Below are positions 1 to 64,000 of a stretch of 64,000 nt of DNA, piece by piece. Made by a program: the position numbers and the translations under genes. The notes beneath the pieces were generated by a model. The model saw nothing but the letters and a program-made list of their open reading frames with translations, made no database searches and was not told where the DNA came from. Position 1 is the first letter of the stretch; every line of letters begins with the position of its first letter. Source of the DNA: Tubulanus polymorphus (Eukaryota > Nemertea > Palaeonemertea > Tubulaniformes > Tubulanidae); contig NC_134034.1 in the NCBI RefSeq assembly GCF_964204645.1, positions 10,907,414-10,971,413 on the forward strand. Reading direction: 5' to 3'.

Positions 1-182
1 TCAAGAATAGGGGACTATAGCAATAGGGCCTATATATGTAGTGATAGTAATCAATTAAGTAATAATATTAGTAATTGATAATGATGATATATAATGATAG
101 TAATGTATATAGTAATTAATGATGATTAGGGAACTAAACCTAACCCTAACCCTAATCCTAACTTCTAGTCCCCTATTCTTGA
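1..182. mobile_element. Short foldback element (MITE-like), perhaps cut by window edge
   Basis: The first 17 bases (TCAAGAATAGGGGACTA) are an exact inverted repeat of bases 166-182. The interior is AT-rich with no coding potential. Perfect terminal inverted repeats around a short non-coding core are typical of a miniature inverted-repeat transposable element. The left end falls on base 1 of the window, so the true end and any target duplication cannot be seen. Confidence 0.65.
136..162. repeat. Telomere-like CCTAAC repeats inside the foldback element
   Basis: About four imperfect units of CCCTAA lie just inside the right inverted repeat. This matches the common animal telomere repeat, but the run is short and sits inside a transposon-like element, so it is an interstitial copy and not a chromosome end. 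Confidence 0.6.
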
Positions 183-335
183 ATCTTGATTAGAGTAAAG
201 GGTTAAAAAAATCGATATATTCAATTCGTTCCGGCTGGATGGCTGGATCGGCTAGAATGTTGTGCTATCACTCGCGTGTTTACGAACCTTGATTTTTGCA
301 AAAATTACTTAGAAATTTTATAAGTTCAGCAAAAT

Positions 336-347
336 TGCGCATGCGCA
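336..347. promoter_or_regulatory. Perfect NRF1-type palindrome upstream of ZF1
   Basis: TGCGCATGCGCA is the palindromic consensus of the NRF1 factor, which marks many animal promoters. It lies about 25 bases before a good splice donor (GTAAGT at 372), so a short non-coding first exon of ZF1 is likely to start near here. Binding is inferred from the motif alone. Confidence 0.45.
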
Positions 348-432
348 GTGGAGAAGCGCCGACTGGTTATTGTAAGTAACATCAACTGTCACTCTACGGT
401 GAAATCCTTCCATTCTCTCTGACGATTCTAGG

Positions 433-809
433 ACAATTGCCCCCCGGACAATTGCCTCCCGAATAAAATCCTTTTTGATTTGGATTAACACCACCTAAAT
501 ACTTAACTGAGAAATTCATTTGAATATAGATTTATAAGATATAGAATTACTGATGCTGTGTGCAGATCAAAAACTTTAAATCAGTCCTTGTGTAATTACC
601 AAATTAAAGGAAACTTAATAAGTCCACTTAGTGCATTAGTTAACGTTGGCTGATTTATTGGAATTAGTTTTAGTGTTACTTTAGCCAATCAAAAACTCTA
701 AAGCAGTCCTAGAGTAAATAGCTAGAATTAGTTCACTTTGTCTAGTTAATTTGAAGTAAATATCTGTGTTACTTTAAGATTAAAAAGATTTAATTTGGGG
801 GGCAATTGT
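433..809. mobile_element. MITE in the first intron of ZF1
   Basis: ACAATTGCCCCCC at 433-445 is inverted at 797-809 (GGGGGGCAATTGT). The interior is AT-rich and non-coding. Similar text (CTCTCTGACGA) flanks both sides, which could be a remnant of the insertion site or part of longer termini. It falls between the putative donor at 372 and the acceptor at 873-874. Confidence 0.55.
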
Positions 810-1043
810 GCTGATTCCCTCTCTGACGACACCACAGATTGCAAATCTTTTATAATTCTGTTTATTTTCTATAGGTTGATTGAACAGCGCGTTGGATTAC
901 CGGTAACCTGTTTGTCGAATGTCCACCAGCAGGGGTCGAAGGTGGAGATCACCAGTTGGCTCCAGCAGCAGTATACCTTGTACACCGTGATTTGAGTCCG
1001 TTCAAAGCAATCATCGCGATCAAACCTGTCATTGACGTTAAAC

Positions 1044-4000
1044 ATGTCTGCCACATATTTAGAATTCAAGCCGTATCAGTGTGCCATCTGTCAGGGTGAC
1101 TTCCTATCGAAATCAGATTTGAAACAACACGTAGACACCGCACATGAAGGCGCTCAACTTCATGTATGTGAATACTGTTGGCAGACGTTTAAAGAAAAGA
1201 TTGATCTGAATACGCACTTGTCGATCATGCACCAGGGCCACGGAGAGAAGCCGTTCCCGTGCGAGGTCTGTGGAAAGAGATACAATCTGAATTCTAACCT
1301 ACAGCGACACATGTCACTTGGACACCCGAATCTATCAGGATTTAAGTGTGATCATTGCTATAAAACATTTCGTTTGAAACCATACTTAAAACAGCACGTG
1401 GCTCGTGTTCATTCTAATTCCAAGCTGCACCAATGCGCCATCTGTCAGAGAACATTCAAACTAAGGCTTAGTCTAACTCGCCACATGATTGCCGTCCACC
1501 AGGGGGCGAATTTGTTTCAGAGTGAGGACTGTGAAAATAATCCACAGCAGCAGACGCCTGTTGAATGCCCCATTCTACATCCGTTGAAATGTGATCACTG
1601 CAATAAAGCTTTTAGCCAGAAAAGATATTTAAAACAGCACGTGGCTCGTGTTCATTCGAATTCCAAGCTGCACCAATGCGCCATCTGTCAGAAAACATTC
1701 AAACTAAGGCGTAGTCTAACTCGGCACATGATTTCTGTCCACCAGGGGACGAATTTGTTTCAGAGTGACGACTGCGAAAATAATCTACAGCAGGAGGCGC
1801 CAGTTGAACAGCCCGGTCAGGACTGGGAAAATAATCCACAGCAGCCGACGCCCGTTGAACAGCCCGGTCAGGACTGGGAAAATAATCCACGACAGCAGAC
1901 GCCCATTGAACAGCCCGGTCCACATCCATTGAAATGTGATCATTGCGATAAAACTTTTAGCCAGAAAAGATATTTAAAACAGCACGTGGCTCGTGTTCAT
2001 TCAAATTCCAAGCTACACCAATGCGCCATCTGTCAGAAGACATTCAAACAAAGGTTTAGTCTAACTCGGCACATGATTTCCCTCCACCAGGGGGCGAATT
2101 TGTTTCAGAGTGAGGACTACGAAAATAATCCACGGCAGCAGACGCTAGTTGAACAGCCCGGTCAGAACTGGGACAATAATCCACGGCAGCAGACGCCAGT
2201 TGAACAGCCCGGTCAGGACTGTGAAAATAATCCACGGCAGCAGATGCCTGTTGAACAGCCCGGTCAGGACTGTGAAAATAATCCACTGCAGCAGACGCCA
2301 GTTGAACAGCCCGGTCCACATCCATTAAAATGTGATCACTGCAATAAAACATTTCGTCTGAAAAGAAATCTAAAACTGCACACATCTCGCGTTCATTTGA
2401 AATTAAAGCCGCACCAGTGCGCCATCTGTCAGAAGTATTTCGCGATAAAACCTGAATTAAAATTACACGTGGATATCATACACAAAGGCGCTCGACCGTA
2501 TGAGTGCAAAATCTGTCGGCAGAAGTTCAGATATAGGCATGTTCGAAATCGGCACACTATTACTGTCCACCAGGTGGCGAATACATTGGCAAGGGAGGAG
2601 AATGGAAGTTCCATCGATTCAAACTGTGAATTGAAACAGCACACATCTCGCGTTCATTTGAAATTAAAACCGCACCAATGCGCCATCTGTGAAAAACGTT
2701 TCCCAGTCAAATCTGTATTACAAAGACACGTGAAGGCCGTACATGAAGACGCTCGGCCGTATAAATGTGAAATCTGTCAGCAGACATTCAAACAAGAGAG
2801 TTATCTAAATCGACACACTATTGGTGTCCACTGTGGGGCGGAACCGTTTCTGAGCAAGGACCTTGAAAAGGATCTACAGCAGCAGACGTCAGTTGAACAG
2901 CCTGGTCCACATCCGTTTAAATGTGAACACTGCGATAAAGCTTTCAGTCGGAAGCAAAATTTAATACGACATACAGCTCGGGTACATTTGAAAGTAAAGC
3001 CGCATCAATGCGCCATCTGTGGGAAATGTTTCGCGATGGAGACTGATTTGAAACGACACGTGAGGGTCGTACACGAAGGCGCGCGACCGTACAAGTGCAA
3101 AATCTGTCGACATACGTTCAAGCAAAAAGTAAGTCTAAATCGGCACTTGATTTCTGTCCACCAGGGGGCGATTATGTTTCAGAGCGAGGACTCTGAAAAG
3201 GATCTACAGCAGCAGACGACTGTTCAACAGCCCGATCTACATCGGTTTGAATGTGATCGCTGCGATAAAACGTTCAGATCGAGAGTGAATTTAAGACTGC
3301 ACACGTCTCGCGTTCATTTGAAATTAAAGCCGCACCAATGCGCCATCTGTCAGAAATGTTTTGCGATGAAGACTGAATTGAAAAGACATGCGAAAGCCCT
3401 TCACGAAGGCGCTCAACCGTATGAATGCAAAATCTGTCCGCAGAGGTTCAAGCAAAAAGTAATTCTAAAACGCCACATGATTTCTGTGCACCAGGGGGCG
3501 AATACGTTCCAGAACGAGGACTCTGAAAAGGATCGCGTTAAATGTGATCAATGCGATAAAACGTTTCTTCTGAAAAAATATTTAAAACAACACAAGTCTC
3601 GTGTTCATTTGAAATTAAGGCCGCACCAGTGCGCCATCTGTCTGAAATGTTTCCTAGTAAAATCTGAATTTAAAAGACACGTGGCGATTGTTCACGAAGA
3701 CGTTCGACCGTACGAGTGCAAAATCTGTCAACAGATGTACAAGCAAAGAGTAAATCTAAGAAATCACATGATTTCTGTCCACCCGGGGGCAAATACGCTC
3801 CTGAGCGCGGACCGTCAAAAGATACAGCTGCACACGTCAGACGAACAGCCCAGACGATGTGGGTTTAAATGTGACCACTGCCTTAAAGCTTTCAGTACGA
3901 AAGAAGCGCTAAACTTGCACACATCTGCAGCACATCCGAAATTGAAACGGCGCCAGTGCACCATCTGTCAAAAAGATTTCACATTGAAATCTGTTTTGAA

Positions 4001-5222
4001 CAAACATGTGGCAATCGTACACGGAGGCACCCACCCGCATAAGTGTAAATACTGTCCACAGGCATTTGGACAAGAGGTTGATTTGAAGGAGCACTTTTCA
4101 ATGGTTCACCAGCGGTACCAGTGCGAGATTTGTAAAAGCTGTTTCAGTCAGAAAAGAAACCTGAAGTTGCACGTAATGGTCACCCACGAAGGTGTACGTG
4201 CGTTTGAATGCGAGCGCTGCGATAAAACATTCGGTACGAAAACCAGTTTAAAACGGCACATGTCTGGAGTTCATTTAAAATCAAAGATGCGCCGTCGCGT
4301 CATCTGCCCGCAACGTTTCACCGCTATTAAATCGGCGTTGAATAAAGGCGTCTCACCGCATAAACGCGAAGTCTCTCAACAGACCATCGCAAGAAAGTTC
4401 GTAAATTCAGATGGGCACATGGTTTCACACCAAAGCACCGGTGGCGCTACTAGTCATCATTCTAGTGCGAATAAATGTGAAATGTGCCAGAAATCGCTTT
4501 CGATAAAAGATATTCTGTATCGACATGCTCGTGCATCTCTGTGTGAATTATGTTCGCGCAAGAATTCCCTGAATCGCCATACGGCTGAGGCAAAGAAAAA
4601 CCTGCCCCAGTGCGGCACCTGTCAGAAAAGCTTTGCAAATAGATTTAATTTGAAAACGCACATCAGGTTCGTACATGAAGGCGTTCGACCGTTTAAATGT
4701 GAATTTTGTCAGCAGAAGTTTACGCGAAAGAGTATTTTGATTTCACACATGGCTGCGTTCCATCCGGGGGAAAAACTCTACCAGTGCGAGGTCTGTAATA
4801 AGAGTTTCGGTCAGAAGGGAACCTTGAGGCAACACGTAAGGACCGTACACGACGGCGTACGTCAGTTTAGCTGCGATTATTGCGATGAAAGATTCAGTAC
4901 AAGAGGACATTTGAACGCGCACATCGACGTACATTTGAAATTAAAATCGCACCAGTGCGCCCTCTGTCAAAGAAGTTATTCAGTCGAATCATCGTTGAAA
5001 AGACATTTAGAAATCGTACATAGGCCTAAAGTCTTTCAACGGTATAAATGTGAAATCTGTCAGCAGAGATTTGTACTAAATAGTAGTCTAAATACGCACA
5101 TGCGAGCAGTTCATGCGACTGGTGACTCGTATAACAGTCAGATGTCTTACAAATTATTACTAATATGCGAGAAATTTATCAATGATAAAGTGTCTGGCTT
5201 TACACAGTCGCATGTTTCATAA
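1044..5222 (+). CDS. ZF1: C2H2 zinc-finger protein with about 34 fingers
   Basis: A single long coding exon gives 1392 residues from the first in-frame ATG at 1044. The exon probably starts at 875 after the acceptor TTTTCTATAG, and an in-frame stop at 993-995 rules out an upstream start in the same exon. I count about 34 intact C-x2-C-x12-H-x3-4-H fingers and several decayed ones (around residues 510-530 and 1070-1160). Linkers are not TGEKP but family-specific forms: LKLKPHQC, EGARPYKC and HQGAN. Two stretches of a glutamine/proline-rich 17-residue repeat interrupt the fingers. A nuclear DNA-binding role is expected from the family. The C-terminus is odd: after the last finger the reading frame runs into about 35 unrelated residues and lacks the acidic tail and C-terminal motif of its neighbours. 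Cluster membership is certain; its targets are unknown. Confidence 0.9.
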   Translation: MSATYLEFKPYQCAICQGDFLSKSDLKQHVDTAHEGAQLHVCEYCWQTFKEKIDLNTHLSIMHQGHGEKPFPCEVCGKRYNLNSNLQRHMSLGHPNLSGFKCDHCYKTFRLKPYLKQHVARVHSNSKLHQCAICQRTFKLRLSLTRHMIAVHQGANLFQSEDCENNPQQQTPVECPILHPLKCDHCNKAFSQKRYLKQHVARVHSNSKLHQCAICQKTFKLRRSLTRHMISVHQGTNLFQSDDCENNLQQEAPVEQPGQDWENNPQQPTPVEQPGQDWENNPRQQTPIEQPGPHPLKCDHCDKTFSQKRYLKQHVARVHSNSKLHQCAICQKTFKQRFSLTRHMISLHQGANLFQSEDYENNPRQQTLVEQPGQNWDNNPRQQTPVEQPGQDCENNPRQQMPVEQPGQDCENNPLQQTPVEQPGPHPLKCDHCNKTFRLKRNLKLHTSRVHLKLKPHQCAICQKYFAIKPELKLHVDIIHKGARPYECKICRQKFRYRHVRNRHTITVHQVANTLAREENGSSIDSNCELKQHTSRVHLKLKPHQCAICEKRFPVKSVLQRHVKAVHEDARPYKCEICQQTFKQESYLNRHTIGVHCGAEPFLSKDLEKDLQQQTSVEQPGPHPFKCEHCDKAFSRKQNLIRHTARVHLKVKPHQCAICGKCFAMETDLKRHVRVVHEGARPYKCKICRHTFKQKVSLNRHLISVHQGAIMFQSEDSEKDLQQQTTVQQPDLHRFECDRCDKTFRSRVNLRLHTSRVHLKLKPHQCAICQKCFAMKTELKRHAKALHEGAQPYECKICPQRFKQKVILKRHMISVHQGANTFQNEDSEKDRVKCDQCDKTFLLKKYLKQHKSRVHLKLRPHQCAICLKCFLVKSEFKRHVAIVHEDVRPYECKICQQMYKQRVNLRNHMISVHPGANTLLSADRQKIQLHTSDEQPRRCGFKCDHCLKAFSTKEALNLHTSAAHPKLKRRQCTICQKDFTLKSVLNKHVAIVHGGTHPHKCKYCPQAFGQEVDLKEHFSMVHQRYQCEICKSCFSQKRNLKLHVMVTHEGVRAFECERCDKTFGTKTSLKRHMSGVHLKSKMRRRVICPQRFTAIKSALNKGVSPHKREVSQQTIARKFVNSDGHMVSHQSTGGATSHHSSANKCEMCQKSLSIKDILYRHARASLCELCSRKNSLNRHTAEAKKNLPQCGTCQKSFANRFNLKTHIRFVHEGVRPFKCEFCQQKFTRKSILISHMAAFHPGEKLYQCEVCNKSFGQKGTLRQHVRTVHDGVRQFSCDYCDERFSTRGHLNAHIDVHLKLKSHQCALCQRSYSVESSLKRHLEIVHRPKVFQRYKCEICQQRFVLNSSLNTHMRAVHATGDSYNSQMSYKLLLICEKFINDKVSGFTQSHVS
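1770..1918 (+). repeat. 51 bp coding minisatellite in ZF1, first block
   Basis: About three copies of a 51 bp in-frame unit encode a 17-residue repeat containing ENNPQQQTPVEQPGQD. It separates two zinc fingers and is nearly identical to the block at 2115-2315, so copy number probably changes by unequal exchange. Confidence 0.85.
2115..2315 (+). repeat. 51 bp coding minisatellite in ZF1, second block
   Basis: Four copies of the same 51 bp unit (core ENNPRQQTPVEQPGQ) in frame between fingers 9 and 10. The unit length is a multiple of three, so gain or loss of copies keeps the frame. Confidence 0.85.
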
Positions 5223-5628
5223 ACAACCTAAACAGATGAATTATAACTACCATTATATTTCGTATAAATTCTCTTATCATCTAGATTCTATTGAAAAACT
5301 CACTTCCCATGGTTTGGAGGGTTTTAAAAGTAGATGTAATCTCTAAAATGGTCGCTTTTAATTTCGTATAGTTAGACCAAGCAGGTCCATTCTTTTTCTC
5401 AAGGAACTATTCTAGGTGGACTCTGGAACAGGCCAGTCTAAAATCTCTACTTACTGCAAAAGGTTATTTAAACAAGCCTAGAATATGTTAATGACAAAAT
5501 TTTACAAATAATACTCTTTGAATGTTAATCCTTAAACTAACTGGTAAAGTACACGTAGTTTATCCCCATATATTATTGGCATACATGTAACGATATATCA
5601 CTTGAACAGCTATTTTCCATCTTAGCTA
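5223..5628. other. ZF1 3' flank, no gene seen
   Basis: AT-rich sequence after the ZF1 stop. No AATAAA close to the stop and no finger-like coding. This sequence seems to have replaced the usual ZF tail. Confidence 0.5.
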
Positions 5629-5819
5629 GCCAGGGTTTGATTGCTGCCCACTGGAGCTAACGCCAACCCTGGATCACAGAAGAAATTTTGGGTGATGCAA
5701 TAGACCAATGAAGGGTTTGCTAAGGGTTTGCCAACAAGAAATCTTGGGTGGTGTAATAAACCAATGCAACCAGGGTTTGTGATGGCGTGAGCTTCAGCGG
5801 GAGGCAATCAAACCCTGGC
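5629..5819. mobile_element. MITE with 16 bp perfect inverted ends
   Basis: GCCAGGGTTTGATTGC at 5629-5644 is exactly inverted at 5804-5819. Similarity continues imperfectly for about 40 bases on each side (both arms carry CCC, GAGCT-like and ACGCCA blocks). The interior is non-coding with two further AGGGTTTG copies. Confidence 0.75.
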
Positions 5820-6160
5820 AAGCGAGGATCAATGCTATTTTCTGACGCAAAAAAATTCACATATGTCTTGTACAACGCATTTGATAAATCTTGTGAAATT
5901 TTTATTTTATATTAAATCGCTTGAATTGTGTACTTACTTTGAACAAATAATGCATGAATGTATGCTCTATTAACGTTTATATATATTTTATTACTTTGTT
6001 TATTATATGCATCCCTCTAATGTTTATTACCTTAATGTAGTTTAAGAATTAAACTCCTTAACTTGAAAATTTGGTGTAATAATTATTCTGTTTGAAAAGT
6101 TTCTAATAACTGTATTCACTGGAATCACCATGTTGTGACAGATATGCTCCTCACCGGTTT
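5820..6160. other. AT-rich intergenic sequence
   Basis: No coding, RNA or clear repeat signal was found here. Confidence 0.4.
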
Positions 6161-6310
6161 CAAAAAGATTAAGTTTGAGGTGCACAGTTTCTGAGACATG
6201 AGGAGAAAACAAAGACGAAGACTGACTGTGAGGGCGGGCACAGTTCCAGAGAGGTTGAATCAGATTCTGATACTGACTCGGTCATAATAGAGGAGGTGAA
6301 GACATACATG
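6161..6310 (+). pseudogene. Relic of a ZF acidic tail
   Basis: The DNA carries the wording typical of the family tail (TCTGAGAC, GAGGAGAAAACA, ACTGACTGTGAG, AATCAGATTCTGATACTGA, GAGGAGGTGAAGACA), which in intact genes encodes SET-EEET-TDCE-ESDSDT-EEVKT. Here it has frame breaks and stops and no fingers. It may be the lost tail of ZF1, cut off by an insertion, or the end of another decayed copy. Confidence 0.55.
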
Positions 6311-6398
6311 TTTTGCAGCAAGTCTACTAAGTGCTACATTAAGGAAAGACTTGGTTTAAGGCGCAAGGCCATGCCCTGTTTTGTGATAGACTTTTCAT

Positions 6399-6450
6399 AT
6401 ATCGGGACTCGAACCCATATTGTATGAGTAGAGGGCGCTTTAGGCGAAAA
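6399..6450 (+). promoter_or_regulatory. Family upstream box, copy a
   Basis: Copy of the conserved ZF upstream box: ATCGGGACTCGAACCCAT followed by GAGTAGAGGGCGCTTT. It precedes the ZF pseudogene, with TTTCGGGTATAAA (decayed donor) near 6487. See copies at 7805, 11804, 13791, 18134 and 25619. A promoter role is inferred from position and conservation. Confidence 0.5.
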
Positions 6451-6734
6451 ACTGATCTGAACTGAAAACTGTGCGCGCAGCCAATGTTTCGGGTATAAAA
6501 TTCTATGTAATTAATTTTATTCATTAGTGTAAGTGAACACCTGGAAATATCTCCTCCCAGTCCCAAAAGACTCCACCACCAGTGTCTACCCTCGCGAGTC
6601 TCTGCCCCATCACTCACCACACTGACAGACACAGTCAGTCGTCCATCCACACAGACTGTCAGTCACTCCCTGGCTCTGTGCAGTGGTGGCCTCTACTTGA
6701 CCACCACATCTTCATAATTCTTCTGGATTGCTTG

Positions 6735-7268
6735 TATACTTTTATCTGTGTGCTCGATGCGATCGAATATGCAGGACGAAAAGAAATTTGGAAGAACACA
6801 CGTCTGCCGTACATTTGAAATTGAAGCCATACCAGTGCGCCATCTGTCAGCGCAAATTTGCGCGAAAGAGTAGTTTAGATATGCACACAATCGCAGTTCA
6901 CACTATAGGTACGACGTATAACTGTGAAATGTGCGAGAAATCGTACAGAATAAAGAAAAGTCTGACTCGACACATATATCAGAAACACCCTAAAGGCGGC
7001 GCTGCTCTGAGATTTTGGTGTAAATTGTGTTTGAAAAGTTACACGTTAATGAGTTCACTGAATCGCCATGTAAAAAATGTTCACCAGTTTGAAAATGATT
7101 CAGAGACTGGTGGGGAGAGTGAGGAGGGGTAGACAGATTCGGAGAGGAGGTGAGACGGAGGAGAAATTAGAATCGGAGTGAGACTTTGAAAAAAAGGAAA
7201 ATGCAAATCCGACAAAAATGGCATTAACCAATATTGCATCCTTGGCAACAGTTCACTTAATTTTCAAA
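6735..7268 (+). pseudogene. ZF2: four-finger zinc-finger pseudogene
   Basis: Four C2H2 fingers can be read (LCARCDRIC..., YQCAICQRKF..., YNCEMCEKSY..., FWCKLCLKSY...), the last two matching the C-terminal fingers of ZF3-ZF5. No in-frame ATG precedes them. The acidic tail is stopped at 7130-7132. Beyond it the family C-terminus is still legible: ESE-stop-DFE (an Arg codon turned to TGA), then NPTKM, and finally TTGCATCCTTGGCAACAG, which is the LHPWQQ coding sequence out of frame. AATAAA at 7400-7405 fits the old 3' end. Its C-terminal wording places it with ZF4 and ZF5. Confidence 0.8.
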
Positions 7269-7405
7269 GAAAATGCAAAAACTTGTTTTCTGTGAATGAA
7301 AATGTGCTTCAAAACTGGTTGAATTCATCCATAAACTGGAAATGAAAAAAAAATTTGTACATTATCTGAAATTTTATTTTGTACATGTATGTACAATTGA
7401 ATAAA

Positions 7406-7804
7406 AACAAATAACTCAGTCTCAGAAGTAACTCATTTATTTGATTTAAAATCTCTTGAGGAACGAACATCATGACTGTGAACATTTACGACTGTGACGA
7501 TAATATTTATATTTACAAAAAAAAACAATTTAAGGCAAAAAAAATGATACCTTGTTTCTCCGCTCTGCTGAGCTGTAAAGTTGTCCCGGCCGGTCGCCTA
7601 TCTACCCTGTACAATACTTTTTTCGAAATTTACCATAACAGACCCTCCCGCTATAGAAAACTGCCCACAAATTTTATTATACTTTACAAAAATGACGAGT
7701 CATATCAAACTGCAGAGTGCGCACGGGGCCGTGCGCAAAATGACCCGGCCGTTGCGGAGAAACAAGGTATCAGTTTTGTTTGGCCTAAATGCGCGAAAAT
7801 GACA
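7406..7804. other. Intergenic, no gene seen
   Basis: AT-rich start, then a GC-richer stretch (about 7560-7800) without family similarity or splice signals I can support. Confidence 0.4.
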
Positions 7805-7861
7805 GCGCGATAAATCCGGACTCGAACCCGTGTTCAGCGAGTAGATGGCGCTTTTTCGAAA
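7805..7861 (+). promoter_or_regulatory. Family upstream box, copy b (ZF3)
   Basis: GCGCGATAAATCCGGACTCGAACCC-type box followed by GAGTAGATGGCGCTTTTTCGAA. A conserved donor (TTTCGG then GTAGATTTTC at 7941) follows 80 bases later, so the box would lie at or just before the first, non-coding exon of ZF3. Confidence 0.55.
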
Positions 7862-7940
7862 GATGGTAAATCTGTCCATGACCTTCCGAAATCCGAAATG
7901 CACTAAAGTACAAATATACGAAAAGCAGTCAGTCTTTCGG

Positions 7941-8773
7941 GTAGATTTTCCTCATCCATTTTGCAGGTTTAGTTCCCTGCCCCTATCATACACGCTAGTA
8001 CCAACTTATTAAAGATAAGGTAGCGCATTATCATCTTTTAAAAATAATGTTTTCGTGTGGAAAACAAAAAGCTTGAATGCGTGTACGTCTTTTAGTCTTA
8101 GCAAAGTGGATATTCATTATTCAATTCAATTCTGTTTATTAGATTGCGACTGTGAAAATATCCGATGAGTGAAACTAAACCACAGACAGGTTCCTAACTA
8201 CGCGACCGCCTGATATTGACCCTTTAACGGCCAATTGTTTATAAATTTTTGTAAGAAGAGTCTCACGACATAGAAACTTTTACTTAACGTTTTTAGGCTA
8301 AAGTGAACCCCGGCCATGTCATCCCTGACTTAGCCTAACCTTTTATAACCACCATCACTTATAAAAAGCTTGCCACCAACTATTGGGTGACTGAATTATC
8401 TCCAAGCTCCCACCACATTCAGGTTGGAATACAGTCGAGCTTTATGCCCCTTTTGGATCGGAGACACCCCTGAATCCACGTATTTGACATAAAAATGCCA
8501 TCATTTGGCATGATTTAGCATAGAAAGTGCCCCCCTGAAAACCCAGGTTTGAAGTAAAGCGCCCTTTTATGCGGTTGTTTGACATAGAAAGTGCCCCTCC
8601 CCATAATAGTGAGTGCCCTTCTACAATTTGGAACCCCCTCGAGATAGGGCCCTGGATCCACCCCTGTTATTTAGTATATTCTATTCTTATTAGATAACCA
8701 GGTCTAGGCGTACTGCTGTGCTTTATTGATCAACTGTTCTTCTGGTTTTTAATAATGATTTTGTTAATTGCAG
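7941..8773 (+). other. Putative first intron of ZF3 with dispersed repeats
   Basis: Bounded by donor GTAGAT at 7941 and acceptor TTAATTGCAG ending at 8773. Contains two pieces of a dispersed repeat also found near 11,600, 43,250 and 50,930: GTGAAACTAAACCACAGACAG at 8169 region and TAAAAAGCTTGCCACCAAC near 8360. Confidence 0.45.
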
Positions 8774-8791
8774 GTTACATCGATAAGCACA

Positions 8792-11374
8792 ATGAGTTTA
8801 TGCGCGTTCAAATGTGATCAGTGTGACCAAATGTTCAGCGAGGAAAGTAATTTGCGGCGGCACAAATCTACGATACACAATATGTCATCTGACCACCAGG
8901 GGGTGCAGTCGTACCAGTGTGATATCTCAAGGCCACCCGAATTAACTGCACACGCGGATCCAAAACCTTTTAAATGTGAACCGTATGATAAAGCGTTTAG
9001 TGAGGACTCAGAACACCATGTAACGACAGTACAGAGCGGTGATCGGCGATTTCAATGTGATTACTGCGACAAATCTTTTGGCTCAACTTCATCGTTAAAG
9101 CGGCACCGGTCTGCCATTCATCTGAAATTAAGGCCGTACCATTGCAAGGTCTGCAACAAGAACTTCGGTTTCAGAACTAGTTTAAATCGTCATGAATTGA
9201 GCAAACACTCGGGTCTGAAACCGTTTAAATGTGATCACTGCTACAAAGCGTTCCCCACTAAAGGAGAGTTAAAACAGCACATGTATTGCGTTCATTTGAA
9301 GCCGTTCCAGTGCGATATCTGTAAAAGGAATTTCGGCGTGAAACATAACATGAAGCTGCACATAATGTCCGTACACAACGGCGAAGGACGGCCACGTCCG
9401 TTTAAATGTGATCACTGCGAGGAGACGAAATGGTTTGCATCGAAATCCGATTTGAAAAGACATCTGGAAAATGTACATTTTACCAATAAACGTCGGCGGA
9501 AGTCTCGCGATAATAGAGGTCTAGACGAGCACGAGTCAAACGTCCACCACCAGGGGCCGACGCTGTATCAATGTGATATATGTCAACGGATATTCGGACG
9601 AAAGAGTCATTTAGACGAGCACGTTGTTTCGAATCACGCCGTAGGTGGCGCTTGTTATAGCTCTAGCGACGAGGAGTCTTCGTCGGAATCTTTTTGCGAA
9701 AAGTGTGAGAAAACGTGTTTGCAGCAACACTCGTCGACCATCCACCGGGAGGAGGAAACATGTTTGCAGCGAAACTCGTCGACCATCCACCGGGAGGAGG
9801 AAACTTGTTTGCCTCGTCACTCGTCGACCATCCATCGGGAGGAGGAAACGTTGCAGAGCGAGGACGGTAAAAAGAACCCACTGCAGCAACACACGTCCGG
9901 TGTACACCCCGGTTTGGGTCCGTTCAAATGTGCCCACTGCGATAAATCTTTCAGTCTGAAAGAAACGTTGAACATACACATGTCCGCCGTGTATTTGAAA
10001 TCGAGACCGTACCAATGCGCCATCTGTCTGAATCATTTCGCATTAGAAACCGATTTGAAAAGACATATGAAAACCGTACATAAAGGCGTCCTACTGTACG
10101 AATGTGAGATCTGTCGACAGACGTTTAGGCATAAGATTCAATTGAACGGGCACATGTCGGTTGTCCATCACGGGTCGAAGCCGTACCAGTGCGAGAAATG
10201 TGATGCGAGTTTCGGTTACGCGGCTTCCCTACGACGCCACGTACACGACATACACGACAACCTGAAACCGTTTAAATGCGACCGCTGCGATAAAGCGTTC
10301 TCGTGCAACGGAAACTTGAAGCAACACGTAATAATCGTGCACATCCGCGCGCGCGCGTTTCAATGCGAACACTGCGATAAATCGTTCAATACGAAAGCAG
10401 AGTTAAGGCTGCACAGGCGTCGTATTCACCTGAACATAAAACCGCACCAGTGCACCATCTGTCTTAAACGTTACACGGTGAAAGGAAATTTGAAAAGTCA
10501 CATGGCAATCGTACACGGAGGCTCGCGACAACATAAATGCGATGCGTGTCGACTGACGTTCGCGAATAAGAGTCGTTTAGAAACGCACATGCACGTAGTT
10601 CACGGTACGGGTGAGACGTACGACTGCCAAATGTGTGAAAAATCGTACAGAATCAAAAAGAGTCTGAATATACACATGTTTCTCAAACACCCCGAAGATG
10701 GCGCTCCTCGGAAATATCGGTGTAGATGTTGTATGAAAAGTTTCGCGTCAAAAGGTTCGATGATGCGGCATGTGAAATCGGCTCATGGGTTCGAAAAAAA
10801 CGTAAAGAAGGAGGTGGAAACAGATTCGGAAACGGAGGAGGAAACAGAGGAGGTAGATTCTGAGACGAATGGAGAGGAGGTGATTGCGGACTGTGTGATT
10901 GAAGAGGAGACAAAGGAGATGATGACCGACGATGAGAAGGATGATGCAGATTCAAAGGTAGATTCTGAGATTGAGGAGGTGACAAAGGAGGTAGATTCTG
11001 AGATTGAGGAGGTGACAAAGGAGGTAGATTCTGAGATTGAGGAGGTGACAAAGGAGGTAGATTCTGAGATTGAGGAAGTGACAAAGGAGGTAGATTCTGA
11101 GATTGAGGAGGAGGGAGAGGAGGAGACAGAGGCTGTCTCACACTATGACGTCAACGAGGAAACAGAGGAGGTGAAGACAGATCTTGAGAAGGTCAACACG
11201 GATTCGGATGTTGAATCGGATTCTGATACCGAGGAAGTGACGGAATCAGAACGAGACTTTGAGAACGAGGAAAATGTGAATCCGATAAAGGAAATGAGAG
11301 ACAACAAACCGATTCCATGGCAACACTACGCCATTTATTCTGGGAAAATATGGCTTTTTATAGAACAGGAATGA
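8792..11374 (+). CDS. ZF3: C2H2 zinc-finger protein, about 16 fingers, acidic tail
   Basis: Single coding exon of 860 residues from the first ATG in the exon (8792, exon start 8774). About 16 usable C2H2 fingers plus decayed ones (KCEPYDKAF lacks its second Cys; HMSAVY lacks its last His; one finger has a two-residue insert, EETKWFASKS). A serine/glutamate-rich 15-residue repeat containing EEETC and SSTIH sits mid-protein. After the last finger (RCRCCMKSF) comes an acidic tail of about 190 residues with five copies of VDSEIEEVTKE, then the conserved end PWQHYAIYSGKIWLFIEQE. The 3' flank (AACTTATTAAAGATTGCC) is shared with ZF6 and ZF7, and AATAAA is at 11508-11513. A nuclear DNA-binding regulator is expected; the target is unknown. 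Confidence 0.9.
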   Translation: MSLCAFKCDQCDQMFSEESNLRRHKSTIHNMSSDHQGVQSYQCDISRPPELTAHADPKPFKCEPYDKAFSEDSEHHVTTVQSGDRRFQCDYCDKSFGSTSSLKRHRSAIHLKLRPYHCKVCNKNFGFRTSLNRHELSKHSGLKPFKCDHCYKAFPTKGELKQHMYCVHLKPFQCDICKRNFGVKHNMKLHIMSVHNGEGRPRPFKCDHCEETKWFASKSDLKRHLENVHFTNKRRRKSRDNRGLDEHESNVHHQGPTLYQCDICQRIFGRKSHLDEHVVSNHAVGGACYSSSDEESSSESFCEKCEKTCLQQHSSTIHREEETCLQRNSSTIHREEETCLPRHSSTIHREEETLQSEDGKKNPLQQHTSGVHPGLGPFKCAHCDKSFSLKETLNIHMSAVYLKSRPYQCAICLNHFALETDLKRHMKTVHKGVLLYECEICRQTFRHKIQLNGHMSVVHHGSKPYQCEKCDASFGYAASLRRHVHDIHDNLKPFKCDRCDKAFSCNGNLKQHVIIVHIRARAFQCEHCDKSFNTKAELRLHRRRIHLNIKPHQCTICLKRYTVKGNLKSHMAIVHGGSRQHKCDACRLTFANKSRLETHMHVVHGTGETYDCQMCEKSYRIKKSLNIHMFLKHPEDGAPRKYRCRCCMKSFASKGSMMRHVKSAHGFEKNVKKEVETDSETEEETEEVDSETNGEEVIADCVIEEETKEMMTDDEKDDADSKVDSEIEEVTKEVDSEIEEVTKEVDSEIEEVTKEVDSEIEEVTKEVDSEIEEEGEEETEAVSHYDVNEETEEVKTDLEKVNTDSDVESDSDTEEVTESERDFENEENVNPIKEMRDNKPIPWQHYAIYSGKIWLFIEQE
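9709..9849 (+). repeat. 45 bp coding minisatellite in ZF3
   Basis: Three in-frame copies of a 45 bp unit encoding a 15-residue repeat (core SSTIHREEETCL). It looks like the tail of a finger (HSSTIH) fused to an acidic spacer and then amplified. Confidence 0.8.
10958..11110 (+). repeat. 33 bp coding minisatellite in the ZF3 acidic tail
   Basis: Nearly five exact copies of a 33 bp unit encoding VDSEIEEVTKE. The copies are almost identical in DNA, so the expansion is recent and probably variable between individuals. Confidence 0.9.
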
Positions 11375-11513
11375 TAATAAACTTATTAAAGATTGCCACC
11401 AGGCAGCCGTTTATTAGATAAATGTGATGTTAAACGATAAATAGTGATGATATTTGTACCTGTAGTTTGTTTATTATAAAGAATTATCCAGTTCAGGAAT
11501 TTCATGAAATAAA

Positions 11514-11803
11514 ACCTATTTACATAAAACTATTTGTGTTGATTAACGCGAGAATGATGATGCACTGTAGTGCCAGGATTCAGCAACTTTCAGGATAGTC
11601 ACTAACCTGTCTGTGGCCTTAGTTTCACGATTGGGATATTTTCACAAACCACATGATTGGTGTTATTAACTACTTTCAGGAGTGAACCTATACTGATGTG
11701 GGTTTTTGTGATCGGAATGAATTTTTATGCGGAGAATCTTTAAAATGAAAGTACATCATGACACTACCGCTAAAAACTGCGTAATTCAATTTATCTATTC
11801 AAT
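11514..11803. other. Intergenic between ZF3 and ZF4
   Basis: Non-coding; includes a fragment (CTAACCTGTCTGTGG and TTTCACGATTGGGATATTTT, 11603-11645) of the same dispersed repeat seen at 43,246. Confidence 0.45.
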
Positions 11804-11863
11804 ACGCAATAAATCTGGACTCGAACCCATATTAATCGAGTAGACGGCGCTTTAATCGAAAAC
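11804..11863 (+). promoter_or_regulatory. Family upstream box, copy c (ZF4)
   Basis: CGCAATAAATCTGGACTCGAA, then CCCATATTAATCGAG and TAGACGGCGCTTTAATCGAA. A candidate donor (GTTTGGG then GTAAATTTC at 12009) follows, giving a non-coding first exon for ZF4 whose intron ends at 12342. Confidence 0.55.
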
Positions 11864-12429
11864 AACCGCTGTGCATAAACATACAATACAAACGAAGAAA
11901 CCGCATTTAACCTTTTTCATTCATCAAAAAACTGTGGTCTTCACCCAATGGTCTACGTTGCTCTACGATCCTACACTAACGGAGGTTCTTGGTGAACAAG
12001 TGTTTGGGGTAAATTTCATGATGGAATGAATTTTTCTTTCTGTTCTGTGCTGTGCTGTGTCTGTCTGTCTGTTTCAACTTTTTCTTTAGAATTAGAGAAA
12101 GGTCGACGTCGTTGCTTATGCTTGGACATGTTGGATGAGGAACTTGTGCTAAAAAGTTAAATTTGATCGATCCCCTTGGCCTTCCTATTCACTCAAAATA
12201 GAACTAACTAAATGTCTTTAGGAGTCCAGGATCTAAATTAATTTAGGTAATTTTTTTGCCAGACACCAGTAAATGCAGAGGCTACTCGTCTACCTATCTT
12301 CCTCATTGTACCCTATCTTTAATGTGTTTCTGTTTATTTCAGGTCTACGATAATCTGTGTCTGAACACTGGATAATTTTACCACTCCGATCAACTGTCCA
12401 CCAGGGGGCGAAGCTGCACCATCAATGCT

Positions 12430-13539
12430 ATGCATCCGTTTAAATGCGAACACTGCGATAAATCATTCAGTACGAAGGGAACATTAAAAATACACGCGTC
12501 CGCCGTACATCTGAAATTAAAGCCGCACCAGTGCGCCATCTGTCAGAAGGATTTCGCTCTGAAATGTGAATTAAAAAGACATACGAAAATCGTACACGAA
12601 GGCGCCCGCCCGCATAAATGTGAAGTCTGTGCGAAGACGTTCGCGTTGAATAGTGGTTTAACGCGTCACGTATCGACCGTCCACCAGGGGGCGAAGCCGT
12701 ACCAGTGTGAGATTTGTAAATTGAGTTTTGGTTTGAATGGTAATCTACGACGACACATACTCGGCATGCACGCTGGGCTAAAAAAGTTTAAATGCAATCG
12801 GTGCGATCAAACTTTCACGAACAAAGCAGAGTTAAAACTGCACAAGTCGGACGTTCATATAAAATCGCAGACGCACCGATGCGCCATCTGTCGGAAACAA
12901 TTCACGTTGAAAGCTTCTTTGAGAAATCATTTAAAAATCGTGCATAGGCCTCACAGCGCTCGGCGGTATAAATGTGGAATCTGTCAGCGGACGTTCAGAT
13001 ATAATAGTAGTCTGAAAACACACATGTGTGCTGTTCATACCGCTGGTGGTAGGTATAACTGTGAAATGTGTGACAAATCATACGGATTAAAAAAGAGTCT
13101 CGAACTACACGTGTTTAACAAACACCCTAAAGGGGGCGCTGCTCGGAGATATCCGTGTAAATTTTGTTCGAAAACTTTCTCGCAACCGTGTTCGGTGAAT
13201 CGGCACGTGAAAAACGATCATCGGTCTAGTAATTATTCCGAGACAAAGGAGGAAACTGAGGAGGTGAAGTCGGAGGAGGAGACGACGATGAAGACGGGTT
13301 CGAATACTGATGAGGCGATGACAGAATCTGAGACTGACGAGGAAACAGAGGAGGTGATGACCGGAACGGATTCCGAGTTGGAATCAGCTTCAGAAACTGA
13401 GGGCTCAGAATCGGAAGGCGACTTTGGGGACGAGGAAAATGTGGAGCCGACAAAAATGACATTCGACCAATTGCACCCTTGGCAGCAGTATACTGAATTT
13501 TCTAATAAAATATGGATTTTTACGAACCACAGAAAATAA
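12430..13539 (+). CDS. ZF4: nine-finger C2H2 zinc-finger protein
   Basis: 369 residues from ATG 12430, in an exon starting at 12343 after TCTGTTTATTTCAG. Nine intact, evenly spaced fingers (about residues 4-270) are joined by the family linkers LKLKPHQC, EGARPHKC and QGAKPYQC, then a short acidic tail rich in EETEE and TDSE, then the family end (LHPWQQYTEF, SNKIWIFTN). A second, out-of-frame ATG lies five bases upstream (12425), so leaky scanning would be needed. Compared with ZF5, the text around CACCATCAATGC suggests that a deletion removed earlier fingers. AATAAA lies at 13624-13629. It shares its C-terminal subtype with ZF5. The role is inferred as nuclear DNA binding. Confidence 0.9.
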   Translation: MHPFKCEHCDKSFSTKGTLKIHASAVHLKLKPHQCAICQKDFALKCELKRHTKIVHEGARPHKCEVCAKTFALNSGLTRHVSTVHQGAKPYQCEICKLSFGLNGNLRRHILGMHAGLKKFKCNRCDQTFTNKAELKLHKSDVHIKSQTHRCAICRKQFTLKASLRNHLKIVHRPHSARRYKCGICQRTFRYNSSLKTHMCAVHTAGGRYNCEMCDKSYGLKKSLELHVFNKHPKGGAARRYPCKFCSKTFSQPCSVNRHVKNDHRSSNYSETKEETEEVKSEEETTMKTGSNTDEAMTESETDEETEEVMTGTDSELESASETEGSESEGDFGDEENVEPTKMTFDQLHPWQQYTEFSNKIWIFTNHRK

Positions 13540-13790
13540 CATAGACTGTGTAAAAAGAATCAAGAATTGTGAATTCATCTTTTTGTATAATTGGCCAAAT
13601 TGAAATTTTATTTTGTACGATTGAATAAAACTAAAAGCAATCTATTTTGAGTAAATCATTCAGAACTGGGTTAAGAATGTTGTTTTTTTTTTATTTGGTC
13701 GCAGGAGTGATTTTTCGTCGATATCGTCTTTGTGTGAAGTGTCGTGAATAAAAATCTAGTGTTCCACGGTCCTCATCCCGATAATAAAGG

Positions 13791-13855
13791 AGCGCAATAA
13801 ATCGGGAATCGAAACCATATTGATTGAGTAGAGGGCGCTTTAATCGAAAAGAACC
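13791..13855 (+). promoter_or_regulatory. Family upstream box, copy d (ZF5)
   Basis: GCGCAATAAATCGGGAATCG, then AAACCATATTGATTGAGTAG and AGGGCGCTTTAATCGAAAA. The donor CTCTG then GTAAATTTCC at 13939 follows 83 bases later. This is among the best preserved copies. Confidence 0.6.
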
Positions 13856-13938
13856 GGGCTTACCCGAGCCAAACATCCCACCAGGCCGCAAATTCAGTCA
13901 TCGGGCCTTTTTCAATCATCAGAATACGATATTCTCTG

Positions 13939-14352
13939 GTAAATTTCCTGTAATTAAATTTTTTCGATGTCTGTTTCAACTTGCAATAGACGTCGGGGGC
14001 TGTGTATGTAATGTGCGGCACACTTTAAAAAAGTTGAATTTTATTCAATTCAATTAATTGCAAGCAATGATTGACTTTTTACTCTATCTAGTCTACTAGT
14101 TCTACACTAAAATGTGAATCTCACATGTTCTTGATGTATTATGTATTTCATATAAACATTTCATATAAACTTAGACTTGACTTTATAAATATAGTGTCAC
14201 GAAAAATATTTCAAAAAACATCCGGGTTGAATGGTTAGTTATGTCGAGAGTAAATTGGATCTGGCTTGGGTGGAGTCTGCTGTAGTACCCGGGATATTGT
14301 GTAATAACCTCAAATACAAGCATGTGTCTTAAATACGTTCTGTTTATTGTAG
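13939..14352 (+). other. Putative first intron of ZF5
   Basis: Runs from donor GTAAATTTCC (13939) to acceptor CTGTTTATTGTAG (ends 14352). AT-rich, no other feature seen. Confidence 0.5.
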
Positions 14353-14382
14353 GTCTATGGTTGAGCATTTTTGAACAGCGCC

Positions 14383-17300
14383 ATGAGTTTACCAAGTTCA
14401 TCAACTGTCCACCAGGGGATGAAGCTGCACCAGTGCAAAATTTGTAGTAAGATATACCGTTCAAACCGTAACCTACGGCGACACTGGTCAAGTAAACATT
14501 CCAGTCCGTTGAAGTGTGAACTCTGCGAAAAAACATTCCTTATGGAAGAATCATTAATGAGTCACATATCTGCCGAACATCCGGAAGTGGATCTGTACCA
14601 GTGCACTTTCTGTCAAAAATATTTCACAACGGAATCAACTTTGAAAAAACATGTCCAGAATGTACATAAAAGCTCCCATCCGCATAAGTGTGAAATCTGT
14701 CAACGGATGTTTGGACAAAAATGTAATTTAAAGAGGCACATGTTGACTATCCACCAGGGGTTGAAACTGTACCCATGCAAAATTTGTGATAGGAGTTTCA
14801 GTACAAACTATAGCCTACAGCAGCACATGATCAATGAACATGACGATGCAAAACCGTTCAAATGTGATCACTGCGATAAGATATTCAGTACGGAAAAATC
14901 GTTATCGAATCACGCATCTGTAGGACATCCAGAATTGAATCTGCACCAGTGCGCCATCTGTCAGAAATATTTCACAACAAGTACGGTTTTGAAAAGACAT
15001 ATCCAGAATGTACACGAAAACTCTCGTCCATATAAATGCGAGATCTGTCTACAAACGTTTAAACAAAGTGGTAGTTTAAAGCAACACGTTATGGCCATCC
15101 ACCAGGGGGCAAAGCCGCACCAGTGCAAGATTTGTAAAAAGAATTTCAGCATGAAGTGTTCCCTACAACAACACATGCGCGGAGTACACGACAGCGTGAG
15201 ACCGTTTAAATGTGATCAGTGCGTTAAAGCATTCGGTCGAAACTGGGTCTTGCGGCAACACGTACTTCTAATGCACAGCGCCTTGCGTCCGTTTAAATGT
15301 AAACACTGCGATAAAACTTACAGTCTGAGCAAACATTTAAAGCGGCACATGTCTGCTGCACATTCGCACATGATCAGTGTACACAACAATCTGGGACCGT
15401 TCAAATGTGAACACTGTGATAAGTCATTCAATACGAAAGAATCGTTATCAAGTCATAAGTCTGCCGAACATCCAGGATTGAATCCGCAGCACCAGTGCGC
15501 CATCTGTCAGAAATATTTCGCACTAAGATCGGTTTTGGAAGAACATATCCAGTATGGACATATAGGCTGCCATTCACTTAAATGCGAAATCTGTCAACAA
15601 ATGTTTCGGCGAAAGGCTAATTTAAAGCGTCACATGTTGGCCGTCCACCAGGGGGCGAAGCCGTTTCCGTGCATGATTTGTAAAAATACAAGTTTCAGTT
15701 TGAACAGTAACCTACAGCGTCACATGATCAGTGTTCACGCGGATGTGAAACCGTTCAAATGTGAACACTGCGATAAGATATTCAGTACAGAAAAATCGTT
15801 ATCAAGTCATATGTCTGCCGAACATCCGGGACTGAATCTGCACCAGTGCGACATCTGTCCGAAAGATTTTGCGTCAAGCTCGGTTTTGAAAAGACATAGG
15901 CGGAATGTACATAAATGCGTTGGCCCGTATAAATGTGAAATCTGTCCACAGATGTTTGGACATCACAGTAATTTAAAGATGCACGTGTTGGTCGTCCACC
16001 AGGGGGCGAAGGCGTTTCCATGCAAGATTTGTAATGATACAAGTTTCAGTACAAACTGCAACCTACAGCGTCACATGATCAGTGTACACGCGGATGTGAA
16101 ACCGTTCAAATGTAATCACTGTGATAAGATATTCAGTTCGGAAGAATCATTATCAAGTCACGTGTCTGCTGAACATCAGGGATTGAACCCGCACCAGTGC
16201 ACCATCTGTCAGAAATATTTCGCACAAAGTTCGGTTTTGAAAAGACATATACAGAATGTACATAAGGAGTCCCATCCACATGAATGCGAAATCTGTCAAC
16301 AAAAGTTTGGACAAAAGAGTAATTTAAAGCGTCACATGTTGGTCGTCCACCAGGGGGCGAAGCAGTTTCCATGCAAGATTTGTAATAATACAAGTTTCAG
16401 TTTGAAATCTACACTACAGCGTCACATGAGCAGTGTACACGCGCATGTGCAACCGTTCAAATGTGAAATCTGTCCACAGATGTTTGGACATAAAAGTAAT
16501 TTAAGGAGGCACGTGTTGGCCGTCCACCAGGGGGCGAAGGCGTTTCCATGCAAGATTTGTAATAATACAAGTTTCAGTACAAACTGTAACCTACAGCGTC
16601 ACATGATCAGTGTACACGCGGATGTGCAACCGTTCAAATGTGAACACTGCGATAAGATATTCAGTTCGGAAGAATCATTATCGAGTCACGTGTCTGCTGA
16701 ACATCCAGGATTGAATCTGCACCAGTGTGCCATCTGCCAGAAAGATTTCAAATTGGAATCACTTTTGAAAAGACATATCCAGAATGTACATGAAGACTCC
16801 CATCCACATAAATGTAACATCTGTCACCAGACATTTGGACAAAACAGTAATTTAGAGAGTCACATATCAACCGTCCACCAGGGGGCGAAGCTGCACCAGT
16901 GCAAGATTTGTAAAGTGCATTTCCGTTCGAACTCTAACCTATGGCGTCACATGCGCAGTGTACACGACAAACTGAGACCTTTCAAATGTGATCAATGCGA
17001 TAAAACATTCAGTCGGGGCTTTACCTTAAAACAACACGGAAAGACCGTACACGGCGGTGTGCGCACGTTTAAATGCGATCACTGCGATAAAACTTTCCCT
17101 CGAAACAGTTGTTTAATGCGGCACAAGTCTAACGTGCATCTGAATTTGAAACATGAGTGCGCTATCTGTCAGAAATCTTTCACAATGAGAACTTTGTTGG
17201 AAGTTCATTTGAAAATTGTACATAAAGGCGCTCGACTTCAGAAATGTGATATATGTTGGCAAACGTTTGCAAATAAGAGTAGTTTAGAAAAGCATTTGCT

Positions 17301-17871
17301 CGTTATTCATGCAACGGCTGACATGTATTACTGCAAAATGTGTGAAAAATCGTACAGATATAAAAACGGTCTGGATTTACACGTGTTTAACAAACATACT
17401 AAAGGGGGCGCTGCTCGGAGTTATCGGTGTGAATTATGTTTGAAAAGTTTTTTACAAAAGTGTTCTCTGGACCGCCATGTGAGGATGAGTCATCAGTTAG
17501 AAAAGTATTCCGAGGCTAAGGAGGAGGCAGAGGAGATGGAGACAGATTCAAAGCCTAAGGAGACAGATGGGGTGAAGATGGATTCTGAAACCGAGGAGGA
17601 GGCAAAGGAGGTGATGACAGATTCTGAGACTGAGGAAGAGACGAAGGAAGGGATGACGGATTCAGAGACTGATGAGGAAACAGAGGAGGTGATGAGTGAC
17701 TCAAATTGGGAGTTTGAATCAGATTCTGATACCGGGGAGGGCTTAGAATTAGAAGTTGAATTTGAGGACGAGGAAAATGTGGATCCGACAAAAATGACAT
17801 TTGACGAATTGCACCCTTGGCAGCAGTATACTGAATTTTCTAATAAAATATGGATTTTTACAAACCGTTAA
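14383..17871 (+). CDS. ZF5: C2H2 zinc-finger protein with about 35 fingers
   Basis: 1162 residues from ATG 14383 (exon start 14353). A five-codon upstream reading frame (14357-14374) precedes it. About 35 intact fingers run almost without interruption from residue 18 to about 1050. Between roughly 15,380 and 16,750 they form a higher-order repeat of four finger types (FKCEHCDKIF, HQCAICQKYF, KCEICPQMF and PCKICNNTSF). The last type has one extra residue between the second Cys and the first His, which is unusual. The end has an acidic tail (TDSETEEET-type repeats), then LHPWQQYTEF and SNKIWIFTNR. AATAAA at 17994-17999. The array length implies selective use of subsets of fingers for DNA binding; targets are unknown. 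Confidence 0.92.
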   Translation: MSLPSSSTVHQGMKLHQCKICSKIYRSNRNLRRHWSSKHSSPLKCELCEKTFLMEESLMSHISAEHPEVDLYQCTFCQKYFTTESTLKKHVQNVHKSSHPHKCEICQRMFGQKCNLKRHMLTIHQGLKLYPCKICDRSFSTNYSLQQHMINEHDDAKPFKCDHCDKIFSTEKSLSNHASVGHPELNLHQCAICQKYFTTSTVLKRHIQNVHENSRPYKCEICLQTFKQSGSLKQHVMAIHQGAKPHQCKICKKNFSMKCSLQQHMRGVHDSVRPFKCDQCVKAFGRNWVLRQHVLLMHSALRPFKCKHCDKTYSLSKHLKRHMSAAHSHMISVHNNLGPFKCEHCDKSFNTKESLSSHKSAEHPGLNPQHQCAICQKYFALRSVLEEHIQYGHIGCHSLKCEICQQMFRRKANLKRHMLAVHQGAKPFPCMICKNTSFSLNSNLQRHMISVHADVKPFKCEHCDKIFSTEKSLSSHMSAEHPGLNLHQCDICPKDFASSSVLKRHRRNVHKCVGPYKCEICPQMFGHHSNLKMHVLVVHQGAKAFPCKICNDTSFSTNCNLQRHMISVHADVKPFKCNHCDKIFSSEESLSSHVSAEHQGLNPHQCTICQKYFAQSSVLKRHIQNVHKESHPHECEICQQKFGQKSNLKRHMLVVHQGAKQFPCKICNNTSFSLKSTLQRHMSSVHAHVQPFKCEICPQMFGHKSNLRRHVLAVHQGAKAFPCKICNNTSFSTNCNLQRHMISVHADVQPFKCEHCDKIFSSEESLSSHVSAEHPGLNLHQCAICQKDFKLESLLKRHIQNVHEDSHPHKCNICHQTFGQNSNLESHISTVHQGAKLHQCKICKVHFRSNSNLWRHMRSVHDKLRPFKCDQCDKTFSRGFTLKQHGKTVHGGVRTFKCDHCDKTFPRNSCLMRHKSNVHLNLKHECAICQKSFTMRTLLEVHLKIVHKGARLQKCDICWQTFANKSSLEKHLLVIHATADMYYCKMCEKSYRYKNGLDLHVFNKHTKGGAARSYRCELCLKSFLQKCSLDRHVRMSHQLEKYSEAKEEAEEMETDSKPKETDGVKMDSETEEEAKEVMTDSETEEETKEGMTDSETDEETEEVMSDSNWEFESDSDTGEGLELEVEFEDEENVDPTKMTFDELHPWQQYTEFSNKIWIFTNR

Positions 17872-17999
17872 TTGTAGATTGATTAAAAGGTTTTAACCAG
17901 GCAGAACACATTATACAATGTAGATTTGATTTTACTGAAATTGTTGTACTAAAAACTTTGTGGTCATGAAATTTGTTTGTACAATGGAATTATAATAAA

Positions 18000-18133
18000 A
18001 AGAAATAATTTGCTTTGACATAAATAGTTAGCTCTTAAAATATTGTGATCGCTGGATTTGATCGTGGGGACGATTCGCGATGGGTCAAATTTTCTGACGT
18101 TGGACAGTTGCACACGCACAGCGGCCATATAAA
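18000..18133. other. Short intergenic stretch after ZF5
   Basis: No feature seen between the ZF5 polyadenylation signal and the next upstream box. Confidence 0.4.
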
Positions 18134-18194
18134 ATCGCAATAAATCGGGATTCGAACCCATGTTGATTGACCAGAGAGGGCGCTTTAATCGAAA
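18134..18194 (+). promoter_or_regulatory. Family upstream box, copy e (ZF6)
   Basis: TCGCAATAAATCGGGATTCG, then AACCCATGTTGATTGACCAG and AGAGGGCGCTTTAATCGAAAA. This is the upstream box of ZF6, but 5.1 kb of inserted DNA (18234-23343) separates it from the ZF6 exon. Confidence 0.6.
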
Positions 18195-18283
18195 ATCCTC
18201 CTTCAAAACAAAATACACTTTAAATCATATGAGTTAAACTGCAGCGTCCCGTGAGAGGACCCGGGCCTGTGACGGGACATGGG

Positions 18284-18565
18284 TCCTCTCACGGGACAAA
18301 TGTAGAATTCTTACATGAAACGTCGATTCCAATGCTAGCGGTTTCGAGTCTCAATATTCTTATGTATTCTGTCTATAACGGTTATGAATAAATAAATTCA
18401 ACTATCGATTGTAATTATTACATTTTCCATTTTGATTTCATTTATAAATACATAAAGGCCTACCGAAAAATTCTAATTTACTGCAGGGCCAGGGGGACAA
18501 TATGGGGATATGAATGCACGTTTTTCACGCAGGATTTTACAACGGAACCCGCGATTCAAGTTACC
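18284..18565. other. Left unique segment of the 5.1 kb element
   Basis: AT-rich, non-coding, with one inverted copy of the minisatellite core (GGTCCTCTCACGGGAC, 18281-18297). Nothing else recognised. Confidence 0.4.
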
Positions 18566-20530
18566 GTCCCGTGAGAGGACCCGAATCAACACACTGTCCC
18601 GTGAGAGGACCCGATTTTAAATGCTGTCCCGTGAGAGGACCCGGTTCAACACACTGTCCCGTGAGAGGACCCGATTTTAAATAATGTCCCGTGAGAGGAG
18701 CCACTTTTAAATGCTGTCCCGTGAGAGAACCCGATTCAACACACTGTCCCGTGAGAGGACCCGATTTTAAATAATGTCCCGTGAGAGGACCCTATTTTAA
18801 ATACTGTCCCGTGAGAGGACCTGGTTCAACATTCTCTCCCGTGAGAGGACCCTATTTTAAATACTGTCCCATGAGAGGACCCGATTCAACACACTGTCCC
18901 GTGAGAGGGCCCGATTCAACACACTGTCCCGTGAGAGGGCCCGATTCAACACACTGTCCCGTGAGAGGACCCTATTTTAAATACTGTCCCGTGAGAGGAC
19001 CCGATTTTAAATGCTGTCCCGTGAGAGGACCCGGTTCAACAAACTGTCCCGTGAGAGGACCCAATTTTAAAAACTGTCCTGCGAGAGGACCCGATTTTGA
19101 ATACTGTCCCGTGAGAGGACCCGAATCAACTTACTGTCCCGTGAGAGGACCCGGTTCAACACACTGTCCCGTGAGAGGAACCGATTTTAAATAATGTCCC
19201 GTGAGAGGACCCGAATCAACTTACTGTCCCGTGAGAGGACCCGGTTCAACACACTGTCCCGTGAGAGGACCCACTTTTAAATACTGTCCCGTGAGAGGAC
19301 CCGAATCAACTTACTGTCCCGTGAGAGGACCCGGTTCAACACACTGTCCCGTGAGAGGAACCGATTTTAAATAATGTCCCGTGAGAGGACCCGAATCAAC
19401 TTACTGTCCCGTGAGAGGACCCGGTTCAACACACTGTCCCCTGAGAGGACCCGATTTTAAATACTGTCCCGTGAGAGGACCCGAATCAACTTGCTGTCCC
19501 GTGAGAGGGCCCGGTTTCAAATAATGTCCCGTGAGAGGACCCGATTTTAAATACTGTCCCGTGAGAGGACCCGATTCAACACACTGTCCCGTGAGAGGAC
19601 CCGGTTCAACACACTGTCCCGTGAGAGGAACCGATTTTAAATAATGTCCCGTGAGAGGACCCGAATCAACTTACTGCCCCGTGAGAGGACCCGGTTCAAC
19701 ACACTGTCCCGTGAGAGGACCCGATTTTAAATACTGTCCCGTGAGAGGACCCGATTTTGAATACTGTCCCGTGAGAGGACCCGAATCAACTTACTGTCCC
19801 GTGAGAGGACCCGGTTCAACACACTGTCCCGTGAGAGGAACCGATTTTAAATAATGTCCCGCGAGAGGACCCGAATCAACTTACTGTCCCGTGAGAGGAC
19901 CCGGTTCAACACACTGTCCCGTGAGAGGACCCACTTTTAAATACTGTCCCGTGAGAGGACCCGAATCAACTTACTGTCCCGTGAGAGGACCCGGTTCAAC
20001 ACACTGTCCCGTGAGAGGAACCGATTTTAAATAATGTCCCGTGAGAGGACCCGAATCAACTTACTGTCCCGTGAGAGGACCCGGTTCAACACACTGTCCC
20101 CTGAGAGGACCCGATTTTAAATACTGTCCCGTGAGAGGACCCGAATCAACTTGCTGTCCCGTGAGAGGGCCCGGTTTCAAATAATGTCCCGTGAGAGGAC
20201 CCGATTTTAAATACTGTCCCGTGAGAGGACCCGATTCAACACACTGTCCCGTGAGAGGATCCGATTTTAAATACTGTCCCGTGAGAGGACCCGATTCAAC
20301 ACACTGTCCCGTGAGAGGATCCGATTTTAAATACTGTCCCGTGAGAGGACCCGATTCAACACACTGTCCCGTGAGAGGACCCGATTCAACACACTGTCCC
20401 GTTAGAGGACCCGATTTTAAATACTGTCCCGTGAGAGGACCCGATTCAACACACTGTCCCGTGAGAGGACCCGATTCAACACACTGTCCCGTTAGAGGAC
20501 CCGATTTTAAATACTGTCCCGTGAGAGGAC
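18566..20530 (+). repeat. 30 bp minisatellite array, about 65 copies
   Basis: Strict 30 bp period with almost no indels over 1.96 kb. Each unit has the constant core GTCCCGTGAGAGGACCC plus a 13-base variable half, mainly GATTTTAAATACT or GATTCAACACACT (also GAATCAACTTACT and GGTTCAACACACT). Many units alternate, giving 60 bp dimers. Because 30 is a multiple of three the array stays open in several frames, but this is not evidence of a protein. Confidence 0.95.
19081..20250 (+). repeat. 660 bp higher-order repeat inside the array
   Basis: The order of unit variants from 19081 (including rarer ones such as GGAACCGATTTTAAATAATG and CTGAGAGGACC) recurs from 19741 with only about one difference over the roughly 500 bases compared. 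This shows a recent block duplication of 22 monomers. Confidence 0.85.
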
Positions 20531-21399
20531 AGGTTTCTACCCGGCCCCGATTTAGTTACTTGAGTCCTTCGCCGTTAGTTGGCTGGATCCACTGTTCTAG
20601 GATTGGTAGACCTAATGAAATTGTCCACTTTGTCAATGTTGAGTCCCATGTTCATAATGATAATGTATTTTTGCCGTATATAAAAATTACAAGAAATTAT
20701 TATTTCAACAAAATGCGTACAATGATGACTGGATGTAAGAAACTGATTTTCCTATTCGAACATTTTGAAGAGGTCTTCGGCATCGATTTAATGGCAGCAA
20801 CCAGGAATCATTGATCATAAGGCGTCTCAAAAGAAACTGATTTCCAATTTTTAGAATGGGTTTATATACAAAGTTTCAGGTCGTTTTTAGTTATGGTCGA
20901 TTAATAAATAGTGATGCATGAATGGAAAAATGAGTGTTGAACTAGTACACATGTAAACATACTCATGAAAGTAACCGCGTAAAATCCCGTCTCCGAGCAC
21001 AAGTTACAGCTCATTAACAATGGCATATCTATACAATGGCATTTAACAACGGCATATCTATCTAATAGGCATTTATCGGGCTTCTCTTTCGGCGTAACTT
21101 TGTAAACAGTACCATTCACAAATCCATCAACGGTGAAATATGTATCTTAATAACCCAGCAACGTCAGTGGGTGAAAACTGTTCAATTCAAAACACATTTA
21201 TCTAGTCACATAAACTAAACAAGTCGATGAAAGGTAGAAGCACAATCCCGAGTAGTTAAAAACGTTCGAAGTTAATTTCCCGCGATTATGTAATTTAACT
21301 CAAGCTTAATGTCAAACTTAACCAAGAACTAGTTTTTGTAGAAATCGTGTTGAAATCGAATCGGGTCCACTCACCAACTTGAATTGGGTCGGTGAATAA
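20531..21399. other. Central core of the 5.1 kb element
   Basis: Unique AT-rich sequence between the two arrays. An open frame runs out of the left array to 20814 but shows no known domain. I see no transposase motif. Confidence 0.45.
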
Positions 21400-22875
21400 C
21401 CGGGTCCCCTCACGGGACAGAATTTAAAATCGGGTCCTCACGAGACAGTGTGTTGAATCGGGTCCTCTCACGGGACAGTAAGTTGATTCGGGTCCACTCA
21501 CGGGACAGTATTTAAAAGTGGGTCCTCTCACGGGACAGTATTCAAAATCGGGTCCTCTCACGGGACAGTATTTAAAATCGGGTCCTCTCACGGGACAGTG
21601 TGTTGAATCGGGTCCTCTCACGGGACAGTATCTAAAATCGGGTCCTCTCACGGGACATTATTTGAAACCAGGCCCTCTCACGGGACAGTATTCAAAATCG
21701 GTCCCTCTCACGGGACAGCAAGTTGATTCGGGTCCTCTCACGGGACAGTATTTAAAATCGGGTCCTCTCACGGGACAGTGTGTTGAATCGAGTCCTCTCA
21801 CGGGACAGTTATTAACTCTCACGGGACAGTTATTAAAATCGGGTCCTCTCACGGGACAGTGTGTTGAATCGAGTCTCTCACGGGACAGTATTTAAAATCG
21901 GGTCCTCTCACGGGACAGTGTGTTGAATCGGGTCCTCTCACGGGACAGTGTGTTGAACCGGGTCCTCTCACGGGACAGTGTGTTGAACCGGGTCCTCTCA
22001 CGGGACAGTAAGTTGATTCGGGTCCTCTCACGGGACAGTGTGTTGAATCGGGTCCTCTCACGAGACGGTATTTAAAATCAGGTCATCTCACGGTACAGTA
22101 TGTTGAACCGGGTCCTCTCACGGGACAGTATCTAAAATCGGGTCTTCTCACGGGATAGTATTTAAAATCGGGTCCTCTCACGGGACAGTGTGTTGAACCG
22201 GGTCCTCTCACGGGACAGTATCTAAAATCGGGTCTTCTCACGGGATAGTATTAAAAATCGGGTCCTCTCACGGGACAGTGTGTTGATTCGGGTCCTCTCA
22301 CGGGACAGTGTGTTGAACCGGGTCCTTTAACGGGACAGTATCTAAAATCGGGTCTTCTCACGGGATAGTATTAAAAATCGGGTCCTCTCACGGGACAGTG
22401 TGTTGATTCGGGTCCTCTCACGGGACAGTGTGTTGAATAGGGCCCTCTCACGGGACAGCAAGTTGAATCGGGTCCTCTCACGGGACAGTGTGTTGAATCG
22501 GGCCCTCTCACGGGACATCATTTGAAACCGGGCCCTCTCACTGGACAGTATTCAAAATCGGGTCCTCTCACGGGACAGTATTTAAAATTGGGTCCTCTCA
22601 CGGGACAGTGTGTTGAATCGGGTCCTCTCATGGTACAGTATTTAAAATCGGGTCCTCTCACGGGACAGTGTGTTGAACCGGGTCCTTTCACGGGACAGTA
22701 TCTAAAATCGGGTCTTCTCACGGGATAGTATTAAAAATCGGGTCCTCTCACGGGACAGTGTGTTGATTCGGGTCCTCTCACGGGATAGTGTATTGAATCG
22801 AGTCCTCTCACGGGACAGTATTTAAAATCGGGTCCTCTCACGGGACAGTGCGTTGAATCGGGTCCTCTCACTTTG
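21400..22875 (-). repeat. 30 bp minisatellite array, about 49 copies, inverted
   Basis: The same unit as at 18566-20530 on the opposite strand (GGGTCCTCTCACGGGAC plus AGTATTTAAAATC or AGTGTGTTGAATC). It is a little less regular, with a small deletion near 21,810 and more point changes. With the left array it forms inverted arms of about 1.5-2 kb. Confidence 0.95.
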
Positions 22876-23264
22876 AATTCTCTCTCGAGAGAGTGATCTA
22901 GGGCCATTAAGTTGCCCCCTCCACTTTTACTTTTGTTTGCAGTGTAACGCTTAACAAACGGTTACTAACACCATTGGCACCAAAATTGTCAAGATACATT
23001 CACTTTATTTTCGATAGTATGAGTCAGTCTATACACTAAAAATTTAAATTTCGATAGCTGTGGTTCTGTCTTCTCTTGATCCGATCTTCATTATTTCATT
23101 TAATGTTTCGATTTGATGATATCATTGATCTGAAATAATAAAATTACGAACAAATTTCGATTATTAACATGTTCTTAACATTATTTTGAGTGTATATAGT
23201 AACCGATCGAGTGCAGTTTCTTTCGACATTTCGTCTATGAAATGCAAAGTTTTCATTTTCCATC
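22876..23264. other. Right unique segment of the 5.1 kb element
   Basis: AT-rich non-coding sequence between the right array and the right terminal repeat. Contains TCTCTCTCGAGAGAG (palindrome, 22,880 region). No gene seen. Confidence 0.4.
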
Positions 23265-23343
23265 GGGACCTGTGACGGGACAAGGATGTCCCGTCACAGG
23301 CCCCAGGTCCTCTCACGGGACATGCTGCATAGCTGCAGTTTAA

Positions 23344-23511
23344 CCTGTTTCCTTTAAATGCTCAAAACATAAGGTAAACGCCTGGCTAATGGTAGACCTC
23401 CCGGCCTCGGCTACCACACCCTTCTTCCATTTCCAATTTCTTAAATAATCCTTTTTGAAGTTACCCCTACTAACAATTAATCATTGTTTGTGGTGATTCT
23501 GTTAATTTCAG
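23344..23511 (+). other. End of the putative ZF6 first intron
   Basis: Non-coding run ending in the family acceptor TTCTGTTAATTTCAG (ends 23511). The donor of this intron was not identified with confidence. Confidence 0.4.
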
Positions 23512-23890
23512 GTCTTAGAGGAGATAAATCTGTCTTCACCTCCTTTTTGAAGAGAAAAATCTGTGCCACCAATATCGACGGCACCACCAGGGGGCGAACA
23601 TGTCCAACCAGAGGAGGATGCAAGCAGTCTGTGAAAAGAGTTTCGATATCGTGTATGACCACATATGTACGGCAGCACAAGCCGGTTGCACACTCCGGTT
23701 TGTTTAAATGTGATCACTGCGATTAATCATTCTCGAGGATCGGATTGTTTAAGAAACACGTCCGGCTTACATTTGAAATTAAAATTGCACCAGCGCGCCA
23801 TCTGTCGGAAATATTTTTCAATTAAAATGGTATTGAGAAAATACGCGGAGATCGTGTACGAAGGCACCCGATTGCATAAATGTAAAATCT
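23512..23890 (+). pseudogene. Decayed 5' part of the ZF6 exon
   Basis: Finger remnants are present but broken. FKCDHCD is followed by TAA in place of the Lys codon (about 23,724). A frameshift follows between the KKHV and LHLKLK parts. The next finger has lost its first Cys (QRAIC) and both His (KYAEIVY). ATGs at 23597 and 23665 lie in different frames. The CTCF-like core CCACCAGGGGGCG at 23584 is kept. Confidence 0.7.
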
Positions 23891-25083
23891 GTCCGGAGAC
23901 GTTCGCAGAAAAGTGTGATTTAAATACGCACATATTAAAGATCCACCAGGGGGCGAAGCCATACCAGTGTAAGATTTGTAAAGTGTATTTCACTCAAAAA
24001 GCAGCAATGAAGGTCCACATAATGACCGTACACGACGGTGTTCGTCCGTTAAAATGTGATCACTGCGATCTAATATGCAGTACGAAAGCGCAGTTAAAAC
24101 AACACACGTCTGCTGTACATTTGAAATTGAAGCCGTACCAGTGCGCCATCTGTCAGAAACAATTCACGCTTAAATATCATTTGAAAAGACATGTCGAGCT
24201 CGTTCACGATGGAGTCCGGCCGTATAAATGTGAAATCTGTCAGCGTACGTTTGGAGAGATGAGTAATTTAACTCGGCACATCGTTTCAATTCATACCAAC
24301 GGTGGCGCTAGTCGTTCTAGTCCGTCGTCGTCGTTGTCGGCGCTGTTTAGCTGCAAAATATGCGAGAAATCGTACACGACAAAAAACAATCTGACCAAGC
24401 ATAAATTTTTCAAGCATCCTAAAGAGGGCGCTGCTCAGAGATTTCGGTGCAAATTCTGTTTGAAAAATTTCTCGCATCCAAGTTCACTGAGACGCCATCT
24501 GAAAAGCATACATCAGTTTGAATCAGAGGAGGAAGTGAGGAGAGTTTGTGAAGAGGCTAAGGAGGCGAAGACAGATTCTGATACTGAGGAGGTAACAAAG
24601 GATATGAAGACCAACTCTGATGTTGAGGAGGAAACAAATGAGGTGATAACAAACTGGGAGATTGAGGAGGAGGAAACAGAGGAGGCGGAGACCGACTGTG
24701 AGAAGGTTGACACAGATTCTAAGATAGAGGAGAGAAAGGAGGTGAAGATAGATTCTGAGACACTGGAGGTAGAGACAGAGGAGAACACAGAGGAGGTGAT
24801 GACTGATTCACTGTTTGAAGGGGTGACAAAGGTGGTCGATTCTGAGACTGAAAAGGAGGTGAAGACAATTTCTAAGATTGAGGATGAGGAGGCAGAGGAG
24901 GCGCAAATTACCTGTGAGCAGGTCAACGCTGTTTCGGAGATTGAGGAGGTCCCAGAATCTGAGCGAGACTTCGAAGAGGAAAATGTGAATCCAATAAAAA
25001 AGATGAGATATGACAAATCTTTACAGTGGCAACACTATGCAGTGTGTTCAGGGAAAATATGGCTTTTTATAGAACAGGAATGA
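23665..25083 (+). CDS. ZF6: seven-finger C2H2 protein with long acidic tail
   Basis: Open for 472 residues from ATG 23665, but the first 75 or so residues read through decayed fingers, so translation may really begin downstream (for example at the Met of MVLRKY, near 23,828). Seven intact fingers follow (HKCKICPETF to FRCKFCLKNF), then about 180 acidic residues (EE, TDSE, EEV), then the subtype-1 end WQHYAVCSGKIWLFIEQE shared with ZF3 and ZF7. The 3' flank matches ZF3. The upstream box is 5.1 kb away because of the insertion. Whether it is still expressed is unclear. Confidence 0.75.
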   Translation: MYGSTSRLHTPVCLNVITAINHSRGSDCLRNTSGLHLKLKLHQRAICRKYFSIKMVLRKYAEIVYEGTRLHKCKICPETFAEKCDLNTHILKIHQGAKPYQCKICKVYFTQKAAMKVHIMTVHDGVRPLKCDHCDLICSTKAQLKQHTSAVHLKLKPYQCAICQKQFTLKYHLKRHVELVHDGVRPYKCEICQRTFGEMSNLTRHIVSIHTNGGASRSSPSSSLSALFSCKICEKSYTTKNNLTKHKFFKHPKEGAAQRFRCKFCLKNFSHPSSLRRHLKSIHQFESEEEVRRVCEEAKEAKTDSDTEEVTKDMKTNSDVEEETNEVITNWEIEEEETEEAETDCEKVDTDSKIEERKEVKIDSETLEVETEENTEEVMTDSLFEGVTKVVDSETEKEVKTISKIEDEEAEEAQITCEQVNAVSEIEEVPESERDFEEENVNPIKKMRYDKSLQWQHYAVCSGKIWLFIEQE

Positions 25084-25295
25084 TTATTAACTTATTAAAT
25101 ATTGACACCAGGCAGCTTTTTTATTCCAGATCATTATGTTAAGAATTTTAAACAATTTCTATGTTATGTAGCTGTATACAATAATTTATTTGCAATTGAA
25201 TGCATGCATGTGTTTTATGTGATTAAATCAATTTATAAAGTATTTAGCGATGTTTCGTGTTACACTTGATGCGGGAAATCTGTAGCATTTTCAGG

Positions 25296-25470
25296 CAGGG
25301 TCCAGTTTCACAAAAAGGTTTAATTAACTCTTTAAATCGATTGATGCGTTTAACTAAAAAGTTTAACCCAAAATCTTTGGCGTAATCGCTATTGGTTACT
25401 TCAAAGTTTTCAACGAGGGCACTATCGAAACTCGAAACGTTTTAGGCTTAAGTCGTGAAACTGGGCCCTG
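25296..25470. mobile_element. MITE with CAGGGTCCAGTTTCAC ends
   Basis: CAGGGTCCAGTTTCAC at 25296-25311 is inverted with one mismatch at 25455-25470. The interior is about 145 bp with further inverted segments. A related half-copy (GGGTCCAGTTTCACGAAAAAG) lies near 60,675. Confidence 0.75.
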
Positions 25471-25618
25471 AACTGGATTGTTTGAATTGGTTTTGGTCAT
25501 AGGCAGGGATGGCTTTTGATGGAAAGTCTCCTTTTTCAATATATGTAGATAAGAATGTACAAATACGCCTACAACTAAAGTATTTTAATTCCGATTTGCA
25601 AAGAGGCCCGATAAAAAG

Positions 25619-25670
25619 TGCGCGTTAATCAGGACTCGAAACCATCGTGATAGAGAAATAATGTTCGATG
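25619..25670 (+). promoter_or_regulatory. Family upstream box, copy f (ZF7), degraded
   Basis: GCGCGTTAATCAGGACTCGAA followed by ACCATCGTGATAGAG; the AGGGCGCT part is lost. The downstream non-coding exon (TTTCAATCATCAACC) and donor (TTGGG then GTAGATTTC at 25779) are still recognisable and match ZF5. Confidence 0.45.
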
Positions 25671-26015
25671 AAGGGTGGCTCCGACGATATCCATACCCTT
25701 ATCCGCAGGCTCAAACCGCACTAGAGTAGAGTAAGTCAGTTTCTGGCCAATTTCAATCATCAACCTGTCGTTTTTGGGGTAGATTTCATCTATTTTCGAT
25801 TGTTACTACTAATCTTTAGGCTAATGACTTTGTTTAAGTTGATCCCTTTTGATCAAATCGCGGCTGTTTGTCGTAATTTTTGTTTAAAGTAAAAGTAAAC
25901 TTGATCATTTGAAGTAACGAAATACACTTTGTCATATGTAAAATTGATATTCCATTCTCTCCTTCTCATTTCGACCTCAGCTTTATCATCGCACACGAAT
26001 TCTGTTTATTTCTAG

Positions 26016-26563
26016 GTCAATGACAATGTGAAGTCATCTATCAACTATCCACCAGGGGGCGAGCTTGTGCGAGGACGAGGTCTGTGATAAGAGTTTCGGT
26101 TTGAATTCTAACCAGCAGCAGCGCACACGTCAGTTGAACACAGCAGTCCGTTTGAATGAATGTCACTGGGCGATAAAACTTTCAGTACATGATGTCTGCC
26201 ACATAAGTCGAACCAATGCAGCACCTGTAGGAAAGATTTCGTATCGAAATCAAATTTGAAACAACGGGCAGAGATTTTACATGAAGGCGCTCAACTTCAT
26301 GTATGTGAATACTGTTGGCGGACATTTGAAGAAAAGATTAGTTTAGATACGCACTTGTCGAACATGCACCGCGGCCACGGAGAGAAGCCGTTCCCGTGCG
26401 AGGTCTGCGGAAAGAAATACAATCTGAATTCTAACCTACAGCGACACATGTCACTCGGATATGCAGGTTCATTTAAATGCGGCTGGTAAGACGTTCAGTC
26501 TGAAAGGAAATTTAAAACAGCGTTAATCTGTTACAGCAACGCCACCCGTCAGAAACGCTCAAA
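26016..26563 (+). pseudogene. Decayed 5' part of the ZF7 exon
   Basis: Begins after acceptor TCTGTTTATTTCTAG. It contains a finger block almost the same as codons near 1147-1320 of ZF1 (HVCEYCW, GHGEKPFPCEVCGK, YNLNSNLQRHMSLG), then breaks (FKCGW-stop at 26,487) and shifts frame before the intact fingers of ZF7. The exon start keeps CCACCAGGGGGCG at 26049. Confidence 0.7.
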
Positions 26564-27712
26564 ATGTCATCGAAAGAACATGTTGAAATTGTAGACAAAG
26601 GCCAACCGATTAAATGTGATATCTGTCAGCAGACCTTCAAAAAAAAATATAATTTAAACTTGCACATTTCGACCATCCACCAGAAGGCGAAGCTGTACCA
26701 GTGCGAGATTTGTGAAATGAGTTTCCGTTACATCGCTTCCGTGCGGCGTCACATGCGGAGCGTACACGACAAACTGAGACCGTTTAAATGCGACCAGTGC
26801 GATAAAACATTCAGTCGTGGCAGGATCTTGCGGCAACACATAATCGCCCTACACAGCGACTTGCGTCCGTTTCAATGTGAACACTGCGATCAATCTTTCA
26901 GTCGGAAAGAAAATTTAACGCATCATCATTCTTGCGTTCATTTGAAGTTAAAACCGCACAAGTGCGCCATCTGTCAGCGATGTTTCGCGCTAAAATCTGA
27001 TTTGAAAAGACATGTGGAGACTGTACACGAACGCGCTCGACCGTACGAATGCGAAATCTGTCGGCAGACGTTCGGACTAAAGAGCGGTTTAAACGCTCAC
27101 ATTTCAGCCGTCCACCAGGGGGCGAAGCCGTGTCAGTGTAAGTTCTGTTGGAAAAGTTTCTCACAAATGTCTTCATTATACCGCCATATAAAATACGATC
27201 ATCGAGTCGAAAACGATTCCGAGACCGAGGAGGAAACTAAGGAGGCGATGGCAAATTCTGAGTTTGATACGGAGGCAAAGAAGGTGATGGCAGATTCTGA
27301 GTTTGATACGGAGGCAAAGGAGTCGATGGCAGATTCTGTGTTTGATATAGAGACAAAGGAGGTGATGGCAGATTCTGTGTTTGATATAGAGACAAAGGAG
27401 GTGATGGTAGATTCTGAGTTTAATACGGAGACAAAGGAGGTGATGGCAGATTCTGAGTTTGATACAGGGTCAAATGAGGTGATGGCAGATTCTGAGTTTG
27501 ATATGGAGACAAAGGAGGTGATGGTAGATTCTGAGATTGTGGAGGAGACTGAGGAGGTAAAGACAGAGAAAATCACAGGAGAAGCCGAGCAAGACTTTGA
27601 GGAAGGGGAAAATGAGAATCCGATAAGAAAGATGACACGTGACGAATCAATCCCCTGGCAGTACTACGCAGTGTGTTCTGGGAAAATATGGCTTTTCCTA
27701 GAACAGGAATGA
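26564..27712 (+). CDS. ZF7: seven-finger C2H2 protein with acidic repeat tail
   Basis: 382 residues from ATG 26564. Seven intact fingers (IKCDICQQTF to CQCKFCWKSF, about residues 16-210) are followed by an acidic tail of 13-residue repeats (ETKEVMADSEFDT) and the subtype-1 end PWQYYAVCSGKIWLFLEQE. The start is a guess: earlier fingers in the same exon are out of frame, so the protein may be a shortened survivor. A three-codon upstream frame (ATGACAATGTGA) sits at the exon start. AATAAA at 27856-27861. Expected nuclear DNA-binding protein. Confidence 0.8.
   Translation: MSSKEHVEIVDKGQPIKCDICQQTFKKKYNLNLHISTIHQKAKLYQCEICEMSFRYIASVRRHMRSVHDKLRPFKCDQCDKTFSRGRILRQHIIALHSDLRPFQCEHCDQSFSRKENLTHHHSCVHLKLKPHKCAICQRCFALKSDLKRHVETVHERARPYECEICRQTFGLKSGLNAHISAVHQGAKPCQCKFCWKSFSQMSSLYRHIKYDHRVENDSETEEETKEAMANSEFDTEAKKVMADSEFDTEAKESMADSVFDIETKEVMADSVFDIETKEVMVDSEFNTETKEVMADSEFDTGSNEVMADSEFDMETKEVMVDSEIVEETEEVKTEKITGEAEQDFEEGENENPIRKMTRDESIPWQYYAVCSGKIWLFLEQE
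27234..27540 (+). repeat. 39 bp coding minisatellite in the ZF7 tail
   Basis: About eight copies of a 39 bp in-frame unit encoding ETKEVMADSEFDT-like residues. Copies differ by a few bases, so the array is older than the 33 bp array of ZF3. Confidence 0.88.
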
Positions 27713-27861
27713 TGATTAACTTATTAAAGATTGCCACCAGGCAGCTGTTTCATAAGATAAGCATGGATGTTTAGATGATAGTGGTATCATGCGATTATTT
27801 CGTGTAGTTGTGAAAGAAACAATGAATTTGATTGGATTGTTATGGCATTTTATGAAATAAA

Positions 27862-28099
27862 TTATTATTAACAAAATTATTTCAAAAACTGTGTTTTAAT
27901 GATTGAAGTAGAGGACAATGGCTGACTGAGGAGGTTGATTGTCAAATTGGAAAAAAAAAACGACTTGATGTTAATTCCGTTTCACGTTCGTCTATGAATT
28001 TGAATCATCTTTGCATTTCATACTCGAAAATATTCAACTAGCTATAATAGCAAAAAGGAGATCAATAAAATTAGATTTTGTTCAATAAATTTAATTTAA
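27862..28099. other. Intergenic after ZF7
   Basis: AT-rich, no gene seen. Confidence 0.4.
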
Positions 28100-28127
28100 T
28101 TAATGCGATAGACGGCGCTGTAGTCGT
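28100..28127 (+). promoter_or_regulatory. Possible remnant of the family upstream box
   Basis: ATGCGATAGACGGCGCTGTAG resembles GAGTAGACGGCGCTTTAATCG of copy c. The TTCGAA half is missing. If real, it marks a further ZF unit that was cut off by the LINE inserted 30 bases downstream. Confidence 0.3.
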
Positions 28128-28156
28128 TAACAATGGCTGCGCCCATGTAAAACGAT

Positions 28157-28181
28157 TATCGTATCGTATCGTATCGTATCG
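28157..28181 (-). repeat. 3' terminal (TATCG)5 of the LINE
   Basis: Five exact pentamers. This is the expected position of the 3' repeat used for target priming in CR1-like elements. Confidence 0.75.
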
Positions 28182-28325
28182 TTTTCGCAGTCATTGAAGA
28201 AGGCCTATTGGCCTATAAATTTGACTGCCTCGGTGTTTCGCTTAAGTTGCCAGGTATTGCCAGCACTTTGGTAATAGCGGAAAACATAACAACATCCGTG
28301 AATTCCGATAACATTCAGGTCCAAG

Positions 28326-31300
28326 TTAGTAGTGCTCGACCCGTAGTAGGAAATGCTTTTCTTGCCAGTGTTTATCGAGACGTAATTTGAAAGCATTTGT
28401 AGATGGAGCATTCACTATATCTTCCGTGAGCGAGTTCCAGTTGTTCACCACTCTGTGCCGGAAGAAGTATTTCCTGATATCCTTCTTAGCTCTCTGTTTT
28501 TGGATCTTCAGAGAGTGTCCTCTTAGATTCACTCTTCGTTGATCTCGTGGCACTAAGGAGTCTCCAGCGCGGTAGTTGTTATGAACCAGATTGTAGACAG
28601 TTATCATATCTCCTCTTGCTCTTCGATAGCTCAACGATGGAAGCTTTAGTTGTTTTAGTCTTTCGTGGTATGGTAAATCGTACAGATGTGGTACTAATTT
28701 GGTTGCTCGTCGCTGAATTTTTTCGTAATTGTCTACATCTTTTAGTAGGTGTGGGTTGTATGCGGGGATAGCATACTCCACAATTGGTCTTACTAATGCT
28801 TTGTAGACAAGACTGAATGTTCTTTCATCTAAACGTTCAAATGATCTTTTGATCATTCCTAGGATCTTGTTACATTTATTCATTGTCGTGGAGTACTGTG
28901 CCTGAAAGGTGAGATTATCATCAACAATTATTCCCAAATCTTTCTCCTCTGGGACCGCCTTCAATTCGTGTCTTCTGTTTCCTGCATCCATAGTATACTG
29001 AAAATGTTGTCTATTTTTTCCTATGTGCATCACCACGCATTTGTCTGGGTGAAAAGTCATTTGCCACTTCTTTGCCCAGTCTGATAGTTTGTCCAGATCC
29101 TCCTGAAGTCTGTGTTGATCTTGGATGCTGTGTACGATTCTATAAATTTTTGTATCGTCAGCATACATGAGAATATAACTTTGAATTTCATCAGGGAGGT
29201 CGTTGATGTAAATGGCAAACAATAAAGGACCCAGCACGCTGCCCTGCGGTACACCACTTATCACTGGTTTAGATGTGGATGTCGCACCATTTATATTAAC
29301 CACTTGGTTCCTTTCACTTAGGAAGTCTTCAATCCATTTCAAGGCTTTACCTGTGATACCACAATTTTCAATTTTCTTTAGAAGTCGTTTGTGGGGCACT
29401 GTGTCAAACGCTTTTTGAAAGTCCAAAAAAATTACGTCAATGGATTTTTTTATTTCTAGGGCTTGTGTCCAATCATCCATTGATTTCAGTAATTGTGTGA
29501 GCGTAGATCTACCCTGTACGAATCCATGTTGGGCATCTGTTAAAACTCCATTAGTAATTAGGTGACTCATGATGTTATCTCTTACAATGGATTCCAGGAC
29601 TTTACATACAATACTAGTCAGGCTAATTGGTCTATAATTCTCCACAATATTTTTTGGGCCCTTCTTGTGGATAGGCGTTACATTAGCTTCTTTCCATGAT
29701 GTAGGTAATTTTTCTTCTTCTAAGGTTTTCCTGAAGAGAATGCTCAGTGGTTCTGCGAGCTCGTCTGCTGCTTCCTTCAAAATTTTCGGATGCAATAAGT
29801 CAGGTCCCATGCTTTTATTTTCATTCAGACCTTTCAGCTTGTTTGCAATCAGTACGGGAGTGATCTCAATGTCATGTATTTCAGGAATTTCATTTATTTG
29901 TGCATTGGGTTCTGGTATGTGTGAGGTATCCTCTTCTGTAAATACACTTGCAAAGTATTCATTGAAGGTGTTGGCCTTGGTAATGTCCTCAGAAATGGAT
30001 GTGCCATTCTTTTGTAAGTCTGGTATACTTCCTTTTGGTGATGTCTTACTGCGGCAATATCTCCAAAACGCTTTCGGATTTGTTTTTACCTCTTGGGATA
30101 GTTTCTTTTCATAGTTCTTGATTGCATTTCTTGTTTCCTTTTTTGCTAGATTCCTAGCTACTTGAAATTTCCTGTAATCTTCTCCATCTTTTGTCCTGAG
30201 ATACCGCTTCCAGGCTTCGTGTTTCTTTCTAACTTTTGACATTGCTTTTCTATTCATCCATAGTGGGGAGTGCCTTTTCCATCGTGGTGCTTGATAAAGA
30301 GGAACATGTGTTCTTTCTGCTTTAAGGATATTTTCTTTAATACTTTGCCAACATGACTCCATATCCAGTTGAAGGAGGGATTCTTTTTTGAGATTGTTAT
30401 TCAATTCTTTTCGTAAATTGTCGTAGTTACCACGATAGTAGTTCCGCCTTTCGGTCTTAATTGCTGTATTTCTTTCGAGTAGTATATTCAGGTTAAACAT
30501 TAGACAGATGTGGTCACTTTTTCCTAGTGCAGCCATGTAATCAACCTTCTGAACTATTTCCTGGTCATTAGTGAATAGTAGATCTAGCAAACTGGGTTCC
30601 TGGTTTTCTCTAAATCTGGTTGGGTGTTTGACGTGTTGTTCGAGAAATGCATCATTACTTGCTTCCCATAGCTTTGTGGAGACATGAGTGTCTGCTTGTC
30701 TACAGTGGTTTGTTTCCCAATTAACTTCTGGTAAATTGAAATCACCACATAGTACAGTTTGATATTCCTTTAAGGTTCCTAAAGATATAATCATATCTCT
30801 GAAATGGTTGTTATTCACCAGACTGCTGTTTGGGCTTCGATAGGCGCATCCCAGGAGCAAAGGCCGTTTGTTAGAAGTATGATGAATTTCTACCCAAATT
30901 ATTTCATTAGTCATTGATGCCTTCAGTCTCTCTAGAACTCGCACGGGCGGTTTACATGGTTTCATAGTAGATCGGATGAAAACGGCGATTCCTCTTCCAT
31001 CTTCCTCTATATTGGTAAATGTTTCATATTCTTCACAACCATTGAACATAACATCACTGGGGTTATATGCTAAGGTACTATATTTCGGTTTAGCTTCAGT
31101 GATGCATATAATGTCTGGATCGTGTTCGATCTTTAGGGCACTCAACTCAGGTTTTTTATTCATCATGCTATCAGCATTAGTATATAGAACTTTAATATTT
31201 TTCTCTTGGTTTCTGTAATAACAGTTGTTTGAGTTTTTATTGTATCCTTCATTCTTTGGTGATTCTTTTTGATTATCTTCATTTTCATATAATATACTGT

Positions 31301-31343
31301 CATCTGCAGGGTTATGTGTCGGTCTGCTAGATGCAACATTCAT
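28326..31343 (-). CDS. LINE ORF2: endonuclease and reverse transcriptase
   Basis: 1005 residues, uninterrupted, from an ATG at 31343. The N-terminal third is an apurinic-type endonuclease (EEP) domain: IKVLYTNADS near residue 50, ICITEAKP near 80, CGDFNLPEVNW near 200 and SDH near 275. The reverse transcriptase follows, with NYRPISLTS, FLDFQKAFDTVPH, GVPQGSVLGPLLFAIYINDL and the catalytic YADD. A C-terminal part (VRPIVEYAIPAYNPHLLKD, RRATKL) is typical of the jockey/CR1 branch. It copies element RNA into the genome by target-primed reverse transcription. An intact frame suggests recent activity. It differs from ZF genes in base use. Confidence 0.93.
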   Translation of the reverse strand: MNVASSRPTHNPADDSILYENEDNQKESPKNEGYNKNSNNCYYRNQEKNIKVLYTNADSMMNKKPELSALKIEHDPDIICITEAKPKYSTLAYNPSDVMFNGCEEYETFTNIEEDGRGIAVFIRSTMKPCKPPVRVLERLKASMTNEIIWVEIHHTSNKRPLLLGCAYRSPNSSLVNNNHFRDMIISLGTLKEYQTVLCGDFNLPEVNWETNHCRQADTHVSTKLWEASNDAFLEQHVKHPTRFRENQEPSLLDLLFTNDQEIVQKVDYMAALGKSDHICLMFNLNILLERNTAIKTERRNYYRGNYDNLRKELNNNLKKESLLQLDMESCWQSIKENILKAERTHVPLYQAPRWKRHSPLWMNRKAMSKVRKKHEAWKRYLRTKDGEDYRKFQVARNLAKKETRNAIKNYEKKLSQEVKTNPKAFWRYCRSKTSPKGSIPDLQKNGTSISEDITKANTFNEYFASVFTEEDTSHIPEPNAQINEIPEIHDIEITPVLIANKLKGLNENKSMGPDLLHPKILKEAADELAEPLSILFRKTLEEEKLPTSWKEANVTPIHKKGPKNIVENYRPISLTSIVCKVLESIVRDNIMSHLITNGVLTDAQHGFVQGRSTLTQLLKSMDDWTQALEIKKSIDVIFLDFQKAFDTVPHKRLLKKIENCGITGKALKWIEDFLSERNQVVNINGATSTSKPVISGVPQGSVLGPLLFAIYINDLPDEIQSYILMYADDTKIYRIVHSIQDQHRLQEDLDKLSDWAKKWQMTFHPDKCVVMHIGKNRQHFQYTMDAGNRRHELKAVPEEKDLGIIVDDNLTFQAQYSTTMNKCNKILGMIKRSFERLDERTFSLVYKALVRPIVEYAIPAYNPHLLKDVDNYEKIQRRATKLVPHLYDLPYHERLKQLKLPSLSYRRARGDMITVYNLVHNNYRAGDSLVPRDQRRVNLRGHSLKIQKQRAKKDIRKYFFRHRVVNNWNSLTEDIVNAPSTNAFKLRLDKHWQEKHFLLRVEHY

Positions 31344-31611
31344 TGACAGTTGATTATTGCGATTATTATCGAGTGATTGTTTTGGTACTAATAATTTCTT
31401 TTTCGCTGATCTATTTTGTTGATTCTTATGTTATTTGGATCTTTCGTGATTCTTTCTCGTAATTTCAGTTGATGATTGGCTCCTATCATAATTTCCTGGT
31501 TTTTGTTGATTCGATTTGCAATTACTTTTTAACATTGATTGGTTACTTTTCAGATTTTGATCATTTTTTCTTAAAAATTTTTTTGACAGTGATTTGTCTG
31601 GTTGATTGTCC

Positions 31612-32694
31612 TTATGGTTGGTTTTGGTTTGCTTGACGAAATGCCGGCGGTAATCTACTGACTATATCATTCCCACGAATGATAAGACCTCGTTCTCCAT
31701 TTTTTGTTCTTTCCTGCAGCTCTTCCCTTAATTTCTGATAGTGTTTTCTTTGGTTCATAGTTCTATCGCTGGATACAGATACCCCTGTAATAGATGGATC
31801 TCCATTTCTCCTTAATTCGATAAATCTGTTTATGATCAATTCTTTATCGAGTTCTGTAGCTAGTATTACCCGAAGTGGGCGACATTTATTTTGCTCATAC
31901 CGTCCTACACGGTTCACTAATTTAGGTTTATGAAGATCTGTTAAACCTAAGCCCTGGGTGATAAATCCATAGAGATTTTGCCACTCTTTTTTACGCCTTA
32001 ATTTCACCTGTTCCTCGCTTGCTTCCTGTAAGCCATATATCAGTATATTATTTCGTCTGATTTCCGTCTCCCAAATTTCACATCGAACATCTTGGATTTC
32101 TTTGTCTATTGCTGATTTTACAGTCTCGTTTACCTCCAAGTTTCCTTGTGTAATCTGCAAGTTTACAGCTTTATTGATCATCTCATGAACTCTGTCGTCC
32201 GGGAGATTGTGATTAAGTTGCTCAATTCTATCTCTCAATTGTGTTACGTCTGATGACAAAGAAGTGACAGTTGATTTGTCCGCTTTTTCTTCCAGTTTGT
32301 TCAGTATTCTTTCCATTGATTCATCGTAGTTCTTCAGGATCTTTTCCATCCTATCTGCGTATCTAGTGAGTCGTCCTTCATCAGTTTTTCTTCCTTTACA
32401 TTCACGGCAAATTACTGCTAAGCAGCAGTCATCCATGTTTGTTAAATCAACGTCATAACCGCTTGGTAAATTTGAGCAACTAGAGCACAAACTTTTTTCA
32501 CAGAAAGTACATGTTAGCGAACTTGAGAATACAATAGGCTTCTGACATATTGAACAATAATTGTCTTCAGTAAATTCAGTATCAGGAGTGGTGTTGGCTT
32601 TTTTAACTGGTGAAATTATAAACCGGTTATTATTTGATTTGTAAGTACGTTTTAATCGACGTTTTTGTTCTGGTTGATTGTGAACTACCTCTGC
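31612..32694 (-). CDS. LINE ORF1: PHD-like zinc domain and coiled coil
   Basis: The frame is open from 32694 to 31612 (about 360 codons) but has no ATG before the first domain, so the 5' end is truncated or the start has been lost. The N-terminal part has paired cysteines (YCSIC, CTFC, CSSC, CCLAVICREC), like a PHD-type zinc domain. A long coiled coil follows (RYADRMEKILKNYDESMERI onward), then a basic RNA-binding-like part (RRNNILIYGL, RVGRYEQNKCRPLRVIL) similar to RRM-type ORF1 proteins. It would bind element RNA. The stop at 31612 is 269 bases from ORF2. Confidence 0.8.
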   Translation of the reverse strand, partial: AEVVHNQPEQKRRLKRTYKSNNNRFIISPVKKANTTPDTEFTEDNYCSICQKPIVFSSSLTCTFCEKSLCSSCSNLPSGYDVDLTNMDDCCLAVICRECKGRKTDEGRLTRYADRMEKILKNYDESMERILNKLEEKADKSTVTSLSSDVTQLRDRIEQLNHNLPDDRVHEMINKAVNLQITQGNLEVNETVKSAIDKEIQDVRCEIWETEIRRNNILIYGLQEASEEQVKLRRKKEWQNLYGFITQGLGLTDLHKPKLVNRVGRYEQNKCRPLRVILATELDKELIINRFIELRRNGDPSITGVSVSSDRTMNQRKHYQKLREELQERTKNGERGLIIRGNDIVSRLPPAFRQANQNQP

Positions 32695-32700
32695 CTACGA

Positions 32701-33361
32701 ATCAGGACAATTTCGGATCTATTTTTCCATGCACTGCGTAAATTTAGGAATTCAGACTCTTAATTGAATCAACAGTTTACACAGGGAAAAGTAAAAAAAG
32801 AGCCAAGGGGGTCGGAATTTATCAGTTTTCAAACTCAAAGTTAAGGGAGGCTGCAAATAAAAGTTGCAACTGCAGAACCTTCCACCGATAACCATGGTAG
32901 TGGTAAAAAGATGCTATTGGAGAGAGGGCGCCACCGTTGTGTCAACATGTTTACGCACAGCTGTTCCGAAACTTTTTTAAAAACGGTGTTGTGAAATCGG
33001 GACTTACGGCAGCCGACCTCTCAATAGACAATTTCGCCCTCTCTCCACCGTTGAAAATCAATGCCAGAAGTGGTAACGTCAACGTGTATACAGATACAGA
33101 TGCTTGCACGTCTGCGGTGCTTGCGTGTTCAAATCCTGATTTTTGTGATATATCTCTGCTGCTGATTTTTCCATACAGTTAATGTGCAGTGCAACAAGTC
33201 TGTTATAGCCTATCTTCCTAAAAAGTCTTTCAAAGGAAGGCCCCTTAAAAGCCTATTCCCCTATGCCTACTATTTTAAAAGTAATTTTCATTTCATTATT
33301 GAAATGTATTTTGTGATGATTGTGGCATTTTTCAGACTGATTATCAGAGATTGGTATCGAT
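32701..33361. other. LINE 5' flank and DDX23 5' region
   Basis: No coding gene supported. Contains an inverted pair GGAGAGAGGGCG (about 32,920-32,931) and CGCCCTCTCTCC (about 33,036-33,047), which could be a hairpin or transposon ends. The DDX23 promoter should lie in the last 200-400 bases; no TATA box is obvious. Confidence 0.4.
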
Positions 33362-41295
<7,934 letters not shown>

Positions 41296-41664
41296 TTCAG
41301 TGAATTCATTCAATTTATATTTGAAATATTGTTTTATGAGTTTTCGTGTCCAGAGCTGCATTTCGATGTTCCTGGATCCAATTCTGCAAATTGTGAGTTT
41401 TATTTGACTCCGAGTCAAATCTTAATTCATAAATCTAGACACCAATACAACGATGTAATAAGGAGGGTCGGACTATTTGTGAGAAATTCTGTTTTGAAGA
41501 AGATATCTTGTCGTGTAATATGTAAATGCTCTCTATCCTGAGCCGAGTTCTACCAAGAATAAAAAGAAGCGCTAACACTTATATTTTCCTACTCGTAATC
41601 AGTATATTTTCCCTTCAAACATTACAGTGATAGATGTGTGACGAAAATACAGCGTAAGGAATCC

Positions 41665-41810
41665 AGGGATCCATTCATTTATTACATGCGCATGAAATCA
41701 GAATTTTTCGGCCATTTTTTCATATACATTAAGCATTACAGTACGTAATTGCACTGATCCCTCCCCCCTCCCCCCTCCCCTAATGCCTGCGTGATAAATG
41801 AATGACCCCC
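41665..41810. mobile_element. TACGTAATAAATGAATGA-family MITE, copy 1
   Basis: Ends in GGATCCATTCATTTATTAC and GTGATAAATGAATGACCCC. The interior has CATTAAGCATTACAGTACG and a C-rich run (CCCTCCCCCC). The same text occurs in the opposite orientation at 43427-43596. Confidence 0.75.
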
Positions 41811-42102
41811 AAAGACATAATTGTCAAATCAGTTCCACCCCGACCGAGGATAGTTCCAGAGCTAGTTCTACTGCGATAACAGTTTAATTTGAGCCAGTTT
41901 TACTCAAAATTCGGATATACATAATTTGTGTAGGAGTCGATGAAGATAAACCAGAATTAAATACAGTGGAACCTCGTTACAATGAACTTCAATGAACTAG
42001 AAACTACCTCTACAACGGACGGTGGAAGGAGTGTCAGAGAGAGAGAGACGGAGGTTTGTGGACGGAATTCATAGTAGGTGGCGTCTGCTGCTGCGGAGAT
42101 CA
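41811..42102. other. DDX23/BBS5 tail-to-tail spacer
   Basis: Non-coding 3' region shared by the convergent DDX23 and BBS5 genes. Contains AACCTCGTTACAATGAAC text also seen near 48,130. No gene seen. Confidence 0.45.
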
Positions 42103-45100
42103 TCACGTCGTCACTTCCCACAATCCCTCCAGCGTAAATCCATCTCGTAATTTCTCGATAGCGAGACCGAGTTCCTCCGAGTAGACGGCGTCGCGATCGC
42201 GTTCTTTATTCCCGTCCGCGAAATACGCCTGTAATTATCGAAAAAACATCGTCGTCGTTAATTATTCGACCGGCAGACGTTAGAAATTCGAATATTCGAA
42301 TTTCGAAATCGATGATTCTTACGGCGAACGCGTCCGATTGGTCGTTTGTGTTTTCGATTTCGACGTCATCTTGAACCGGTTCGACGGTCATTACATCGAG
42401 ATCTTGAGGCTAGAAAAATAAAAAACATCCGACCTCTTAAGAAGCGTGCGTGCACCCTCCATCGGAGAAAACGACTACAGGGTGAAATGAAGAAATCCCA
42501 CACTTCGAATTAAATCATAGGATAGAATTTATTATTTTGAAACCACAACGTTTCGGCTGTTGACTAACAGCCATCATCAGGTGGAATGATTGATAGATGA
42601 TCATCATTCCACCTGATGATGGCTGTTAGTCAAAATAATAAATTCCATCATATGATTTAATTCGAAGTGTGGGATTTTTTCATTTATCTACAGTATACAC
42701 GGATTAAAGTGTTTATTCGACAACTGACTACAGGGTTCTTACAGATCGGGATAAATCTCAGAGAATTCCAGATTTAGTGAGCAAAACCCACAATTGGATA
42801 TTACCAATGATACCAACAGCTTATTCGATCAGTTTTCGAAATTTTGACTAAACTTCATCAGAGAAATGGAAATTTGTGGGTTTTGTTCATCAATTCTAAA
42901 ATACTGACATCAATATCAGTCTCTACCAGTCATGAATTCCAGATTTATTCCCAGATTTATCCAGGAATTCCAGATTTGTCCACGAAAAATCAGCGAATTC
43001 TGACACTTTTAATCATTCAAATTCAGGGGAGTCTGGGAATTTGTAGTCATTTGTTGTTCTTGCTAGTGTTGAGTGACACAAAGAACCTCTATATAAGAAA
43101 CAGCCCTCACTGAGGATATCTCCATAATATAATCAGGGAATTTTTTGCCAAAGCAAGGATTGTCTTAAATCCTAAAACCAATCTGAAGTTGTTACGGTGG
43201 ATTTGTCGCTATAGAACTAAAATGATGTTAGACAGGTCTAAACCTAGTCAGTAACCTGTCTGTGGTTAAGTTTCACGATCGGATATTTTCACGTTGGTAT
43301 AAGCCCATCCGATCATAAAAAGCTTACCACCAACGATTAGGTAACTAACTAGTCTAAACCCTGACTATATGGAACGGGCGCCACCTGTCAGAACCTGCAT
43401 GAACTACGAACATCAGGAATAATCGTTAAGGGTCATTCATTTATTACGTACGTATTAGGGGGAGGGGGAGGGGTCAGTGCAATTGCGTACTGTAATGCTT
43501 AATTTCTGTGAAAAGATGGCCGATTTTGCGTACAGAGGGGGAATGGGGTTGAAAAATTCAAATTTTATGCGTACGTAATAAATGAATGATCCCTTATAAG
43601 TTACGTTACTTACGGCTTCTTCGGACTCGTATTCGATGCCGAATATCGGACACGCGCTGTATACGCGATGTAAACTCTGGATCTCTTTACAAGCCTCGTG
43701 TAGTTTCTCGACCGGGTCGATTCGAAACCCGAGCACGTAACCACCGCTCTGTACGGAACTCTCTATCACTAACGCTAAACCGAACTTAGACTCGCGAACT
43801 TTCACCGATTTCTGTACGAAATGAAGAAATATTTCGATAAATTCGATCGATGAAATGTTCGTGAAATATACCGCGAGAATTGTTGAATCAGTTAAAGTAA
43901 TATCGAAATATTCACGATGAAATAATAAATATGAAATGCTACGATTGTTGAAAGACTAAAAAGTTTTAAAATTTCTAAAACTCAGAATACTAGAAATATT
44001 TCGGATGGTTGCTACCACCCATCTACCAGATTAAAATGTCATTTCTTTGCCATTTTAGAATGAAGAAGGGTCGTAGGAATATCCCGAAATATTTCTAGTA
44101 TCTCATACTGTTGTTTAGTCTTTCAACAATTGTGGAATTTTACAGTTGTAAGAATTGCTGATATGAAATCGCACATTAACGACTATACGCTAATAGTCAT
44201 CGTCAGGAATACTGTATAAAAATGTCAGTATTCCTGAAAATGACTATTAGGATATAGTTGAAACGTCGAATAAACACACAGCACAGGAAAACAGTTTTTG
44301 AGGATGGTTATGCGAGTAGAATACTACTGACAGTTTTTGAGGATGGTTACGCGAGGAGGATATTACCGACGGTTTTTGAGGATGGTTACGCGAGGAGGAT
44401 ATTACTGACAGTTTTTGAGGATGGTTACGCGAGGAGAATATTACTGACAGTTTTTGAGGATGGTTACGCGGGGAGGATATTACCGACAGTTTTTGAGGAT
44501 TGTTACGCGAGGAGGATATTACCGACAGTTTTTGAGGATGGAGGAGGATATAACTTACAATCTGTAAATATGGAATGCTAACGTTGAAAGATTCGTTCAT
44601 ATTCGCGTGCCAGACAACGCGCACATTTGTCACAAAAAACGTGCCTAAATTTCCCTGCAAAAGTAAAACAAATGTATCAAGAACCCTTTCTTAAGATTCA
44701 GAGGTTTCTTTGCTTGGACTGATTTCGTGATATTTGATTAGAAGAATATAAAAGAAGTGAAGCAATTGTCGAGACAAGATTTCAAGTAATTCTAGGACGC
44801 TTAAAAATAATCAACTAATACAAGTAAGTAACAGTTTAATAGTCTTTCGTGCCACCAAAATTTGAAACAGTTCAGTCTGAAATAAGAAAATAATGTGATC
44901 AAACAGAAAACAGTGATCACTCACTAAACATCAAAGCATTAATTACTACCTACAGATCAAAGACTGTAATTACTAACTTTATTGAGTGATCACTCCACAT
45001 ACAATCATCATGGTACTGATTAGATCAGGCAATTAGCTAATTAACAGAGTGATCAGTCCACACTTGAAGATCAAAGAGCTGACTAGATCAGGTAATTAAC

Positions 45101-48100
45101 TAATTAACAAGAGTGATCAGCCCACATACAAACATCTAAGAACTGATTAGATCAGTCAATTAGCTAATTGATTAATTACTTCCAATAATAAAGGAACAGT
45201 AAATCACTGATTCAGTGATAATTACTAATTCACTTTGATGTTTAAATCAAAGAGTAACAGATTAATTGATGATGTATTGTTGTACGCGGTTGTCGGGTAT
45301 AAATACCCCGGACTTGCAGCTGGATTCAAACATTCTACAATGGAACATCGAACAGCGAACAACCAGAACGAGAAGAGTTTATTCCTGCAGCCGGAGGTCG
45401 TCGAAACGATGAACGCCGAAGAAACAGTCGAACGTCTGTTCAGCGTCGAGACGAAATTCGTGAAAGCCGCCAAACAGATCGTCGTACTCGAACGGAAAAT
45501 ACAACATATCGTCGAACGCAACAATCGTTACCGCGGCGACGCCGAGTGTTGCTCGGTTCGTATTCAACTTCTGTCGCTCGGCAACACGAAGGACGCATTT
45601 TATTTGTACGCGCAGAAAAAAGCGGCCGAAATTCATCTGTTGAAACAACGTCTCGTCGACCTGTGCTGAAACGGCGAACAACTCCTCGAGCAACGGTTCT
45701 TTTTAGAACCATCTCAACGTCCCAGAATCAGTCGGTCAAGGCTCTCAACTCTGCTTAACTCAAATTATGGTTCTTTTTAGAACCAAATCAGGTCTCGACC
45801 TCATATTATCCTCAAAGGTTCTTTTGAGAACCACTTTTTTCCTTACGTAGCTAAAAATGGACCTGATCGGTTCAGAATATCCCTTAAAACGAATGTAGGT
45901 AAAAATGTCCCGGGAAATAATGTCCCCAGAAAAAATGTCCCGGAAAAGATATCAGTTAAACAGTTAAGCATGAAGGCCCAGCACTAGTAATGGGGTTTAA
46001 AATGCAAGTCAATAGAATGGAGGCGCTAAGACCAAAAATATGGGTCTCTTAAGAAAAAGTTTTCAGAAGTGTTTTTGTTTTGAATGAAAACTCACCTGGT
46101 CGCTAGATAGATTCCACGCGCCGAATATCTGATCGTAGATTTGTTCCTGCGGCAGCAGACGCAGCTGTTTATTATTGATTAAAGCGCCGCGTAGTTTCAG
46201 CTCACGGTACATTTTAGACGTTTCGTACGCTCTACGAGAATAATCAGTAGAGAGGGTGATAATATTAGACAAAACGTCAGTTTTAGAGATTGGAGATTGC
46301 AGGTGAACCCACTCACCTGTGAACCGCTATCACCGTCGTAAACAGTCTCGGCGAACCAGGAACCTAAAATTGAATTCAAAATATATTTTCTCAATTCAAT
46401 CGATTTCTGTGAACATAACATACCAGGAACCTCCAGGAACCTCAAAATGAATTCGCTTTTCAAATCGGTTAAGTTTTCATCAAAAATTTCATTCGATTCG
46501 GATTGAAATGTAGGGATGCGGAAGACCGAGGGACTACTAGCGACACCTGGTGGATCCTCACTCGCCATAAGCGGGCATCCTTGCTCGCCATCGTAACAAT
46601 GATTTGAATAATTTCGGATTTTTTTCCGAATTTCGATCCAAAAACGTACCAGATTAGTGAATATGAACTCAAATCTGGTGTTGTTACATTTTGTAAGGAC
46701 GTAAAGAGCTTCGACTGTTCCTCGAATTTTCTGAAATTTTTAAGAAAAAAAAACACAAAATTGACAGTGTGTACGTACGTAAAGCGCCCTCTGGTGATCA
46801 ATAGTCTAACTATCCTTACCGATTGAGCTGTTTTTGTAGTTATGTTCAGTACACAATTGTAACCAATCGCTGAAATTCACAAACTTGAACTATCTATTTA
46901 TCTGTATGAATTTATAGCGAGAAATTTTCTGAGAAGGTTTTGTGACTTACACAAATTCACTCGAATCATTGTGTGTGAATGCCATATTATTCGCAGATTC
47001 GTTACCAACAGTTGACCTGAAATATAACGAAAACTCACGATTCAAGTCAGTTCTAAAACGGCGGGGCCCGGTCGCGGAGACGCGACGCAAAGTTGCACAG
47101 ACGTGACGTAAGTCCAAAACTTGTCTTAAATCTGACGACTTATAGCCTAAGATTGGCTATAGAAATGTTGGAAATGACTAATAGCCTAAGATTGGCTATA
47201 GAAATGTTGGAAATGACTTATAGCCTAAGATTGGCTATAGAAATGTTGGAAATGACTTATAGCCTAAGATTGGCTATAGAAATGTTAGACATGACTTATA
47301 GCCTAAGATTGGCTATAGAAGTGTTATGACCTTAGGCTGGTCATAAATTTCTAATCCTTGACTGCGCAACCGTACCAGGCCGGGTATAAATCAATAAGGG
47401 TCCATTCGTTCCACTGTTGACCGTTGGAACTGGTTCCTGGTGGTCCAGTGAGCCGAGGGCCGGTCCGGTTCACTAACCTCTATCACCGTTATTGCCTTTT
47501 GTATCTTCGACCGCGTCCAGTTTATCGATCAGTTTTTCTCCCGGTCGCATTCGCATTTGCCTAAAACAACATAAAAACAGACGCGTCTAAATCACCGGGC
47601 GTACAGTTAAAATAAAGCGCAGGGCCAGTTTAACAGACTCGTATTACCTTTAACCCGTGGGCTAATTCAATTCATTTTCAATTTAGTTAGCCCCCGGGTT
47701 GAAGGTAATACCGGTCTATAAAACCGGGCCGTGGATATTTTTGATGCGGTCAGTTCAAACATAATTCATACTTACCAGCGATGCACAACACAATTATGTA
47801 CGATTAGTTTTTAAAAGGAATCAGAGTTTTTTAATCTAAGCACTTTTGAATATTCCATAGATATCGTGTTACAACATGCTATATACCTGTAGAATTAATG
47901 AGGATTAAAAACACCTTAAAAACCATTCATTAGATTTTCTCATCCCAATTTTAATTTTTTTTTTAGAGAAAGAAATTTTACGATTCCATAACTGGGTCAG
48001 ATTGGAGTGAGAGAGGGAGGGAGAGAGAGATAGAGGATGGCATTTCTATAACTACCCAAATCTTTCACCTATGATTAGAAAGGCTAAAACTTAAGAGACA

Positions 48101-49631
48101 GATAGGGAAAGACGGATATATACAGCGGAACCTCGCTAAAAATAATTTCTAGAATGGAATCAGAATAAAAAAATATCTTTTATTCATTAAAATCACTCAA
48201 ATTAGTTTGTTATGTTGAGTTCATTTTGACAAGGTTCCAGAATCATAGAGCTCATACCGCTGTATGTATTATAGCTGATTAGAGTCCAATTTTTCTCTGA
48301 ACTTTCAGGCATTTGGCCAGCGTTTCACAAAAATATAGTCTTAAGAAATTACGAAGCTATGTCTACGCTTGAGATATGAATCAATAGAATCCAGTTCCAC
48401 TGTTTTGAGTAAAGATTTGTAGAACTGGATCCTGTAGGAACTAGACACAGATCATTAGTTTGACAACCTAGAGCAATCTAGTTCAATTATCTTAGTCCAG
48501 TTGCACATTCCTGAATCAAGCGGTCTTAAATTTCTAAAGTGGTCTTAAGTATAGATTGGCAATAGAACCAAAATGAGCTTAGACGGGTCACAAGTTAGAT
48601 TGGTATGTACCAAAATGAGTTCAGACCTGTCTTTAAGTTGTTTGATTGGCTATAGAACGAAAATAAACTTAGACTGGTCTTAAGTTGTAAGATTGGTTAT
48701 AGAACCAAAACGAGCTTAGACTGGTTTTAAGTTGTTAGATTGGTTATAGAACTAAAACAAGCTTAGACTGGTCTTAAGTTGTTAGATTTGCTATGGAACA
48801 TAATGGTCTTAAACCTAAGCCATATTACTGTGCAACTGACTGTAGTCTCAATATACCGGTAACCTAAATAATTGTGTTCTATTGGAATTAGTGAGGCTTT
48901 ATGTTGATTGCGACTAGCAGCGAGTGAAGCTGATTAAAGAGGAGGGTTGTGCACTTACATTACAGGAATATCAATCCTAATCACTAGATCCTCGGTCGGA
49001 CCCGCTTCCATTAAAGCAGGTGCTGATGACATATTGTTTAATATCTGTGTGGATGACCGACAAGAACGTTATTTTTTCAAGTTTTTCTAAAACAGCAGTT
49101 TCTGTCACTTTTCAGGTAGCAGAGCCATCCTTAGCTAGGTAAGCATCTAGCCATTGAAAAAGGTGCAATCTAATAAGGTTCCTCTGTAGGGGTAACCCGT
49201 TAGATCATCTGGAATCTTGAGTTTAAATCTGTTTATTTTCCATGTTTTATCTGAACTGGTCTGAACTAGTTGAATAGTTCAACTTCAAATTCGAAACTAT
49301 TGAATTGGGTCCAGACTTAGGCCTAACAATCACTTTACTTATAATTTGGGGGAACTGTTTGTGCCAGTAGAATCTATCTGGGCCACAAAATGCAGTCAAA
49401 AAAGCCTTTTCAATAATTCTATTCATGACATTCCATTCTCAACTGTCAAAACGAATAAATGTTAATTGAATTGTATTGTTATTTCCGGGTTAGTAAAATG
49501 CTCTAAAACAGCGCCGTATTTTACTGAAAATCTGGTGAACAGAAATAGAGAGATCGGGATTGGAATAATCTCACTTACCCCGGGCTTATATCGAATCGAA
49601 TATCGCGATCTTCCCAAATTATATCCAGCAT
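42103..49631 (-). CDS. BBS5: BBS5, BBSome subunit
   Basis: Eleven exons on the minus strand join in frame to 340 residues (human 341): 49631-49579, 47560-47478, 47016-46951, 46869-46820, 46730-46650, 46363-46317, 46231-46096, 44654-44559, 43811-43614, 42409-42323 and 42228-42103. BBS5 binds phosphoinositides and is part of the BBSome coat that sorts cargo at the cilium. Diagnostic stretches are WEDRDIRFD (start), [82 protein letters not shown] and [17 protein letters not shown], with the ending [18 protein letters not shown]. The two PH-like (DM16) domains cover about residues 25-150 and 155-260. Introns carry many MITEs, and a small gene lies on the other strand in intron 7. The start is 480 bp from MMUT, head to head. 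Confidence 0.95.
42493..42677. mobile_element. Foldback element in BBS5 intron 9
   Basis: AAATCCCACACTTCGAATTA at 42493 is inverted at 42677, and the arms continue over most of 185 bp (including GACTAACAGCCATCATCAGG and its inverse). The motif ACGTTTCGG...CATCATCAGG also ends elements near 44,200 and 63,110. Length suggests a non-autonomous hairpin element. Confidence 0.8.
42690..43245. other. BBS5 intron 9, worn repeats
   Basis: Internally repetitive AT-rich text (CAGATTTATTCCCAGATTTA, AATTCCAGATTT repeated near 42,770-42,990) and a fragment of the TTAAGACC family near 43,160-43,235. No gene. Confidence 0.4.
43246..43350. mobile_element. Dispersed repeat with CTGTCTGTGGTT end
   Basis: GTCAGTAACCTGTCTGTGG, then AAGTTTCACGATCGGATATT and ATAAAAAGCTTACCACCAAC. 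Pieces recur at about 8,160-8,400, 11,600 and 50,930-50,990 (opposite strand). Both ends carry GTAACTGAC-like text, so it is probably a MITE. Confidence 0.6.
43427..43596. mobile_element. TACGTAATAAATGAATGA-family MITE, copy 2
   Basis: TAAGGGTCATTCATTTATTA at the left and AATAAATGAATGATCCCTTA at the right are inverted repeats of about 30 bp. The interior shares the G-rich run and the ACTGTAATGCTTAAT text with 41665-41810 in opposite orientation. It ends 17 bases from BBS5 exon 9. Confidence 0.85.
43944..44130. mobile_element. Foldback element in BBS5 intron 8
   Basis: ATTGTTGAAAGACTAAA at 43944-43960 is inverted at 44114-44130. A second inner pair (ATACTAGAAATATTTCGG and its inverse) extends the stem to about 50 bp each side. 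Confidence 0.8.
44190..44250. repeat. Short inverted repeat
   Basis: CTAATAGTCATCGTCAGGAA at 44190 pairs with TTCCTGAAAATGACTATTAG ending 44250, around an 11 base loop. Followed by GTTGAAACGTCG. Resembles the hairpin end motif of the 42493 element. Confidence 0.7.
44291..44545. repeat. 39 bp tandem repeat beside BBS5 exon 8 donor
   Basis: Seven copies of a 39 bp unit (ACAGTTTTTGAGGATGGTTA then CGCGAGGAGGATATTAC). The array stops eight bases short of the intron's GT, so it forms the start of intron 8 in the sense of BBS5. Confidence 0.92.
44905..45175. repeat. 65 bp tandem repeat upstream of the nested gene
   Basis: Three to four copies of a unit of about 65 bp with GAGTGATCAGTCCACA and AACTGATTAGATCAGGCAAT. 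It lies 120-400 bases before the TATA box at 45298. Confidence 0.8.
45298..45305 (+). promoter_or_regulatory. TATA box of the nested gene
   Basis: TATAAATA flanked by GC-rich text (GTCGGG and CCCCGG), 35 bases before the ATG at 45340. The expected start of transcription is around 45,328, giving a very short leader. Confidence 0.7.
45340..45669 (+). CDS. Intronless small helical protein with histone-type mRNA end
   Basis: 109 residues, single exon, on the strand opposite BBS5 inside its intron 7. I do not recognise the protein. It has a polar N-terminus (about 25 residues), then a predicted helical region rich in Glu, Lys and Leu ([34 protein letters not shown]), then LQLL-like and [19 protein letters not shown] segments suggesting a coiled-coil or helical bundle. 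There is no match to core or linker histones. Its DNA is GC-richer than the intron around it. A TATA box sits 35 bases upstream, there are no introns, and three histone-type stem-loops start 25 bases after the stop. This points to replication-dependent, non-polyadenylated mRNA. It may be a chromatin or cell-cycle protein, but the function is open. Confidence 0.75.
   Translation: MEHRTANNQNEKSLFLQPEVVETMNAEETVERLFSVETKFVKAAKQIVVLERKIQHIVERNNRYRGDAECCSVRIQLLSLGNTKDAFYLYAQKKAAEIHLLKQRLVDLC
45695..45710 (+). terminator. Histone-type 3' stem-loop 1
   Basis: GGTTCTTTTTAGAACC: six-base-pair stem, four-base T loop, preceded by CAAC and followed by ATC. It fits the metazoan histone mRNA consensus GGYYCTTYTNAGRRCC and lies 25 bases after the stop, the usual distance. 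Confidence 0.75.
45769..45784 (+). terminator. Histone-type 3' stem-loop 2
   Basis: GGTTCTTTTTAGAACC again, 74 bases after the first, with AAAT following. Same stem and loop. Confidence 0.7.
45817..45832 (+). terminator. Histone-type 3' stem-loop 3
   Basis: GGTTCTTTTGAGAACC preceded by CTCAAA and followed by ACTTTT. Its flanks are the closest of the three to classical histone mRNA flanks. Confidence 0.7.
46781..46796 (-). promoter_or_regulatory. CTCF-like motif in a BBS5 intron
   Basis: The minus strand reads CACCAGAGGGCGCTTT, close to the CTCF core. It lies in intron 4 of BBS5. A single motif, so weak evidence. Confidence 0.3.
47085..47385. repeat. TTAAGACC-family element with 39 bp tandem core (BBS5 intron 2)
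   Basis: The ends read GTTGCACAGACGTGAC and GACTGCGCAACCG. The core (about 47,130-47,330) is five copies of a 39 bp unit with TAGCCTAAGATTGGCTATAG. This is another case where the inside of the TIR element was amplified in tandem. Confidence 0.8.
47622..47730. mobile_element. Palindromic MITE (AACCCG family)
   Basis: GGCCAGTTTAACAGACTCGT, then ATTACCTTTAACCCGTGGGC, inverted by GCCCCCGGGTTGAAGGTAAT, then ACCGGTCTATAAAACCGGGC. Related half or whole copies lie near 51,668-51,748, 55,340-55,445 and 63,458-63,530. Confidence 0.75.
47750..48495. other. BBS5 intron 1, no gene seen
   Basis: AT-rich with a GA-rich run near 48,003-48,035 (GAGAGAGGGAGGGAGAGAGA). Nothing coding. Confidence 0.4.
48498..48842. 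repeat. TTAAGACC-family element with tandem core (BBS5 intron 1)
   Basis: Ends AGTCCAGTTGCACATTCC and TACTGTGCAACTGACT. Inside are about five copies of the 47 bp unit (AAGTTGTTAGATTGGTTATA) as in DDX23 intron 8. Confidence 0.75.
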
Positions 49632-50111
49632 TATTTTTTTTCGAGAGAAGTCGATGTCAAGTTTTGGCAGATTCGGCGTCGGGGATTCCACCGCCTCTGA
49701 GCGTCAACGGAGTTCGCGGCTTCGCAGGAACCGAAAAAGACTCAAACCGATAGGCCCAGTGCAGCGGAACGACGATGAAGTTTTTAAACAAGAATGGTGC
49801 ATCTAAACTAATTATTCCTCAAATAAAGTATCAGATCTTTCATTAACTGGCTCTCTAATCATCTAATTATGCTGAAATAAGTGTTTAAATTATTCAAATG
49901 TGAATTTCGTGTGAAATATTCCAGCAATCTCCTTGTAATTGATTTTTATTTTATGATTTTCCATACCGGACTGACTCGACATGCAGTAAGAGACCTCGGG
50001 TCTTCACTCGCCTTTTCCGGCATGTATTGAATTGAATTGAAAAAAAAGAACCCCGTTTCAACCTTGAATGTCCCGAGTTTAGTTTATTTCGTCTTTTTAA
50101 GTTGTAAAACG
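49632..50111. promoter_or_regulatory. Shared BBS5/MMUT promoter region
   Basis: 480 bp between the divergent start codons. The BBS5-proximal third (49,632-49,760) is GC-richer and holds an inverted pair GTTCGCGGC / GCAGGAAC; the rest is AT-rich. I found no TATA box and no confident RFX X-box, although such a site would be expected for a ciliary gene. Confidence 0.5.
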
Positions 50112-60036
<9,925 letters not shown>

Positions 60037-61220
60037 TAACGTCTCTCCGTCGCTCGCCGATGACAGATTTTGATACGCGTTGTAGTTTAGACCAAGTTGT
60101 TGTTGCGGACGCTTTCATGACATATAGAATGTGCTATAGAATTCCTGGAACTTACTACGAGTATATAATCCGTCTGCTCTTAGACACCTGTATCTACTTG
60201 CGATGACACTTACAGTATTTGAGTGAACTCTGCGGCGGGGGGGGGGGGTTTCAGGATGGGCAGGAAGGGGCTGTGTGCGAGGTTTCTCAGCTTTAATTTC
60301 GATGTTATTTTGTGACTAGAAAACGACGGAGAAAATTCTCGAACTAAAAGGAAAATCGTGCTCTTGACTCTTTTTTCGAGTTAAGATAATCGAAGAAATT
60401 GTCACATATACCGGTAATATTATGTTGTTTGCCGTAAACGAAAACGTGTAAACATCACTTTATTTGTTAACATCATTTTATAAAGAGCATTTCAAAATCT
60501 ATGGCTTCTATAAATGGAATCGATGATCTTCGTAGAATGTAATTTTCTTGTCCTCTAGTAAAGCGGTTATCCGGCCGGTAGTACCGGTATAAGTATTTAA
60601 GGCTTAGGGTAGTCGGCATTTCAATGCATGCGTGCTCAATTGAGAAACCTAGTTGAAATTGATTAATTGCATTCTGGGTCCAGTTTCACGAAAAAGATTA
60701 ACTTTATTTTCTTCATTGATTTAGTTAATCATATGTTGATTTTGGAGTTAATCCTTTTTGGTGAAATTTGTGTCGACCCTGACTAGAAGATGATTGGTTT
60801 GTTGTATTTCTACTTCTGGTATTGTTTGTGTGAAGGTGTCAGTGATGGTCTTTTGGCTACTAAAGTATGTTTTTGAAGTGGGGGTAGTAGAAATGTCAGT
60901 ATAAGTTTTTTGTAGATATTGTTTTCTTTGTTTCGCAACCCGCAGAAATAAATCGACAAAGTCATTATTTATAACGTCTTAGAAAAAATTTGTTTCTTTT
61001 ATTCTTGTCGTATTGGGATTATTTCTCGATTTGGATTTTTGGAACTAAGAAATCCTATAAGCGTTCAATTGGAATGGTGATTGCACCCAAAATGTAAAAG
61101 CTTGAATTAGACAAAAAATTTGGGCCAATTTTAGTTCGACCCGTTGTCGCTAGAGGCAGCATGTTACCGTCTGCGTAAAAATCCACGACCGCGTTTTAGC
61201 GTTTTGATATATAACACAAA
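60037..61220. other. MMUT 3' flank and intergenic region
   Basis: A run of 13 or more G near 60,237. AATAAA at 60947-60952 is a possible but distant polyadenylation signal. A half-MITE (GGGTCCAGTTTCACGAAAAAG, about 60,675) is related to 25296-25470. No coding gene seen. Confidence 0.45.
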
Positions 61221-61311
61221 ATGGCAGCTGCGGTCGGTGAAAACACTCGCTGGATTTTATTCGGATTAATCGCGATTTTAAGCGTTTTAGAAGCGACGGA
61301 TTTTGTTCGAG
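61221..61311 (+). CDS. Candidate first coding exon with signal peptide
   Basis: ATG at 61221 begins 30 codons plus one base before a strong donor (CGAG then GTAAGC at 61312). The peptide has a short polar start, the hydrophobic stretch WILFGLIAILSVLEA and then TDFVR, a textbook signal peptide or anchor. Codons are GC-richer than the flanks. The 3' exons are not recognisable before the window ends, so the product is unknown. It may also be chance. Confidence 0.45.
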
Positions 61312-62039
61312 GTAAGCGACCGTACGAGTGAATGTGATATCTGCGCATATCTCGAATTTCAGGTGGATACAGACCGTAATAACGGAGATACGGCCGAGAA
61401 TATCTCGACCGTTCTACCGTCAACGAGCTGTCAAAACTGATTTATCTGGTTGTTATTACGTTACAAGTCGGAGCGTGTGTTCGCTTGACAAGGTTTGATG
61501 CGCTGTTAAACGTTAGCTGTCGACGCATCGAAACTATTAGCTCAATTTATTGCAGAGAGAGAAATTAGGCTGAGAACTATTGAAATGGGAAGAAAGTAAT
61601 TAGGCCTAGTCAAAATGAGTTCACGAAGCACAGGGGTCAAAAACTGTCACAACTGAAATGAACTTTAAATTTTATGTAACTTGTAAATTATGTCTCAGGA
61701 ATTTAATGGAAAACTTAATTATATTCCTAGAAGAATTGCGTTATTCATTTTGTACTTCAGCCTTCGGGCTGCGACCTGAATATGTTTGTGCACAAATTTG
61801 AAAATTTGTGTCGAAATTAAAATACTATTTGCCCATATCAAATCAAAACCTTCCTTAAGTTTCATCTCGAAAAGTTTCGATTTGAATAAAAAATTACTAG
61901 GCCTATAGTAATGAATACGGGTCTAGATAGCGTCTGAATATGAAGCATTTTCTTAAATATTTGCTGGAGTCTCAATTACTGCTTCAGATTTAGTGTAATT
62001 TTGTCTGATTAATTAAGAGTCATTATTGATTAGTACTCT
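61312..62039. other. Non-coding, probable intron
   Basis: AT-rich, no exon recognised. 61,375-61,445 has GC-richer text (CGGAGATACGGCCGAGAATA) but no supported frame. Confidence 0.35.
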
Positions 62040-62570
62040 CGACCCCCGGTATCCAGCAGTATCGACAGCATCCTACTAATTGTATCAGCAATATCCTTAC
62101 AGTATCAGGCAGTATCTTGACTATCAGCGTTATCAGCAGTATCCTGACAGTATCACAGGCAAATCCTGCCAGTATCCAACACTATCCTCCTGACTGTATC
62201 ATCAGTATCCTGACAGTGCCAGGCAGTACCCTCGTCCCCAGCAGTATCCTGAGTGACAGTACCAGGCAGTATGGAAGTATCCTCACTTGGCCTTATCGAC
62301 AGTATCCAAAACTATCTTCCTGACTGTATCATCAGTATCCTGACAGTGCCAGGCAGTACCCTCGTCCCCAGCAGTATCCTGAGTGACAGAACCAGGCAGT
62401 ATGGAAGTATCCTCACTCGGTTCTATCGACAGTATCCAAAACTATCTTCCTGACTGTATCATCAGTATCCTGACAGTGCCAGGCAGTACCCTCGTCCCCG
62501 GCAGTATCCTGAGTGATAGTACCAGGCAGTATCCTCTCTCAGCGGTATCCTGACCAACGCTCGTCAGACA
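62040..62570. repeat. Satellite with 130 bp higher-order unit
   Basis: The basic motif CAGTATCCTGACAGTATCAG (about 10-22 bp steps) is organised into a 130 bp unit: TATCCAACACTATCCTCCTG at 62173, again at 62303 and 62433 with few changes. Less regular repeats flank it on both sides. Confidence 0.88.
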
Positions 62571-62689
62571 ATATCCCGACAGCGTCCAGCGCTATTTTTA
62601 TAACTCTTTAACTGACCACAACAGTATCCAACGCTATCACACAATATCCTGACTTCTTCGCGAGCTTAATGAAAACTCATCGATTTTCC

Positions 62690-62880
62690 TCCTCGCCGTC
62701 CTTTCCCTCTTTCTCCCGCGTGTCATCCTTTCTTTTCTCTTCGCTCGACGACGACGACGACGGCGAAGATGATTCCCGACTAATTGAAAATCGTTCGGGC
62801 GAAAAGTTGCGCCTTTTAAAATTAAACGCGGGTCTCGTCGTAGTCGACGACGACGACGACGCGGGATTCCGTGTCGATTA
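62690..62880. repeat. GAC/GTC-rich low-complexity segment
   Basis: Two runs of GACGACGACGACGACG (about 62,748 and 62,846) in a segment open on the + strand. The peptide would be simple Ser/Phe then Asp runs; no domain, so not called as a gene. Confidence 0.5.
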
Positions 62881-63227
62881 ATGATGATTGATCTCGCTGT
62901 GAAGCGTCTATAGAAAACCAGCCGCAGTTCAATTTACGGTTTTAAAACTTTACAACAAACAATCCGCGAACGAACAATTGATAGACAGCGGTACGATAAC
63001 CACGCTCGAATGTGGTGAACAGATGATAGGATAAAAACCCACTATTCAAAAATTAAAAGAAATCTAAAATCGAGAATTATTTATTGAAACAATCTAAAAT
63101 ATAAGAACACGACATTTCGATCTCATCCTAGAGATCATCGTCAGGTTTATCTTATCAGCAGATAGACAGTGTCGAGTATGGATCAGTTGGGACCGATAAA
63201 ATTCATCCAGTTTGATGATGTAAAAAT
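62881..63227. other. Intergenic with a foldback-type end motif
   Basis: ACATTTCGATCTCATCCTAG then AGATCATCGTCAGGTTTATC (about 63,111-63,150) resembles the hairpin end motif of the 42493 element. No gene. Confidence 0.4.
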
Positions 63228-63347
63228 CCAGGGGCTGCAGTTAATCATCGGATAGTCGAAATAGTGACAATTAAAAGTTCATTGGTTCTATGGTATTTAT
63301 TCTATTCCCCCCTTAGTCTTTGTCCCAACTTTTGAGCAACTGGCTCG
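63228..63347. mobile_element. Palindromic MITE (ATCCACTGGTTA family), worn copy
   Basis: CCAGGGGCTGCAGTTAATCA, then GGATAGTC and AATAGTGACAATTAAAAGTT, ending CAACTTTTGAGCAACTGGCT. Central text matches 59405-59570; the right arm is mutated. Confidence 0.65.
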
Positions 63348-63637
63348 GATTAAACGCGTTATATTTTACATCACGAAATCCCGTTTTATCGGACCGTGAA
63401 CCCGGTTCCACAGCTGACTGTTCTGTTTGATTCTCGGCCCTGGGGTTTACTCAAATGAAGATGAATAGAGTTTTAGCCCCCCTCCCCCCGGGTTAAATTA
63501 ATTACAGTCTATAAAACCGGCCCCAGAGTTTTGAATTCAGGTCATTTTCGATGTTTGAACCTGAATAAATGATCTGTTCTCTTTCGCTCAACTAATGCCT
63601 AAAAATATACAAAATTCATCCGTTTTAAATATTCTGT

Positions 63638-63919
63638 TTAACCCTCTAGTGCATCTACGCCGCAGTGCGGTGTATAAATCGGTGATAGATTTTGCTAGTA
63701 CACTGCACCACGGTGTATTGATTTAATTAGTAATTAGTAATCATCTCTCGAAAGATGGCAGCATCTGTCAAACAAACTTAAATACTAGTAACTAACGATA
63801 CACCGCGCCGCGGTGAAGACGCACTATAGTGTCATCCCGCTATTCAACACACTAGGGTGGAATTTTCACATTTTCTCCAGCACTATAGGGTATTAATTAG
63901 TCAGCACGGAAAGGGTTAA
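63638..63919 (-). mobile_element. piggyBac-like MITE, copy 3 (inverted)
   Basis: TTAACCCTCTAGTGC and GCACGGAAAGGGTTAA at the ends. The internal order is the reverse of copies 1 and 2 (ATACACCGCGCCGCGGTG near 63,800; CACACTAGGGTGGAATTTT near 63,848). Confidence 0.85.
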
Positions 63920-64000
63920 AATTCATTAGTTTTGAATGTTTTGACATTAAAATCAACAGTTGAACTGGTAATCACTGGTAAACACAAATATATGTTTTGA

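Follow-up and report, generated by a model that had tools for sequence, protein, structure and literature searches.

Histone-type promoters and 3′ ends in a dispersed gene family of Tubulanus polymorphus

A small intronless gene within an intron of BBS5 in the nemertean Tubulanus polymorphus belongs to an expanded family of about 25 open reading frames (ORFs), which probably encode small alpha-helical-hairpin proteins from genes that share the architecture and the mRNA processing of replication-dependent histone genes. The family had no name before this analysis. The gene lies in a stretch of 64,000 nucleotides that was analysed as a whole (hereafter the window), in which an earlier note had described a non-histone, intronless gene with the promoter and 3′ end of a replication-dependent histone gene. 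The histone-type signals are upheld, both by their match to the histone genes of the same genome and by their conservation across the family. The gene is no singleton, but one of about 25 relatives.

The gene in the BBS5 intron and its three hairpins

The window gene is antisense to BBS5, whose flanking exons lie at 44634-44654 and 46141-46164. The TATA box, the lack of introns, the stop codon 25 nt before the first stem-loop and the two additional stem-loops, as originally described, can all be read directly in the sequence. The short leader proposed for this gene is less certain. A distance of 42 nt between the TATA box and the ATG at 45340 would give a very short leader if that codon is used, but translation may instead start at M24 (45409), a possible alternative to which the first ATG aligns in many paralogs.

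The tandem units upstream of the gene possibly constitute a promoter element. TGATCA occurs four to five times within 700 nt upstream in L001-L004, versus zero to two times in other members of the family. Neither AATAAA nor ATTAAA is present within 400 nt past the stop codon of the window gene. Two other repeats were observed nearby: one with a period of ∼39 nt, close to the BBS5 exon on the upstream side of the gene (44291-44541, corresponding to self-matches at 452-702 of L001), and a 15-nt unit, AAAAATGTCCCGGGA, present in three tandem copies just past hairpin 3 (45901-45947).

Table 1. Features of the window gene (window coordinates)
Feature	Position	Strand	Basis and remarks
Three tandem ∼63-nt units with TGATCA and AATTAGCTAATT motifs	44984..45169	+	upstream of window gene
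TATA box (TATAAATA)	45298..45305	+	sequence; ATG 42 nt further on
Single-exon ORF, 109 aa + stop	45340..45669	+	ATG 45340, TGA ends 45669; paralog matches
Stem-loop 1 (GGTTCTTTTTAGAACC)	45695..45710	+	25 nt past stop; RF00032 26.5 bits, E 4.1e-5
Downstream element, histone-type-like (TCCCAGAATCAGTCGGTC)	45720..45737	+	inside R1 match; 9 nt past stem
Stem-loop 2 (GGTTCTTTTTAGAACC)	45769..45784	+	RF00032 18.3 bits; without downstream element
Stem-loop 3 (GGTTCTTTTGAGAACC)	45817..45832	+	RF00032 26.0 bits; without downstream element

All three hairpins carry a perfect 6-bp stem and a 4-nt loop, are nearly identical in sequence and fall within 140 nt. The hairpin pattern is matched three times in the window where 0.16 matches are expected, and none of 100 shuffled sequences reaches three. 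Genome-wide (268 Mb) the 16-mer pattern occurs just eight times, three of them at this gene (control, 1), which rules out the dispersed-repeat origin that had been named beforehand as speaking against the hairpins. Three histone-type stem-loops are thus confirmed.

When a span of 901 nt was searched with the Rfam Histone3 model (RF00032), all three hairpins scored below the gathering score of 34. Because these scores were sub-gathering, a covariance model termed R1 was trained exclusively on the 3′ ends of 11 true histone genes from this genome (H3, H4, H2B, two for H2A and six for H1), each segment comprising the hairpin and ∼30 nt downstream. R1 matches positions 45690-45739 over the full length of the model (32.7 bits, E = 1.4e-7), covering hairpin 1 and the downstream element. 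Hairpins 2 and 3 give partial matches limited to the stem (10.7 bits, E = 1, and 11.2 bits, E = 0.74, respectively), and the best E value across ten unrelated control loci is 1.8.

Where the histone genes of this genome carry TCCCAGAAAGAGCCAGT, the window gene carries TCCCAGAATCAGTCGGTC, which is presumed to be the U7 target, and stem-loop 1 is likely to form the processed end of the mRNA. Since this end is expected at about 45714-45717, hairpins 2 and 3 would fall in the discarded part of the transcript, and the gene likely has one processing site followed by two extra hairpins rather than three sites. The earlier claim that three such ends in series are very unusual is therefore weakened: the excess of hairpins is real, but a U7-type element is present at hairpin 1 alone.

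A family of predicted helical hairpins under purifying selection

Tblastn-type searches of the genome located 20 places with the window protein as query and five more with two paralogs. These ORFs are spread over many contigs, and their identity to the window protein ranges from 50% down to about 23%. Every one is a single open frame, some are arranged as head-to-head pairs (C11, C4, C3), and a TATA box is present upstream of most. Specifically, TATAAATA lies 41 nt ahead of the aligned ATG in L002-L004, and in most others the TATA box lies ∼55-160 nt ahead of their own ATG.

Most members are under purifying selection, with dN/dS values of 0.10-0.25 in most pairs, both close and distant, although these values are rough in some deep pairs where dS is saturated (as for the window gene versus L004, dN/dS 0.19). 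Coding constraint, whose absence had been put forward as evidence against the original reading, is therefore found among the paralogs. A dN/dS of 0.99 for the pair L056/L058, in which the hairpin is absent, suggests that these two copies are decaying.

The structure predicted by AlphaFold2 from 18 family rows contains helices at residues 26-63 and 68-108 (mean pLDDT 84.6, pTM 0.70), and the window protein is predicted to be an alpha-hairpin of the coiled-coil type. This agrees with the small helical or coiled-coil protein that had been suspected from the sequence, as does the finding that it is not a recognisable histone: there is no match in Pfam at E ≤ 10 and no significant fold match. Histone identity was ruled out, as the prediction shows two long helices and neither a histone fold nor a linker-histone domain is found. 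NCBIfam and PDB sequence profiles likewise gave nothing significant for the family protein, and Foldseek returned generic structural matches, none of them significant (best E 0.22 in PDB and 0.06 in BFVD), so that identity with a known domain was also dropped.

The earlier note had suggested that the gene could encode a new S-phase or germline chromatin protein. Family proteins have no match to a chromatin domain, and because their pI runs from 4.6 to 9.8 and is not consistently basic, nothing marks them as DNA-packaging proteins. From the predicted fold, the protein may act as a coiled-coil partner that dimerises or oligomerises and is needed in step with DNA replication.

Histone-type ends within and beyond the family

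A hairpin and downstream element are found past the stop codon in 17 of the 25 members, 15 of them at E ≤ 1.4e-4 and two in weaker or variant form. The 15 matches to R1, all among the first 20 members (the window gene, L002-L010, L012, L051, L052, L053 and L055), fall at the members' own 3′ ends with E values from 1.4e-4 to 3e-12. L011 gives a weak match (13.2 bits, E = 0.17), and L098, which R1 misses, was recognised by eye and by an independent pattern from its variant stem (GGCTC-TATTTGT-GAGCC) and intact element, TCCCAGAAAGAATCAGTC. Hairpin and element are absent from the remaining eight (L054, L056, L057, L058, L095, L096, L097 and L099), and at least some members are therefore presumably polyadenylated.

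Stem mismatches occur in L002-L004 and L006, and the loop is altered in L052 and L098. Among 11 aligned family ends, pairing is retained in 97% of stem cells, and three of the six stem pairs have changed on both sides (G-C/A-U, U-A/C-G and C-G/U-A). Stem covariation is 0.370 versus 0.202 for shuffled alignments (0 of 500 reach 0.370), and no slid pairing exceeds 0.109. Both controls have recognised limitations where sequences are related, and the ends were selected in part for their match to R1. On the protein tree, whose deep branches are poorly supported, the hairpin bearers fall into several separate groups, which fits a hairpin ancestral to the family and subsequently lost in some lines.

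Most elements of the family lack the histone AAAGAG core and carry AAACAG or AATCAG in its place, and pairing with U7 may therefore be weaker than in histone genes. One variant, TCCCAGAANNARTCNGTC, is present in eight places in 268 Mb (control, 1), namely six family genes, one inverted copy of the 3′ end of L004 and one remnant of that end.

Other non-histone ORFs of the genome have R1 scores as good as those of the family or better. A RING-type ORF of 113 aa that neighbours a PC4-domain ORF (PF02229) is followed by an R1 match at E = 5e-18, and this RING family is matched at 25 genomic places, many of which contain stop codons. The four RING/PC4 loci with hairpin and element (L021-L024; C8:2995003, C12:10443866, C1:14510878 and C1:19226934) look mobile or virus-like. 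A 330-aa transposase ORF of the IS1595/Merlin type (L026 and L027; C3:15758071 and C11:8859436; PF12762, E = 7e-21) also has a histone-type hairpin and element past it (R1 E = 1.6e-12). Histone-type 3′ ends are likewise carried by cysteine-rich, RING-like ORFs of 241 aa and 90 aa (L030, L037, L038, L041 and L018-L020), where, as throughout, the RING assignment is a weak sub-threshold Pfam match combined with cysteine spacing.

The RING/PC4 and transposase loci resemble the family in that a non-histone ORF is followed by hairpin and element. However, they encode unrelated proteins, their elements are nearer the histone consensus, and the 113-aa RING family, unlike the alpha-hairpin family, has many broken copies. 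Because mobile-like, non-histone ORFs also carry these signals, histone-type ends seem to behave as portable modules in this lineage.

Across the genome, the pattern of a hairpin followed by AGAAA has 58 matches versus 14 in the reversed control, and about half of these matches make up the tandem histone cluster. At three other loci (L043, L044 and L090; C2:24210381, C4:26332936 and C1:4835087), a repeated GGCCCTTATAAGGGCC hairpin with a TGTCCAGAAAGAGCAG element has no clear ORF ahead of it.

We consider it reasonably probable that a selected, non-histone host family is expressed through SLBP/U7 processing without poly(A), as histone mRNAs are, and that this pathway has become a general route in the lineage, mobile elements included. 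Alternatively, hairpin and element could have come with, or be carried by, mobile or virus-like DNA, such that the family is cargo of selfish elements and the end serves the element rather than the host. The histone-type ends of the PC4/RING elements, of the 90- and 241-aa RING-type ORFs and of the IS1595/Merlin-type transposase are in keeping with such an origin, as are the many interrupted copies of the 113-aa RING family, the 3′ end of L004 repeated in inverted orientation, and the bounded blocks of ∼600-1250 bp that young family copies have in common. Nevertheless we regard it as quite unlikely, since the family is diverged with intact frames and mostly purifying selection, its downstream element differs from those of the RING and transposase loci, and none of its proteins is like a transposase or known viral protein. 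Moreover, neither terminal inverted repeats nor target-site duplications were seen in an unsystematic look; flanks of family copies were viewed over about 3 kb.

It is very improbable, in our estimation, that the hairpins are a disused relic, for example of a single capture from a histone gene, and that the mRNAs are polyadenylated. The eight members lacking the element, and the AATAAA lying no more than 300 nt from the stop codon in L003 and L010, would be accounted for, but compensatory stem changes and an element kept at 25-50% protein identity argue for continued use. A further proposal, which would add to the host-family explanation without replacing it, is that the window gene uses hairpins 2 and 3 as back-up or alternative processing sites or as SLBP sponges. 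Their perfect, almost identical stems invite this idea, and L051 has a degenerate second hairpin and element that look as if its own 3′ end had been duplicated in tandem. We nonetheless think a function unlikely, as neither hairpin has a downstream element and both would be discarded on cleavage at hairpin 1.

Proposed processing and comparison with histone genes

In known metazoans, U7 snRNA base-pairs with a site downstream of the hairpin, and cleavage of the pre-mRNA takes place between hairpin and site (PMC7026596). For the family, a TATA promoter would give rise to a single-exon transcript, SLBP would bind the hairpin just past the stop codon, and the U7 snRNP would pair with the element 9-10 nt past the hairpin. 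Cleavage between the two, at about 45714-45717 in the window gene, would yield an mRNA that lacks poly(A). Its supply would be linked to the cell cycle, or it would be stored in eggs and embryos, as are histone mRNAs. Judging from the cis-signals, SLBP/U7 processing and the absence of poly(A) are likely for family mRNAs. If so, expression should track DNA replication or be maternal, and is probably linked to S phase or to the oocyte and embryo. The helical-hairpin proteins would then probably be partners that dividing or early embryonic cells require.

Searches for U7 snRNA with Rfam RF00066 and two patterns gave weak candidates only, the best scoring 14.2 bits where the gathering score is 34. 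This candidate gene (L086/L094, near C6:19333150) has CGCTCTTTGAGATTTGTCTTGG followed by a hairpin.

To our knowledge, the combination of hairpin and U7-type site is thought to be exclusive to histone genes in animals, and histone mRNAs are held to be the sole non-polyadenylated mRNAs of metazoans. The openly accessible literature, a scope outside which most subscription journals fall, contains no precedent that we could find for non-histone genes with histone-type ends. If the host-family reading is true, the view that histone mRNAs are the only ones without poly(A) is false for this clade, and ∼17 non-histone genes with the full set of cis-signals would show that genes other than those for histones can capture the histone pathway. 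The family would point directly to proteins required in step with histones and would offer an open test of the purpose of the SLBP/U7 system, and the occurrence of such ends on mobile elements suggests a signal that travels as a module.

Likeness of the alpha-hairpin to FAM110 and other coiled-coil families is generic, with non-significant sequence and fold matches; the FAM110 C-terminal domain (PF14160) gives a weak, sub-threshold profile match to one family member only (E = 0.068), and the family is assigned to none of these. Compared with metazoan replication-dependent histone genes, the family differs in encoding a two-helix hairpin that has no histone fold and is not consistently basic, in being dispersed over many contigs, and in having the element variant AGTCAGTC in place of AGCCAGT. 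What the two have in common is the TATA box, the intronless gene, the short 3′ UTR, the hairpin with its 6-bp stem and T-rich 4-nt loop, an element of the CCCAGAAA type 9-10 nt past the hairpin and, among some family members, divergently transcribed gene pairs.
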